A stretch of 64,000 bases of DNA from Bryoerythrophyllum caledonicum (taxonomy: Eukaryota; Streptophyta; Bryopsida; Pottiales; Pottiaceae), in NCBI GenBank assembly GCA_963971425.1, contig OZ020518.1, positions 18,232,990 to 18,296,989 on the forward strand, in the 5' to 3' direction. The translations under genes and the position numbers were made by a program. Within the stretch, counting starts at the first letter, position 1; every line of letters begins with the position of its first letter. Under the pieces are notes generated by a model that was given only the letters and a program-made list of their open reading frames with translations, did not search any database and was not told the origin of the DNA. Below are positions 1-64,000 of this stretch, piece after piece.

Positions 1-465
1 CATCCCAAACAACATTCTAATAAGCCGTACCCCTATAAACACGAATAATACTACTATACATATACTTAACCCCATCCCAAAAGATAACTTAGAAAAATTC
101 AACACAAAATTCTTTGAAGAAAATTCCTTACAAATTGACTCTCTCATAAACATACTTGAAAATAATAACCAACTTACCCAAACACAATGGCATGAAGCAT
201 GCCACACCTTAGATACACTCATCAACAATATCTCTAATGCACTAGAACAAACATGCAAAGCCCAACCAATACCACAAATGACAAACCGAACGTCACAACA
301 AGGAGGCTACTTACCTCGTAAACTTTCCAAAAAATAGAAACAACACCTAACTACATACCATACAATATGAAAAACTATCAGAACAGTAAAAAACAACCCA
401 CAATGGCGTAACCATCCCATATGTAATGAACTACTAACTTTACACCACATCCAAATTCTTGCTCC
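1..465 (+). mobile_element. LINE fragment (linker before RT)
   Basis: A plus-strand frame read from the window edge gives an Asn/Thr/Ile/Lys-rich protein (IPNNILISRTPINTNN...) including GGYLPRKLSKK and a run around HPICNELLTLHHIQI. Composition and style match the LINE at 22.6-28.9 kb, and the segment would lie between the endonuclease and reverse transcriptase of such an element. The frame has at least one stop (after LSKK, about 335) and similarity fades near 465. The left part lies outside the window. Assignment to the same family is inferred from composition and style, not from an alignment. Confidence 0.5.
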
Positions 466-884
466 ACCCCCCCGGAACTCCCTCATGATACATGGATGAA
501 AGACTATGTTGCTCTCATGATTCATGGATGAAACAAATGCTCTCCTTCCGCTTCCACCCGCCGACACTCGCTGCCCAAATCAAACACTGACGTGGTGCGT
601 AGGCAGGGTTTGCAGCCTCTTCTAGAGAGTCCGTTAATGCAAGAGAATGGTGCATCATGGACTAGGCAACGTCAGAGGGCTTTTTTGAAGACCGGAATAG
701 AGGCTTATGGAGGAACTCCCTAGACCATTTGATTAGTGATAGGAGTATTGTGTTTTGCCTCTGGATAAATGGGTGTTTTGTGTAACTTTTTTTCATAAAG
801 TTTTGAATAAGGCCTGATTTAATGATATATTCTTTCTTTACTATTACCTTTTTTGACATTTGGCTAATTTAGTCCATCCATGGA
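466..884. other. gene-free AT-rich stretch
   Basis: No gene is supported. The stretch holds two nearby copies of a short CTCATGATxCATGGATGAA unit (about 481-532) and otherwise low-complexity AT-rich sequence. Confidence 0.4.
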
Positions 885-2612
885 ATGAAATATAGTATTC
901 TTCGTGCATTGTCTTTATGCTCTGCACCTACAAATGTCTATATATATAGATACTTCAAAGATCATATATCTTCAAAGTCATGGAAATTTCCCAATATAAC
1001 GAATATGGTGTTCCATGCTTCTTTAAAAAAATTGAAAGCTTTTGCATATGAACTCTCCACCATTGTCCGACCAAAACACCTTGATCTTGTGCTCCGATTG
1101 CTACCCCGCAAGAGCCTTCAACTCCTTGAACTTCTTAAGGGATTTCTCCATTGTCTTCAAGGGTAGAAGTCAGCTAGGGTTACTCACTTCTGGGCAAAAA
1201 AAATATACCCAAAAGTATATTTTTTTGGCCAAAAAAACTTAATTTTGCCCAATTTAATGGAAAAAAAGGTTTTTCTTCAGAAAAAATGATGTTTCAAGAT
1301 GGATCGATGCATGATGTATCTGATTGGATAAAAAATCAAAGAAAAAATCAACATTGAGTCCTATTTTAGGAGCCTTGAAGAAATATCTCGTTTTTTAGCA
1401 ATAAAAGTGAAAATAAGTTTCCGATCTAGAATTTTCAATTATAATATATGAACACATTATGGCATGAATGTGTCCCAAAACTTTTGGAGTGTTTAACTTC
1501 CTAGAACTCTCAAAGTAAGTATATTTGGCAAATGTCATATACTTGTGACAGGTATATACTGATGAAAGATATACCTATATTGGCCAAATCGTAAATCAAA
1601 ACTCAACATTTTTGAGGTTCCTAGACTTTAAATCAAGGCAATTATCACATTCCATCAATAGAATTCCAAGATCGATCCCACATTCGCACTATGCAGCAAA
1701 AGAAGGTTCGTGAGTCTTTCCAAAACCATTTGTGATACTATAAATATACCACCTTAGTGGACTTTCACCCTCAAGTTGTATACCCACTCCTCAAAAAGTC
1801 ATCAATGAAGGTCACAAAATATCTTGTACCACCTATGGAAGTGGTTCTCTTAGGGCCGCGCACATCCGAATTCACAATTTCCAAAGCCTTTGATGCACGC
1901 GTCGCTTCATCCTTTGAGAATGGTATCCTATGTTGCTTGCTTTGCACGCATCCTTCACACAATGACATTGATAATTCATCTTTACGAAGGATGATGCCAC
2001 CTACCATGCTTTCAAGTAAATGTACACTTCTCATGTTCAAATGACAAAGCCACAAAGTTGACGATGCCAAAGCTCCAATACACCACTCCCTATTGATGAT
2101 TGTGCCACGTTGGCCACATTCGCCTCAAACACTTTCATGAAGGTCACTTGGTACAAATTGCCTTCACGAGGTGCTACCACGAGAACATCTTTATTTGGTG
2201 CCCACAACACACATCCATCCGCATTGAAATACACCTTCATTCCACTTGTCACAAGTTTGCTCACCAAGAGTACGTTGACTTGCAACTTGGGCACATGGAG
2301 AACGCCCTTGATTCTAAACCTCTTAGAGCAACCCCTCACAAGCACTTCGACAACAATAGATCCAACGCCAACGGCGTCGAAAACACTATCATCACCCAAA
2401 TGTACGTCACGTGGAGTAATTACCTCCCGGTTTGAGCGACCGTCCGGACCGCATGTCCGTCCGTTAAGGGTAAGGGGAGGTCCATTATTAATCAATTTAA
2501 GGTTGACCGTTTGAATGGTTAAAAGAGATTTACCTAATCCACCTAGGATGCCACATGTCTGACATGTCACCAAATATTCCAAAGAATAAAACGGACATGG
2601 GGAGGCGCACAT
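885..2612 (-). mobile_element. broken Ty1/copia retrotransposon, gag-pol remnant
   Basis: On the minus strand the region about 2450-2050 reads as a copia protease/GAG-pre-integrase segment (VHLGDDS, GVLHVPKL, LELWHRQL), followed by the zinc-binding and core start of integrase (LCEGCVQSKQ, TRYFVTFIDDF) down to 1771. Integrase-like similarity resumes at 1160 and runs to about 885, beyond a 610-bp MITE (1161-1770) inserted in it. No LTRs were recognised. The order protease then integrase, with no reverse transcriptase before integrase, is diagnostic of Ty1/copia. It is a fossil with several breaks and looks old. Confidence 0.75.
1161..1770 (-). mobile_element. 610-bp MITE with 4-bp target duplication (copy A)
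   Basis: This copy is nearly identical in reverse orientation to 33393-34004. Its ends are imperfect inverted repeats (GGGTGAAAGTC at one end, GGGTAGAAGTC at the other), and it is flanked by TCAA at 1157-1160 and 1771-1774. It has no coding capacity and its interior is rich in A/T runs and short palindromes. It interrupts the copia integrase remnant, so it is younger than that element. The superfamily is unclear; a 4-bp duplication with GGGT ends is not typical of Harbinger or Mutator. Confidence 0.75.
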
Positions 2613-2660
2613 TAGAAAGGAGACGCGAATGCCGTGGGGAAACCCGAACGTCTTGAGAGG

Positions 2661-2874
2661 GGGCGCGAACGCCTCCTATTTTTTCATTTCAGCAACTTTG
2701 GATGGCCATAAGTTGGTCAATTATTATCCAAATCTAGCGTATAAGATGTTTTTTGACATTTGCATTTCTTGCACATGTTAAAAAGCATCTCATAAGCTTG
2801 ATTTGGACAATATTTGACCGATTTATGGCCATCAGAAGTTGCTCATATGAAAAAACAGGAGGCGTTTGCGCACC
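2661..2874. repeat. foldback hairpin element
   Basis: The two halves are inverted copies of one another over about 95 bp each. The left arm runs from GGGCGCGAACGCCTCC through GATGGCCATAA and ATCCAAATC; the right arm is its near complement ending GGAGGCGTTTGCGCACC. Identity is about 80 percent by eye with a short spacer. A transcript would fold into a long imperfect hairpin. It is most likely a MITE; a small-RNA precursor is possible but unsupported. Confidence 0.65.
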
Positions 2875-3119
2875 TGCAACGACTACACCACAACGTTGCA
2901 TAAGCTTCATTTAATGGAGAATGTTCCAGAGATGGAAACGTGGAACGCTCAGAACGAATTCCCTCTCAACAAATGCCAGTCTGATGATTTTTGAAAGCGG
3001 TATTTGGAGGTCTATTATTGGATGAGGCCTGATGCGACAAGGCCACCAAAATTTGGCACTAAGTTATAGATGCAAATGGTGTACGCCAAATTGGTATTCT
3101 AGAGGCTCGTAGATTGGCG

Positions 3120-3832
3120 GTTGGTGAGGACAAAGACTAAGTTGTCCGTCCAACGCGAGCAACAAGACATACCAACAAGCGTGGTATGGCTCCTAAGCAT
3201 CCTCGCAGAATCGACACCGGACAAAGACAACGCGCCAATGGAAGTCGTTGCACCGGCCATTGATGGCAATGGCCAACAACAAGAGGAGACGTGGACCAGA
3301 CTCCATGCAAAGGTGTTCAATCTCCGGCCTCAACGGACGATACTATGGCCATGTTTGGCGATCATCTGCAACCAACTACAACCGTCAATGCGGAAGAGCC
3401 AAAGGCATTTGCTGGCCAGTTGTTACTAGCGGACGAGAGAGTAGAAGTTGGGCTTGGTTACAACGCAACAGAACCGCCGGAATTGCAGGTGAAGCATAAG
3501 GCTACGTTTCAAGAAGTTTGGGACTGCACAAACGAGAGCTCAAGAGAGTGGGCGTTGCTTGAGGCTGCGGACAAAGAATATTGCAACCAAATCATCAACA
3601 ATCTGAGGCAGAAACTTGAGCAAGCGCGCCTTGAAAAAATTATTCATCGCGCAATGCAGGCAAAATTGGAGGAGGCCAAGAAAGAATTGAAGGCCGCCAA
3701 CCACATCATCAAGGGTCTTTAGGCGGAGCTCACAACAATAACTCATACAAATGCGGAGCTCGCGGCAATGGCTCCAACCGCACCAAGCAACAACAACAAT
3801 GTCAGAGCATCTTCGAGCATGCCTCAAGAGTG
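3120..3832 (+). pseudogene. unrecognised coding-like remnant with coiled coil
   Basis: An open frame from about 3291 to 3722 gives 143 residues whose C-terminal half (about residues 75-143) is a charged coiled-coil pattern (DKEYCNQIINNLRQKLEQ, KLEEAKKELKAANHI). After its stop the same frame continues with ELTTITHTNAELAAMAP and an Asn run to about 3832. An upstream frame (about 3130-3290) is basic and Gln-rich. I do not recognise a family. It could be an accessory ORF of a transposon or a decayed host gene; GC content is higher than in its surroundings. Confidence 0.3.
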
Positions 3833-4627
3833 AAATTATTGTTGTAGATGCAGGCGTTAGATTTTTAGGTGTGTAACTTCATCTTGTGTATATAGTTCAT
3901 TGTTGGACAAATGGGCACATAGAAGATGATTGCCAAATCTTGTAAATTTTCAATATAGAAATGAAAAAATAGGTTCACACTTCAATGTAAAGGATTTTGT
4001 TTAAATTTGAATCTTGTGCATTAGGGGAGGTTTCACTCTTGAAGTCAAAGTGTACAAATTCACTTAAATCTTAAAAGACAAAGCCTATGACTATGGAATC
4101 AATTCCAATTTCCATACTACTGTATGCTGTGATTTTCCATCAAATATAAGTGGAATTTTTTTTATTTCAATACATTAGAGATGAAATCACATGTTTCGCT
4201 CATGTCAAAAAAAATCACAAATTTTTTTGGGAAAATTTGAATTTATTGTGATTTTTTGAAGGAAAAGTGAAGAAAATTCATATCAAATTCAAACTATGCT
4301 AATAAAATTTGAAAATTTCACCAAAAGTGTACATTGTAGGGAATTACTTGTGGTGTAAATTAAACTTCCATGTTCAGCTCAAATTAGAAAATCAATTATA
4401 GGCCCAAAGTTTGAATCGTAATTACTTGTCCAATTTTTAGTATTTTTCAAATTTTCAAATTGGAATGGAGACTAGACTTCATAAACCTAATTTCATTAGT
4501 TGAACTAAGAATCAAAAAATATAATTTTAATGACTTGAATTCAAATTTAGAGCTAGAGTAAGAAGTTTCTAAAATAGACTACATTGGGATCCATGTCACA
4601 AACATTTTCTTCTTCAGATGTAACATG
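3833..4627. other. AT-rich intergenic stretch
   Basis: Nothing coding or repeated was recognised apart from A/T homopolymer runs. Confidence 0.4.
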
Positions 4628-4637
4628 ATTACCTCAA

Positions 4638-4772
4638 ATAGTGTCTACCCCGGAGAGGAGGAAGTAGTTCCACACTACTATTCCATGTCCGGTGGGCATG
4701 GACCTAGTAGTGGAACGAACAGACACTTTGTTCACGCCGGCCCTCACGACCGGAGTTCTTCTTCTTCTTCTA
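4638..4772 (+). mobile_element. SINE-like copy of a LINE 3' tail
   Basis: The 135-bp unit begins ATAGTGTCTACC, contains GTGGGCATGGACCTAGTAGTGG and ends in a (TTC)n tail. It is flanked by exact 10-bp duplications ATTACCTCAA at 4628-4637 and 4773-4782. The same unit forms the 3' end of the LINE (28804-28936) and of the nested LINE copy (about 24219-24354). It starts exactly where the conserved unit starts, so it is either a SINE sharing the LINE tail or an extremely 5'-truncated LINE copy. No tRNA-type A/B boxes were identified. Confidence 0.7.
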
Positions 4773-4899
4773 ATTACCTCAATGAGGCAAGTTTCATCAG
4801 CATTTGATACTTACACATTCAATGAACTCTCTTCAAAAATAATTGGATGATAAACAACCATTTACAGCAATAATCATCCTCAAAATGTCATCCAAGCAG

Positions 4900-6240
4900 C
4901 CACCTTTTGGCTGCTCCGGCGTTTAAGGGTTAACGTAGGAAAAAAAATTCCATCTTCGTCACTTCAAACAATATAATCTTGGGGTGGCCGAGGCGACCGG
5001 GCAACAATTGGAGGTAAATTGGACGACTTCCAATTTATCCACGTCTGGACGAGACGTTTGGGGCCTTGGATTTTGGACGTATAATGTGAAAACCTCGGTC
5101 CGGACGGATGGGACGTTCGGGACGTCCAAGGGCTTGGATTTTGGACGTATGTGACAACCTTGGTTGGGGTCACCTTTGGTAATATCAACCTCCTCATTAG
5201 CTCAACAGTGCAAAACCTCATTAGGTTGTGCCTAAGCCAAACTACCAGCTGCGGTAGCAAATTTTTTGGGCTTAGGAGTGTCCATCAAGGATGTGACCAA
5301 GTCGGTCGCTTCATTCTTGCGAAGCACCCTATCAAGCGCTTCCACCTCGGCAGAAGTCTGTACCAAGGTTGCGTTGCCGTGATACTAGAAGAGAAGATGT
5401 AGACTGATTAGCTCAACCATTTGTTTTTTTAGTTTGGAGATAAAATTTTTTACCAGCTGGCGTTTTGTGTACACTTCACCTGTCTTCGTTGACAACCGTG
5501 CCAACCGAGTATACATTGTACGCGGCGTTACGTGCATTTTCTTTTTCACAACGGAAGTCCTGCATGCGTTGCATTTGATCACGCCAAAATTCTCCATATT
5601 CCACCTCCAAATGCGCCATGAATTGCACTGGAGGATCGAAGGCTGGCGGATTGCCTACAGCCATCAATGTTGCACGTGGGGCTAGGGCCAAACGTGACGG
5701 GCCGCCATGCCAACCGTTCGCCGACAATGGCAACGCCTATGCCCCTAGAGTCTTCATTGGAGAAACTTTCTTCCATCTTGGGCTGTTTGGTGGAAGTCGA
5801 AAGTAGGGCAACTGCACTCTCGTTGAACGCAGTCACCAACTATATACGCTAGCGCCAGTACTCCTCAACCAACCGTAGCGCTTCTTTATGTGCTGCGATT
5901 CACCTCCCATACGTTTGAAGAACCTCCAGCTCCAAATGTTGGGGCAACAGCTCGAACGCGTACCAGCCGTTAAACAATGGCATCCGTTGGCGCTTCTCCT
6001 TCATCCATGTCTAGAACCAAAGCTGCCAATTGGACAAAGGAATACCCCTAGCCTATCCCGAGAACTTGTCTTGTACGATATGACGGTGATCGTCCTCCAT
6101 GTTGTCAAACGTGCCCACATCCCAAATCCAAAGCCTACAATTGGAATCCAACGTCAAAATAGGCTAAAAAGCCTCATTGGTATCCGATCATGGCCCAAAG
6201 TCTGCGGTGGAAGTACTCCCCGGGTGGTCTCATGAGAAGG
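4900..6240 (-). pseudogene. unrecognised degenerate coding-like region
   Basis: Minus-strand frames between about 6230 and 5000 give stretches of non-repetitive protein with several stops and frame changes, for example HLEVEYGEFWRDQMQRMQDF (about 5600) and EVEALDRVLRKNEATDLVTS (about 5320). The part at 5040-5150 contains a direct duplication of a unit with CTTGGATTTTGGACGTAT. I do not recognise a family. It may be an accessory ORF of a DNA transposon or a captured gene fragment. Confidence 0.25.
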
Positions 6241-7785
6241 AGCGGTAATATTGACTCATGATACTCACCATAAACACAACTGCCTAAGTAAACTATCTGC
6301 GGGAACTATTCAAAGGTTAAGGATAAGAAGAGGCAATCTACACTAGCAAAATCACCAAACTTTGTGGTGCACTAATCATCACCTCCGGCTACCACATGTC
6401 CAACCACAACCCCTCACATTGAAAGGCCATGCCGGACATCACCCCGGTTTTTCCCCTAAAGTATCCTACCACAAACTTGTACAACAATAAACGGGGCTAC
6501 CGGAAAACTCCGGCAACAATAGGCTACAGCCCACAACAAGAGGGAGGTACCATAAATGGAATTCAAAAATTGAAAACTGGATCTTCTTCCTCAACAACAT
6601 TAAGGCAGGAAAATGACAAGGGTCAAAGCCACTAACACACGCTTGCATTAGATGGCCCCAAGCCGCAACACTTGCAAAGCAAAGGAAAACTCTAAAAGTG
6701 TTCTTTCAATATCTAAACTAAAGGAAGAGTAGGACAATTGACCTTGATGTTCAAAAACTCAAATCTCCCTAATGCAATTGTCACAATGATTGATACAACG
6801 CGTCAACAAGCCAATTCAACCCTGAAATTGGATTAAGTGGCAAAATTCCCAACTATAGGCGCTAATTTCACTCACATCCGAGTCAAAATGTCTTTAGAAA
6901 CTACCTCCAAAGTTTAGATATAAATCTTTTTTTATTTTTATTTTTTATAGCCACAAAAAAATGTGGTTTTTCAAAGTTCTCAAACTCAAATTTTCTTTGC
7001 CACACGAGACATGCTACCCTTTGGAGTTCAAAACTGCACTCAGAATTAAAAAATTATAACTTTTGAAGAGTTTGCATTAGGAAATTTCAATTCCAGCAAC
7101 TCTCCTAATTTTAGTTCAAAACCAACGGTTTATGGGGTCCAACGCGCAAAAACGGACCTCAGCAATCGCGTGCCCTTGTGGAAATGCACACACGGATGAG
7201 ACACTATAGATGAAATTGCACAATGGATGAAAAATTGTGGAATGGATGAAAAAACAATTGCGCATGAAGTTTTAGAGTAGCAATTCCAAAAGCATTGTTC
7301 CACACTTCAATTCTTCTACCGCTCAAATCTACCTCAAAAATGTAGCAATTGAACATCGTTCATTACGTTTTTTTTGTCTATCTACACTCTACGACATCAA
7401 TCTAAGTACCTACAAATTTTCTTAATCCAACCCCAATTTCGAGAGCTGATGAGAGGAACGTTGAAGGGTCTATGTCAAGTGAGAATGTAGTATATCACTA
7501 AAGTAGCCAAGCGTCTCGCACTCTACAAGGGGGGAATCAATGAGTGCCAGCAGAAATAGAGAATACGGAGCCGTTACTCATAATAAACCATCACTTACAA
7601 GCAAGAAACTCACTAATCACTCTCTTAACGCACTCACAAAGCTTGACTTGACAAAGACGTCAAGTCAAGTGCATACGTGCCACTATATGCACACATGCAA
7701 AATCCTAACGGATGAAATACATCCATTGGAAAAATGTGATGTCGTGGACATACGTTACAAACAAACGTAGAGTAGGACTAATCAA
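6241..7785. other. gene-free stretch
   Basis: No supported gene. The only structure noticed is short iteration of ATGGATGAAA-type words near 7195-7255. Confidence 0.35.
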
Positions 7786-9059
7786 TCTACGTTAACACTA
7801 CGCGATGTAGTGCGGTCTTCGACACCACATCCCGTGACAGCATGGTGTTGACGCAGATGGATGTTGACTGAAAGGAGTTTGTAATTGGATACGCTAGTAG
7901 GTCCAACAACAACGCGGAGGTTCAATACAACTCGTATGAAGGGGAGTATTTGGCCGTCATATGGCAATTGCTCATTTTTATTGTTACCTTAATAGTAACA
8001 AGTTTCTATTAGTTATAGATCATCAACCTTTGAAGTGGTTGATGGAATCTAACAAACTAACAGGGAAACTAGCGCAGTGGGTCTTAATGTTGATGGAATA
8101 CAACTTCAAGATAGTGCACATAGCAAGATTGGTGAACATGGATGCCAACGGCCTTAAACACGCAATTAAGCAATTATGCACTTAGCCAAGTGCACTCGTT
8201 GTTGCTAGAAAGCCGCAAGTTATTTGCTCATAACTTTTTAATAAATCAAAATTTGGCAAGAGTTTAGTATGTTTTTTGTCACAAAATTTTGGTGTTTGTT
8301 GTGTCAAACATTGGCATCTTCATGTTCATATAAGTAATATATTTTTTACATTCTCTACCTTTTTTTAGAAAATATATGATTTCTAATCCAAGTCAATTAT
8401 TTTCACACATTGTCACACATTTTCGGCCAAGGTACCAAAACATCTTCTACCTTTCCACATAAAACTTGGAGATCTTTGTATCATTCACTTTTGATTTTTC
8501 CTATGGCATTATGTGATGTAAACCTTCTTATTGACCATTTGGATTTTTATTTAAAACAATATCAAGTTCACAAAAAAATATAACGTGAATTGAGAATTGT
8601 TGAACCTCCACTCAATGCACAATTTTTTTGAATATGCTACACTCCTTTTCTACCTCTAAAACTTAGTGCAAAGAGAAATAACAGCATGCTTAACATTATG
8701 GTAAATAATTGAGACCTTTTACAGTGCAAAAATTAGACACCAATTGAAGTCAAAGTCTGCTGATCCAGTAAACGCAGGGAAGAAAATGAGCCTTTTCTCC
8801 ACTTCAAACATTATAATCTTTCAATCCGTGCGGTCAAACTTTATGAAATTTTGTGAGTATATTACTGAATAAGTCATAATAGAGATCCTACGGTTAAAAC
8901 TACAAAAAAAACTTCATTTTTTCTTCCGTGCTAATTGCACAAAAACAAGCATTTTTAACGATTTTTGGTTGAGATATTCTCAAAATAATTTATGGACCAA
9001 CGAACTTTGGGTATCAATAACAAGTGTATCACCAGTGGGGTATGACTTCCTCGGTATCA

Positions 9060-10510
9060 CTATCTGGTTATCAACCATGGTATCAGCTTAGGGTTTCAAT
9101 TTAGGGTTTCGGATTAGGGTTTTGAATTGCGGGTATCAATGAAGGATATCAATCTTGCTAGTCCTACGAGGGGTGTGCACGCGCACACCCTTGGAGTAGT
9201 TATGAGGGAGGCTGTAAGTGTGAGAGCGTAGGGTTTGGTGGAGGGAGACAATGGAGGTGTGGGAGAGAAGGGCTTGTGAGGGCGGAGGGTGGGGAGAGAA
9301 GAATTGTGAGGGAGGGAAATGGAGGGGAGTTGAGAGGGAGGGGAGGGAAGTTGTGGGCGGCTAGGGTTTGGGAGAGATGAATTTGGGAGTGATGGGTATA
9401 GGAGAGAGGGGTTTCGGAGAGAGGGTTTCGGAGAGGGGTTTGAGAGAGAGGGATTTCGGAGGGGCGCCTGGGGTCGCGCTTGGTAGTAGGCCGTACTTTG
9501 CTGCAGGCCGCACCTGGCTGCCGAGGAGCTGGTGGTGGTAAAGCATGGGCGCGACGCGGCGAAGCCATAGCAGATGGCGCCCATCCAATGGGCGCTCCTG
9601 GTGTCGATGCTGCTGCAGCACGTGCAGGAGGCCGTCGCCAAGTTCTGGATGTTGTAGGACGTTGGGCCGTTCTGGATGCCTCCTGCAGGCGTCGCGTTCT
9701 AGATGCTGGGCCGGGTCAGTGGGAGCTCTGCTCCGCGTTTGCATCAACGTTCAGGATGCCGGGCCGGGTCGGTGGGAGCTCTGCTCCGCGTTTGCATCAG
9801 CGTTCTGGACGAGCCAAGTGCTGGATCCCGCCTCGCGAAACCAGGCCGGGTCGGTAGAAGCCCTGCTCGTGATCCCTACCGCCATTGGGGAAAGCGCTGT
9901 TGCAAACGGGGAGAGATCTTAGAAGAATGGTTTCGGGAGGCGGCTACGTTGACGACGACGTCTCGTTTGAGAAGCTCTTCGACCGGCTCTTCTCGCTCGT
10001 GACGTGCACCTTCATGTTTGAGAACCTGGGTCGTGCGTACTCCAGAGCGATTGCATTCGTTGGGTGCGCCAGCTTCTGCAGGTTCACATACACTCGCCTG
10101 TCAGCAGGTCGCGCATGGTCGCAAGCCGTGTCTGCGACAACAGCACCTTCAACCACGCAATCCTTAACCAGCGCAACCTTTCAACCACGTAATCCTCTAA
10201 CTTTCCTTAATGCGCGTCGCTTCTCCTTCCCACTGCTTCTCCACACGTCGCTTCTCCTTCTCGTCGCACTCCACCGCCTGCTCCAGCTTCGTCATCGCAA
10301 CATCAAACTTTTGAAGCACCTTGTTTTGGTTTTGGTTTTTGGCCTTCGGATATGCTGGATGGAGGAGCACCAGCAGTTGGAGGTGTGCGCGCGCACACCT
10401 GTAGTCTACGGAACTCCATGGGATCGCTTAGGATCTCATGGAAACGTGGCGGCTACGGTTTTTAATTTTAGGGTTCAGATCCCTAGTGGCGGCGGCTAGG
10501 GTTTGGATAT
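9060..10510. other. GC-rich island bounded by palindromes
   Basis: This block contrasts sharply with its AT-rich flanks. It holds a purine-rich tract of GGGAGAGAGG type (9200-9470), a direct repeat of 53 bp (9702-9754 and 9755-9807, with a partial third near 9840), and long open frames on both strands that are probably a by-product of GC richness. Near its ends are the near-palindrome GGGTGTGCACGCGCACACCC (9171-9190) and the perfect palindrome AGGTGTGCGCGCGCACACCT (10381-10400). TTAGGGTTT-like words lie outside them (9087-9122 and 10460-10505). It could be captured host DNA; no family was recognised in any frame. Confidence 0.5.
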
Positions 10511-10803
10511 TTGACGGTTACTGTTTAGGTTTGTGAGCCTCGATGCAACATAATTTTATTTCTATATTTTGGGGCAAATTAAAAACTATATTGCAAGGAA
10601 AAGAAACCAGAAGGATGCACATCATTTACAGACGGAGGCTTGGCTCCCAAGGTTCGGGCTTGCATATTGTTCCCTGTTGCTTTTGTGTTCCCACTGTTGC
10701 TAACAACCGTTCACTTCCAGGTTTTCCTTCCACGACATGAAAGGTTCCATGATCCATAAGGCTTCCACCTGGCATACGTCTAATCAACTCTTTTGCTGAC
10801 AAC

Positions 10804-11130
10804 TACACCAAACACTGTATATAGTGTGGGCCAAACTACATCGGAATACCTACACTAATTCCAGTACTCACTAATTACAATGGTCTACCTCAATTCTCAA
10901 TCCACATCAAATCATGTTCCTCAGAATATAGTGTGGGATGTTTCAAAAATGTTGACACAAAATTAATGTGGATTATGGAGAGGTGCGGTGAGGTGGTGGC
11001 AATCAACGAGGAGTGGAAGATATTTTATAGTGAGTGGCAGTGAGGCGGCAAAGAATGGCATGATACATGTTGAAATGTGTCCACATCAATTTTCACCCAT
11101 GAATCCACACTATATTCAGTGTTTCGTGTA
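10804..11130. mobile_element. 327-bp MITE
   Basis: The left end TACACCAAACACTG continues TATATAGTGTGG. The right end is the reverse complement with two mismatches over 26 bp. No coding capacity. The target duplication is unclear. It lies inside the 3.4-kb element. Confidence 0.55.
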
Positions 11131-13230
11131 TTGTATTCGTGTGGGATTAATCCCTAAAGGACCACAACCAAATTTGCTCAAAAATTAGTCCAAAACTGTC
11201 ATTGTCAAAAAGAAGCATGAGAATCTTATTTCAAAGTGAAATTTTAGACTTTCAATTGGAAGATCTTAAAATAGACTTCTATGCCTTATTTTTCTGGTTG
11301 CAATCCACCACACAGATATGGAGATTATCATAATCTCCATATTAAATACACATTTATCTAGTATTAACGAGGGGCCACCACAAATTAGTTGAAAATGCCA
11401 AAAAATTGCTTCCAATATTAACAACTACGATTGTACATAATATTCTTGCACAAGCTCAAATTTTTTTTCTTTGATTTTTTTTTTTGGCGATTTTGACACT
11501 TTTGTTCGCAATGGTCGCCATTGTACCCAAGTGCACTTTTATTTGGTGAGTGCATATTTGCTTAATTGCGTGTTCTTAGCCGCAATTCTATTCCAAACCA
11601 TCCTGATGCTACAGATAGTAGATGGCATGGTGAACGTGAGGCTAATCAGTTGCCAGGATGGCATTGTTTAGCCTTTCTAAGTGTATTAGCAATGCATCAA
11701 GATATCACTAGGAAAACTACTATGGCCACGGTAGATGAGGATGGAGGTGAAAAATGTGGGGGCGCCAAAGACATCTTTAAAGACACAAACGTGATGCAAT
11801 TTTTGAAGAATGGAGAAGCGATGCCTACTTGGTCCGCTGAAGAGAGAGATTGGGTCTTGCAATGAGCCAAACGGTTTGTGTGAGAAAACACTTACTTTTT
11901 GAGGGTGTGGCTGGATGGTACCAAAAAGGTTGTTCCGGCTCCATCGGAGAGAGTGAAGTTGACCAAGGATACACATGAAAACCTTTGGTACTTTGAAGTG
12001 CGGAGGACTTACAACTTATTACCGATTCACTACTAGTAGCAAGAAATGCAATTACAAGTTCAAGCTTTGATAGCCCAATGGTATGTGATCGTGTACGAGC
12101 ATCTTTTTAGGCTCCGATGCCACAATCACAGCCATTGCCAATTATAGGCTTGAGATACAAATAGAATTTGGACTTTGTAGGTCTATTGCTAGTGACCCTC
12201 AACACCACAAGTATGTGTTGGTGATCATTGAATACTTCTCGATAGTGGATAGAGGTGGTCGCCATGCATGTCAAGTTCAGTGAAAGAGCCGCTTACTCTT
12301 TCTTTGATTGTGTTTTGAGTAGCTTTGGAGCTCCAGTGGAAGTGCATGTAGACCAAAGACGTGAGTTTTTGGATAAGTTTCAAACGTTGTGTAAGCAAGT
12401 GATGATTGATCATTGCAGTACTTTAAGGCATCACCTCGAAGCGGATGGATTAGCGGAGCCCATAGTACAAACTGTCAAAAGAAGTCTTTGGAAGTATAGT
12501 TTGAAGAAGGGACATCACCAACATTGGGACTTGCAATTACCATGGATAGCCATCAGCTACCGATTTAGCAAGCAAGGGTCCTTGGTGTCTTTTTCTCCTT
12601 ACTTTTAATGTTTGAAAGGCATTGAATTCTACCGAAGGCCATTCAAGCAGATGTTGACACCATGTTGGCTAACATGGAGAATCATGACATGTGCCCACTC
12701 AAATGTATGAGCAATTGGCGGAGTTGTATAAGTGGGTAATGAAGAACCTTGTCATCACTCAACATTGAGATACATTGGGTTGTGGTACATTACGGGGAGG
12801 AGGCTATCGACGCCAAGTGCGGTGTTTTTACCTCTAGAGACTAGTATGTGTATTTGTAGCAAGCAATGCCCACCACCTTCGATGTGACAGTAGGACGGAT
12901 AATCTTGGGAGTTTGTGAGATCAGGGATCCGGTGTATTACTGTTGGAGGATTGTGATGGTAAGTTGTGGAAGGATCACACGCATAACTGCACACCTTGCC
13001 ACTTGCTACACATTGACAGGACGGTACACCCCAAACTTTCTCGTATTTCTATTGGATTATGGAGTCGTTTGTGTGGTAGTGCCAAATGGGTAGCCACAAT
13101 GGTCATTTGTGACCTGTGTTCTACATGGTGACATCCAGAATGCCTAACTCCACCTCTTTTAAGGGTATCAATGAGTCAATGGTTGTGTCCACAATGTTTA
13201 GCACATTGAAAGTCTACATAGACAAGGTCT

Positions 13231-14044
13231 ACCTATCAAACTGTGTTAGAGGCAATTAACAATGAGGCTCCTTTGTCTATAAGGTCTTATAATGTCTTTT
13301 ATATAGATTGCGTTGATTTCTTTGGACTTGAAGGGTTTTCATTGTGGCTTGTTCCTCCAATTTACTATAATTGTGTGGTTTGCCGGTGTGAAAAGGGCTT
13401 TAGCACGGGCAAAGGGAGCAAGTAAAGGAGTCCTCATAGACCAATTACTTAACTTTGTGGTTTGGATATTTGTTTTTTTTCTCTAGCCTAGGTTGTTAAG
13501 TGATTGATAGTTTCTTTTGTGAACTATTTTTTTTGTTGTTTACGCAAGCAATGATGATCGTTTAGTCACCGTTGCTCCGGGTTTGTCTCTAATTGTGTGC
13601 TCTCATCTATTGGCACAATGTTATCTTTCCACGATACATTTGTGCACGACAAAACGTCTTGGTGCAAGAATGATTGCAAACAGAAGTTGCAACTTTGTAC
13701 TTGTGGCTATGATGCTGCGACCAGGGCGAAATATGATCCCTTGTTGCACATGATACATTTCCACATCCCTGTTCCGACATCATCGTTCCCTTGTATGTTC
13801 CCTTGTCCAATCTCGCAAGCCCCGTTCCTATGCCCATTCCCACAGCCTCATTCAAACACTAAACCCTACAATGAGCAATAAACTCCTAAACCCTAAACTT
13901 TGATTTATGAACTCTAAACCCTGAAACCTAGTTGTTTGGGGATTGGGAAGGAGGTGACCCCTATTCAATCCCATCCATCCGGTCTAGAGGCAACACGGGG
14001 TCATTCCTCCCTGGCTGTGTGATGCAGGGTTGGCCAAGGGTTTA
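13231..14044. other. intergenic stretch with telomere-like words
   Basis: No supported gene. At 13857-13930 there are scattered AAACCCTA and CTAAACCCTAAAC words, resembling the plant telomere unit CCCTAAA in degenerate form. The stretch is too short and irregular to call a telomere array. Confidence 0.35.
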
Positions 14045-14204
14045 AGGTAAGGCTCCCCATAACCAACAAAAACCCATAGCCAACGCCTATGAAATTGGGG
14101 TATATCCAACCCTCTTCCATCCCATTACCACCAACTCAGCTCCAAATGGAGGTTTGCTATTAGTCAAGACCCTTACTTTTGGTCGTTGGTTATGGGGAGT
14201 ACCT
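14045..14204. mobile_element. 160-bp foldback MITE
   Basis: The left end AGGTAAGGCTCCCCATAACC(AAC) pairs with the right end, whose complement reads AGGTACTCCCCATAACCAAC. They differ by a 3-bp insertion. The target duplication was not resolved. Confidence 0.55.
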
Positions 14205-15673
14205 ACTGCTGGCCACCCACTAAACATGGCTGCACAGTTTGATAATTCATAACTAATTCAGTTTTCATCGAAAAAATATGAAATCACTTGGGTTGGAATT
14301 GTAATTCTATTGGCTAACACTGAAAAATGATAGAATAATTATGTCCTCTCTCTATATATGCACATTCCTTAACTTGTCGGTTTTAGGGGGGCTTACCTTA
14401 AATGTGACAAAACCAAATGCTTTTATTTTTATCCTTATTCATCTATTTTTATTCAAATTTTTTTTTGGTGCGGATATACATTGTCTCCGTCAGGGAAACT
14501 TGATCAGCTAAACTTGGGCGAGTGTGAAGAAATTATGACTTGACTAGAACCAAAGACAGTTTGGATGTAACAAGATGTAGCAAAGCACAGCGGATCACAT
14601 CACAGAGACAAACTCGGGTAGCAAACATGCCCTGGGACATGTAAAGTTCACGACTTACAGCTGTAATTCCATAATCCTAGTGTACTTAGAGTTGGGTGCC
14701 AACATCTGCACAGCACTGCCTGCAGCAGGCACACAATTTACATGTGAAGATTCAACAGCAAACGTCAACTCAACAATTATGTCTACATGACAGATTAATC
14801 ATATCTTGTGCTAAAGCCCTTTATATGATGTGAATATATAATTGGTTCGGTTGAAATTGGTTAGGTTGTATTGATGTACCCTGGCTACCACTAATCAACT
14901 TAAAGTGAGAGTAGGTGCTGGCACAGGTGGTGGATGAGTGTTCCATACCAGATGACTTGAAACTGACTCTCTTGAAAGAAATTAAAGTTAGGGTGAAACA
15001 GTTTGTGCGTAAAGGAGATGGTGCCTAATTTCGTGAACCCTGATGTTTACCGACAGCATTTTAGACATGGCACAGGTGGTTCCTCAACTAAGCATGCCAT
15101 CATAACACGCAACAGACAGATCAACTGCAGCATCCGTCAGCCAGAGCTCTAACATGTGCAGTAATTAATTCCATTTTCGTTGTGCTCCCATGTACTGTAC
15201 ACAACAGGAGCACTACACTGTTCACCTTGTAGTCGGGATGCATTATTGATGTGGATCCTCTTCACATCCATGTCAAGTTTGGATTGGGTATCCATTTTCA
15301 AGCAAGTATGTGCCAGTCGAAGATTGCACATGTAAATTTTCCAATTAGTGTAGAACCTTGAACAACTTTGGTGCCATGCAATAGGCATGAATCATGAATC
15401 AGATGTAATACGATGTGACGTTTCCACAAGTACTGTGTTTACCTCTAGAAATCAGTGTACAAAGAACCAACACCTTGCTAACCATGACAACCGTTAAAAT
15501 TCAAACTTTGCCTAATGCAAATATTTGAATTATGCCAAGTCAAGTTCTCATGTTGACCCTCACAGTGCAAGTAGAGAAAAAACTTGGAGATCGGGCTAGT
15601 ATCCAGTGCACCAGAAGCTAACTACTGTAGCGGATACTGCCCATATGCCTCCTCTCGGAGCTAGACTAGAAGG
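14205..15673. other. intergenic stretch downstream of the GST gene
   Basis: No exon or repeat was recognised. Its right end should include the 3' untranslated region of the minus-strand GST gene. Confidence 0.35.
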
Positions 15674-16588
15674 CTAGCACAAGGGCTGTGCAGCATCCCA
15701 GTTGAGCTGCAAGCACTTGCGGAACCCCGGGCGTGCGGTGATGCGCGCCGCGTACGCCGCCATGCGAGGCCGCGGCGCCAGCACCTCCGCCCGGTGCAGC
15801 ATCACCTGCCACAGGTATGGCGTGTGCATCACGTCCGCAAGCGTGAACTCGTTGCCCGTCAGGTACAGCTGCTGCTCCATGGAGCCCCCTAGATGGGCCT
15901 CGTACGCGTCCAGCACCGTGCACAGCTCGGCCGTGCACGTCGCCAGGAGCGCCTCGTCCCTGGCGCGGCCCGCGGCTGCGGAGACGTAGATCTCCTTCAT
16001 CAAAAGCTTCAACGGTGGGTATAGGTTGTGCGCCTCCGACTCCACCCACTGGTTGATCGCCGCCCGCTCCCTCAGCGTCCTGCCCAGGAGCGCGCCCATC
16101 TCGTACTTCTCCGCGATGTACCTGGCTATGGCTCGCGACTCTGGAAGCCAAAGCGTCACATGAGTAGATCTAGAAAAGATGATTGGCTTTGGTATGGGTT
16201 GTGACGGTCTTACCGAAGATGGCGACGTCGCCATCCTCGAAGTATGGGATATGGGCGAAAGGCTGCAGAAACAAGAGGGTCGTGATGAGAGGAATGGAAA
16301 CCAGGCCTGATTTGCTGCAGGAATGAGCTAGCGAGTGGATTCATTACCTGCTTCGCTTTATAGGTGGGGTGCTGATTGTCGTTAGTGAATAAGCTCACCT
16401 TCACGAGCTCCAGCTCTTTCTCAGTGTCCACCTACAAACAAGTGCAAGGTTTTGATGAGTGACTAGAGCAAGAAATCAGTTGATTCCAAGGAGCGTTTAG
16501 TGATCCGACGTACCTCAGTCTCGAAGAGCGGGAGAATAGCACGCTGCACATTGAAGATGTTCTGCATGCCGTATAACTTCATCACCAT
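15674..16588 (-). CDS. phi-class glutathione S-transferase, 4 exons, catalytic Ser not conserved
   Basis: Exons on the minus strand are 16588-16514, 16431-16348, 16262-16214 and 16140-15674. They join in frame to 224 residues, the usual phi-class length, with GT-AG sites throughout. The N-terminal thioredoxin-like domain (about 1-80) starts MVMKLYGMQNIFNVQRAIL and has the cis-Pro/glutathione motif region AHIPYFEDGD and ESRAIARYIAEKYE. The all-helical domain follows (GNEFTLADVMH). Family members conjugate glutathione to electrophiles or act as peroxidases in the cytosol. At the position of the phi catalytic serine (after G-x-x-x) an Ile is present and no Ser/Cys is adjacent, so ordinary transferase chemistry is doubtful. 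The start is the first ATG of exon 1. It could be a ligand-binding or peroxidase-type variant. Confidence 0.85.
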
Positions 16589-17226
16589 GGCTGGTTGCGC
16601 TGCCTACCGATGGAGCCAAAAAAGAGACACAAGCTCACTGAGGTTCAAGATTCGCAGAACTAATGCATTGCACTTGAGGTTAAGATGAACCATAAGTAGT
16701 GTAGCTTGGGGAGACAGTCGCGAACGGTGGGTAGAATCCTCATTGAGATCGTACAAAATTCTGCCCCTCCTAAATGAAGGGCAAGATGGATGGCAAGTTT
16801 GAAAACACATTAAAAAGGACGGTGTACGACGGACTCGAGTTTTTGCTCAGAGAGTGCATGGTGAAAGAAAAATGAGTGAGTAATCCTTGACTGCCTCCTC
16901 CGTATGCAGAGTAGGCTAGAGAATCAGCTCAGCAATGACGTATAGCAGCAGATGACCAGTTTTTGTCTGCAATACATGCACGTGATCGGCAGGCCTCCCT
17001 AAAACTTCCTCCGACAGAATACAGCTGCCCAGTCGAAACAATTGAAATCAAACCATAGTGAAAATATACATATATTCGATTGAATAAACAGAAAAATTCA
17101 GAAAGGGCTTCACACCTTGGACAGAATCCCAGATTTTAGGATGAATATGATCAGTCAAAATTGTGTCAATCTTTGTGTCTCCACTATAATCGGCTCGACA
17201 GCATCATTTGTCCTCTAACAAAACTC
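16589..17226. other. spacer between GST start and CCB1 stop
   Basis: The 638 bp between two minus-strand genes should hold the GST promoter and CCB1 3' untranslated region. No specific element was recognised. Confidence 0.4.
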
Positions 17227-20200
17227 TCATTGCTCCAGAATGCCCTTCACGTAAACCATACCCTTCTCCATCAACCCGACTTCTCTGCGCATACGGTTGA
17301 TCTGCTCATCATCTCCCTGCACGGTAACTTCGCTTGAAGATTCATCATCTGCTACTACAATCTTCACCTGAATCTGCTCTGTTCTTGTCGCCTTCCTCCA
17401 ATAATACGCTCCACTGCAACCCAGAAAGACCATTCAAGTTAGATAATGTAGCATCAAATACGGTGATTGTCCGGTCCTGGGCAAATGTACCGCCCGCGTG
17501 TTTTCTTGTGCAGCTGAGAATCTCTGGACCCAGTTCAAAATCTGAAAAGGCTTTAGACTACCAACCGTAAATAGAAAACCATTTACTTTGTTTGACAGAA
17601 AAAAGGTTATCTCAGACGATTGTTTCCATATCATATTGTCTCCAGCAATGTCAATCAAAACAGGAGATGAATGTCCTCTATTCACAATCAGATGATTTTA
17701 TTTTTCTCTGACATCAGCTGTTTCACAATTGGTGGAAATTTCAATGGCTAACCATAAAGATAGAGAGTGTAGAGAAGGGGGTAAAGTGAGGCCATACGCG
17801 AGGGGGCTGAGCAGAGCGATGTAGTATGCGTTTGATCCAATGTCTTGATTGGCAATCGAGAGGACGAGACCAGCACTGCCTAAGCTAACGAACGTGCAGA
17901 AAGTCAGAAAAGCTGCTTGACCTCGGCTGGCAGTCATTACTCCTTCGAACCTGCATTAAACAAGGCATTTCACCTCAAATTGCGTAACAGTGAAACTGAT
18001 TCAGAGGATTCTATCTCTGTAGTGCTGGCCTGGACCAGATTAAGTGACGTGTCATCGAACCATTGGATGAGAGAGATGACATTATGGCATGATAGAGGGC
18101 TGTCCTCCAATTTTTCACTTTGCTGAATTTTACCACATAAGACAAACTAAGCTCCGCAAATTTTCAATTCAAATTATTACAGAACAGAATTGGATTTATA
18201 TTTCGAATGGAAACTTTGAATTCAAAATTTGAAGTTTTGTACAGAAGTGAGGCTCAACGCCTTAAAACCTGGTTGATTCCATCCAGGAAAGCTTGCTGCA
18301 ACCTACACTTTGTCACTACTCTAATCATTTTTCAACTCTATTATCAAAACACCGCTCCTGAGTTGTTAACACCGCTCCAAAAAATATGTAAACTGATTCA
18401 AAAAATATGAACAAGTAACTGCACCCATCATATACCAAACTGCTCAGCCTTGTCCTCCATGGATATCGCCAGACCCTCCAATCCCGCCTTGGAAAACAGG
18501 TTCAGCAATACTTGTCGCTCCTTGCGAAGATGCTACACGTGAAAGACTTGTAAGAAAATCACCAATAGAAACAGTTGGATCATAGTTGATCCCTCCAATG
18601 TTGAAAAAGTACTGGATTGGACCAGAGAAATGATAGTTTTGATCTACACGACTAGCTTGAGGTTGTTCATTCAACGCACGAACACTGCTACTACGCAACA
18701 CACCTTCACTGCTAACGGCAGGAACACACTTCTGCGGAAGCATATTACCACTCAGTACAGGTGCGCTTAAGACCGCAAGAACACTAGGGGAAACACATGA
18801 TGACAGAAGAGGACGTGATTGAACATTTGATGCAATAGGAGACTCAAAAGGCTGAGGAATCTGAGGAGCATTCGGCTCAGGAATCCAAGGAGCGTTCGGT
18901 TGAGGTATCCAAGGAGCATTCGGCTGAGCAACCATGATATCTGTGGGAGCAGCTGCAACATTGTCCACACCATTTAAATCGTCAGAAAAACAAGCTAAAA
19001 TACTCTCACAATCCCAACCAGCCTTTGCACAAGTTGACTCTCTCTTAATCTGCTCATACATCAAAGCAGTTTCACTCTCTTTTCTCTTTCTATAATCTCC
19101 ACTAGATACAGGGAAAGAACAACTAGACTTAAAAGGCTGAACACAAGCAAGATCTTTAGATTTTTTTTGCATACCGTTAAGAATAGTTGTATTCTCAAAA
19201 GAATGAGAACTCAAAATCCGTTTCTTCTGTGCTATAATGAGGTTTCTCTCAGATCTAGAAAGACGATTCTTACTAGTAGAAGCAGCAAGGTTAGAGCACT
19301 GGATAGGAGACCTATCAGGAGAGTCCAGAGGATTCTTGGAAGACAAGTGTGACCTCAAAGGAAAATGGGAATCTAATTGATCCCACCGCTCATTAACCGG
19401 ATCTCCAGGACATACGACAAGATGATCACCACTATCAAACGGACATTTATCAAAATGCCGAGCAGGATTGGATTTGAACAACGAGGCAGCAACAGAATCA
19501 GAAAAATCTATGCCACAACTTTCTTCTGAAAGGGAAGTAGTTTGACTCTGACTTAAGCAATTGTTGAACAACTGAGACAGGTTTAGAATGATACTACCAC
19601 CTTGCCGAAATCCATTTTTCCTTCTCCAGAAATCCATATTCTGAGCAAGAATATCTTGATAGGGTACACCTACATTCTGATGAGAAGCTTGTTGCACCGA
19701 AATGTGCCTCACAATCGTTGTACGATGGTAACGCTTCAGGCTCTTCGGATTTTTGTGGCCGGTTACAGTAACTATTACTTCCTCAGGAACTCCGCTAGCA
19801 ATCATACGAGAAATAGCCGTGGATCTACAAGACTTGTTGGTATAATCACCACGCAAAGCAACTCGCGTAGCCATAGAGGCTACATATGTGGACAAAACGG
19901 CCTTGGAAACATTCACATTTTGCTTATACCAAGTCATACCAACAGGATTAGAAATCGGCTGCAGGAATATGTGACTATTTTTCCCAACAGGCGGCATGTG
20001 AGCCATCAAGGCCTGATAACAAGCAACTACATCAGGATTATTGGAGTAACACGGCTCTCGAAAATCCTCCTGTTGCGTAAGCCGTAAATCCACGTGGTTA
20101 TTCTTGGAATCTGTTTCCACGTATCTACAAAAACATCAAGGCAACAAGCTCAAAGTAAATATACTATTCTAAATTAAGATCTGACATCAAAATTTAAGAT

Positions 20201-22624
20201 ATGAGCATCTAACTGAATTGAAAAAATTAGAATAAAAAAACACAAGAAAGCTTACCGAATTGTTGGAACATTATTAACAACCACTTCAGAAAATTGTCCG
20301 ACCTCCAGCTTGTGCAGTTCACCTTGACCACAGACAATGAACTCACTACAGCAAAAATACGCCCAACGCTTTTGCAATCCAAAGTGATGGTGGATTGAAT
20401 GCTCCGGATGATCAAGAATGAGACGTTCTTCGAATACAGAGAATATATCTACCTTTCTCCTTGGCAGATTACCTTGCTCTTTCACTGAATTCCGCATTGC
20501 ATACTCAAAGCAATCTACTGTTCGAGAAAACAATGGATTGATCCGCATATTTAATCGAGGTAAGATAGGTAAACCTGCAGCTAATCTTGAAAGAACTTCA
20601 GATCGTTGGTGCTTACGCAAAATACGCTGGCAGGCGTTGAGGAGGTTGTTGATTGAACCTGAAGGATACCTCTGCCCATCCTTCTTCAACAAACACTTAA
20701 AGAAACGAGGCAGCAGATCAGTACCAAGCTCCTCCCAAGTGTACATAAACACTGAGGGATGCAAAGGAGTATGATTAATGTGTCCAAGAAATTCGTTAAA
20801 ACGATTTTGGAACCACTTATCATTTGCGACAGACGCTGCGCTCTCAACATCTTCATCGTCAATTCCTGTGTCAGGGAGGAATGATGGTGTCGACGGGAAA
20901 ATAGAAGAAAGAGGTTCGGCGAACACATCTACAACATTAGAAGGATCTGGAGCACCACTCGATATCCCCAACATCAACGCTGAATCGTGAGAATTTTGAA
21001 AAGTCAGACACTTCTTAGATCGTCGCTTCTTTGCAGGCGGGCTGAAGCCTAAGCTAAAACTAGGCGACTCCATCACTAAAAACTGCAGAAAACAAAATCT
21101 TCCAAGCAAACGTACCATCGTGATTCAAAAAAGCATTGAAAAATGCTACAAGCTCAAGTGAATCACTCCGGCAGTAAGTACACTGAAATGCAACAACTAG
21201 AAAGACATATAAGAAACTAAAAGCTAGAGATTGAAACTCCCTATTTATAATCGTAGAAGCCAATAGTTTGAATTTAAATTCAAAACACAAGCACATGCAT
21301 TGCACGCTCCCGCCCATGTTCTTCACATCTGCACAAGTAAAACAGAAGAAACAATGCTGGGAATACAGCTTAGGAGATTGATAATGACGACTTGAGCACC
21401 AGACCATAAACCCCGCCAACATTTCAAGCATGCAGAGAATGCTGGGAATACAGCTTAGGAGATTGATAATGACGACTTGAGCGCCAGACCATAAACCCCG
21501 CCAACATTTCAAGCATGCAGAGAATGCTGGGAATACAACTTAGAAGATTGATAATGACGACTTAAGCGCCAGACATAAACCCCGCCAACATTTCAAGCAT
21601 GCAGAGCAGGCAAATGACATTCAACTTTGAGTAGGAATGCAATCACTTACATATCTAACCAAAACGCAAGCACAACCACGCTGAAAATAAATCTCAACCA
21701 TCAAAACTAGATCTAGATCTGCAAGTACAACAACATTGACAAAACTCAACCAGGAAAGGCAAAAATAACAAGAAAGACCGACACAAGTTGTGCACACAAG
21801 TGATACAGAAACCCTAACAAGAGACTCGTATATACAAACTATGCATGCCACATTGAAAATCTCAACCGTCCATTGAGATTGCAGCCCATGATTCCATCTC
21901 AGCCATCGATTGGAAATCTAGTTAATCTCAACCGTAGAACGTGATGATGACATTCCAGAATCGGACGAGAGGTGAGAAATCATCACCGCCAACATTAGTC
22001 AAATTACACCAACATGTCATAGTAAATCAAATCTTGGTAAAGTTTCTCCAATGACACGTGGTGCGATATTACAGGCTAGCACTACGATAGATAATGACGA
22101 TTTGAGTGAGCACTACCTCCCGGTAGTGCTCACTCAAATCGTCATTATCTATCTCAATCCCTACCGTACATGAACAGACGTCTCTTGAAAAGAAATAATT
22201 CACGGTCCACTTAAAGCCCTGCCGGTCGTTCGTTTTCTTCCGTAAATATTGGTCCGAATCTATTCGTGGGATGCTATTCAAGATGATCAACTATTCTTAC
22301 AAAGAGGTAGAAACAAGGATGTCTCAAATTTATACCAAAAAGGCTAGGAACATGTGTCTCTCTTCCTTACATTTTTTGAACGGGAAAGAGCAATTTTCCC
22401 GTAGATAAGACCTAAAGATAGGACGGAATTTCGATCGCCCCTCAAAGATTTCTATCGCAAGAAATCTAGAGAGGGATACACTTACGTGACAACATCGCTT
22501 CTGTCCTTCACTTGGAAATTGTTGCGAGTGAAAAAAGAAGTGATCTTTGCTGCTATTTGCTTCGGTGATTTCCCTCCAGCTGTTGAGCCTGGCACGTTAA
22601 AAGTTTTCTTCAAAAGATATCGCA
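17227..22624 (-). CDS. CCB1: CCB1, cytochrome b6f cofactor assembly factor, C-terminal exons only
   Basis: Three minus-strand exons, 22624-22486, 17950-17798 and 17413-17227, join in frame at GT-AG sites. They match the C-terminal 60 percent of plant CCB1: SPKQIAAKITSFFTRNNFQV, then FEGVMTASRGQAAFLTF with a hydrophobic membrane pair around IALLSPLAGAYYW, then VTVQGDDEQINRMRREVG and MEKGMVYVKGILEQ. CCB1 is a thylakoid membrane protein of the CCB pathway that attaches heme cn to cytochrome b6. The intron 22485-17951 is 4.5 kb and contains a recombinase gene. Upstream of 22624 a LINE begins, and the transit peptide and first part of the protein were not found up to the TPLATE gene. So this is either a 5'-truncated pseudogene or a gene whose first exons are displaced. 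Confidence 0.8.
18444..21073 (-). CDS. Crypton/DUF3504-type tyrosine recombinase, one intron
   Basis: Exon 1 is 21073-20256 and exon 2 is 20124-18444. The 131-bp intron has donor CG/GTAAGC and acceptor TTTTTGTAG/ATAC, and the join is in frame, giving 832 residues without a break. Near the N terminus is a nuclear-localisation-like PPAKKRRSKK. An N-terminal core-binding domain follows (about 85-180, ending NACQRILRKHQ). The catalytic domain runs from about 200 to 410: candidate Arg236 (FGLQKRW), then TNKSCRSTAISRMIASGV with Arg373, TGHKNPKSLKRYHR with His396 and Tyr405. In the H-x-x-R motif the first residue is Lys370 instead of His. The rest (about 420-832) is low-complexity with a repeated QPNAPWIP unit and a terminal FSGPIQYFFNIGGI motif. 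Such enzymes cut and rejoin DNA through the tyrosine. The start MESPSF was preferred over an upstream in-frame Met at 21118. It lies in a CCB1 intron in the same orientation. Confidence 0.85.
20125..20255 (-). other. intron of the recombinase gene
   Basis: GTAAGC donor and TTTTTGTAG acceptor. The frame is kept across the junction (Arg codon split CG/A). Confidence 0.8.
21353..21606. repeat. three tandem 85-bp repeats upstream of the recombinase
   Basis: Units 21353-21437, 21438-21522 and 21523-21606 each contain AATGCTGGGAATACA, GATAATGACGACTTGAG and CCCCGCCAACATTTC. The first two differ at one or two bases; the third is more diverged. They lie about 280 bp upstream of the recombinase start codon. 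Confidence 0.9.
22086..22153. repeat. perfect 32-bp inverted repeat with 4-nt loop
   Basis: The left arm 22086-22117 and right arm 22122-22153 are exact complements, with loop TCCC. The arm contains GATAATGACGATTTGAG, one base different from the word in the three tandem repeats. It could be a recombinase site, a hairpin of a transposon end, or a hairpin RNA. Confidence 0.9.
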
Positions 22625-22689
22625 CTAATCGCAAAAAATGCCAATATTCAAGCCCGAAAAATAACCACAAAATATTCGAAAGATAATAT

Positions 22690-24865
22690 TAAAAAAGCCA
22701 TCTCAAAATTCAGACAACTATACCAAACTAGCCCTAAGTAAACAAATAGAAAAGTCTTTAAAAAACTAGAAACTCCACCTCTAGATTGTATCACCGATCA
22801 ATATAATAACATTCTAACTAGCCCGGAAGACATTGCAAACGAAATATACAACCAACAAACAAAAATAAATAGACCCACAGTACCAACATGCAACTATCAA
22901 CCACAACACTCAGTCGAATGCACATGTGCAGTACGTCAATACCCATGGCATGACCTCGATGGATTTATTTTAGACAAACAAGGTGAAACCGAAATTCCAT
23001 TACACACATACTTCAATAGAACTATATATGACACATGTCTCCACAACCTCGGAAACAACAAAGCCCCAGGGCCAGACAACATACCAAATTCCATACTCAA
23101 ACACATGCCCCCAAGATATAATAAATTAATATTTCTATTCTTTTCTCATTGCTATAAACAAAAACAAATACCAGCCTCATGGAAAACAAGTGCAACAATC
23201 TTACTATACAAAAAAGGTGACCCCTCCATTCTACCAAACCATAGACCAATTGCACTAGCCAATACAACATATAAACTCTTCACCAGTACACTCACCTATA
23301 TACTATCCTCATACGGAGAAAAATTCAAAATTCTACACGATAGCCAAGAAGGATTTAGAGCAGAAAGAAGTACCTCTAGACAAATACAAACAATAATAGC
23401 TGCACTAGAAGACGCAAAATTCACAAACCAAGACATATATGTATTATATGTCGACTTCAAAAATGCATTTGGATCTATAGACCACGCCCGGCTATTAGCA
23501 ATAATGACTGATGTTGGATACCCTAAAGATGCAACTACACTAGTTGGAAATATATATACTCACAATCATCTACTTACTACACATGAGAGCATTTTGGAAA
23601 AACTAAGTCCATCCCCATCCATAGAGGCACTATACAAGGAGACACCCTCAGCCCATACCTATTCATAATATTCCTAGAGCCACTACTTAGATGGCTAGAA
23701 CGAGGCAACTATGGATATACGTTTGGTACATCACAAATTACCATAAACTCCGCTGCATATGCCGATGACCTTGCTATTATAACTAACAAAATAAAATCTC
23801 TACAAACACAAATCGATAAAATCGATAGATACTGTAAATGGACTGGTATGGACATAGGCGTCCCAAAATGCGTTGCTACTGGATGCCCAAACAAATCCAA
23901 AATGAACCCAATCACATTTAAAGCCCTAATGCAAGCCTCTAACATTAATTACCATGGTCAACAAATCCCCATACTACACCAAAATGAAGCATATGTATAC
24001 CTAGACTATTGCAATTCAACATGCTATGTCGATACTCCTACATAAACGTAAACTTGAAAACAACCAACCCCTACCCGACGCTTCAAACCCCCCTTTATAG
24101 ATCTACAACCGCATTTGCATTTCACCGCACTTGCCCTCCCTCTTTTAGGACTTTTCGGAGCCTAGGGCCCTTTTTTTTTTTTTTTTTTTTTTTTTTCTGG
24201 TTACTGGTTACTGGGTACATAGTGTCCACCCTCGGAAGGGGGAAGTAGTTCCATACTACTAACCCATGCCCGGTGGGCATGGACTTAGTGGTGGAATGAA
24301 CGGGCACTTCACTCACGCCGGTCCCCTTCGGGGACCAGCGTTCTTCTTCTTCTTTATGTATACCTAGGCATAAACTTGGTCCCCTCTCTAAAATGGAAAA
24401 TCCAAACTCACACTACAACCACAAAACTCATTAAACAATGTAATGAATTAACAACATGCCCGGCCACTATGAAACAAAAAATTAAAATGGTTGACACCGT
24501 AATACGCCCAGGAGTAGCATACAACTTTTACGCAGTACCATACTCCATGCGAGCCATTAAAAAACTTGACCAAAAAATTAAAGCCATACAAAAAACCATA
24601 TGCGGAATGCCCAAATGCATGCCAAACGCAATAACCCAACTCCCACACAACCTATTTGGACTTGAAGCTTTCTCCCTAAAAAATGCCTATCTACGATGTA
24701 TTGGGGAATAACTACAAAACGCCCTAAATGACAAAGGTAGGCTCGGGAAAATATGTAATGGGCTCACTCATTATGTTCTTGCTCAATACGGTGGTGCCGA
24801 CAATATACCTAGAATTAAAAAAACGGATTGCATAAGATCACCAATAACACGCACACTCTTCTTAG
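22690..24865 (+). pseudogene. LINE reverse transcriptase region
   Basis: Motifs in order are NNKAPGPDNIPNSILK (about 23055), WKTSATILLYKKGDPSILPN (about 23178), SQEGFRAERST (about 23343), LYVDFKNAFGSIDHA (about 23440), GDTLSPYLFIIF (about 23640, in another frame) and YADDLAII with the catalytic Asp pair (23758). The thumb region continues after the nested insert at 24368 (NLVPSLKWKIQTH) to about 24860. The frame changes near 23630 and stops occur, so the enzyme is not intact. Confidence 0.85.
24005..24354 (+). mobile_element. nested 5'-truncated LINE copy
   Basis: It is flanked by exact 13-bp duplications TATGTATACCTAG (23992-24004 and 24355-24367). Its first about 95 bp resemble the 3' end of the same LINE ORF (compare 28540-28625: CTACATAAACG, GAAAACAACCAA, CCCCCCTT). 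A variable stretch with 26 T's (24171-24196) follows, then the conserved tail with (TTC)n. It is a recent insertion into an older copy of its own family. Confidence 0.85.
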
Positions 24866-25389
24866 GGGGTCTTTACACTAGTGACCAAGAGCCGGGATGG
24901 ATAATTCTCTTGGTCACGGCCCTTGGTCAAGAGCCATGACCAAGAGCCAACTTTCCCATCCATTGGTCACCAACAACAGTGTAAAGTGAACTTGGACCAT
25001 CCGAGCTTGTAACTTGATCCATGTGTTCATCCCTATGGTAGTAGAGAGAAACCACCAAGAAAATGTCAAAAAAATGCTCCAAGGCCATCAAATTAGCTCC
25101 TGAAAAAAGTGGACAGCACATGTTGGGCTTGTCAGATCTTGGTCACCCGGATTTTGCGGCTAGAGAACCTCTTTTGGTGGTCTCTCCGCATTATCCGGGT
25201 GACCACAAAACCTTATCCATTTCTGGACATGTAGGATTCCATGTCATTTTCTCATCCATTTTTAGTCTTGGTCACTTCCTCCTTTTATGGCTAGTGTAAA
25301 GTGTACTTGGACCGGCCGGCTCTTATCCTCCAATCATAGTGTAGAATTTCCCTTGGATACGGCCCTTGGTCACTAGTGTAAAGACCCCC
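24865..25389. mobile_element. 525-bp Harbinger-like MITE
   Basis: Ends are GGGGGTCTTTACACTAGTGA(CCAAG) and its reverse complement, with about 28 bp of near-perfect inverted repeat. It is flanked by TTA at 24862-24864 and 25390-25392. Removing it restores the LINE frame across the site. A TTA duplication suggests PIF/Harbinger. There is no transposase. Confidence 0.85.
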
Positions 25390-25392
25390 TTA

Positions 25393-27010
25393 TTAAAACA
25401 CGTAGCTAAAGCTCACCTTAAAAGCACACTTCCAAAGTTCCTTTTTAACTCTACACCATTAGAAACATCATGGAAACAAGAAGCACAAAACCATAACACA
25501 CTTAACGACCAACTATCTCAAAAACTTCTACACAAACTCCTCTCAAAAAACATTTTCGAACTAAAACAAATTACCCTACCAAATGGCACACACATCATGA
25601 ATAATGAGGACTTCAAAACCTTCCACTTCACTCCATCTAAACTATTCAAAAGCGCCCTAAAGATGGACAAACAATTGTTTTGCCATCCAACATGCCCCAC
25701 AACATGTGATACCACCTACAACATACATCCATACTCCTACACACTCCAGGACCCATTCATTACCACCAACAACAACCTCCTCCCAAGAACTACCCTATCA
25801 CCAATACACCCCCCAAACCCCATATATCCATACCACCCTCGCCCCCCAACATATATCACCAAAAATCCCACCACAAACCCCATCAATAACATCTTACAAC
25901 ATAAACATATACAACATATAGATATTAACAGAATACAAAATAACTACACAAAATACCTATGCCAATGGCAACACAACAACAATACATTCAATAAATGGCT
26001 TCCACAAAGAAACCTCTTCCCAAGACACGACCACAACACTTCCACAAATAACACCAAAAAGCTAAAACAATATTACCAAAGAATCCAAAATAAATTCTAC
26101 TTGGAGATAATTCAAACCCACCACCCTCAAGAACAACTACAAGACTCTAGATCTGTGACTCCACCTATAATCATCCCACTCCTAAACATCTACACAACGG
26201 AATGTAATCCCGAAAAAGTTATTATCTCAATTCCAAACACAATCAAAATAGAGAACGATCAAGCCCATCTATATGAAGCAAATGGCCAACATTTTCACAC
26301 TATTCCCACTACTAGACTCCAATGGCTATGGAACCAATACAACATGAAACTACAAACTCCTACAAACATTGAACCAGCAACCCAACCATTTGAAACCGAA
26401 TTAATTTGGCTATATCAAAGATATAAATACCGCATTCCAAAAAATAACCCCCTCAAAAGCGCACAATACACAATACCCACACTTATTCTAGATTCACTAA
26501 TCTCATCCTTTAACATAGAACAATCATACTTCTCCTCTCCCGTCACATGCTCCACCAAATTAAAAAAATTCTACTCACACTTTGAAAGAGATAAAATATT
26601 TGGCTCCTTGGGTAAGGCCTTTGACTATAAATGGGCCGGTATGGATATGGCTCACCCCCACAATGAAGAGGAAACACAACAAGCAATACACTAGGCCCGT
26701 CTTGCTACTAAAAATGACCCGCAACACATATCTACACTCATTATCACACTAGACAAAAATTGGTATCAAAACTTTAATCCACAAGCAAGTCCATTTGCAG
26801 ACTCCCATATAATTGCTACATTTGAGGCAGGCACAATTACATACGAAGAACCTACTATCCCACCTAAACTAAAAAAGCCCAGAACTGAACCATCTACATT
26901 ACAAGTAATATGCGTCCACCAAAACCAGACCCTTGGCACCCTAGCACAACTTGCAGAACTCACCACCATAGCAAAAACCCTTAACATAAACCGACCACAC
27001 ACAAAGTTGG
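25393..27010 (+). pseudogene. LINE spacer with adenine-methyltransferase-like segment
   Basis: This region of about 540 residues between the RT thumb and RNase H is open from 25393 to 26692, and after one stop continues to about 27010. It holds a Cys/His cluster FCHPTCPTTCD (about 25677) and a Pro/Thr/Asn-rich stretch. Then comes SHFERDKIFGSLGKAF, W-A-G-M-D-M-A-H-P-H-N-E-E, IHxARLATKN, LIITLDKNWYQN and ATFEAGTITY (about 26575-26850). The spacing recalls bacteriophage-type and PCIF1-type adenine methyltransferases (FGSLGxAF, WxGxxxxNPPF/Y, LPxxxxxxWF). The NPPF/Y position here reads AHPHN, so the catalytic motif looks lost or different. The match is from memory of the family and is tentative. 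Confidence 0.45.
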
Positions 27011-28230
27011 CCACACCCACACCTATACCAACACCTGTGAACAAAAACAGAAAATGGTCGTACCTAAATTACAACAACAACACACTAGATTATAGTTTAC
27101 CACCCCCACCCCTCCCAGACTTCCAAACTATTACCTCACCAAAATTTGACCCCGTATACAGCTACTATACCGATGGATCCTTCAAACCACCAGAACAGAT
27201 TAGCCCAGGCAATTGGCGTAGGGAAAAAGCAGAATATGGAATATTCAACCCTATTAAAGAAATCAAATTAGCCAAAAGATTGCATGGATTACAAAATATC
27301 CTTAGAGCAGAACTAATGGCTATACATAAAACACTAGAAATCGTCTCAACAAAATACAACAATGAACTGGTACACATATTTACAGATTGCATTAGCGCAC
27401 TGTACTTATTAAACACCCAAATAACACATCCTACCTCCCATAATAGTCACCCCGACCAAATCATACTAGAATCAATGGTCCAAATGATACTAAAACGAGG
27501 ACAAATCACAACCTTCCACAAAATCCGAGCCCATGCTAATATTAATGGCAATGAACAAGCGGATAAACTTGCAAAAGAAGGAAGAGAAAAATCACATAAA
27601 AATGCCAAAGACCCACATGAACACGCCCACGCCACCCCTTACTATTTCCAAAAAGAAGATTGACCCTCCAAAGAAGACACCCCCGATTAAGGCCCGGTTA
27701 GATTCCTGAGCAAATACCTCAAAAAACAAGACTTCTATAACAATCTTGACACAATCACAGACAACTTTCCTAACATAGAAAAATGGACTAACAACAATGA
27801 CATAGACAATGAACTCTCTACAAATTTTTGGAAAAACCCCATCATCACCGATTCACAAATAACATGCATTATCAAATTCCGTACCGGTCAATACATGGGA
27901 AACGCCCGTAAACAACTCTTCTTTGGAATTGAAAGATTTCCATCCATAACATGCCCCATATGCCCCTCTACGGACCCCGATACATGGCTACATGTTTTAC
28001 TCAAATGCCAAAACCACCACATACACTCCCTAATTGTTAAAAGACATAACAAAGCGGTATGGGAAATTCGAAAACTAATTACCTCTTACAATAAATCGAG
28101 ATGTTTTAGACTAATGAACGCCGACACTTTTAATAACAATGCACAAGAAAATACAGTCCCCCCCTGGCTACTCCCATGTTCTTGTATGACCCAAAGATGT
28201 CATTGCAACGCTAGGCTCAAACCGACATCC
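27011..28230 (+). pseudogene. LINE RNase H and CCHC-like finger
   Basis: RNase H motifs are YYTDGSF (about 27166), NILRAELMAIHKTLE (about 27297), IFTDCISALYLL (about 27377) and HANINGNEQADKLAKEG (about 27533), which supply the DEDD acidic residues. After a stop at 27661 and a frame change, a zinc-binding C-P-I-C...H...C...H pattern follows (CPICPSTDPDTWLHVLLKC, about 27954). RNase H in plant LINEs is known; the order here is normal for I-like and related clades. Confidence 0.8.
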
Positions 28231-28639
28231 TCTGTGTTAAAGGTTTATCATATAAAGACCCACCACCCGTTAACATCAACCAAGACAACACCATTCAATT
28301 CATTGAATTCACATATTGCAACGATAGATTTTCCCCGGAAACAATCCAAAATAAAATAGATAAATACCAACCCCTTATTAACGACATCACCGCCCTTGGA
28401 TGGAATGTTGACCCCCTTATTGTAATCACATCCGGCGCTCGTGCCACCACCTTTATCCCATCTATGAAAACTCTAGAAGATACATTTAAGATACCCATTG
28501 AAACAATTAAAAACTCCTTTAAAAACATTAACACCATTGCTATTCAATATGCCATGTCCATTCTTCTACATAAACGCAAAATCGAAAACAACCAAGCCCT
28601 CCCAGATACACAGTACCCCCCTTAACATTTTCCCCGCCC

Positions 28640-28803
28640 TGACTTTTCATGACTAGTTGGTTTTGAGGTCTTTGACTACTTGCTTGGTTGTGTGGTTGGT
28701 TCGCTGGCTACTTGCTTGGTTGTGTGGTTGGTTCGCTGGCTACTTGCTTGGTTAGTGATTAGTTGGTTGATTGATTGGTTTGTGGTTCTTTGGCTACTTG
28801 TTG
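28640..28803. repeat. minisatellite in the LINE 3' region
   Basis: A unit of about 32 bp with GGCTACTTGCTTGGTTGTG and TGGTTGGTTCGC occurs two to three times, followed by degenerate TTGGTTGATTGATTGG. It lies between the LINE coding end and the conserved tail. Confidence 0.7.
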
Positions 28804-28944
28804 CATAGTGTCTACCCTCGAGAGAGGGAGGTAGTTCCAGCTTACTAATTCCTTGTCTAGTGGGCATGGTCTTAGTAGTGGAACGAACAGACACTTTATT
28901 CACGCCGGCCTCCCTGGGAGACCGGAGTTCTTCTTCTGTTGCAA

Positions 28945-31900
28945 CTACTCCAATGGTGAGGCGGCTTGTACAAACATCTCCGATACAGTAACGAAAGTAA
29001 AGACGGAGGCAAGCGCAAAAGATCTTGAAATTACGCAACTGGTGTCTGATATGAGGGACTTAAAGTTGTTCCTGCTTTAAGGTCAAAATAATTCACATTC
29101 TAAGAGCCCTATGTCGGATAACAAAGTGAGCAACAATCGATTGGTCTAGTTTGTGACATGCCATGGTTGCGGGAAAAAGGGACATTATAGGAGTGATTGC
29201 CCAGAAGCAGAAAAATTACCCTCTGCAAAGTTGGCCGAAGTAAATCTGTTACAGGTAGCAAGCGAGCCACGCGTTGTTGAAGAAGAGCCTGAGGTGATGA
29301 CTACCAAACGCGGAAGACATCTCAGAGACTGCGAATTTATTAAGCCTCATAGCAGCAAACGCTCCAACTCGAAGCTGCGCGTCAAAGAGCGCCGATCGCG
29401 AAGACGGATCGGGATTGATGACTTGCTAATTAGTCAAGGTGAGGAGGAATATTCTATTTTACGAGACTTGGGACATCAGTCTACAAATATAACTGTGGGA
29501 CAATTGATTGCACGTTGCCCGTCTTTTCAAAAAGAACTTCGGCAAGGCATCAACAGCCAAAGGAGAGGATCAATTGCAAAAGTGCATGTAGCTGACAAAA
29601 CTAAGGGCAACCTTAAATCACCTCAAGTGGAAGTCACAGTCAATGGTTGCGAAGGATGCGGGTGCTTGACCGGTGGAGGTGCTCTAGTTAACGTTATTTC
29701 GACATGGTTCATGAACGACGTAGGTCTCACACCAAACAAAAATTCTACGTTGAGGCTAAAAGCTGCTGTAGATCAAAGGTGCGTCCGATCGATGGGTGAG
29801 TTGAACCAAATACCAATTACAGTGAATGGTGTAACAATTAAGATTGACTTCCATGTGCTTGATATTTCAATCGGCAAAGGCGGGTACCCTATAATACTTG
29901 GAAGGCTGTGGCTTTGCCAAGAACGGGCTGTGAATTATTGGGAAAAAAAGAGAATGAAGATCGGATCTCCCTTAAATCGCGTCAGTATTCAAGTTATTCC
30001 AGAACCTGGGGCTCGTGGCAAAAGAGACAATCGTGAAGCAAAATCTTATACTGAGAGCGATGAATCATCATGGGGAACCGATGTGACTACAAATTTGAGC
30101 AAAGACTCCGAAGAATTGAAAGATGAGCTTTATGCTATAGAAGTTCTACCACAATTAATGAGCAGCTCCATGGATCATTTAGAGGATCTGAACATAATCA
30201 CAATGCGAAGTGAGACACTATTGAAGATTGTGAAGTTGGTGCCTACTCTAACGCCACATGAGAGAGCCAAACTGGAAGCGGTAGTATGCAAATTTGCCAA
30301 GTTGTTTGTGTCGTTGCACTGCGACCTCCCAACAATAACGCTAGAGGAACACAAGATTGAGTTATCGAGTGATGCAAAACCGGTTCGTGCAAAACAGAGG
30401 AGAATGACTCCTAATCGAATGGCTATATTACGAGCCGAACTGGACAGGTTGTTAGAAGGGGGCTTTATAACGAAAGTAAAGAACACGGAGTGGGTTACTC
30501 CCATGGTCATAGTACCTAAAAAAGGAGGAAAGTAGTGTGTCTGTGTCAACTATAAGGCCCTGAATAAATTTACAAAGAAGGATCGCCAACCCCTATCGCA
30601 CATAGATGAACTACTTGACGAGGTTGCAGGGCATGATATGTATTCATTTTGTGACGGTTATGCGGGCTACCATCAAGTCCGAGTTCATCCGGACAGTGTG
30701 TTGTATACAACCTTTACCACCCCGTGGGGGACATACGCATATCTCAGAATGACTTTCGGCCTTTGCAACGCTAGGGGTACGTTTCAGAGGCTTCGATTAA
30801 AAATATTTGACCCGCTCATAGGGAAATTCATAAGAGTTTATTTAGATGACTTTGCCGTGTACGGATCGCGCAGTAATCATGTGGAAAATGTGCGAGCCAC
30901 CTTCCAAAAACTACGTGATCATGGGTGTTCGTTAAGTCCAGAAAAATGTCGGCTTGGATTTGAGGAGGGACAATTACTAGGCCACGTCGTATTCCCAGGA
31001 GGCATGAAAGTGGATCCCGAGAAGGTTATGAGAATATTGGAAATGAATGCGCCAACAAATCAAGAACAAGGTGGGAGGCTGTAGGGGACAACTATATATC
31101 ATAATAGGTTTATACCTAACCTCGCAGGCATTGGACGTCCAATTAGTGCATTAATCTGCAAATCCAACACTTTTGCATGGAACGAGGAGCACAAACAAGC
31201 CTTCAACTTCATCAAGACGAGGTTGGCGAGCGATCCGGTCGTTAAACATCCTGATTGGGCTTGACTCTTCATCTTAAATCCTTTGGCATCGGAAGTTTCA
31301 GTAGCTGCACTATTATTACAGAATGATGATTCTGGTCGTGCACAGTCAGTGTATTACGGTAGCCGCTTAATGACAACTTATGAACTGAAGTATACAGCTT
31401 AGGAGAAACTTGGAGTGTCACTTTTGTTCGCTTGCAATAAGTTTCGGCACTATCTGCTAGCCAGCCCGTTCTCTGTTCTAGTGCAATGCAAGTATGACGG
31501 TTTGAAGCAGCTTGTCCAACAAGCAAATCCTAAGGGCAAAATAGCGAGGCTCATGGTGGCACTCCAAGCTTATGACTTAGAAATTAAAACCGAGAAAGGA
31601 ACCCGTGCCAAACATGTAGGCTTGATTCTGGAGTTGGGACAACCACATGTGGGAGAAGACCGTGCATTGTCTGATGAAGCAGAATGCCACATGATTCGCG
31701 ATACCTTTGCAGAATCCAACTTCTTTTACGATGAGATTAAAGAATACTTGGTAAATTTGAGATTGCCGGAAGAAGCGACTATTTCTCAGAGGAATAAAAT
31801 TTGCAGAATGACCCTCACTTATATTGTTATCGATGACGAGTTGTACAAAGTCGGAAAAGATGGCATCTTGCACAGAGCATTAATGAAGCCCGAGGTTGCT

Positions 31901-33060
31901 CGTGTTTTACAAGACTGTTACGAGGGAACGTGTAGCGGACACTTTGCAAAATATCACGATTCGCAAGGTGCTACAAGCAGGATAATTCTGGCCCAGTATG
32001 TTTGCGGATGCAAATTAATATTGCCGCAGCTGTCCGCAATGTTAATTCTATGGAAGAAGAGTAGTCTCTTATGGTGAGCTCCACCCCATTTATCCCACCG
32101 GAGTATTCGAGAAGTGGGGGGTAGATTTTATCGGGCCTTTGCCTCTTACCGCCAAACGAAACACGTATCTCATTGTGGCAGCCGATTACTTATCTAAGTG
32201 GACCGAGGCTGCTCGAGTTAAGAAGTGCAATAAAAAAACAACAGTGGAATTTATGTTCAATCAAATTATATGTCGTTATGGTTGTCCACTGGAGATAATC
32301 ACGGATGAGGGAACTTATTTTGCTAACGAGTTAGTAGCCGGCTTGCTCAAGAAAATGTCTGTGAAGCACCGTCGTGCCACGCCGTACTATCCTCAAGCTA
32401 TAGGCCTTGTGGAGAAGACGAACAAAATAGTGTTTGGAATCATTCGCAAGGTAGTCCTCGAGAAATGCCGCGAGTGGGACCAACATGTCGGAGAAGCGTT
32501 CTGGGCATATCGGACCGCATGTAAGACCTCGATGGGCTTTACACCTTTCCAACTAGCGTTCAGCTTCGAAGCAATCATGCCCATTGAACTCGAACTTAGT
32601 TCACTGAGAACCACCATTCATCACCAGTTAAATGAGCAAGAGTCGGTTAATGAGAGACTGATGTTGTTGGAAACACTCGATGAAACGAGACGCCATGCAT
32701 TGTAGAATTACAAAACCTTGCAAACAAAGAGAAAGACAAGACACGACAATGTGAGATAGACAATCTCGTTTTCCTGTGGCGATTTGGTCCTCATGGTAGA
32801 CCACTGGTTATCTTAGCAGCATGGTTTGAAATTCAAGCCGAAATGGAGTGGGCCATATGTGATACATCAGAGCTTTGACAATGGAACATATACGTTAAGC
32901 TTACGTGTCGGAGAAATTCTTCGAAAAATATATAATGGATCTAAACTAAAGCTTTATCGACATCAAAATGTGCAGTCTCAGTTTGCAGCGGATGCTCCTG
33001 AGCTTGGGGAGGAGGTGAATAACCAATAAACTCAGTAAGGACGTGTTGATTAAGTATGAG
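28945..33060 (+). mobile_element. broken Ty3/gypsy retrotransposon
   Basis: Recognisable parts in order: end of gag with a CCHC knuckle (CHGCGKKGHYRSDC, about 29159), a protease-like segment (about 29600-29920), reverse transcriptase (about 30390-31060; MYSFCDGYAGYHQVRVHP, VYLDDFAVYGS), RNase H (about 31270-31640), integrase zinc and core regions (about 31870-32700; LPLTAKRNTYLIVAADYLSK, WTEAARVKKC) and a C-terminal KPKWSGPYVI motif (about 32832). The order is that of Ty3/gypsy. It begins directly after the LINE tail and lacks the first part of gag; LTRs were not recognised. It has roughly half a dozen breaks and is a fossil. Confidence 0.85.
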
Positions 33061-33388
33061 CGACGTCAACTCGCATGGACTCCAAGTTTAAGTCACCTTC
33101 TCGATAGACTAGTTGCAGTTAATATACATTCAGTTAGTGTATGTTTGGTTACCATCATGTAATTACTGTTGTTACAAGAACTGGGTCCTCGTAAACCACG
33201 AGAGCTCGGGATTATAAGCATGACCCTTGGCATTCCGGACCACCCCGACTGAAGTGCAAGGACGTGGTCGTAGTGATGGAGGACTCGGATCTCAATGTAA
33301 CTTATGTGGAACATGAACAAAAGTATGGTTATATGTGTTAGTCAATGAGGTAAGGTCTGATATCATTTTATCGTATCATCCATACCTT
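33061..33388. other. stretch between gypsy remnant and MITE
   Basis: No gene recognised. It may be the 3' untranslated part of the gypsy element. Confidence 0.3.
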
Positions 33389-33392
33389 GGTA

Positions 33393-34004
33393 GGGTGAAA
33401 GTCCACTAAGGTGGTATATTTATAGTGTCACAAATGGTTTTGGAAAGAGTCACGAACCTTCTTTTGCTGCATAGTGCAAATGTGGGATTGATCTTGGAAT
33501 TCTATTGATGGAATGTGATAGTTGCCTTGATTTAGTGTCTAGGAACTCCAAAAATGTTGAGTTCTGACTTACGGTTTGGCCAATATAGGTATATCTTTCA
33601 TCAGTATATACCTGTCACAAGTATATGACATTTGCCAAATATACCTGTTTTGAGAGTTCTAGGAAGTCAAATACTTCAAAAGTTTTGGGACACATCCACG
33701 CCATAATGTGTTCATATATTATAATCGAAAATTCTAGATCGGAAACTTATTTTCACTTTTATTGCTAAAAAACGAAATATTTCTTCAAGGCTCCCAAAAT
33801 AGGACTCAGTGTTGATTTTTTCTTTGATTTCTTATCCAATCAGATACATCATGCATAGATCTATCTTGAAACATACTTTTTTTTTGAAGAAAAACCTTTT
33901 TTTCCCATCAAATTGGGCAAAATAAAGTTTTTTTGTCCAAAAAAATATACTTTCGGGTATATTTTTTTTGCCCAAAAGTGAGTAACCCTAGCTGACTTCT
34001 ACCC
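33393..34004 (+). mobile_element. 612-bp MITE with 4-bp target duplication (copy B)
   Basis: This is the second copy of the element at 1161-1770, in opposite orientation and more than 85 percent identical by eye. It starts GGGTGAAAGTCCACTAAGG and ends CTGACTTCTACCC. It is flanked by GGTA at 33389-33392 and 34005-34008. Different duplications in the two copies show independent insertions. Confidence 0.8.
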
Positions 34005-34404
34005 GGTACCACAATCCATGTGTATGATCCTTTACAACACCATTTTTGATAAAAGTGCAAGCGCCATAATAAAAGTGTGTACGCAGAAAGTGTGTATGAA
34101 ATTTTTAGATAGTGCCCAAATTTGTACAAAAAGGTGTTTTTTTTTCAAACAAAAGTTTCCTTAGGACATGCACAATGGGAGAGATTGCATCATGAAGCAG
34201 TCACGGTGGATGTGACATCCAAATTCAAATACATTCTAATTTTCATTTTTAGTGCATCATCGACAAGTTGATTATCTACGGCATTTAGGTTCTACTGCAA
34301 TTCTAGGGCTACATAAGCTTTCTTGATAGGTCTGTAGATTGTAGGGTTACAAAAGCTTTCTTGATGGGTCTGTAGATTGTACAACATATGTTCACACTCA
34401 TCAA
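34005..34404. other. intergenic stretch with short duplication
   Basis: At about 34308-34380 a unit with CATAAGCTTTCTTGAT / ACAAAAGCTTTCTTGAT and GGTCTGTAGATTGTA is present twice in tandem. No gene. Confidence 0.4.
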
Positions 34405-35619
34405 GAGCATTTCCACCCTCCCTCAGGGCCTCGGCTCTGCAGCCCGGCCTACGACCAAGGGAGGCTTGCAACGCAACCCGTTTAGCGACTGCTGACCCCA
34501 ACACCGGGGATCTGAAAAGACACATCTTCCCAAGGACATGTCGCCTCGAAAAACATGGACGCACGACTACTAGTATCAGTTGGTTCGAGCCGTCAAGAGG
34601 CACATGAGGCTCGTCCAAAGTGGATCTCCTTATTGACCATGGTCCAGCGTTGCACCAAACCTCAGCCTCAGGTAGGTCCATTTTTTTGGCCCAGCCCGTT
34701 TTAGGATTCTAGAGGCTTTTTTTGGAATTTATTTAGCCAAATTTGAGGCGTGCGGCCCCAAATTACCAACAAAGACCCCTCCATGGATCATATAGGCCCC
34801 CCCTCCAATCTAAAAATAGGGGCCAATTTTGTCCCTACCCTCCTCCACCCTTCAAAGCCTGAGGCTTGGTGCAACGCTCAACCGGGTATTTAGACAAATC
34901 CGTCAAAACTTACTATTGCGCTTTAGGCCCTCCAACTGGAGATCCAACCACTCCTCAATTGCCACGTGGGGCACAAGAGTGACTATCCCGACCACCAAAG
35001 TTATTGTGGCTTCGGCAAAACCTCTTCAATACTAGCCAGCGCTGTGGGCGGCTAGGGCGACTTGACCCCCTCACTGAGAGTTATCCAAGGGGGCCACGAG
35101 GTGGTTGGGCCAACCCTGGCCCCTATTTTGTTTTTGGATGGAGCCCTATTTATAGCAAGGAAGGGTCCCCCCTAATGAGCAATTGTCGTAGGCCCCAAAT
35201 TTGTCAAAAAAAAATCCAAAAAAGCCTCTAGATCCCCCAAAATAAGAGGCGAGAAAAATGACCCCATGCAATCAAGACGGGGCCCACCTCGGATAAGTCC
35301 TAGCAAGGGGGTCAATTTGCCCGATTTGACAGGATATCCCCACGCTCGGACTTACCACGTGGGGCCACAAGGTGGTCGGGCCAAACCCGGCCCCTATTTT
35401 GTTTTTGGATGCGACCTATTTATAGACAAGGAAGGACTTCGAAGGTGAACAATAGCCGTGGGCCCCAAATTTGTCAATTTTTTTTTCAAAAAAAAGCCTC
35501 TGGACCCCCCGAAATAAGAGGGCCAAGAATGTGACCCTATACAATTAAGATGGGGCCCACCTCGGGTAAGTCCGAGCGTGGGGATATCCTGTCCGCGCCA
35601 TCTGCCGGTGGAGATGCTC
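34405..35619. mobile_element. 1.2-kb Harbinger-like non-autonomous element
   Basis: Ends are GAGCATTTCCACC and the reverse complement of GAGCATCTCCACC; flanks are CAA (34402-34404) and TAA (35620-35622), a near-match to the TWA duplication of PIF/Harbinger. The interior has two diverged direct units (about 35095-35330 and 35365-35600) with GGCCCCTATTTTGTTTTTGG and CCCCAAATTTGTCA. A related stretch in reverse orientation lies near 34680-34830. No transposase. Confidence 0.6.
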
Positions 35620-36525
35620 TAAGGGTTCAACCCGTTCAGGCAGTTTTGGCGCCAAATCATCGTCTCTTCCAACCATCTTCACGAGTTGCTTTCGCTTTCG
35701 GCTTCACAAGAACTCCCTCACGAGGAGTCCACACAACTCAGAATGTGCTGTGTTTCTTGCGGTGTTCTCGTTTGATATCTATGTGATAGTAGTCTCACAC
35801 TGGTGTGATACCTGTCAAATATCCGCGTTATACACGGGTGTTATTCCCTGCAAAGAACAAGAACATGTGGTTGTACAGCGGGGATGCTGCTCGTCGAGCT
35901 TAGCTATGGCGAAAGTTTCAAACATGGACCTAGGGTTTCAAACTCTCATTGATCACCATGGCTTCATTGCTGAACGCTCGGAGCGTCCTCTCTGTCGCAA
36001 CTATTTAAGCTCACCAGCTGAAAATCAACACGCTCCGGTGCGGCGCCGTGGACTGAAGTGGAGCGAGCTCGCGAAAGAAGATCCGTGATCACGAATTGGA
36101 CTAGATTGGTTTCAGGTGTGTGTCTTTTCAATGTGCAGCTCATTTCGAACCAGTTGATCGTCTTGTTTACTAAATGGCGTCGAATTTTGCAGCAATGTGG
36201 AGTGCTTTTTTTCTTTTCTTGAAAAAAAAGATTGTCGATTGTGTGAATTGGCTGCAATCAATCAGTCTCGGTGTTTTGTTTCGCGTTGTTGCATTAATCG
36301 CCATTGCTAGAATGCGAAGCATAGTGAAATGCTCGGCTCCGCGGTGGAGTTGGAGAGAATAATGTAGTGCATTCTAGTGACGTCTCATAAGTGGATTTTT
36401 GGACAGGTTTAGGGGAGGATTGTGCCATTGGTTGTGCGGAGGCAGGTTGCATTTGATGAGGCGAAGGAGATCTGATTTGCGTCGAGGGGTTGGAATAGTT
36501 TGATGAGATTTTTGTCTCCAGAGGG
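35620..36525. other. TPLATE upstream region
   Basis: The 906 bp before the TPLATE start codon should hold its promoter and 5' untranslated region. GC content rises toward the gene. A CT-rich tract near 36205 and short upstream frames occur. No specific site was identified. Confidence 0.4.
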
Positions 36526-39500
36526 ATGGATCAAGTGTTTGCGTCAATAAAGACGGAGCTCGCGTCCAATGACGGAGTTCGGCAGTCTCAGGCGCTGTTG
36601 CTGGTGCTGCAGTATGCGGCGGCGGGGAAGGACATCTCGTCCATTGCGAGCGCGGCCTGCGACGAGATCATCGCCAGCCCTGCGAGTGCGGTTTGTAAGA
36701 AGCTGGCGTTCGACTTGATCCGGTGCACGCGCCTGACGGGCGAGCAGTGGGAGGTCGTGTGCCGGGGGATCCAGAATGACTTCGAGTTTCCGGACTCGGA
36801 CGTCACCGCCGCGGCGGTGTCGATTCTGTCCGCCATTCCGTCCTGGCGGCTCGGTAAGTTTATTACGGACTGCAGCGAGGAGATTTCGAATTGCATCGTG
36901 CACGACAATCCGAACTTGCGCTACGCGATCGTGGAGACGCTCGGGTGCTTGCTGGCGCGCGACGATATCGTTAATCTTTGCGTGACGAGTGCTGCGCTGT
37001 TGGACAGAGTCGCGACGTGGTGGCGGCAGATCGGAGAGTGTATGCTGCATCCCTCAGACCCTGTTTCAAGGATCGCTTTCGAGGGTGTGGGCCGCTTGTT
37101 ATTGGAGTTTAGTACGAAGAAGCTCAGTCGATTGGCGGGAGATAAGCTGGTTCCAAGCGAGGATTCGCTTGCTATTCGAGCTGGCTGGGTGGTAGCCATG
37201 TGCAGATTCGTCTGGGAGAAGCGGGACATCTTGATGGCTCGCGCAAGGGTGTTGACAATTGAGAGCTTTCGCGCGTCTGTCTTTCCTCTTGTGTTCTCGG
37301 CCAAAGCTGTGGCTACGAGAATGGTGGAAGATATGCAGGTTTGAGTTCTTGCCTAAGCTCTTTCAATCTGGCTCTGTGATGGCAGTATATTGTCTATGTA
37401 ATGTCACTCTCGATCAGGGACATGGTCACATCATCAGTAGTTGAGGCTCAAGTGGCGGTCTTCAATTATCCTGAGGGTTTATTCGCTTCTAAGCGTCTTA
37501 TTCTGCCGTGCTTTCTAATAGCGAACAAGTTATTCACTATTCATAACGATAATACGTGAAAGGATATTCGTTTTGGTCCTTACATTTCTACGGAAGACCT
37601 ATGGTTTTGGCTGGAAATGAACAGGGAGCATTGCTACATATGTTGAATTCTATTTGAACTCATTGGCTCCTCTTGGCATATTCTAGACCTTGAATCTTTG
37701 TAGCAACCTTGTGACGGAGGAAGGTTACAATGTTGGGATTGTTCGTCTCCTGGTCTTATCAGTATGTAGCACATGATGGTGTTCTTAAATGAGGAGTTTC
37801 CTCTAACGTTCGGTTGTTTGCAGAAATTGTCAGGCTTAAAGGGAACCCCTCGATTGGCAGTTGAAGAGAGAGATTTTCGCAATGCTGAGCACATCCTAGG
37901 AATTTCTGACGTAGTCTCTCACCTTATGCCTTACTTGTTTGTTCTGGACCCAGCTTTGGTTTATGAAGTCAGCGTCAACCTCCTCTCTTTGGCTGACGTG
38001 CCTGGGGGTAAACCAGAGTGGGCATCAGCACCAATAACTGCCCTTCTGACCCTGTGGGATCGGCAAGAATATAACGCGGGTCGAGAAAGTATTGTCCGAG
38101 CTGTTGTGAAGAACCTTCAGCTTCTGGATCTACATTTGCAGGTCTATTTGCAATTGTCTCCAATCTCTTGAAATCCCAACTTTGTAAGTACGTATTATGC
38201 TTTCTTCTGTACCAAAACCTTCATGTACCTCATTTCGCAGGTTTCTCTCTTCAAGCGGCTCCTTTTGATGGTCAGGAATCTTAGAGTGGAAGCAGATCGC
38301 ATGCATGCCCTTGCTTGCATTTGCCGGACTGCTCTTAGCGTGGACCTGTTTGCAAAAGAAAGTGTCAGGAGAGGCCAAAAACCTCTTCTGAACACGAATA
38401 TAGCTGCATTGTTTGAGGATGCGAAAATCAGGGAGGATCTGGGAAGCATCAACAGCGAAAGCCTTTTTCGAGAAGAGTTAGTGGCTTGTCTTGTTGAGAG
38501 TTGTTTTCAGCTCTCCGTTCCTCTTGCTCGTATGAAAGCCATGGCCCCCGAGAGCCGTGTTATAGGAGCTCTGAATTATGGTACAGTATCAGGTGCCATG
38601 AGCTGGACTCAATCAGCGCTTGAAGTTGTTGAAGTTTGCCGGCCCTGTGTGAAGTGGGACTGTCAAGGTAGCTTTTCTTTCTACCTTTTCTTAAGGCATT
38701 AATATTGCAGAAATTATTCTTTAGATGTTAATGACTATCCTATTCTTTTTCAGCTGGATCCTGCTGTTGTACTGATTCTCGATTAACAGATCCGCGTTTC
38801 TAGCTCAGACTCGTGAATTTATATAAATGTTGATATTTGATATGTTTCCACTGTTCTTGGGCGAGAAGTCGTGTTTTGCACATGTATACTCCAGTGACGA
38901 GGTTGTATACTTGATGCAGGTCGAACATATGCAATGGACTGCTACTTGAAGTTACTGGTGCGTTTGTGCCATATCTATGATACTGTTGGAGGAGTGAAGA
39001 AGGCCAAAGATGGTGCTTCTCCTGAACAAATCTTGGCGGAGACTCGGTTGCAAGCTTTGCTAATGCAACTCGTCAAAGATCTCATCGAGGTTGTAACTTG
39101 AAAACTATTGCAAATTTTTATTTGTGGGTTTTATTCAACAATCGAAATCTTCTTGTGCTCCCTCTTGTTGTGTTCTTTAAGGATTGTCCTAGATAATGGC
39201 TTGATATCCCTTACAGAAACAGGACTGACTTCTTTGAATTGGTTTGCTTGTGTTCAGGTCACAACTGCACGACTTAAAGCCCGTGTAATCTGGTCTCTAG
39301 CAGAGCACTTTGATCTTGAAAGTCTAGACCCTCTGCTTGCAGATGATCCAGAAGATCCTCTCAACATCATTGTTGATCATATTCACAAAGTCATGTTCAA
39401 TGTAGATTCTACAGCAACTGTGACAAACAGGTGCATAACGTTTTTGTGGGTCTCTGTACATTCGTATCTTGGTTGGAGGTCACAATAGTGATGATCTGTG

Positions 39501-42476
39501 CCCTGGATATTTCGGACAGTTACTAATGGCTTGGTGCAGTAGTAATGCGGTTATTCTCCCCTCAAATATTTCATATTTTTGGAACATTGTTACAATCTCT
39601 TAAAATAACGTCTGCTATGAACATCTGAATTAGACTTTCAGTGGTTTATGTTGGATAATTGTTGAAAACCTTTTGCCGATGAGACATTGATTTGTTGCGG
39701 GGGTTATATTGTTCGGTGCTATCGTTAGAATTTTTCACTCGTGTTCTCTTTCACTATTTCGATCCTGCAGGTTACAGGATGTACAAGCTTTACTTGTGAG
39801 TTCAGAGCATTTAGGTTCAAGAAACTTGAGAGCAGGCCAGATGCTGACTAGAGAACTGGAGGATTTTAGGAATAGTACTTTAGCTGACTCAGTAAATAAA
39901 CATCAATGTCGCCTCATCCTACAGAAGTTCAAATATATCTCCAAACGCCCTGATTCCAAGTAAGATACTCCCAACATGTTCTTATCCTGAATATTATACT
40001 CTAATACGGTTCTTGTCTTCGTGTCGCAGGCACGAGGTAATGGAGTTGTTTCTGTTACTTTCGGGTATGTTTTGCATGCATCGGCTGCTTCCTTCCTAAT
40101 AGAACGGTGCTTTTTTCTACTGTAAAGGTGGGTAGGAAATTCAGGAGCTACAGGCGACTATCCTTTTACTCACCATAAACTTTCCGTTCAGTATTTCGAT
40201 GCTTCGGCAGCTCAGGATCGTAAGCTTGAAGACCTTGTTCACACGGCTGTCCAAGAGCTCTGGAGACCTGCTCAGAGTGAACTCACCTTAGCAACGTCTG
40301 GAATGACTTATTTGAAGGCTCCACCAACTACCATCACTTTGTCGGGCAGCAGCGATCCTTGTTATGTTGAGGCATACCATTTGACTGATTCACACGAGAA
40401 GCGACTAACTCTGCACCTTAAGGTATGGAAAGTGAGATCATCCTGTTTTTGGAGGACGGTCAATTTTGTCTCACTATTGGACGACTTAGCGGGATGTCTA
40501 GCTAAGATGCTCGAGTTGAGCATAAAGAATCTGGTTCTTATTTGCATTTATGACTCCGAGGCCCGTGTTATGTGTGGAAATTTATAAGTGTTTTGGATGT
40601 CTTCAGTTTGTGAAGCAGACGGTAACTCTTGGTTGTGTACGTTTGAGGATGCTTCCAGATTCTGAACCTGACTGATCAAGAACTCAAGCGGGTGGATGTT
40701 CGCGTTGGGCTCATCGGCGCGCTACGATTTATGGATGGCTCCCCTCAGGGTGTCCGCCAATTACAGCAGCTTCAGTCGCAGGTAAGCTTTTGGTTGCATG
40801 ACACTTCTTCTACAAGATGGTGTATAAAACTCGATATCATGACTAGTGCAATGGTGTTAGTATGAGGAGTTTGATTGTTTGTTTGTTTTTTTTGTTGTTT
40901 TTTGTTTCTGTTTTTGTTATGTGTATTTAGAGTACTACTTGAGAAACCTTGAGATTACCGTGAGAATATCTGATGACGACAGAATGTATATAACAACTTT
41001 CACGGTGTATCTGTGTAGGATCCAGTTGTATCTAATGTTACTGTCGGAGTATCACGATTCGAGCGTTGTTCCTTGTGTGTACAACTCTTATATTATCCAT
41101 TCTTTGGCGGAGTTGGGTTGACCAATGGTGAAGATGGCGAGAGTCGTGTCGAAGACGGACTTCAGGGAATGAGGCTGCGGAAGAACTCTACATCTGAATA
41201 TGGTGAACCAGTTGTGTTGCGTTGTGGATCGTATCGGCTACCTCTCATAGAACTTCTAGTTCCTTATGCTCTTTCGCCGGTGGAGTTTTTTAGGATCTGG
41301 CCAAGTCTACCTGCTATTACTGAGTACACTGGGGCCTACACATATGAAAGTTCAGGGCTCAAAGCAGCCACAGTTTCTGAAGGGTACATGGAACCGGCTG
41401 TTTTTCCCTTCCTTTCAGGATTAAGAGCTTTATCATCAAAACCATTCCATAAAGTGTGCTCTCATGTGCTGCGGACAGTGGCAGGGTTTCAGGTACGCAC
41501 ATCTGAATTTATGTGGACTAGTGTTAATAGTCGAAGTATCTTTGATCAACTCCTAGTATTGTTGTGCGTATGTTCACTTAATGGTAACCACGAGATCGGA
41601 CAGTTAAAATTGGTCTTTTCGATAGAGATATTTATGGCTTCCTTTAAGGTTGTGCAACATCATGGTACTTAGTCCTCTTCAACCAATCCTGCTCTTATTG
41701 CCTCCAGCATTTTTGTTCTGGTATTCTCGTTTGAACCCCACGGCGTGTTAGCCCCATTAATCCGCTTAGTCTTATGTTTGGGACTCATCACCTAGTGACT
41801 TCGTGTGCAGATCTGCTATGCTGCCAAGTCGTGGTACGGTGATCTAGTAGGTATGATGGTATTTGGAGCAAGTGAAGTGAGTGGAGATGTTGATCTTGGT
41901 GAAGAGACAAAGACCATGGTATGCAAGTTTGTAGTGAGGTCATCGTCGGGGAAGCTTGTGGATGAGATTAGTGCTGATGTTCAAACTTGGCTTGACGATT
42001 TAACTGACAATGCTGTTCGAGAGGTCTCCGAAGAAGAAGTGGAGGTTAGTAGCATTGCAGCATTCAATTTTCGTTATGCTTCCATTGGTATAGTGCCCCT
42101 TGTAATCATTTGTACTCTTTATATTGAGTATTAGAATGGATCGTTTAACCTTTACGTCATAGCAGCTTCTCGACATTTTTTTCCTACCAAATCCTAGTAA
42201 CCGTTGGTATTTCTGTGACAGGCTGCTGCTGCTGACAAAATTAAGAGATTACTGGAGATTTTAGCCGTCATTAGGGCAAAGCCACCTCCTCAGTCTCAGC
42301 CTGAACTGGACACAGACTCAGAAGATGATAGCTTGCTGCCAGGCTTAGAGACAAAGCCGAAGAAAAAGCCCACAACACTTTTCCTGCCTTCTCCTGAAGA
42401 TATGGAGCATCAGGCGTTGCAATCGGCTGTATTACATGAGTGGCAGACTTTTCGTCTCCAGCAGGCTGTAAACTAG
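36526..42476 (+). CDS. TPLATE: TPLATE, endocytic adaptor complex subunit, 11 exons
   Basis: Exons: 36526-37338, 37824-38141, 38241-38667, 38920-39089, 39258-39430, 39771-39959, 40128-40422, 40659-40781, 41019-41492, 41811-42044, 42222-42476. All have GT-AG limits and join in frame to 1,156 residues (Arabidopsis TPLATE has 1,176). Sequence agrees along the whole length: SAVCKKLAFDLIRCTRL near the N terminus, VSLFKRLLLMVRNLR, ESRVIGALNYGTVSGAMSWT, LLADDPEDPLNIIVDHIHKV, GDYPFTHHKLSVQ, FLSGLRALSSKPFHKVCSH, MMVFGASEVS. The N-terminal part is an adaptin-like helical solenoid and the later part contains the appendage-type domains. TPLATE belongs to the plant TPLATE/TSET complex that drives clathrin-mediated endocytosis at the plasma membrane and cell plate. 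The acidic/lysine-rich C-terminal tail of Arabidopsis is shorter here. The gene looks intact. Confidence 0.95.
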
Positions 42477-43019
42477 ACTAGGGCCTTTTCCGGTCAGTCA
42501 TTCCCCCTTATTGATTCCTTCAGTAGTTAATTAGGTGTAGACGTCAATAGAAAACAGCCTAAGCTATTCAATATTGAGAACGGTGGAGTTCACCTATTGA
42601 TTCTTGTGTAGTCACAAGGTTTTTCCATGTTGGATATGAGCCCATGGGCAGGCATGTAATGAGAGATGATTCAGCTCCCAGCAGTTATGAGTCGTAGTTG
42701 GCATGGGACGTCCTTCTGACAGGTCAGCCAAACCCCATTATTCTCAATATTCCAAAATAGATTTTCACCTTCCGTATTCCTATTAAGTCTCTCAAGGTGG
42801 TCCTTGTTCTAATGTTCTTGGATAAAAGTATGTCCTTTAATTTTAACAGGTGAACGGTGGGGGAAATCTTTGAAGCCAAACAGAAAAATGGTGTCGAGGA
42901 TCTGGACGTTGAGGTGAAGTCCGAGTGGCCGATTACACAAAATAATTAGAGGTCGAACTAATCCTCCGTGTGGTATCTTTTCACCTCGCAATTCTTTCTG
43001 TTGAGTATCAACTTCTGAG
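42477..43019. other. TPLATE 3' end and upstream region of the next gene
   Basis: No separate gene. It holds the TPLATE 3' untranslated region and the leader of the RING-like ORF. Confidence 0.45.
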
Positions 43020-44117
43020 ATGGGCTGCAACGGGACCTTCTTCGCTGACTCGCTAATTCCTTCATTTTTCGACAATGTCGCCGTAGTCGATGACAAGTAT
43101 CGAGATGTGGCCGCTAGCGTGGATGCCAACGCAAACTTTACAGGGCTTGCTACCATTGAAGGGTCATCAAGCATTGTAGCTGTGGATTTGCAAGAGGGTA
43201 ATGCTCAAGGCTTGGCTCCAGTTGAATCGTCGTTAAATCCTACGAGTCTATTTGACGAATTGAGGGAATTGTGGGTTGGTGAACCTTCCAGTTGGATAGA
43301 GCAATGCATCGACACAATTTGGATGCCTCAAGAAAGGAACGAGCTCCAGAGTTTCCCTGTCGATCTGGTGGCGGCAAATTTTGGTGAATCTGTACCTTGT
43401 TTAGATCGACCAGAAGCGGACCCTGTGCACTATCAAGCTAATATGGATGTGGAGTATGATTACGCGAGCTCTTCAAGAAGAGCCCAATTTCCCCACATGG
43501 AATCCGGGTGTCATAAGATTCATTCAGAGGGAGATCAGCATGAGTTCTTCGCTTGCGTTCTCTGCGGGAACCTCTCGACATCTCAAATTGGAAGGCCTTG
43601 CGGTCACGTAATCTGCCAGCCTTCTTGCATACAAACTTGGAGTCTAGACGAAGGGCATGCTTGCCCGTATTGCTGGTATATCTGTGGTGGTGGCTCTGAG
43701 ATCATGGATAATAAAAACAACCTGGAATGCAGAACAGATTTTGATGAACTCGTCCTTATTCCAGAGGAGTATCTACCCTGCTTGGCTCCTCCTCGGGATT
43801 TGGACATTCCCGGCTATTGCGGGCGGACTGAAATGGAGGAACTCGATCAAGCCGTGCAGGAACCATACCAATTGGTGCTTCAGGAAGCAGAACGGGAATC
43901 TCTTCAGGAAATTTTTCCTCTCCAAACTGTAGCAGAAGCGGTACAGTTTCTTCTTATGCCAGTGGAAGAGATTTCACCTACTCCTAACTTGCAATCAAAT
44001 GGAGGCCGGAAGCGGGGGAGAGAGACGTTGGTTGTGGACCACAATGGCATCGCAATGTGGGTTCAGGGGTTCATCAAACTTTTATATTCTTCTGAATGGG
44101 GTCAAATTCATAGATGA
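43020..44117 (+). CDS. RING-like zinc-finger protein (likely 5' part of a larger gene)
   Basis: A 365-residue open frame. Residues about 178-222 contain C-V-L-C, a loop of ten residues, C-G-H-V-I-C, then C six residues after the His and C-P-Y-C, fitting a RING-type (two-zinc) pattern; such domains usually give ubiquitin ligase activity. The rest is acidic and unrecognised, with a basic GGRKRGRE patch near residue 330 that could be nuclear targeting. A GT donor (for example at 44100, after SEWG) could join it to the AP2-like exon beginning near 44138, since both are in phase; the annotated stop at 44115-44117 would then lie in an intron. The start is the first ATG of the frame. Confidence 0.6.
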   Translation: MGCNGTFFADSLIPSFFDNVAVVDDKYRDVAASVDANANFTGLATIEGSSSIVAVDLQEGNAQGLAPVESSLNPTSLFDELRELWVGEPSSWIEQCIDTIWMPQERNELQSFPVDLVAANFGESVPCLDRPEADPVHYQANMDVEYDYASSSRRAQFPHMESGCHKIHSEGDQHEFFACVLCGNLSTSQIGRPCGHVICQPSCIQTWSLDEGHACPYCWYICGGGSEIMDNKNNLECRTDFDELVLIPEEYLPCLAPPRDLDIPGYCGRTEMEELDQAVQEPYQLVLQEAERESLQEIFPLQTVAEAVQFLLMPVEEISPTPNLQSNGGRKRGRETLVVDHNGIAMWVQGFIKLLYSSEWGQIHR

Positions 44118-44137
44118 GTGTTAGATGATCCTTCAGG

Positions 44138-45853
44138 AATTTGCAATCATGCGTAGAGAAAGTTTGTGCCATTGGCTTCATTTCCAGCAACTAACTCTGA
44201 TTCGACGGTTGTATAGGCGATACGATGGATGTGAAGAGCGATTCACGGCTTACTACAGACCTTCATATTGGACAGAAGATGACAGTTCTGTCTTCCTAGG
44301 TACTCAATCAATTGAAGTATTCAGTTTCAACTGGAGTTTTGAAGAAGATGCTTGCTAGAACGTTTTCTTCTGAAGATGATCATGCCCTCTCAGCTCTGTG
44401 GACTAATAATTGATCTGGTACAGTGGCACCGACTTGTAGATGGGTTTAGAGCATCCCACCGGTTCTCAAACCCGGTGGGTATTCAATGCATTTGCATTGA
44501 ATAGTGGCGGGGCCCAGCCACCGGGCGGCCTGCCACCCTTCTTCCGCACACTCCGCTCATGTTTGAGCAGCGGGTCCGGTGGCTGTAGCCCGGTGTCCAC
44601 TGATTGGTTGCATTCATTGCAAACATTCTATATTCTCGCATCTTGGGTGGTGCAGCCTATAGGATTCTTGTGGGCATATGGCTCAACTGTGAGCCGGTGG
44701 GGCTTCCTCTTGAATACTCCCCTGCATATCAGAAATAACTCTACACCACCGCAGCAGGGAGCGGGTAGGGGTGGGGATGCTCTTAGGTGTGCATCTACGC
44801 GTTGTGACAAATAATCGCATTGAATTTGACGGCTGATAATTGTGCAGGGGAGTATCCAACGCACGAAGAAGCAGCAGATGCGCATAACTTAGTGGCATTA
44901 TTGCATGAAGGAAGCGATGCCCAGCTAATTTTACCCCACACAGTAAGAATGACGTACAAGCATTGTATGCTTTTTCTGTAGGCTATGCCAGAGAATAGGT
45001 TGTGTCTGACATGTTCACTTTTACTACAACAGTGTGTGGATAATGCTGAGAGTGCACTCAAGTTTCGCGCTTACCGCCGGGAATCTCTTTCATCTGAAAC
45101 AATTCCCGACGATTCAGGCATGTACTGTTCAGGCATGTCGAACATACTGAAACCTACTTGGCGTTCGATAACAGGCCGAGAGATATACAAACGAGTTGAG
45201 AAGATGGGGAGGCAGGCATCATGTGGACCTGGTCTGCGAATTAAGACTCAGGTAGGTTTTGAAACTCCAGCAGATCGTAGAATCTGAATGTCTGTGCCAC
45301 TGTTCTGAACCAAATGTGCAAAATGGTGAGCAGGGGGAGAGGGTTATTGAAGGACGGTGGTGTGAATTACAAGCATGTTGGCCGGTGAGAATGATTACTC
45401 ATTTCCTCTCCTGTCTGACTTCAAGGATGTAAAATTTGTAATTGAAACTCGTACTTTGGTTTCAGGAGGTGGTCTGGGAAGAAGAAAGGCACAAGGTATT
45501 TTTCCACCGTGAGCGATGATCTCGTGAGCTCGAGCAATGTGAAGACGAGCAAGGTTGCAAAGAGGACTTTTCTGAACACGTTTGGTATGTTTTGAGCAAT
45601 GACTGGTTCACTTGATACCAAAACTTTTTATTATAGGATACTGGTATGCTAAGAATGACTCGATTTGGTGCCAGACACCGCTGAACAAGCTGCTCAATAT
45701 GCCGATCAAATATTGGTGAAGCGGAAAGGGGTGGAGGCGTGGACGAATTTCCCCCTCAGCTCCTACATTCCAAGCAAAGATCTGCCGTTGTCGTTTCTCC
45801 CAATATCCAACAACTTCAGAGACAACCTGACATACAAACGAACCAAAGCCTGA
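44138..45853 (+). CDS. AP2/ERF-like domain protein, two AP2-like units, multi-exon
   Basis: Exon ending 44299 (LYRRYDGCEERFTAYYRP, then DDSSVFLG) joins exon 44848-44942 (EYPTHEEAADAHNLVALLHE, then SDAQLILP), together resembling one AP2 domain (YRGVR...LGTFDTAEEAARAYD...NFP). Exon 45033-45251 (or from 44985) is a linker. Exons 45334-45384, 45466-45584 and 45675-45853 give a second unit: NYKHVGRRWSGKKKGTRYFS, then LNTFDTAEQAAQYADQ and GVEAWTNFP, ending in TGA at 45851. The phase between 45251 and 45334 does not fit in my model, so one junction is wrong or the gene is damaged. AP2 domains bind DNA. An intron (44300-44847) holds a MITE. It may be the 3' part of the RING-like ORF gene. Confidence 0.6.
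44449..44782. mobile_element. 334-bp Harbinger-type MITE in an intron
   Basis: Ends GAGCATCCCACC and the reverse complement of GAGCATCCCCACC. Exact TTA duplications lie at 44446-44448 and 44783-44785. It belongs to the same terminal family as 34405-35619. It lies in the intron between the two halves of the first AP2-like unit, 65 bp before the acceptor. Confidence 0.85.
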
Positions 45854-46810
45854 TGTGTCGTTTGCTTGAGAACTGGTCCGCAGATCGAGAGCAAGTCTAA
45901 GATTCCAGAGGAAAACACTCATACACACACCAAGATTCATTGCGCGTCCCCAGACACCCGACGTCTCGCATTCTGATGAGTATCATCTCTACACGCACCT
46001 CTATTATTGAACATTTTAGTCTTGAGAATTGTCATTCTATCACCTAAAAACATGTGCCAGTTCTGAACTCCGATTGGCGAACACTTCAAAAGGACCCACA
46101 TCAAAGCTCACGAACACTTCAACACTGAGTGGGTAACGAGGAACATCAAATCACTTCTTACAATCCAGGAACGGCGGCACTAGTTCGTCCACCACATCCT
46201 TGTGAAACAAAAAAAAAAGCAACACACAAGCATTGCATGTGTACTTGCATATGTACATTTTGGTACAGACAAATCATCCCCAGTCCTTTCACTCACCTTG
46301 AACCAAAAACTCTCCTGAGATCGACTGACTTTACATAGGCTTACCAAGGAAAAAGAAAGGTAAAAACTCACTCCCTTCCCCTGACTACTCTCTCAGTACC
46401 ATACTCCCAAGTGAGGAAGTACCAAGGCTAGGATGTTGAATCTCTACTGTACAAGGATAAGAAAAGATGCAAGATTTCAAATAAGAAGCCAGGCTCACAA
46501 AATTGCTGCTCAGAGTCCCGGAAAGAGAGAAGTGGTGCTCTGGGGTTTGATTACCCATCTCTCTCTACCTTGCGCGCTCCCTCTCTCGAGGTGACCTCAT
46601 CCCATGAAACCACAGACGTGGATGAGCTCGGTGTTCGCAGCCTGGAACGCATGCTAGACTCGATGCAGCAACGCATGGTAATTCTCCCTCAAAATTATGG
46701 CCTCCAATTGGGCGACTGACAGTTCGGTCTCCAGGAGCGCATACGCTGTGGAGATCATCCATGTGTGGGAGCGCGACCGAATGAATGCGGGAAGTGGTGG
46801 CGGTGGAGCT
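45854..46810. other. convergent 3' spacer
   Basis: The 957 bp lie between the stop of the plus-strand AP2-like gene and the stop of the minus-strand bHLH gene, so they hold both 3' untranslated regions. No repeat was recognised. Confidence 0.45.
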
Positions 46811-47950
46811 TCAGTGACAAAACTGCTCCTGGGCAGAGTCCTGGTTGTAGAACTGGGTCGTCCCGCGCGCGGTCTGCCAACTGGTTTGCGCTTGGGAGGA
46901 AGCAGACGGCGAAGCGGCGTGCATCGTCGAGGGCGACGGGTAGCTGTGGTACACTGCGCAGTTCAGGTCGAATGGGCGCGCCCCGGCGTTCGTCGACATC
47001 ATCGCGGTGGAGCTGGCTCCTGGCGACATGAAGCGAGGATCGTAGGCGTTTCCCAGCCTCTCCAGCGTCTGTCACATCACAAAGGGCATGTCAGGACGGA
47101 GCTGCCTAACGCGTCTGGTGCCACAAGAGTTTCTACGAGTGGGTGGTGGAAGGGGACCTGGAGCTGGTGCTGCAAGAACTTGACATACTGGATGGCTTCG
47201 TCAAGCATGGACGCGGTGTCCATTTTCGTGCCTCCCGGCACGAAGTGCTGCAACACGCGGACGCGATCGCTGATGCGCTCGCGGCGGTGGCGCGCGGCCA
47301 CGCTCTGCGGGTCTTTGGAGATTCTCACATTCCGGCGCTTGGGCCGCGACTGGGCGATCTCCTCCAGGCTGGGGACGGTCGGCAGCGTGAGCGGCGCCGG
47401 GAAGATGATCCCGGGGGCGGCGGCTGGCGCGGCCGCGACATTGGCGCCGCCCCGCAGGAATGGGGCGGAGCCCGCCATGGTGACGAAGGGCGCGACGAAC
47501 CCGACGCTGGGCTGGATGTCGTCGAACGGGCGCTTGCTCCCCGACGTCGGCCTCGGAGACATCCCGAGCTGCAGCGCGGCGGGCGACAGCGGCCCGCGGG
47601 GGCTGTCTGCCTCCATGCCCAAATCCACCCTGTGATCCAGCACGCTCAGTACCGACGGAACTAGCCGCGATGACGTGTGCTCGGAGGTGATCTCATCTTC
47701 GTTGCTGGATGAGCCCACCATGCTCGAGCTCCCGGTCCGCACCAGCACCTCCGCGTCTGGATTCTCCTTGCAGAGCTCCAGAGTGTCCAGCTTCAGAAAC
47801 GGGTGCCCCTCTTCCTTGTGCAACGTCGGAATCGCGAACAGGGAATCCGCGGTGGCCGTGGTAGTGGACGCTTGCGTGACGTCGTAGAACACCGCCGCCG
47901 TGCTCGCACTGACTCCGTGGTGCCCCGCCCACTCTGACTCCGCATTTAAC
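46811..47950 (-). CDS. bHLH transcription factor, HECATE/INDEHISCENT type (subfamily VIIIb)
   Basis: Exon 47950-47158 and exon 47068-46811 join in frame at GT-AG sites, with stop at 46811-46813. The bHLH domain lies near the end of the first exon: [20 protein letters not shown], then [20 protein letters not shown] and [19 protein letters not shown], continuing [10 protein letters not shown] in the next exon. The basic region H-x-x-x-R-x-R pattern (ARHRRER) predicts E-box/G-box binding. The [19 protein letters not shown] signature is that of HEC/IND proteins, nuclear regulators of developmental patterning. The N-terminal 200 residues are low-complexity with a [15 protein letters not shown] stretch. 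An AG acceptor at 47951 suggests an upstream exon that I could not place, so the start codon is unknown. Confidence 0.85.
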
Positions 47951-48980
47951 CTGGCACCAAAAATAAGTTTAAAAAAACCGCCAGTTAACCACCCGGCCGC
48001 ACGCACCACACAATGGCCGCAAGCTCCTCCTTCATGCAACAAATGCATGCAAACAACCCGACACAGACACGTACAAACTAGCCAGAAACCATCAACACTG
48101 CTAGTCCGCCCAGTACCACCTCCACAAAATTCACAAACCACTCCACGTACCAATTCTCCATCGATGGGATAACGTCGTTGCAGTCATGTCCTCCGAGACT
48201 CATCGAAACAAAACAATTCAAAACGTCCCTGCGCCAGCGAAGAGCAAATCCGCGTGCAAATCACAAGCGCAAGCCACTGAAGCATGCACGAGGAGTAATC
48301 ACAGGAGCAAGTGGGGGGTGCGAGATGAAGCAAGCTCATGACCTCGATATGGGCGCAATCGCGCAATCTGGGCCATCGGATGGACCAGCGCGCTAGGATC
48401 TAGCGTGGCAGCTACAGTACCACGGCGAGTCTAGCGTTCGCGGGAGGGAACGCGAGTCGCATGCACGGAGCGAGGGTCAACAGGAAGGAGGAGAGTTCGG
48501 GGCCCGGGCGATGAAGAACTCCGAACTCTAGTAGGTATCTATTCTCGGGGTGCGCGACGTTGGAGGGCCAGGTGCAATAGCAACCTACTTCACGTGATCG
48601 GGTACGCCGCCTGGCCTATTACGGCCCCTCTCACCAAAATTCCACACCCCAAGACGAATCCCACTCCAGCGTTGGGCCCGACTCCCCGAGCACTGCCGGA
48701 CTGCACTTCGCACTCTCCACCCGCGCATTGCGCCATGCCACTGCATGCCAAAGCGTCTCCTCTGCGAACCAACCTCATGATCTTGTGCAAAAAAACAAAA
48801 CCAGAAAACTATAAATTAAAGAAAAAGGAAGAAGGAGAAGAAGAACCAACCTTATGAAATAATAAAATTTAAAATTTAAAATTAAAAGAAAAAAGAAGAT
48901 GAAGAAGAAGAACCAACCTCATGAGGCGAACAAGACGAGCATCACCGCTCCAAGGTTCAATCGTATTTCAGTCCTACTAC
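47951..48980. other. bHLH upstream region
   Basis: GC-rich sequence upstream of the bHLH gene; it probably contains the promoter and the unlocated first exon. A GAAGAAGAAG-rich tract begins near 48815. Confidence 0.4.
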
Positions 48981-49795
48981 GAGCATTTTGGGGAAGGGAC
49001 CCTATGGAGCTCATTTTTTTTTTTGGGCCGTCGCATTTAAGGAGGCTTTTTTTGGAAAATTTTATGTCAATTTTGGCCTCAAATTCTCCTCGTGGACCCG
49101 CTATGGCGATTTAACCCCTCATGGACCAGAGCCGTTTGGAGGGAAGATGAACTTTTGAGAATGTAATTGTAGGATCTTCCTCTTCACCTTATATGAGATG
49201 ATGTGGAATTTTTTTGTGAATTTTGACCACGCAAATTGAAAGGTAATTGCATAGAACATGAATGTTTTTGTTCCTTGGAAGGCACTTGGTTCTTTAGGGG
49301 TTGAACCATGGTGGGAGGTTTAGATTTCTTAAGAAGAGTCCCATCAAACATGAAATAAGGGAGTAGGTTTTGTCCCTCCTCCTTCCCTCCTAGAGGCAAA
49401 CGCTTAGGCAATCCTCAATGCACACACGCAATATCCACCCTGAACCGCAACATTGAGTCAGGTGTAGCGAGCACAAGCAGAATTTGGAGAAGGATGGAGG
49501 GGACAATGCTTCAACACAACACGACCCTGTATAGGCGCTTCACACCTTGAATAGCTGCTTCACTTCTGATGTGGCAGTAAGACTAAGACCACACAACAAG
49601 GAACGGAGTCAATGCCTAAGTTCTTGGCTCTTATTGTTCTCAGAGAGAAGTTTAGGGCTCTGAAAGGGTGGAAAATGTAGCGTGTGGGAGGCCAAACTCT
49701 GAAATGTTTGCGGTTTGTTTACTAAACGGGGTTTTGTTCTAACCCTGAAAAGTTCAATGCCAGAGACTTATCCAAGGGATGCATTGAGGATGCTC
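48981..49795. mobile_element. possible diverged Harbinger-like element
   Basis: It starts GAGCATTTTGGGG and ends with the reverse complement of GAGCATCCTCAATGC, so only six to seven terminal bases agree. A stretch near 49015-49110 (TTTTTTTGGGCC, GGAGGCTTTTTTTGGAA) resembles 34680-34760 in the 1.2-kb element. Flanks TAC/TTA do not match. Confidence 0.35.
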
Positions 49796-49899
49796 TTATG
49801 GTCTTGATTTACGGACGTCCCAAATCCTCCAGGGCGTATTGGTCTTTTGTGCTCAGTCGATTGTAGCCATGATCTCAAGAATTGTGATCATTTTTTTCT

Positions 49900-50290
49900 T
49901 TAACCCCTATAGGACCGAGCGTATTGCTTGACCAAAACCACCTCAAAACTGTCACTTTGAGATGAGGTATTTTTAGACTTATTCAAACAATTTTTTATTA
50001 TTTTCAACCGTTGGATCTTCAAGCTAACTATTACAAAAAGACACCCTGAAACTTTTGTAAACTTTGATTTTACGGATTGAAAGATATATGCATTTCAAGA
50101 GTGCAAAATTGTTTTTTTTACTGTGCCCGGATAGATTCAGCGTGCTATGACTCAAGATGATGGCATATTTTTTTAATACACATTGCATAAACTCAGTGGA
50201 TCAATGTTCCACCTTGTCTTAGGTCATTGCATGCCAAAAATTACAAGTAATGGAGGTGCTTTCAATAAGTAAAATGGACTTGCAACGACT
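49900..50290. repeat. direct repeat unit, copy 1
   Basis: It begins TTAACCCCTA and shares most of its length with 63628-64000: ACCAAAACCACC, TTAGACTTATTCAAA, TCAAGCTAACTA, TACTGTGCCCGGA, AGGTCATTGCATGC. Identity is around 75-80 percent by eye. No coding capacity. Confidence 0.75.
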
Positions 50291-52487
50291 AGGGATATAG
50301 AAAGTCGCCCTTTATTTGGGAAAGCAATTTTATTTTCTAAATAGAGAAATATTTGTTGGATCTGAAATCTGAACATTTAATAGAATTATTATGACTTATT
50401 CTAACGATAGAAAAAAAATCAAAAAAGGTAAAATCCTTAATTTCTATGCATTTTTTAGTGAAAACCATGAAGGTTGCTTAGAACCTTCCCTCACTACTAC
50501 TCGTCTCTAAAAAGTGCAATTGTCAACTGTATAATAGCACTATTCATCTCTATAGTACCCTATCCGACTGCTAAAAGAAACATGCTTCTTATGTTTGAAG
50601 CATCATAATTTTTCTCATGAGTCCAAAAAAAAAAAACCCCCCGCAAAGATAATCCATATTTCTATTCTCACTCAAAATTTCAAAAAGTTATCTTCAAAAA
50701 TGGATTTTTAGGAACCTGCCCAAAATCAATTTGTACCCAACAGGTACAAATGGTCCCTTAGAGGTTATTGTCTCATTTCGGTAATGTCTCAATTTTAGAT
50801 AGTTTGTTGTAAGGAAAAACATAACTTAATCTTCTATCACAACCTTCAAGCAACTTGGACACCTATAAGCCTAATGATTAGTTATATTAAAATAGTAAGT
50901 TATGCAATACTAAACGTCTACAATTAGACACATTTGAAAATTGGTTTACTTAAGTTAGAGCTTTATTTGTATAGGTCTATCATAAAAGAATATTGCACTT
51001 CTTATCTATGTTGGTTGAGTTTACCTCAAACAAATTTTTTACATATCATTTGAAGATCTAAACTAGTTTTTTTGTGTGTAAGGAATTTAATTGTAAATTG
51101 CAAAAGTCTAACATGTTTGCTTCATTTTTGCGATTGTAGGCACTCTTTTGATGTAGTTTTTTTCCACTTTGGGCACTTTTTACTCCAATTTTCTAAAAAT
51201 ATTTCAAAGTTCAAACTATTTTTCTTTAGCCTAAGTTGTTAGAAGCAGTTGTAGTAGCTTAAGCAAAAATATTTGATTTGAACCTTCCCTCAATATTTAG
51301 GAAATTAGAGACCACAAGTATCCAAGAAAGTATTGATTTAAATGACTGCCTGAATCAACAAAAATAATAATTTTATAAATAAATCAAAAAGAAATGTGGC
51401 TATTTGTAATTTCTAGAAGTATCGCTGCCTAACGGTATTTTTAAAACGGATCTTGTATTCTGTTATTCTAGTGTTATTCATTTCTCAAGAAGAAAGCCTA
51501 TGGCCACAAGACATAGACATAGGGTAGTGAAATAGGACTTTCCCCCCTTGTGAGGATAAACACTTTTATACACTAAGTGCCTTATAGACAACCAACATGT
51601 TGTCCCCCAAAGGGCTTTTTCGGTACCCATATAACGAGGTCTTAAGACCCCCCACCATACTTGGGTGGACTTTGGTGGTAAGCACCACGCCGGCACGGGG
51701 ACTTGAACTTACAACCACCTCACCGGTGTGCCATGACTCAAACCACTATACCAAGGCCATGGTGACTTTCTTCATTTCTAAATATATATTGTAAGTGAAC
51801 TCTAGGTTGTCTTTGAAGCTTTTCTCCAATTTTGTTTGGGAGTTTGCATGTGGTAATACAATCCATATCATAGTATGTTAGAGTTATTTCATGTTGACAT
51901 ACTATCTTTTGGGTTATTCCTTGTCTCTTGAGATGTATCTTACATAATCCATTTGGATTTTTTTTTGGCCAGCTACAAGAGACAACAAGTGATTTTGAAC
52001 TTATTGAAGGAACCTAAGTTATTTCCCATATTTTATCTTGACTTATACTTGGTCGTGAAGGGATTTGTTGAGGGGCAACTTTTGGTGGCCGTATCGTGCA
52101 CGTGGTATGTTGTTTTTGGATTATATTTTTTTATGTCATTATATGTCATGAAGAATGTATTACGTCATTTGGGCGCATTTATCGAGTCTTCTTCCTTTTA
52201 TTGTAATGTAGGTGCCTTCTAAGCAACAGTGGACCATTTTTCTATGGTAGGGTTGTGATTGTATGAATGCTCTTGTCAATAACATTGGGCAATTCCACAA
52301 TAAGAGTGGGCCATTTTAGAAGTATTAGGTTAAAAAGATGAGGGCGGTGTTGGAGTCCAAGAGTGGCCCTTATTACCTTCATCTTCAATAGTCAATAGTC
52401 AATAGTCATAACAAGGAATTATGCTCCAAGGACGTCTAGGGTAGAGTTGATGGAAGAAGCATATAGTTTTGTTGGGCATTTGAGGGC
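50291..52487. other. AT-rich stretch
   Basis: No gene recognised. An open frame at 51953-52222 gives a hydrophobic 89-residue peptide without family resemblance, and a motif AACCTGCCCAAAATC (50712) recurs inverted near 53475. Confidence 0.35.
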
Positions 52488-53290
52488 ATGCATTATATAA
52501 AATACATGAAGTTCTATAGAATGAGCCTCAATGCATTTGAAGAATTGGTTCATATATTGACAACTTATTTAAATTTGCAGTCAAACATTACAAACCTTGT
52601 TAAGCCTCAACCGGAGATCAAGAAAATTATTGTTGTGATACTCTATAGGCATGTACATGGTTCTTTTCCAAACCATATTGCTCAACGTTTCAAAGTTGGA
52701 GGTTCCACAATTCGCAAGTATGTAGCCATAGCATCCATCCTCTCTAACAAGAACAAATTGTTTAGTAGATGCAATAGCATATCTACAGGTGAATGCTTAC
52801 AAGGTATCATTGATGATTATTATAAAATCACAGGAGTGCCAAACATTTTCCGTGCAATTGATGAAACACACGATCTTTTTCTGATTGACTAGACCAAATA
52901 ATCACTATTGCACAAAGTGCCTTCTTGAATAAGATGAAGTTTCACTTTATTGTTTTACAAGCAATTTGCAATGCAAACAAACTATTCAAGATTATGTGTG
53001 CAAGTGAGCCTTGTGGTATTCAACAACAATTACATTTTTTTAAAATTTTAGAACTTTTCATCTAAAGCCCAACTTGCTCCATAATTCTTATAGACACGAG
53101 GCAATTTTGTTATTGAAATGTGGATAGGCCATAGACTTGGTAATTGCAAAGAAGACGGAATCGACATGGAACCTCGAAGGAATGATGACCTTACTTTGAA
53201 GTTCTTATAATCAAAACATTGTGCAAGAAATTATTACATTAGTTATTGCTAGCTAATCCAAAAGGCACACACTTTTTTGCAGCATTGCAA
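52488..53290 (+). pseudogene. decayed PIF/Harbinger transposase
   Basis: An open frame 52488-52892 reads RMSLNAFEELVHILTTYL, a helix-turn-helix-like RFKVGGSTIRKYVAIASIL, and GVPNIFRAIDETH, where the Asp is the first of the DDE triad in the DDE_Tnp_4/HARBI1 fold. After a stop at 52890-52892, similarity continues in frame (FHFIVLQAICNANKLFKIMC) with further stops; the second Asp region (usually GxxHD) reads GIQQQ. The copy is dead. The family encodes a cut-and-paste transposase with a 3-bp TWA target and usually needs a Myb-like partner protein. Related enzymes could have moved the TTA-flanked MITEs in this window. Confidence 0.75.
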
Positions 53291-53436
53291 GATTAGGGAA
53301 GGTTGAAATTTTACAACACCATAATTTGGACTAGAGGATAAGTTTGGCATCAAATGAGATAAAATATTCTTACTTTAGGTTCTGGAGCCAACTCAATTTT
53401 TGCCCGAGGTCCAACTTTAACATTTAAAGACATTAA

Positions 53437-54359
53437 CCCCTAAAAGACAATTGTCCCAAAACAGGTTTTTTGAGAATTTGGGCAGGTTCCTATGATGTCA
53501 ATTTTAGATATATTTTATTGAACTTTTTTTGAAGGTGTGGTAATGTTAGAGCTTCATGGGGATCTAATTTATTCATCATTTGGACATTGGAAAAAAAAAA
53601 TATGATGCCCAAAGTAAAAATTCCTACTCGTCGGGCACCTCGGGCAACATAGCAAAAACACTCCATTATTTATGAATTTTTTTTACAAGAATCTAATATT
53701 ATACTATTTGGTGATTTTGAAAAAAAAACTACTTTTGGAATTGATGTCTTTTTTTAAAAGAGAATAAAAGTTCTCACACCTTTTCGGGCAAGGTGCCAAA
53801 AAAAATTCTTCTTTGCCATATAAAAGATAGAGATTTTCCTTTTTTGTACTTTTAATTTTTTCTACTTTGAAAAGGAGTATGAAAATTTGATTTCACCGTT
53901 TGGATTTTGAATTTTCAAGATCCACAATTTACAAAAAAATAAAATGCAAATAAGCAAGTTATAAAACCCTTCTACTTGCGATACTAATTTGAGAATGCTA
54001 CACACTATTTTTTCATTTGAAATTTGGGGAAAGTATAGCTTATATGGTCTATTTTTATCTGGTAAAATCTCCTCAAAAGAAAAGATGCAAGAGATATTTT
54101 TTCATGAGGAAACAAAGTGTGTTGATCCTGTTTTGAATGGTCCCAAAATGACTATGTTTTTCACTTCAAATACTATAATCTTCTAAATCATGTGGTGAAA
54201 AAATTTGAGAATATTACCACTTGTTTTTGACATACTCTAAATTAATATCTTAAGGTTAAAAATAGTAATGGAAGATTTTTTTTACTCTTACCTTCTCTTT
54301 TACTAGAATATGTAGTTTTGAAGTGTTTTTGACAAGAAAATCGCAAAGAATTTTAGGGG
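53437..54359. mobile_element. candidate 0.9-kb element with TTAACCCCTAAAA ends
   Basis: It is bounded by TTAA at 53433-53436 and 54360-54363, with CCCCTAAAA at the left and its complement at the right. Only nine terminal bases match. Internal words such as CACTTCAAA and TATAATCTTCTAAATC recur at 8790-8825 and 4955-4980. It may be a TTAA-targeting element or the right end of a Harbinger element. Confidence 0.35.
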
Positions 54360-54363
54360 TTAA

Positions 54364-55390
54364 TCTATTCTTGAAATTAAGATAATTCAAATTGTAACAA
54401 CCACATTGTAACTAATGTAGTCATGACACAAGAAAATTACTGATTTGTGTGAAAGTCTGAGGTAGAGCTTCAAAAGGCTAGCACCAAGAAAGATATAGCT
54501 CACGCAAGCTGCTCAACCCTCCAAATGATTTTTTCCAAAACACACAAGCAAGATACTTCTTCTAAATGATCTAGCATTTATAGTTCTATGAAAATTTGGA
54601 TAAACATTGATAGGATAATGTTTGTGGACATTCCAATTAAAAACTTTAGATCCCCAACTCCAATTCACTTGTAATGAGAAAATGGGCTATTTTGTAGATT
54701 AATTTTTTTTGGGGGAGAACGGTGGTATTTGTCCAATACAATTTGCATCTTTATAAACCATATAAAAACTTGGTAGGTGGGTTCTTAGAGTATACATACA
54801 AACTCCATTTTTTACCTTTGAATTTATGAAATCCTAATTTTATATGCCCAGGCCCATTGTATATACTACAGATATTGTGTAGTATAATATGTATTCTTTG
54901 TAGTATTCAAATATACGAGGTAAAATTGTGCATGGCTAATGAAAAGTGCCTATTTGTCTTGTCAGCAAAAAATCCAAGAGATCAACATCCAATCCAAGAT
55001 GTTTAGGATTCACCTTACATTCCCATGGCCACGATTTTGTCAGATTTTCTCAATGGACGGTTGCAACTCATCAAAGATTTTACAAAGGATTGTTAATAAG
55101 ATATACTAATCATATCTCAATTTTTGCCCAATTTGTATAGACCCTAGTGTATTTCTACCATATTATTGAAATGAATATCATCATGAATTGCTTGAATATC
55201 AAAGCAACAAACATGTCTTATATTCATGTATCATGATTTGATAAAATCAATGTAACAAGCTTTTGGCTAATACAAACAAATTAAGGAATAGTCTTGGTTC
55301 AATGCTTATAAACTCCAAATACAATAAAATTTTGTGAACGCAACATTATTTTATATACTTTGTAATAGTGTAAAATTCTTGAACATATCA
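54364..55390. other. AT-rich stretch
   Basis: Nothing recognised. Confidence 0.35.
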
Positions 55391-55394
55391 TCTA

Positions 55395-55640
55395 TCTTGA
55401 ACTTTTGTAGTGCCGTCGATCATGTTGTCAAAGAACTTGAACTGTAGCCACTTCAACGGTGTTGCTCCTATTGCTCTTTGTTTCATCTTCTCCACAATGA
55501 ACTTCTGCTAAATTCTAAGATATTTTTCTTGGCATTACTCCCAAGTACGTTGAACATCAGTAGAGAAGGCTCTATTCACATTCTAGGCAAATTCTATTCA
55601 CTGCTTCTCTTTGAAGCTCTTGAGGTCAATATTAAAATAT
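55395..55640 (-). pseudogene. Myb/SANT-like (trihelix-type) fragment
   Basis: Minus-strand frame gives C-Q-E-K-Y-L-R-I followed after a stop by KFIVEKMKQRAIGATPLKWL and QFKFFDNMIDGTT, the pattern of the C-terminal half of a Myb/SANT-like DNA-binding domain. It contains stops. It could be the continuation of 59000-59443 or a Harbinger accessory gene. Confidence 0.4.
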
Positions 55641-57762
55641 TTCTTTAAACAAAGACTAAGAAGATGCTGACATTCTTGTTTGATCGTTCTCTGTTCACCT
55701 TCTCCTTCCCCCGCCTATCTTCCTGACTTGAGAGGGCTCCTTTTGAAGCATCAAGTCACCCAAACTATCAACAAAAGTATTTGCTATAATAGCAAGAAAA
55801 AACCACTCGGTTTCAGTGAAAAGGCTAGAAATGAAAGCACTATGAATCATGCAAAATAAGAAAGAGAAGGAGTAAAAATCAAGGAAGAGAAGTTAAAATT
55901 AAGGAAAAGAAGAAGAAATAACCCAGGAAGAGAAGGAGTAAGACCTAGGAAGAAAACTAGTTATGTAAAAGTTCTTGAAATAAGAGTAGGGTCATAGTGA
56001 AGATGCATGGATATGAAAAAGGATTGAAAAAAATAAATTCAAAGGGGTTAGATGGAGGGCCTTTTCAAAGGTTGGCATGCCAACCTAATATTCTATTGGA
56101 CTGAGCACGTTGGGGCAGTGACTTTTTGACGCGGGCCCCTAGCTCTCAGGTTAGGGTGCGAGCAAACGATATTGGCACGCATGTACACCTAGCTACACAT
56201 ATCTTTAGGTTAAACACCTCCATATTAAAGAACTGATAATTTTGAGAAAAAGCCGTTTGGCTTTTAAAAGACAATAAGTCATTTCCGGCACAAACCACAT
56301 AACAGTAAATTTAGCATGTTTTGACAACCATGGGGTTTAGACCAAAGACCTTGGGGGTTACAAATGGTTCTATCTAAATCATTGCTATGGATGGGACATG
56401 GATATAGGCAAAACTTGCCCCCTATTTTATGTTGAAGGGAATTCATATTCTTACCAAGGTGGAGTCACAAGGGGTAATTTGAGGCATATGGCCTCAAACT
56501 TGGCTAAAATTTCCAAAAAATTCCGGACCTTCCAAATAAAAGAGCCAAAAACATAAAACCCGCGTCCTTGTGGCACCCATTGCAGTGAAATAATGAGGTC
56601 CGTTCCAAATTGAACTCTTCATGCATGTACTTCCAAAGACCAAGGCTTTTCTAAGCCTACTCTCCATTGATGTCTCTCATAGTCAGAGATTTTTTATATT
56701 AGTGTTTTTTTATAAAAAAATTTGACATTTTCACTTAATAATTCTCCGATTAATTTGGCTTGCCTTTTTGAAGTAATTAAAGCCGAACATGACGGTAGGC
56801 TACCGAACAAAAGAACCCAATGTAAAGGCATCTTTGTTGCAACCCTTAAGGCACGTGGGACCCACCTAGTGAATTAGACTACTCCAACATTCTGGAACCA
56901 CTGTTGGACTTGAAAACACAAGTTCTCCTTCACATTGATAAAGTAAACACAAGAGTAGATTGGGTTCAATTTTTTAAAATGACCTTTAAATAGAAGAAAG
57001 TATGCTAACCATTTCAGCACGAGGAGGAATAAACTATAATACACCCCTTCAAATGCATGTATCTTACAATCCACGCAATCAAAGTTCACGGAGATTTATG
57101 AGTGTCTCCTTGTAGTACTAAAAAACCTTATCGTTGAAAACAACGAAAACCATGTAGATAAATATCACGATATCTCATCTGAAAGAGGCAGTTTTGAAGC
57201 GATTTTGATGAACATGCTAAGTCACGGTCGCTGAGGGGTTTGAAAATATGGAGTCAGCAAGCAGTAGGACAAACTGGGGGAGGTTGGATAAGACATACAG
57301 TACTGCACAAAAGGGAATGTTCAGTGAACAGTAGATGCGCAATCAGTGAGAGTCAAGGCCTACATCCTATTTCCATTTCAATATTGGCAACAAGACATAC
57401 TTGGGGACTTTACATGTTTTGAATGTTGTTCTTTATGGGTCATGAGTGCCTCATTTTCAACTGGGTATCATACCATTATCGCATAGTAGAGTTTTCCTGA
57501 AAGTGCTACCCGAATAGGGAAGCGAGGAGGAATATGGTGCCAGACCATATGAGTTTTAAAAACAGAAAGAAAGAGAGCATGAGGAATTTTATATCTTTTT
57601 TCCTTCTGCTCCAATGGAATGCTTGGCAATCAATGCTCTTGGGCCCTACCCCATGCAAGCTAAAGCTCCCCCATAGTACCCTAAGCTCTCAAAGAGTTAA
57701 CCAATAGTTCCCCCACACCTTTCCCAAGCCAAGTCACCATGTGCATGTGGTCCCAATTACTA
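55641..57762. other. intergenic stretch with diverged repeats
   Basis: No gene. The part near 56440-56590 (GGCCTCAAACTTGGC, AAAATAAAAGAGCC) resembles the interior of the 1.2-kb element at 35140-35270. Confidence 0.35.
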
Positions 57763-57920
57763 AAGGCCGCTTTACACTACAGTGGAGAGCTTCACCAATC
57801 GGTCAAGAGGTTTCGGCCAAGACATGGTTATTTGACGCAAGTGGTGGATGTTGGACAAGATAAAAAGACAATAAAATAATGCATGAAGAAGTCTTGACTG
57901 GTTTGTAGTGTAAACACCAT
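57763..57920. mobile_element. possible 158-bp MITE
   Basis: Left end AAGGCCGCTTTACACTACA and right end, complement ATGGTGTTTACACTACAA, pair imperfectly. CTA lies on both sides (57760-57762, 57921-57923). Confidence 0.45.
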
Positions 57921-57923
57921 CTA

Positions 57924-57999
57924 GTGAAGTCCACCGATAACGTCAGAAGGTGAAGTCCACCGATAACGTCACAAGGTGAACTCCGCCACCAACTTCACC
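57924..57999. repeat. 26-bp tandem repeat
   Basis: Two units GTGAAGTCCACCGATAACGT(CA.AAG) at 57924-57949 and 57950-57975, then a degenerate third. Confidence 0.8.
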
Positions 58000-58999
58000 A
58001 CTAAGAAAATTTAGGCTAGTCGATAGGAGCCACAATCTCAAATAGTCCCCATGGACATATTATGTACGTTTTTGGCTGTAGTCAACTTTGAAAATCTATA
58101 AATTTTACATCAAGTGTTTAAATATAGTAAAAAAATTGTTGAAAAAAATGCGCATGCTTGTCTAGTTTGTGTGGTAAAATTTGCAGTTCAATTCAATGAA
58201 CAATGTAATTTTGGAACTCATTTTAGTACAGGGGATTGAATTCTACTTCTTGTATGGAAAACATAGTAAAGGATGGATAAGAGAAATCCCATATTCATTG
58301 TATGAAGAACTACTCTTCTCACTATACAACATATGTGTTCTTCTTGTTCTTCCTCTCCAATTTCCCTCTCTTTTATATTGGTTTAGCATCATGAGCATTG
58401 AGCAAGCTTGTCCTCTTTGTAAGACCTGAAATGATCTCAAACTTCTTCCGATATGCTTTAGGAGTGCGGGAAAATCCAAGAATTATATCAAGCGTTTGTG
58501 CTTGAAGTCAAATCCATGTATCCACACTTGCAAAAAAAGTAGCATGTTGTTAGAAAAGTAATTGCTTTTATATGTTAATGCATATAGGAATGCTCAAGAA
58601 CAATGCCTAAACCTTTGCAAACGACTTTGAAAAATTGCAAACAACAATCACATAAGTAAATAATGAAACTTTGGATAGTAAAGAATTCAAAATTAAACAC
58701 ATATGTGTTGAAATATATTTTAGTAGCTTAAATATGATAGAAGTATCTTATACTAAAATATTATGACGTCATGGAAGTTGTAGTCATGAAAATGGACATT
58801 GGCTAATCCATACAAAATTACATGCACTAAAATGATTTCCAAAAATTCAATACTACTTATAATCATATTAAAAAAATGTCAAAAAAACTAAAAGATATAA
58901 CAAAGTTTTTCAACAAGTTTTAGTGAATTCAAACACTCAATGTAAAAGTTATAGATCTTCAACATTGAGAGCAATCTAAAAATGTCAACAAACAAAAAT
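58000..58999. other. AT-rich stretch
   Basis: Nothing recognised. Confidence 0.35.
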
Positions 59000-59009
59000 T
59001 TAACCACAA

Positions 59010-59443
59010 TGAATGAAGAGCATACCTTGCTTTGTAGCATTCCTCACAAACTTTGCGTGCATTTCACCTCGAATTGCAATAAATTGTTCAACGTCACCAT
59101 TTGGCTAATCCTTCTTTTTCTCCTCCATGTCTTCATCTTCAACCTTCACTTTTTTGGCACTCTTGGCTGGAATTTTCTTCTTTATAGGCTCACCTCTTCC
59201 CCTGTTTGTGGGTTCAACAATGTGCCAATCGTCATGTTCCTCTACTTCCTTCCCTTCAACATCCAAATTGTTCTCATATGGTTCACTATCTCCAATCAAG
59301 ACACTAGTACTAGTTGAAGAAGGATATTGAATGTAGGACTTGAAGCCACTCTCACTTCAAGTTGGAGGACTAAAAACATTCTCACTACTAACACACTTTT
59401 CTTCTTCGTTGCAAGTGAACGGAAGTTGTGAGAAACTAGCCAT
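59010..59443 (-). pseudogene. Myb/SANT-like protein fragment, N-terminal exon
   Basis: From ATG at 59443 the minus strand reads MASFSQLPFTCNEEEKCVSS, then an acidic stretch (EGKEVEEHDDWHIVEP), a basic KKKIPAKSAKKVK patch, and after one stop GDVEQFIAIRGEMHAKFVRN ending near a GT donor (about 59018). The last part matches the start of a trihelix/SANT domain, with a stop where the first Trp is expected. There are two stops. It is probably the first exon of the same decayed gene as 55395-55640. Confidence 0.4.
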
Positions 59444-60922
59444 CCTACGGGAGAAAAAGTAACAAATATTGAACTTCTTCATAAAACACAAGCTCCACAA
59501 TTATCTTAGTGACAATTCACAAACAATTCGAAATTCAATGGCAAGGTTCAAAGAAAAAAATCAGCAGTATTCTTGGTTTTTGCAGAAACATCCCTAGTCG
59601 GTAAAGGGTTAATAAGGACTCTTATAGAGGGACATCTAAGCTCTTCCACATCTACCGTATGCAGCAGTCACTTTTGCCACCTATGTGCCGAAGTGGTTAT
59701 TATTTCAAATTGTAGTGGGTCAAATGCAATGCGTATCACCTAGATATTACATGGTATCACCTACTCATTAAGCATGTATTGCCTTGGCATTACATGGATA
59801 TTGCCTCTCAAAATTTTCCAAAGTTTTTGGATATTTTGCATTGTGTATCAATTAATAATCAAGTATTTGCAAAAAAACAGACTGGAGTATTGAAAAGTAG
59901 ATTGCTTCTTCCTTGACTCCATATTCAAAAAAACTTATAATTATCTTTTAACTTGTGAATTTAATAAATAATCTTAGCGGTACCCATTTTTGTTTTACAG
60001 TCTCTCATCTACGGGTACTCATTATATGTACAAAAGTGACCGTTGGGTAAGGTATTAGCTATTAACAATAAATGATAGTGGTATTATACATAAAAAGGCA
60101 CTTATCTTATTGGAACTTTGGGCAACTTTACAAATGACTCCAATAACCCCTAAAATATTTTGACTTTGTTTCTTTGATAAAACCATTCTAGGAATTAAGG
60201 TAGAGGCCACCAATTCCGATGAGTAGAATATGCATGGCATTGTGCATGAAAATGGCAAATGCATGAAATGGTGCATGAAGTGACCCAAAACTGATAACTC
60301 AAAATCTAAAAACACCAGTCATTATCGGCATTGGGTCATGAAGTGTGAAATTTTGGGTTGCTCCATTTCAATTGAGCTCTCATTGGTGGCATTGCCTCAA
60401 AAGCCAAACAAGGCCGATCGGCATTGGGTACCCTCCATGAGCTGGTTATCCATGGCATGTCTTCTCCCTTTTACTCACTCTCATTTGTTGGCATTGGGCA
60501 AAGGAGGGCACTAACTTCACCTACTCTACAGATTGATTATGGGCTCCAGTGGTTTTTGGGCTTTTAAATTCTATACCAAATCCAAATCTTTGAGATTAAA
60601 ATTTTAAAAATATTTGTTGAGTTTTTCATTCCTAATTCTGCATCTTTCTATATAAAAGCTTTTGACATACAATGTCATTTGAGTTCCCAACTGGCTTAAG
60701 TGATCGGAATTGGGTGCCTTTACCTTATTATTTTCTAAAAGCATTCTAATATTTATTTCCCAATTGGAGGTACTTCGACATCTACATATTCATTTCCTTC
60801 AGCAAAATTTAATGAATATATACCTATATATATATATATAACCAAAAAAACTCTTGTCAGAAAGGTTATGATTACCTTGTCTAAGAACAAGTAGACACCC
60901 ACATATAATAGAATGTAGAGTA
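59444..60922. other. AT-rich stretch
   Basis: No gene. TAACCCCTAAAA occurs at 60144 and GGTAAAGGGTTAA near 59600. Confidence 0.35.
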
Positions 60923-61330
60923 TAAGGTAGTGGTTGATATTCCCGTGCGAATTTCAGGTTTGCATATTTAGACTTGTGAAAGAAAAAAAATATGATTTTT
61001 GGATGCTTCGCAAAGCTATTGCAAAGGCATCCCCAAAAAAAAACATTTTTTGAGCATTTCTACAATTTTCTATGAATTTTTAAGAACGAAGGCTTAGAGT
61101 GGCCAATAACCGCTCATAGAGTCATGGTGTTCATGAGAGGTTGGATTCTGAAAATAGAGCACTTGTGCACCAATTCGAACCAATCAAAAGTTCTCAATTT
61201 TCCCAAGCATGGGCGGAATTAGAACAAGCTTGGACACTTTCTGAAGCCTGGCTGGTTGGTTTCTGACACACAGCCCCGGAATGTAGGGTGCGACAATTGG
61301 AACTGCACGGAAATATCAACCACTACCTTA
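60923..61330. mobile_element. 408-bp MITE
   Basis: Left end TAAGGTAGTGGTTGATATTC(CCGTGC) and right end are inverted copies over 26 bp with one mismatch. No coding capacity. The target duplication is not clear. Confidence 0.7.
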
Positions 61331-61767
61331 GTGAATGCTATGAAGATGGAGTGGGCCATAAAACTGAGACATTTTCAGGAATGTATGCATAATTTGTCAG
61401 TGTGACGGTGGGTGCTACATTGGAAATAGGCCCTTCCATCTGCTTTAGCCCAAGGTTATCAAATTTGGTATACATGTATTCGTATTCCCAATATGAATAT
61501 ATGTATTAAGTTGTGCTCCGTGAGCAACATCTGGAGTACAAAATGTACTAGTACATCCAAGTACATGTATACAACAAGTATAGTGAGCCCCCTTTACGAC
61601 AGCCGTGTTTGTTCTGCCTATTATAAAGAGAGGCTATTATAATGAAGGGAGTTTTGGTCTAGAAATGTGCAAATGTACTTGGCAAGCCAACTGTTATAAT
61701 GGGAGTGATTATTGTAACAACTGCTATTGTAAAGAAAGCTCATTGTACATCTAACTACGTGTATTTA
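61331..61767. other. intergenic stretch
   Basis: Nothing recognised except repeats of AGTACATGTAT-type words near 61475-61570. Confidence 0.35.
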
Positions 61768-62118
61768 GAGCCGCTTCACATTGAGACTAAGGTCTAGAGC
61801 CCGTCGAATTCCATCAATGAGATTACGAGAATGACCAAAGTTTGGCCTCTTGGCCTTCACACTACAGGCCAAAGGCCAAAGGCTATTGCCCTCTATTGAG
61901 CCTACATGACAACACTTCTAGAGAATTTTGGAAGACCTCTGAAGGGCAAACTTGGGTCGTCATTTTCAACCGACCCAAAATTCCTTCAAGAGGCCATCAA
62001 CTTCCTTCAATTTGTATATTTTTATGTATTTTCAACCCAAGGGTTTGACCTCTCACCATTGTTTGGGTTGAAATTTTGACTGCCGGCCTCTTGACGTAGT
62101 CCCGGTGTGAAGCGGCCC
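61768..62118. mobile_element. 351-bp Harbinger-like MITE
   Basis: Ends GAGCCGCTTCACATTGAGAC and the reverse complement of GGGCCGCTTCACACCGGGAC; about 18 of 22 bases agree. Flanks are TTA (61765-61767) and TCA (62119-62121). Confidence 0.6.
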
Positions 62119-63627
62119 TCAGTTGTCCAAGTACATGTATTCCATAACCTTGCTTCAGGCAGGATCAACAAATCCATGGTAGCAGAGGCAAGTTGGTACA
62201 GAGGTGCCACAAGTTGGTCCACAGTCCCAATCATGTACACCTTAGAGTCAAAATGGCTCAGGAATTGAGGTCAAGGTGGGGCAAGAAGCGCTCCAGTCCC
62301 TAGAGAATGGCGTGATTTACAAGACAGTTTCTTGTGTGGGGACATCATTTCAATCCTAGCTAGACACCATTCTTCATTGCAATGGATATTAACCCTTTGG
62401 CGCCTAGTTCATGTTTCTCCAAACCAAGATATCTGCTGATTTAACCCTTTGAATTAACTTTGAATGGAAATGCAATGCTTAGTTTTAGTATCAAACCTTA
62501 CAAAATTGAACTCAAACCATGACCTAAACTTTGGGAAAATTTGTACAACATTCAAGGTTGATGGAATATATTATAGTGATTAAAGTTACCGTATATTGGT
62601 GATGAAATTGTGGACTTTGGGAGGTATACTACTTCATCCATCAACAGATTCTTGTAAGAATTTTTGTACTTTGAATAAAAGAAGTTCACATATGCTCTAC
62701 ATCGATAGCTTTGCATTGACATATCCTATGTGAAATATTGATGATTTTTTACTTTCTGTCTACTTGATTGTATTAAAAAATGTTCCAAACTTATACAAAT
62801 TAAAACAAAAGTTTTGCATGGAATGAAGAATCTCTTAAAGACAATTTCAATCAAAATTTAAGACCAAAGTCATTTTACATGTGTGTGAAATACAACATAG
62901 TATGCAACATGGTCTTCGTTGTATTTTAGTGTATTTGATGTATTTTGCATTGTATTCCTCGCTATTCCATAGGTTTTATAACTCCAAGTCATGCTCTGAT
63001 TTTTGCAGAGTGTTCATGTGATGCGTGCGCAAATTTGAACTTCAAATTTTGCAACTTAATTCCTCATGGATTTCATGCAAATTGAGTTTCAACATCTCCA
63101 AAGTCCCATTCGGGGTCTTGTGTGGGCTTCAAAGGGTTAAGCCCATTCCAATGATGAATTCTCTCATTTGGCCTCTTGCACATGATGTTAGAATTTTTTT
63201 AGATGCTGGAGAACCATTTTTGTCATACCCTACTTCAGAGTTTTATGATTGCACGTGGTCACAATATATTTCTTCCTCCCGGAAGACTTTCATGGAAACA
63301 CTTTTAATACCATTTAAATTTGTATGTAATGACAAATATTGCAACTCCCCCGGATCATAGTTGACTAAGCTGGTATGGAATCCTCAACTAGTCAAAGTTT
63401 AACCCTTAAATATCAGAAGGTGCCGTTGGTGGCCACCATATTCTACATGTACGGTGTTGTATTTGAATATGATAAGGTTCAAATATTTAAATGATTCCCA
63501 AATGAAAGATGTTAGTTGAAGAATCTTTAATCCAAAGGTGTAAGTCTTCTTAAACTTCAATACATTTTCTGTATTCTATTGAGTAAGATACGGTCATATA
63601 CATACGGTTTTCAACTGACGTTTAAGG
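62119..63627. other. AT-rich stretch
   Basis: No supported gene. An open frame at 63025-63360 gives a 111-residue peptide with no recognised family. Confidence 0.35.
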
Positions 63628-64000
63628 TTAACCCCTGAAAAACTAGGCCTTCTACTTCACCAAAACCACCCCAAAACTACCATTTCGAGATGAAATATTA
63701 TTAGACTTATTCAAATAATTTTTGGCTATTTTCAACTGTTATATATTCAAGCTAACTACTACAAAAAGACATCATAATTTTTTTTGTAAACTTTGACTCT
63801 ACATAAAGAAAGATATGTGCATTTGAAGTGTGAAAAATTGTTCTTTTTTACTGTGCCCGGACAAGTTCAACATACTTTGACTCAAGATAAAGGCAAATTT
63901 TTGTACTGTATAGAGCATAAACTCAATGGACCTATGTTCTAATTTGTGTTAGGTCATTGCATGCTAAAATTCACAAGTAGTAGAGGTGCTTATGAAAAGA
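63628..64000. repeat. direct repeat unit, copy 2
   Basis: Second copy of the 49900-50290 unit, starting TTAACCCCTG and running to the window edge, so its true end is not seen. Confidence 0.75.

Follow-up and report, generated by a model that had tools for sequence, protein, structure and literature searches.

Cryptons have been reported from fungi, animals and stramenopiles and are divided into the groups F, S, A and I, with a Chlamydomonas entry also standing in the published tree. According to the portions of that account considered here (PMC3212892), their ends carry either short terminal direct repeats, in the fungal and stramenopile groups F and S, or no terminal repeats, in the animal groups A and I; their catalytic residues are given as R-H-R-Y, and a QRICH1 domain together with DUF3504 is tied to the animal Cryptons. 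In the open-access literature, no described Crypton from a land plant or streptophyte stood among the matches listed, and Repbase and subscription papers lay outside this search, so the novelty of the present case is provisional.

Integron cassettes form a second system for comparison, in which the attC palindrome lies almost wholly on one side after insertion. In attC sites, which are imperfect palindromes, the bottom strand folds and is then recombined; unpaired bases and like features govern the choice of strand and replication resolves the junction, as set out in the part of PMC8946536 that was covered. The strand-biased circularizing elements (SEs) of Vibrio are reported to circularize one specific strand, in the covered text of PMC9345347. 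Within the green plant lineage, the consulted sections of PMC3537659 give the ALOG domain from streptophytes only and state that complete DIRS1-class elements were then not known from streptophytes.

The locus described here lies in a stretch of 64,000 nucleotides from Bryoerythrophyllum caledonicum (contig OZ020518.1; hereafter the window), and the genome was searched as 437 Mb in 894 contigs. The genome is that of a streptophyte, with the ALOG domain in two genes, in line with the plant-like genome proposed by an earlier, sequence-only reading of the window. The window element belongs to a multicopy family in which the recombinase is the sole long gene, copies sit between a T and a purine with zero target duplication, and the sequence of the 3' terminus recurs, inverted, directly behind a long palindrome found at the 5' end only.

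The recombinase gene and its catalytic residues

The gene lies on the minus strand and, as predicted from the sequence, consists of exon 1 (20256..21073; 272 codons and 2 nt), a 131-bp GT...AG intron (20125..20255) and exon 2 (18444..20124), which holds Lys280, the KxxR box, the GH motif and the Tyr nucleophile and has a long C-terminal tail. Joined in frame, the exons of the window copy leave 832 codons and a stop open, and the GT and AG of the intron are kept in all five other copies of its family (family A) that span it, which bears out the two-exon, 832-residue model of the sequence-only reading. Family B carries an intron at the same phase-2 position, and the family-C copy C9 reads continuously there, with no intron.

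On its own, the window protein matched the Pfam family Phage_integrase weakly over residues 341-407 (E 0.0013, 19-20.5 bits against a cut-off of 27.1). The same family matched all four aligned members (A-D), above the curated cut-off in B (28.8 bits) and C (28.2 bits) and below it in D (20.1 bits) and the window protein, and the integrase profile phrog_1 also matched four of four. The A-D alignment shows no variation in SKN, NKS, the box-II Arg, TGH and RY. With relatives above the cut-off, the identity that was weak for the window protein alone is settled, and the earlier assignment, put to the profile search, held: judged from profiles and alignment, the window protein and its relatives are tyrosine recombinases. 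Searches of PDB sequences gave nothing useful, a predicted structure of a 174-residue exon-2 piece had a mean pLDDT of 37.9, and pattern searches of viral and prokaryote contigs yielded 19 and 42 pattern matches, none of them a confirmed relative.

The aligned residues are taken by us to be the catalytic positions of the superfamily, on general knowledge together with PMC3212892. K280, K370-x-x-R373, H396 and Y405 are all present in the window protein, the segment from Lys370-x-x-Arg373 through Gly-His396 to Tyr405 being placed by the family alignment at 19728..19835 (minus strand). The KxxR, GH and Y of the R...(K)xxR...GH...Y pattern read earlier thus stand, but comparison of copies shows that its first R does not, since codon 248 (20330..20332, minus strand) is TGT and encodes Cys. 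At this position Arg is found in C10a, C10b, C8 and C1a and His in C1b, so that it is kept in four of the five comparable other family-A copies (C6b has no sequence there), and Arg also stands in the aligned members of B, C and D. The change to Cys248 is a C to T, and 14 of the 21 private substitutions of the window copy, counted where at least three other copies have sequence and all of these are the same, are C>T or G>A. Loss of the first catalytic Arg should presumably abolish recombinase activity; the window copy, in which it is lost, looks catalytically dead as far as its sequence tells. Because this residue is lost, the description of the gene as whole finds no support if it is meant as working.

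The further label of a DUF3504-type gene is weak. DUF3504 gave no match in the window protein up to E = 10 and matched one of the four family members, that of family B, at 19.8 bits, below the curated cut-off of 29.7. A search of the genome with the DUF3504 profile found nothing and is uninformative because 14 control genomes were equally silent. Five families were listed for the window protein at E values up to 10, HMMER filters dropping most matches above 0.1, and GCR1_C, the DNA-binding domain of CryptonF, was absent from them. The position of HxxR reads KxxR in all four aligned families, which, with the first Arg lost in the window copy, departs from the R-H-R-Y of Cryptons. Family B shows a QRICH1-domain match (16 bits, cut-off 30.8), then DUF3504, then the integrase match, the first two weak; this similarity to the QRICH1 domain and DUF3504 of animal Cryptons is weak and collinear.

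Copies of the element and its empty sites

Matches to the exons formed 52 clusters in the genome (15-kb grouping), seven belonging to family A and 45 others of weaker similarity, the latter including marginal matches up to E 1e-3; such a search gives lower bounds. Family A comprises eight loci: six retain much of the gene, C6b is internally deleted, and C9:2.87 Mb holds a 3' fragment. These eight loci answer the question of copy number, by which the sequence-only reading would tell a mobile family, in favor of mobility. C10a and C10b are 97.9% and 94.1% identical with the window copy, both over 18019-22156, and the flanks of the copies, where compared, have no match with those of the window copy except short repeats. 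The similarity starts and stops at the limits of a 4,137-bp element at 18019..22155 (minus strand), at which an empty site also places them. The gene first read at 18444-21073 is real, but the feature is larger, being this whole mobile element. In gene orientation it starts GAGATAGATAATGACG and finishes CCAGGCCAGCACTAC, and the recombinase exons are its only open stretches longer than 166 residues.

The empty site lies at C6:17.64 Mb, where the sequence joins 18018 directly to 22156. That locus duplicates the flanks of the window copy with 99.3% identity over 2,399 bp and 98.9% over 466 bp, and the joined flanks match C6:17642640-17642960 over their full length at 99%. The empty locus reads GGGATT followed at once by AGAGATAG, and the window reads GGGATT, the element and AGAGATAG, with zero bases duplicated or lost. 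The recent duplicate corresponds to window positions 15621-18018 and 22156-22612, and a glutathione S-transferase-like frame lies inside the duplicated flank at 15674-16234. With a 97.9% identical copy elsewhere and an empty site in a duplicate whose flank is 99.3% identical, the element is both mobile and recent, as the earlier suggestion of recent activity had it.

Among the other insertions, C10b has a clean empty site against two paralogous loci (T^G). Compared with three paralogues, C10a is four bases longer at the junction or close to it, which could reflect older variation or an imprecise event. The empty site of C9 is clean, four paralogous loci aligning with each other across it and one of them matching the far side of C9 directly (90% over 219 bp); one of the four has C, not T, before the site, and the C9 boundary is ambiguous by one T on both sides, so that a 1-bp duplication is possible there. 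No target duplication was thus seen in the three clean cases of the four examined. The flanks of family B yielded no paralogue across the site. Ends and targets share no direct repeat or overlap at the clean empty sites, apart from GAGATAGA in the right flank of the window copy, which resembles the 5' end of the element and has no counterpart in the right flanks of the other copies; this likeness appears chance-like. A DDE transposon with terminal inverted repeats was considered and rejected, as the clean empty sites carry no target duplication.

A T precedes the 5' end in 10/10 intact 5' ends examined, four from A (window, C10a, C10b, C1b), two from B (B1, B2) and four from C (C9, C9b and two ends on C6 and C11); the count excludes C6b, which breaks off within the palindrome, C8 and C1a, which have lost their 5' ends, and some partial family-C matches. 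A purine follows the 3' end in all eight cases examined (seven A loci and C9).

That the gene might instead be a host-domesticated recombinase under selection is suggested by the open frame of the window copy and by some purifying signal between copies (dN/dS 0.45-0.67 over 15 pairs). A single conserved host locus is at odds with the eight A loci and the empty site in the 99.3% identical duplicate, and the dispersed copies carry stops and indels: counted codon by codon on the window frame, there is one stop in C10a, three in C10b, eight in C8, five in C1a and three in C1b, and several family-A copies have indels. Five of the six copies with much of the gene therefore contain stops and the sixth, the window copy, is without the first Arg; in addition, other DNA of about 9.5 kb interrupts C1a, and C1b is without its 3' part. 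Domestication, which the sequence-only reading had left open along with selection, is considered highly improbable and was rejected.

Retroelement sequence occurs nearby, with a reverse transcriptase frame at 23105-23668 and an RNase H frame at 27007-27663, beyond the 5' end of the transposon, and a frame with a bHLH DNA-binding domain lies farther off in the window at 47077-48153. Since DIRS/Ngaro-type retrotransposons also use a tyrosine recombinase, and these two frames begin about 1 kb and 5 kb beyond the element, a remnant of such a retrotransposon was considered. Both frames lie beyond the limit that the empty site sets for the element, C10a and C10b run collinear with it along the whole 4.1 kb and contain neither frame, and none of the copies examined was a longer one enclosing a reverse transcriptase between these ends. 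A DIRS remnant was rejected as scarcely credible, the reverse transcriptase lying outside the element, and the two frames apparently belong to a separate retroelement.

The one-sided palindrome and the predicted fold of the ends

The element begins with a 70-bp palindrome (22086..22155, minus strand) made of 32-bp perfect arms, a 4-base loop and two outer bases on the cut side (left). Directly inside it lies a 14-bp subterminal half-site (22072..22085, minus strand), which inverts the 3' terminus exactly in C10a and C10b and with a single mismatch in the window copy, and the 3' terminus itself, delimited by comparison of copies, is a 14-bp half-site at 18019..18032 (minus strand). The 5' leader contains an 85-bp unit three times in tandem (21353..21606, minus strand); each unit includes a near copy of the palindrome-arm motif and is possibly an extra, putative recombinase-binding site. 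The palindrome stands at the 5' end of the gene in all ten intact 5' ends and at none of the eight 3' ends examined. A genome search with the 5' end, in which very common words were skipped, found five family-A loci and no match outside them; a separate repeat that the element had hit was rejected as an origin of the palindrome, its genome matches lying at family-A loci only.

In C1b the palindrome contains an inserted small repeat, and two more bases in its right arm remove the 2-nt bulge. The small repeat (CACTAAAGATG..., apparently duplicating TA) lies at L021 6974-7268, and seemingly the same CACTAAAGATG... repeat is present at L036 near 8920, the apparent end of the family-C similarity.

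Comparable ends recur in diverged relatives. Family C, with about 35% protein identity, is the second family with the complete end architecture: its copy C9, a 4,211-bp element, starts GTACTAGGTAATGG, continues with an imperfect palindrome of about 140-150 bp and then ATAGCCGGTT, and has the 3' end AACCGGCTAT. It holds a 489-residue open frame, running from stop to stop and not from a start codon, with all catalytic residues in place (L031 4261-5727). The 3' ends of C9b and L036 were not located, so complete family-C ends come from C9 as a single copy. Family B, 35% identical to the window protein over the core, has the same kind of 5' palindrome, and no matching 3' end was found for it; in family D one of three loci has a palindrome, of 50 bp. 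The succession of half-site, palindrome and half-site is accordingly complete in two families only, one of them known from that single copy. A distant recombinase relative shows no comparable palindrome within 3.6 kb; it occurs on C6 as inverted copies (L052 and L053) about 30 kb apart and 100% identical over 3,597 bp, a pair that may be a very recent duplication or an assembly artefact. Palindromes as strong or stronger exist elsewhere, in the window at 2660-2874 and in L036, so that a palindrome alone is not diagnostic and only its position at the end is telling. The one at 2660-2874 spans 215 bp, is about 82% self-complementary and is tied to no gene.

When the ends are joined, with the 3' half-site placed before the 5' end, they fold into one hairpin in family A (-50.6 kcal/mol, z -18.3) and in C9 (-64.1 kcal/mol, z -13.0). 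Seven junctions were folded, three from A and four from C, three of the latter with the half-site of C9, which stood in for 3' ends that had not been located in those copies. Counting from the cut, +3 is the earliest unpaired position of the cut strand in 7/7, and the opposite strand has no unpaired bases in five of the seven and some in two; the placement of the bulge in family A is degenerate, and C1b, which lacks it, stood outside the folded set. The ends therefore have the features of an attC-type site, an imperfect, folding palindrome that sits at one side of the insert and leaves bases of one strand unpaired, with C1b as a copy without the bulge.

Helitrons leave no target duplication, carry a one-sided hairpin and insert next to a fixed base. 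The zero target duplication, the one-sided hairpin and the insertion beside a fixed base seen here would suit a rolling-circle (HUH/Helitron-like) element that carries the recombinase gene as a passenger. This is judged improbable, as no stretches other than the recombinase exons are open over more than 166 residues, the families with this kind of 5' end share the recombinase, and the Pfam scan listings contain the integrase and no HUH or helicase family.

An ordinary double-strand, circle-based transposition by a tyrosine recombinase, as proposed for Cryptons, would need only the short half-sites at the ends to act, with the palindrome serving as a normal binding site or in replication or regulation. 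In the covered part of PMC3212892, the usual recombinase site is a pair of inverted arms separated by a short spacer; the center of the palindrome resembles such a two-arm site, and the arm motifs recur in the internal 85-bp repeats. The crossover, by contrast, falls at the outer edge of the palindrome, about 34 bp from the loop, the clean empty sites share no overlap sequence outside the GAGATAGA case, and the palindrome is always on one side. This explanation, the main rival, is regarded as a possible one, somewhat short of an even chance.

Proposed movement and relation to known systems

The one-sided palindrome and the lack of target duplication suggest that movement may resemble that of bacterial integron cassettes. 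The window element is interpreted as a young copy, probably inactive by now, of a DNA transposon that encodes a tyrosine recombinase and moves through an attC-like folded strand, a reading to which we give about an even chance. For this route, the element would leave as a circle or a single strand, and its joined ends would form one hairpin of half-site, palindrome and half-site. The recombinase would bind the folded stem and cut one strand at the palindrome base, the cut strand would be joined to a T^purine target, and replication would complete the join. The folded joined end would then be the substrate and only one strand would be exchanged; under this proposal, the one-strand join followed by replication leaves the whole palindrome on one side and duplicates nothing.

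Like Cryptons, this is a small DNA element with essentially one tyrosine recombinase and no reverse transcriptase. It departs from them in having a palindrome at one terminus only, inverted half-sites and no direct repeat in common, and in its host, a streptophyte. Because its ends, compared with the published Crypton description, differ from those in the covered part of PMC3212892, it is filed as a Crypton-like tyrosine-recombinase transposon; Crypton membership, as claimed by the sequence-only reading, is not established. With integron attC sites the element shares a tyrosine recombinase and an imperfect palindrome with unpaired bases, as well as the palindrome lying almost wholly on one side after insertion. 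It differs from integron cassettes in being eukaryotic and self-encoding and in having no attI platform, and single-strand use is in its case inferred. SEs resemble it as tyrosine-recombinase elements with inverted repeats at the ends and with reported one-strand processing, but they are bacterial, have two recombinases and a 6-bp putative crossover region, and show no terminal palindrome in the covered text of PMC9345347. In common with the DIRS-type and ALOG cases described in the consulted sections of PMC3537659, it concerns a mobile-element tyrosine recombinase in the streptophyte lineage; unlike DIRS-type elements, it is without a reverse transcriptase.

The insertion mode of eukaryotic tyrosine-recombinase DNA transposons is largely unproven. 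A definite mechanism is testable in this genome, where copies are young, empty sites are exact and the same asymmetric ends recur in two diverged families. Tentatively, tyrosine-recombinase transposons with folded single-strand sites might constitute a eukaryotic class, an independent or ancient counterpart of integron cassettes, that diversified in at least one plant lineage, and such elements would be placed in the streptophyte lineage.
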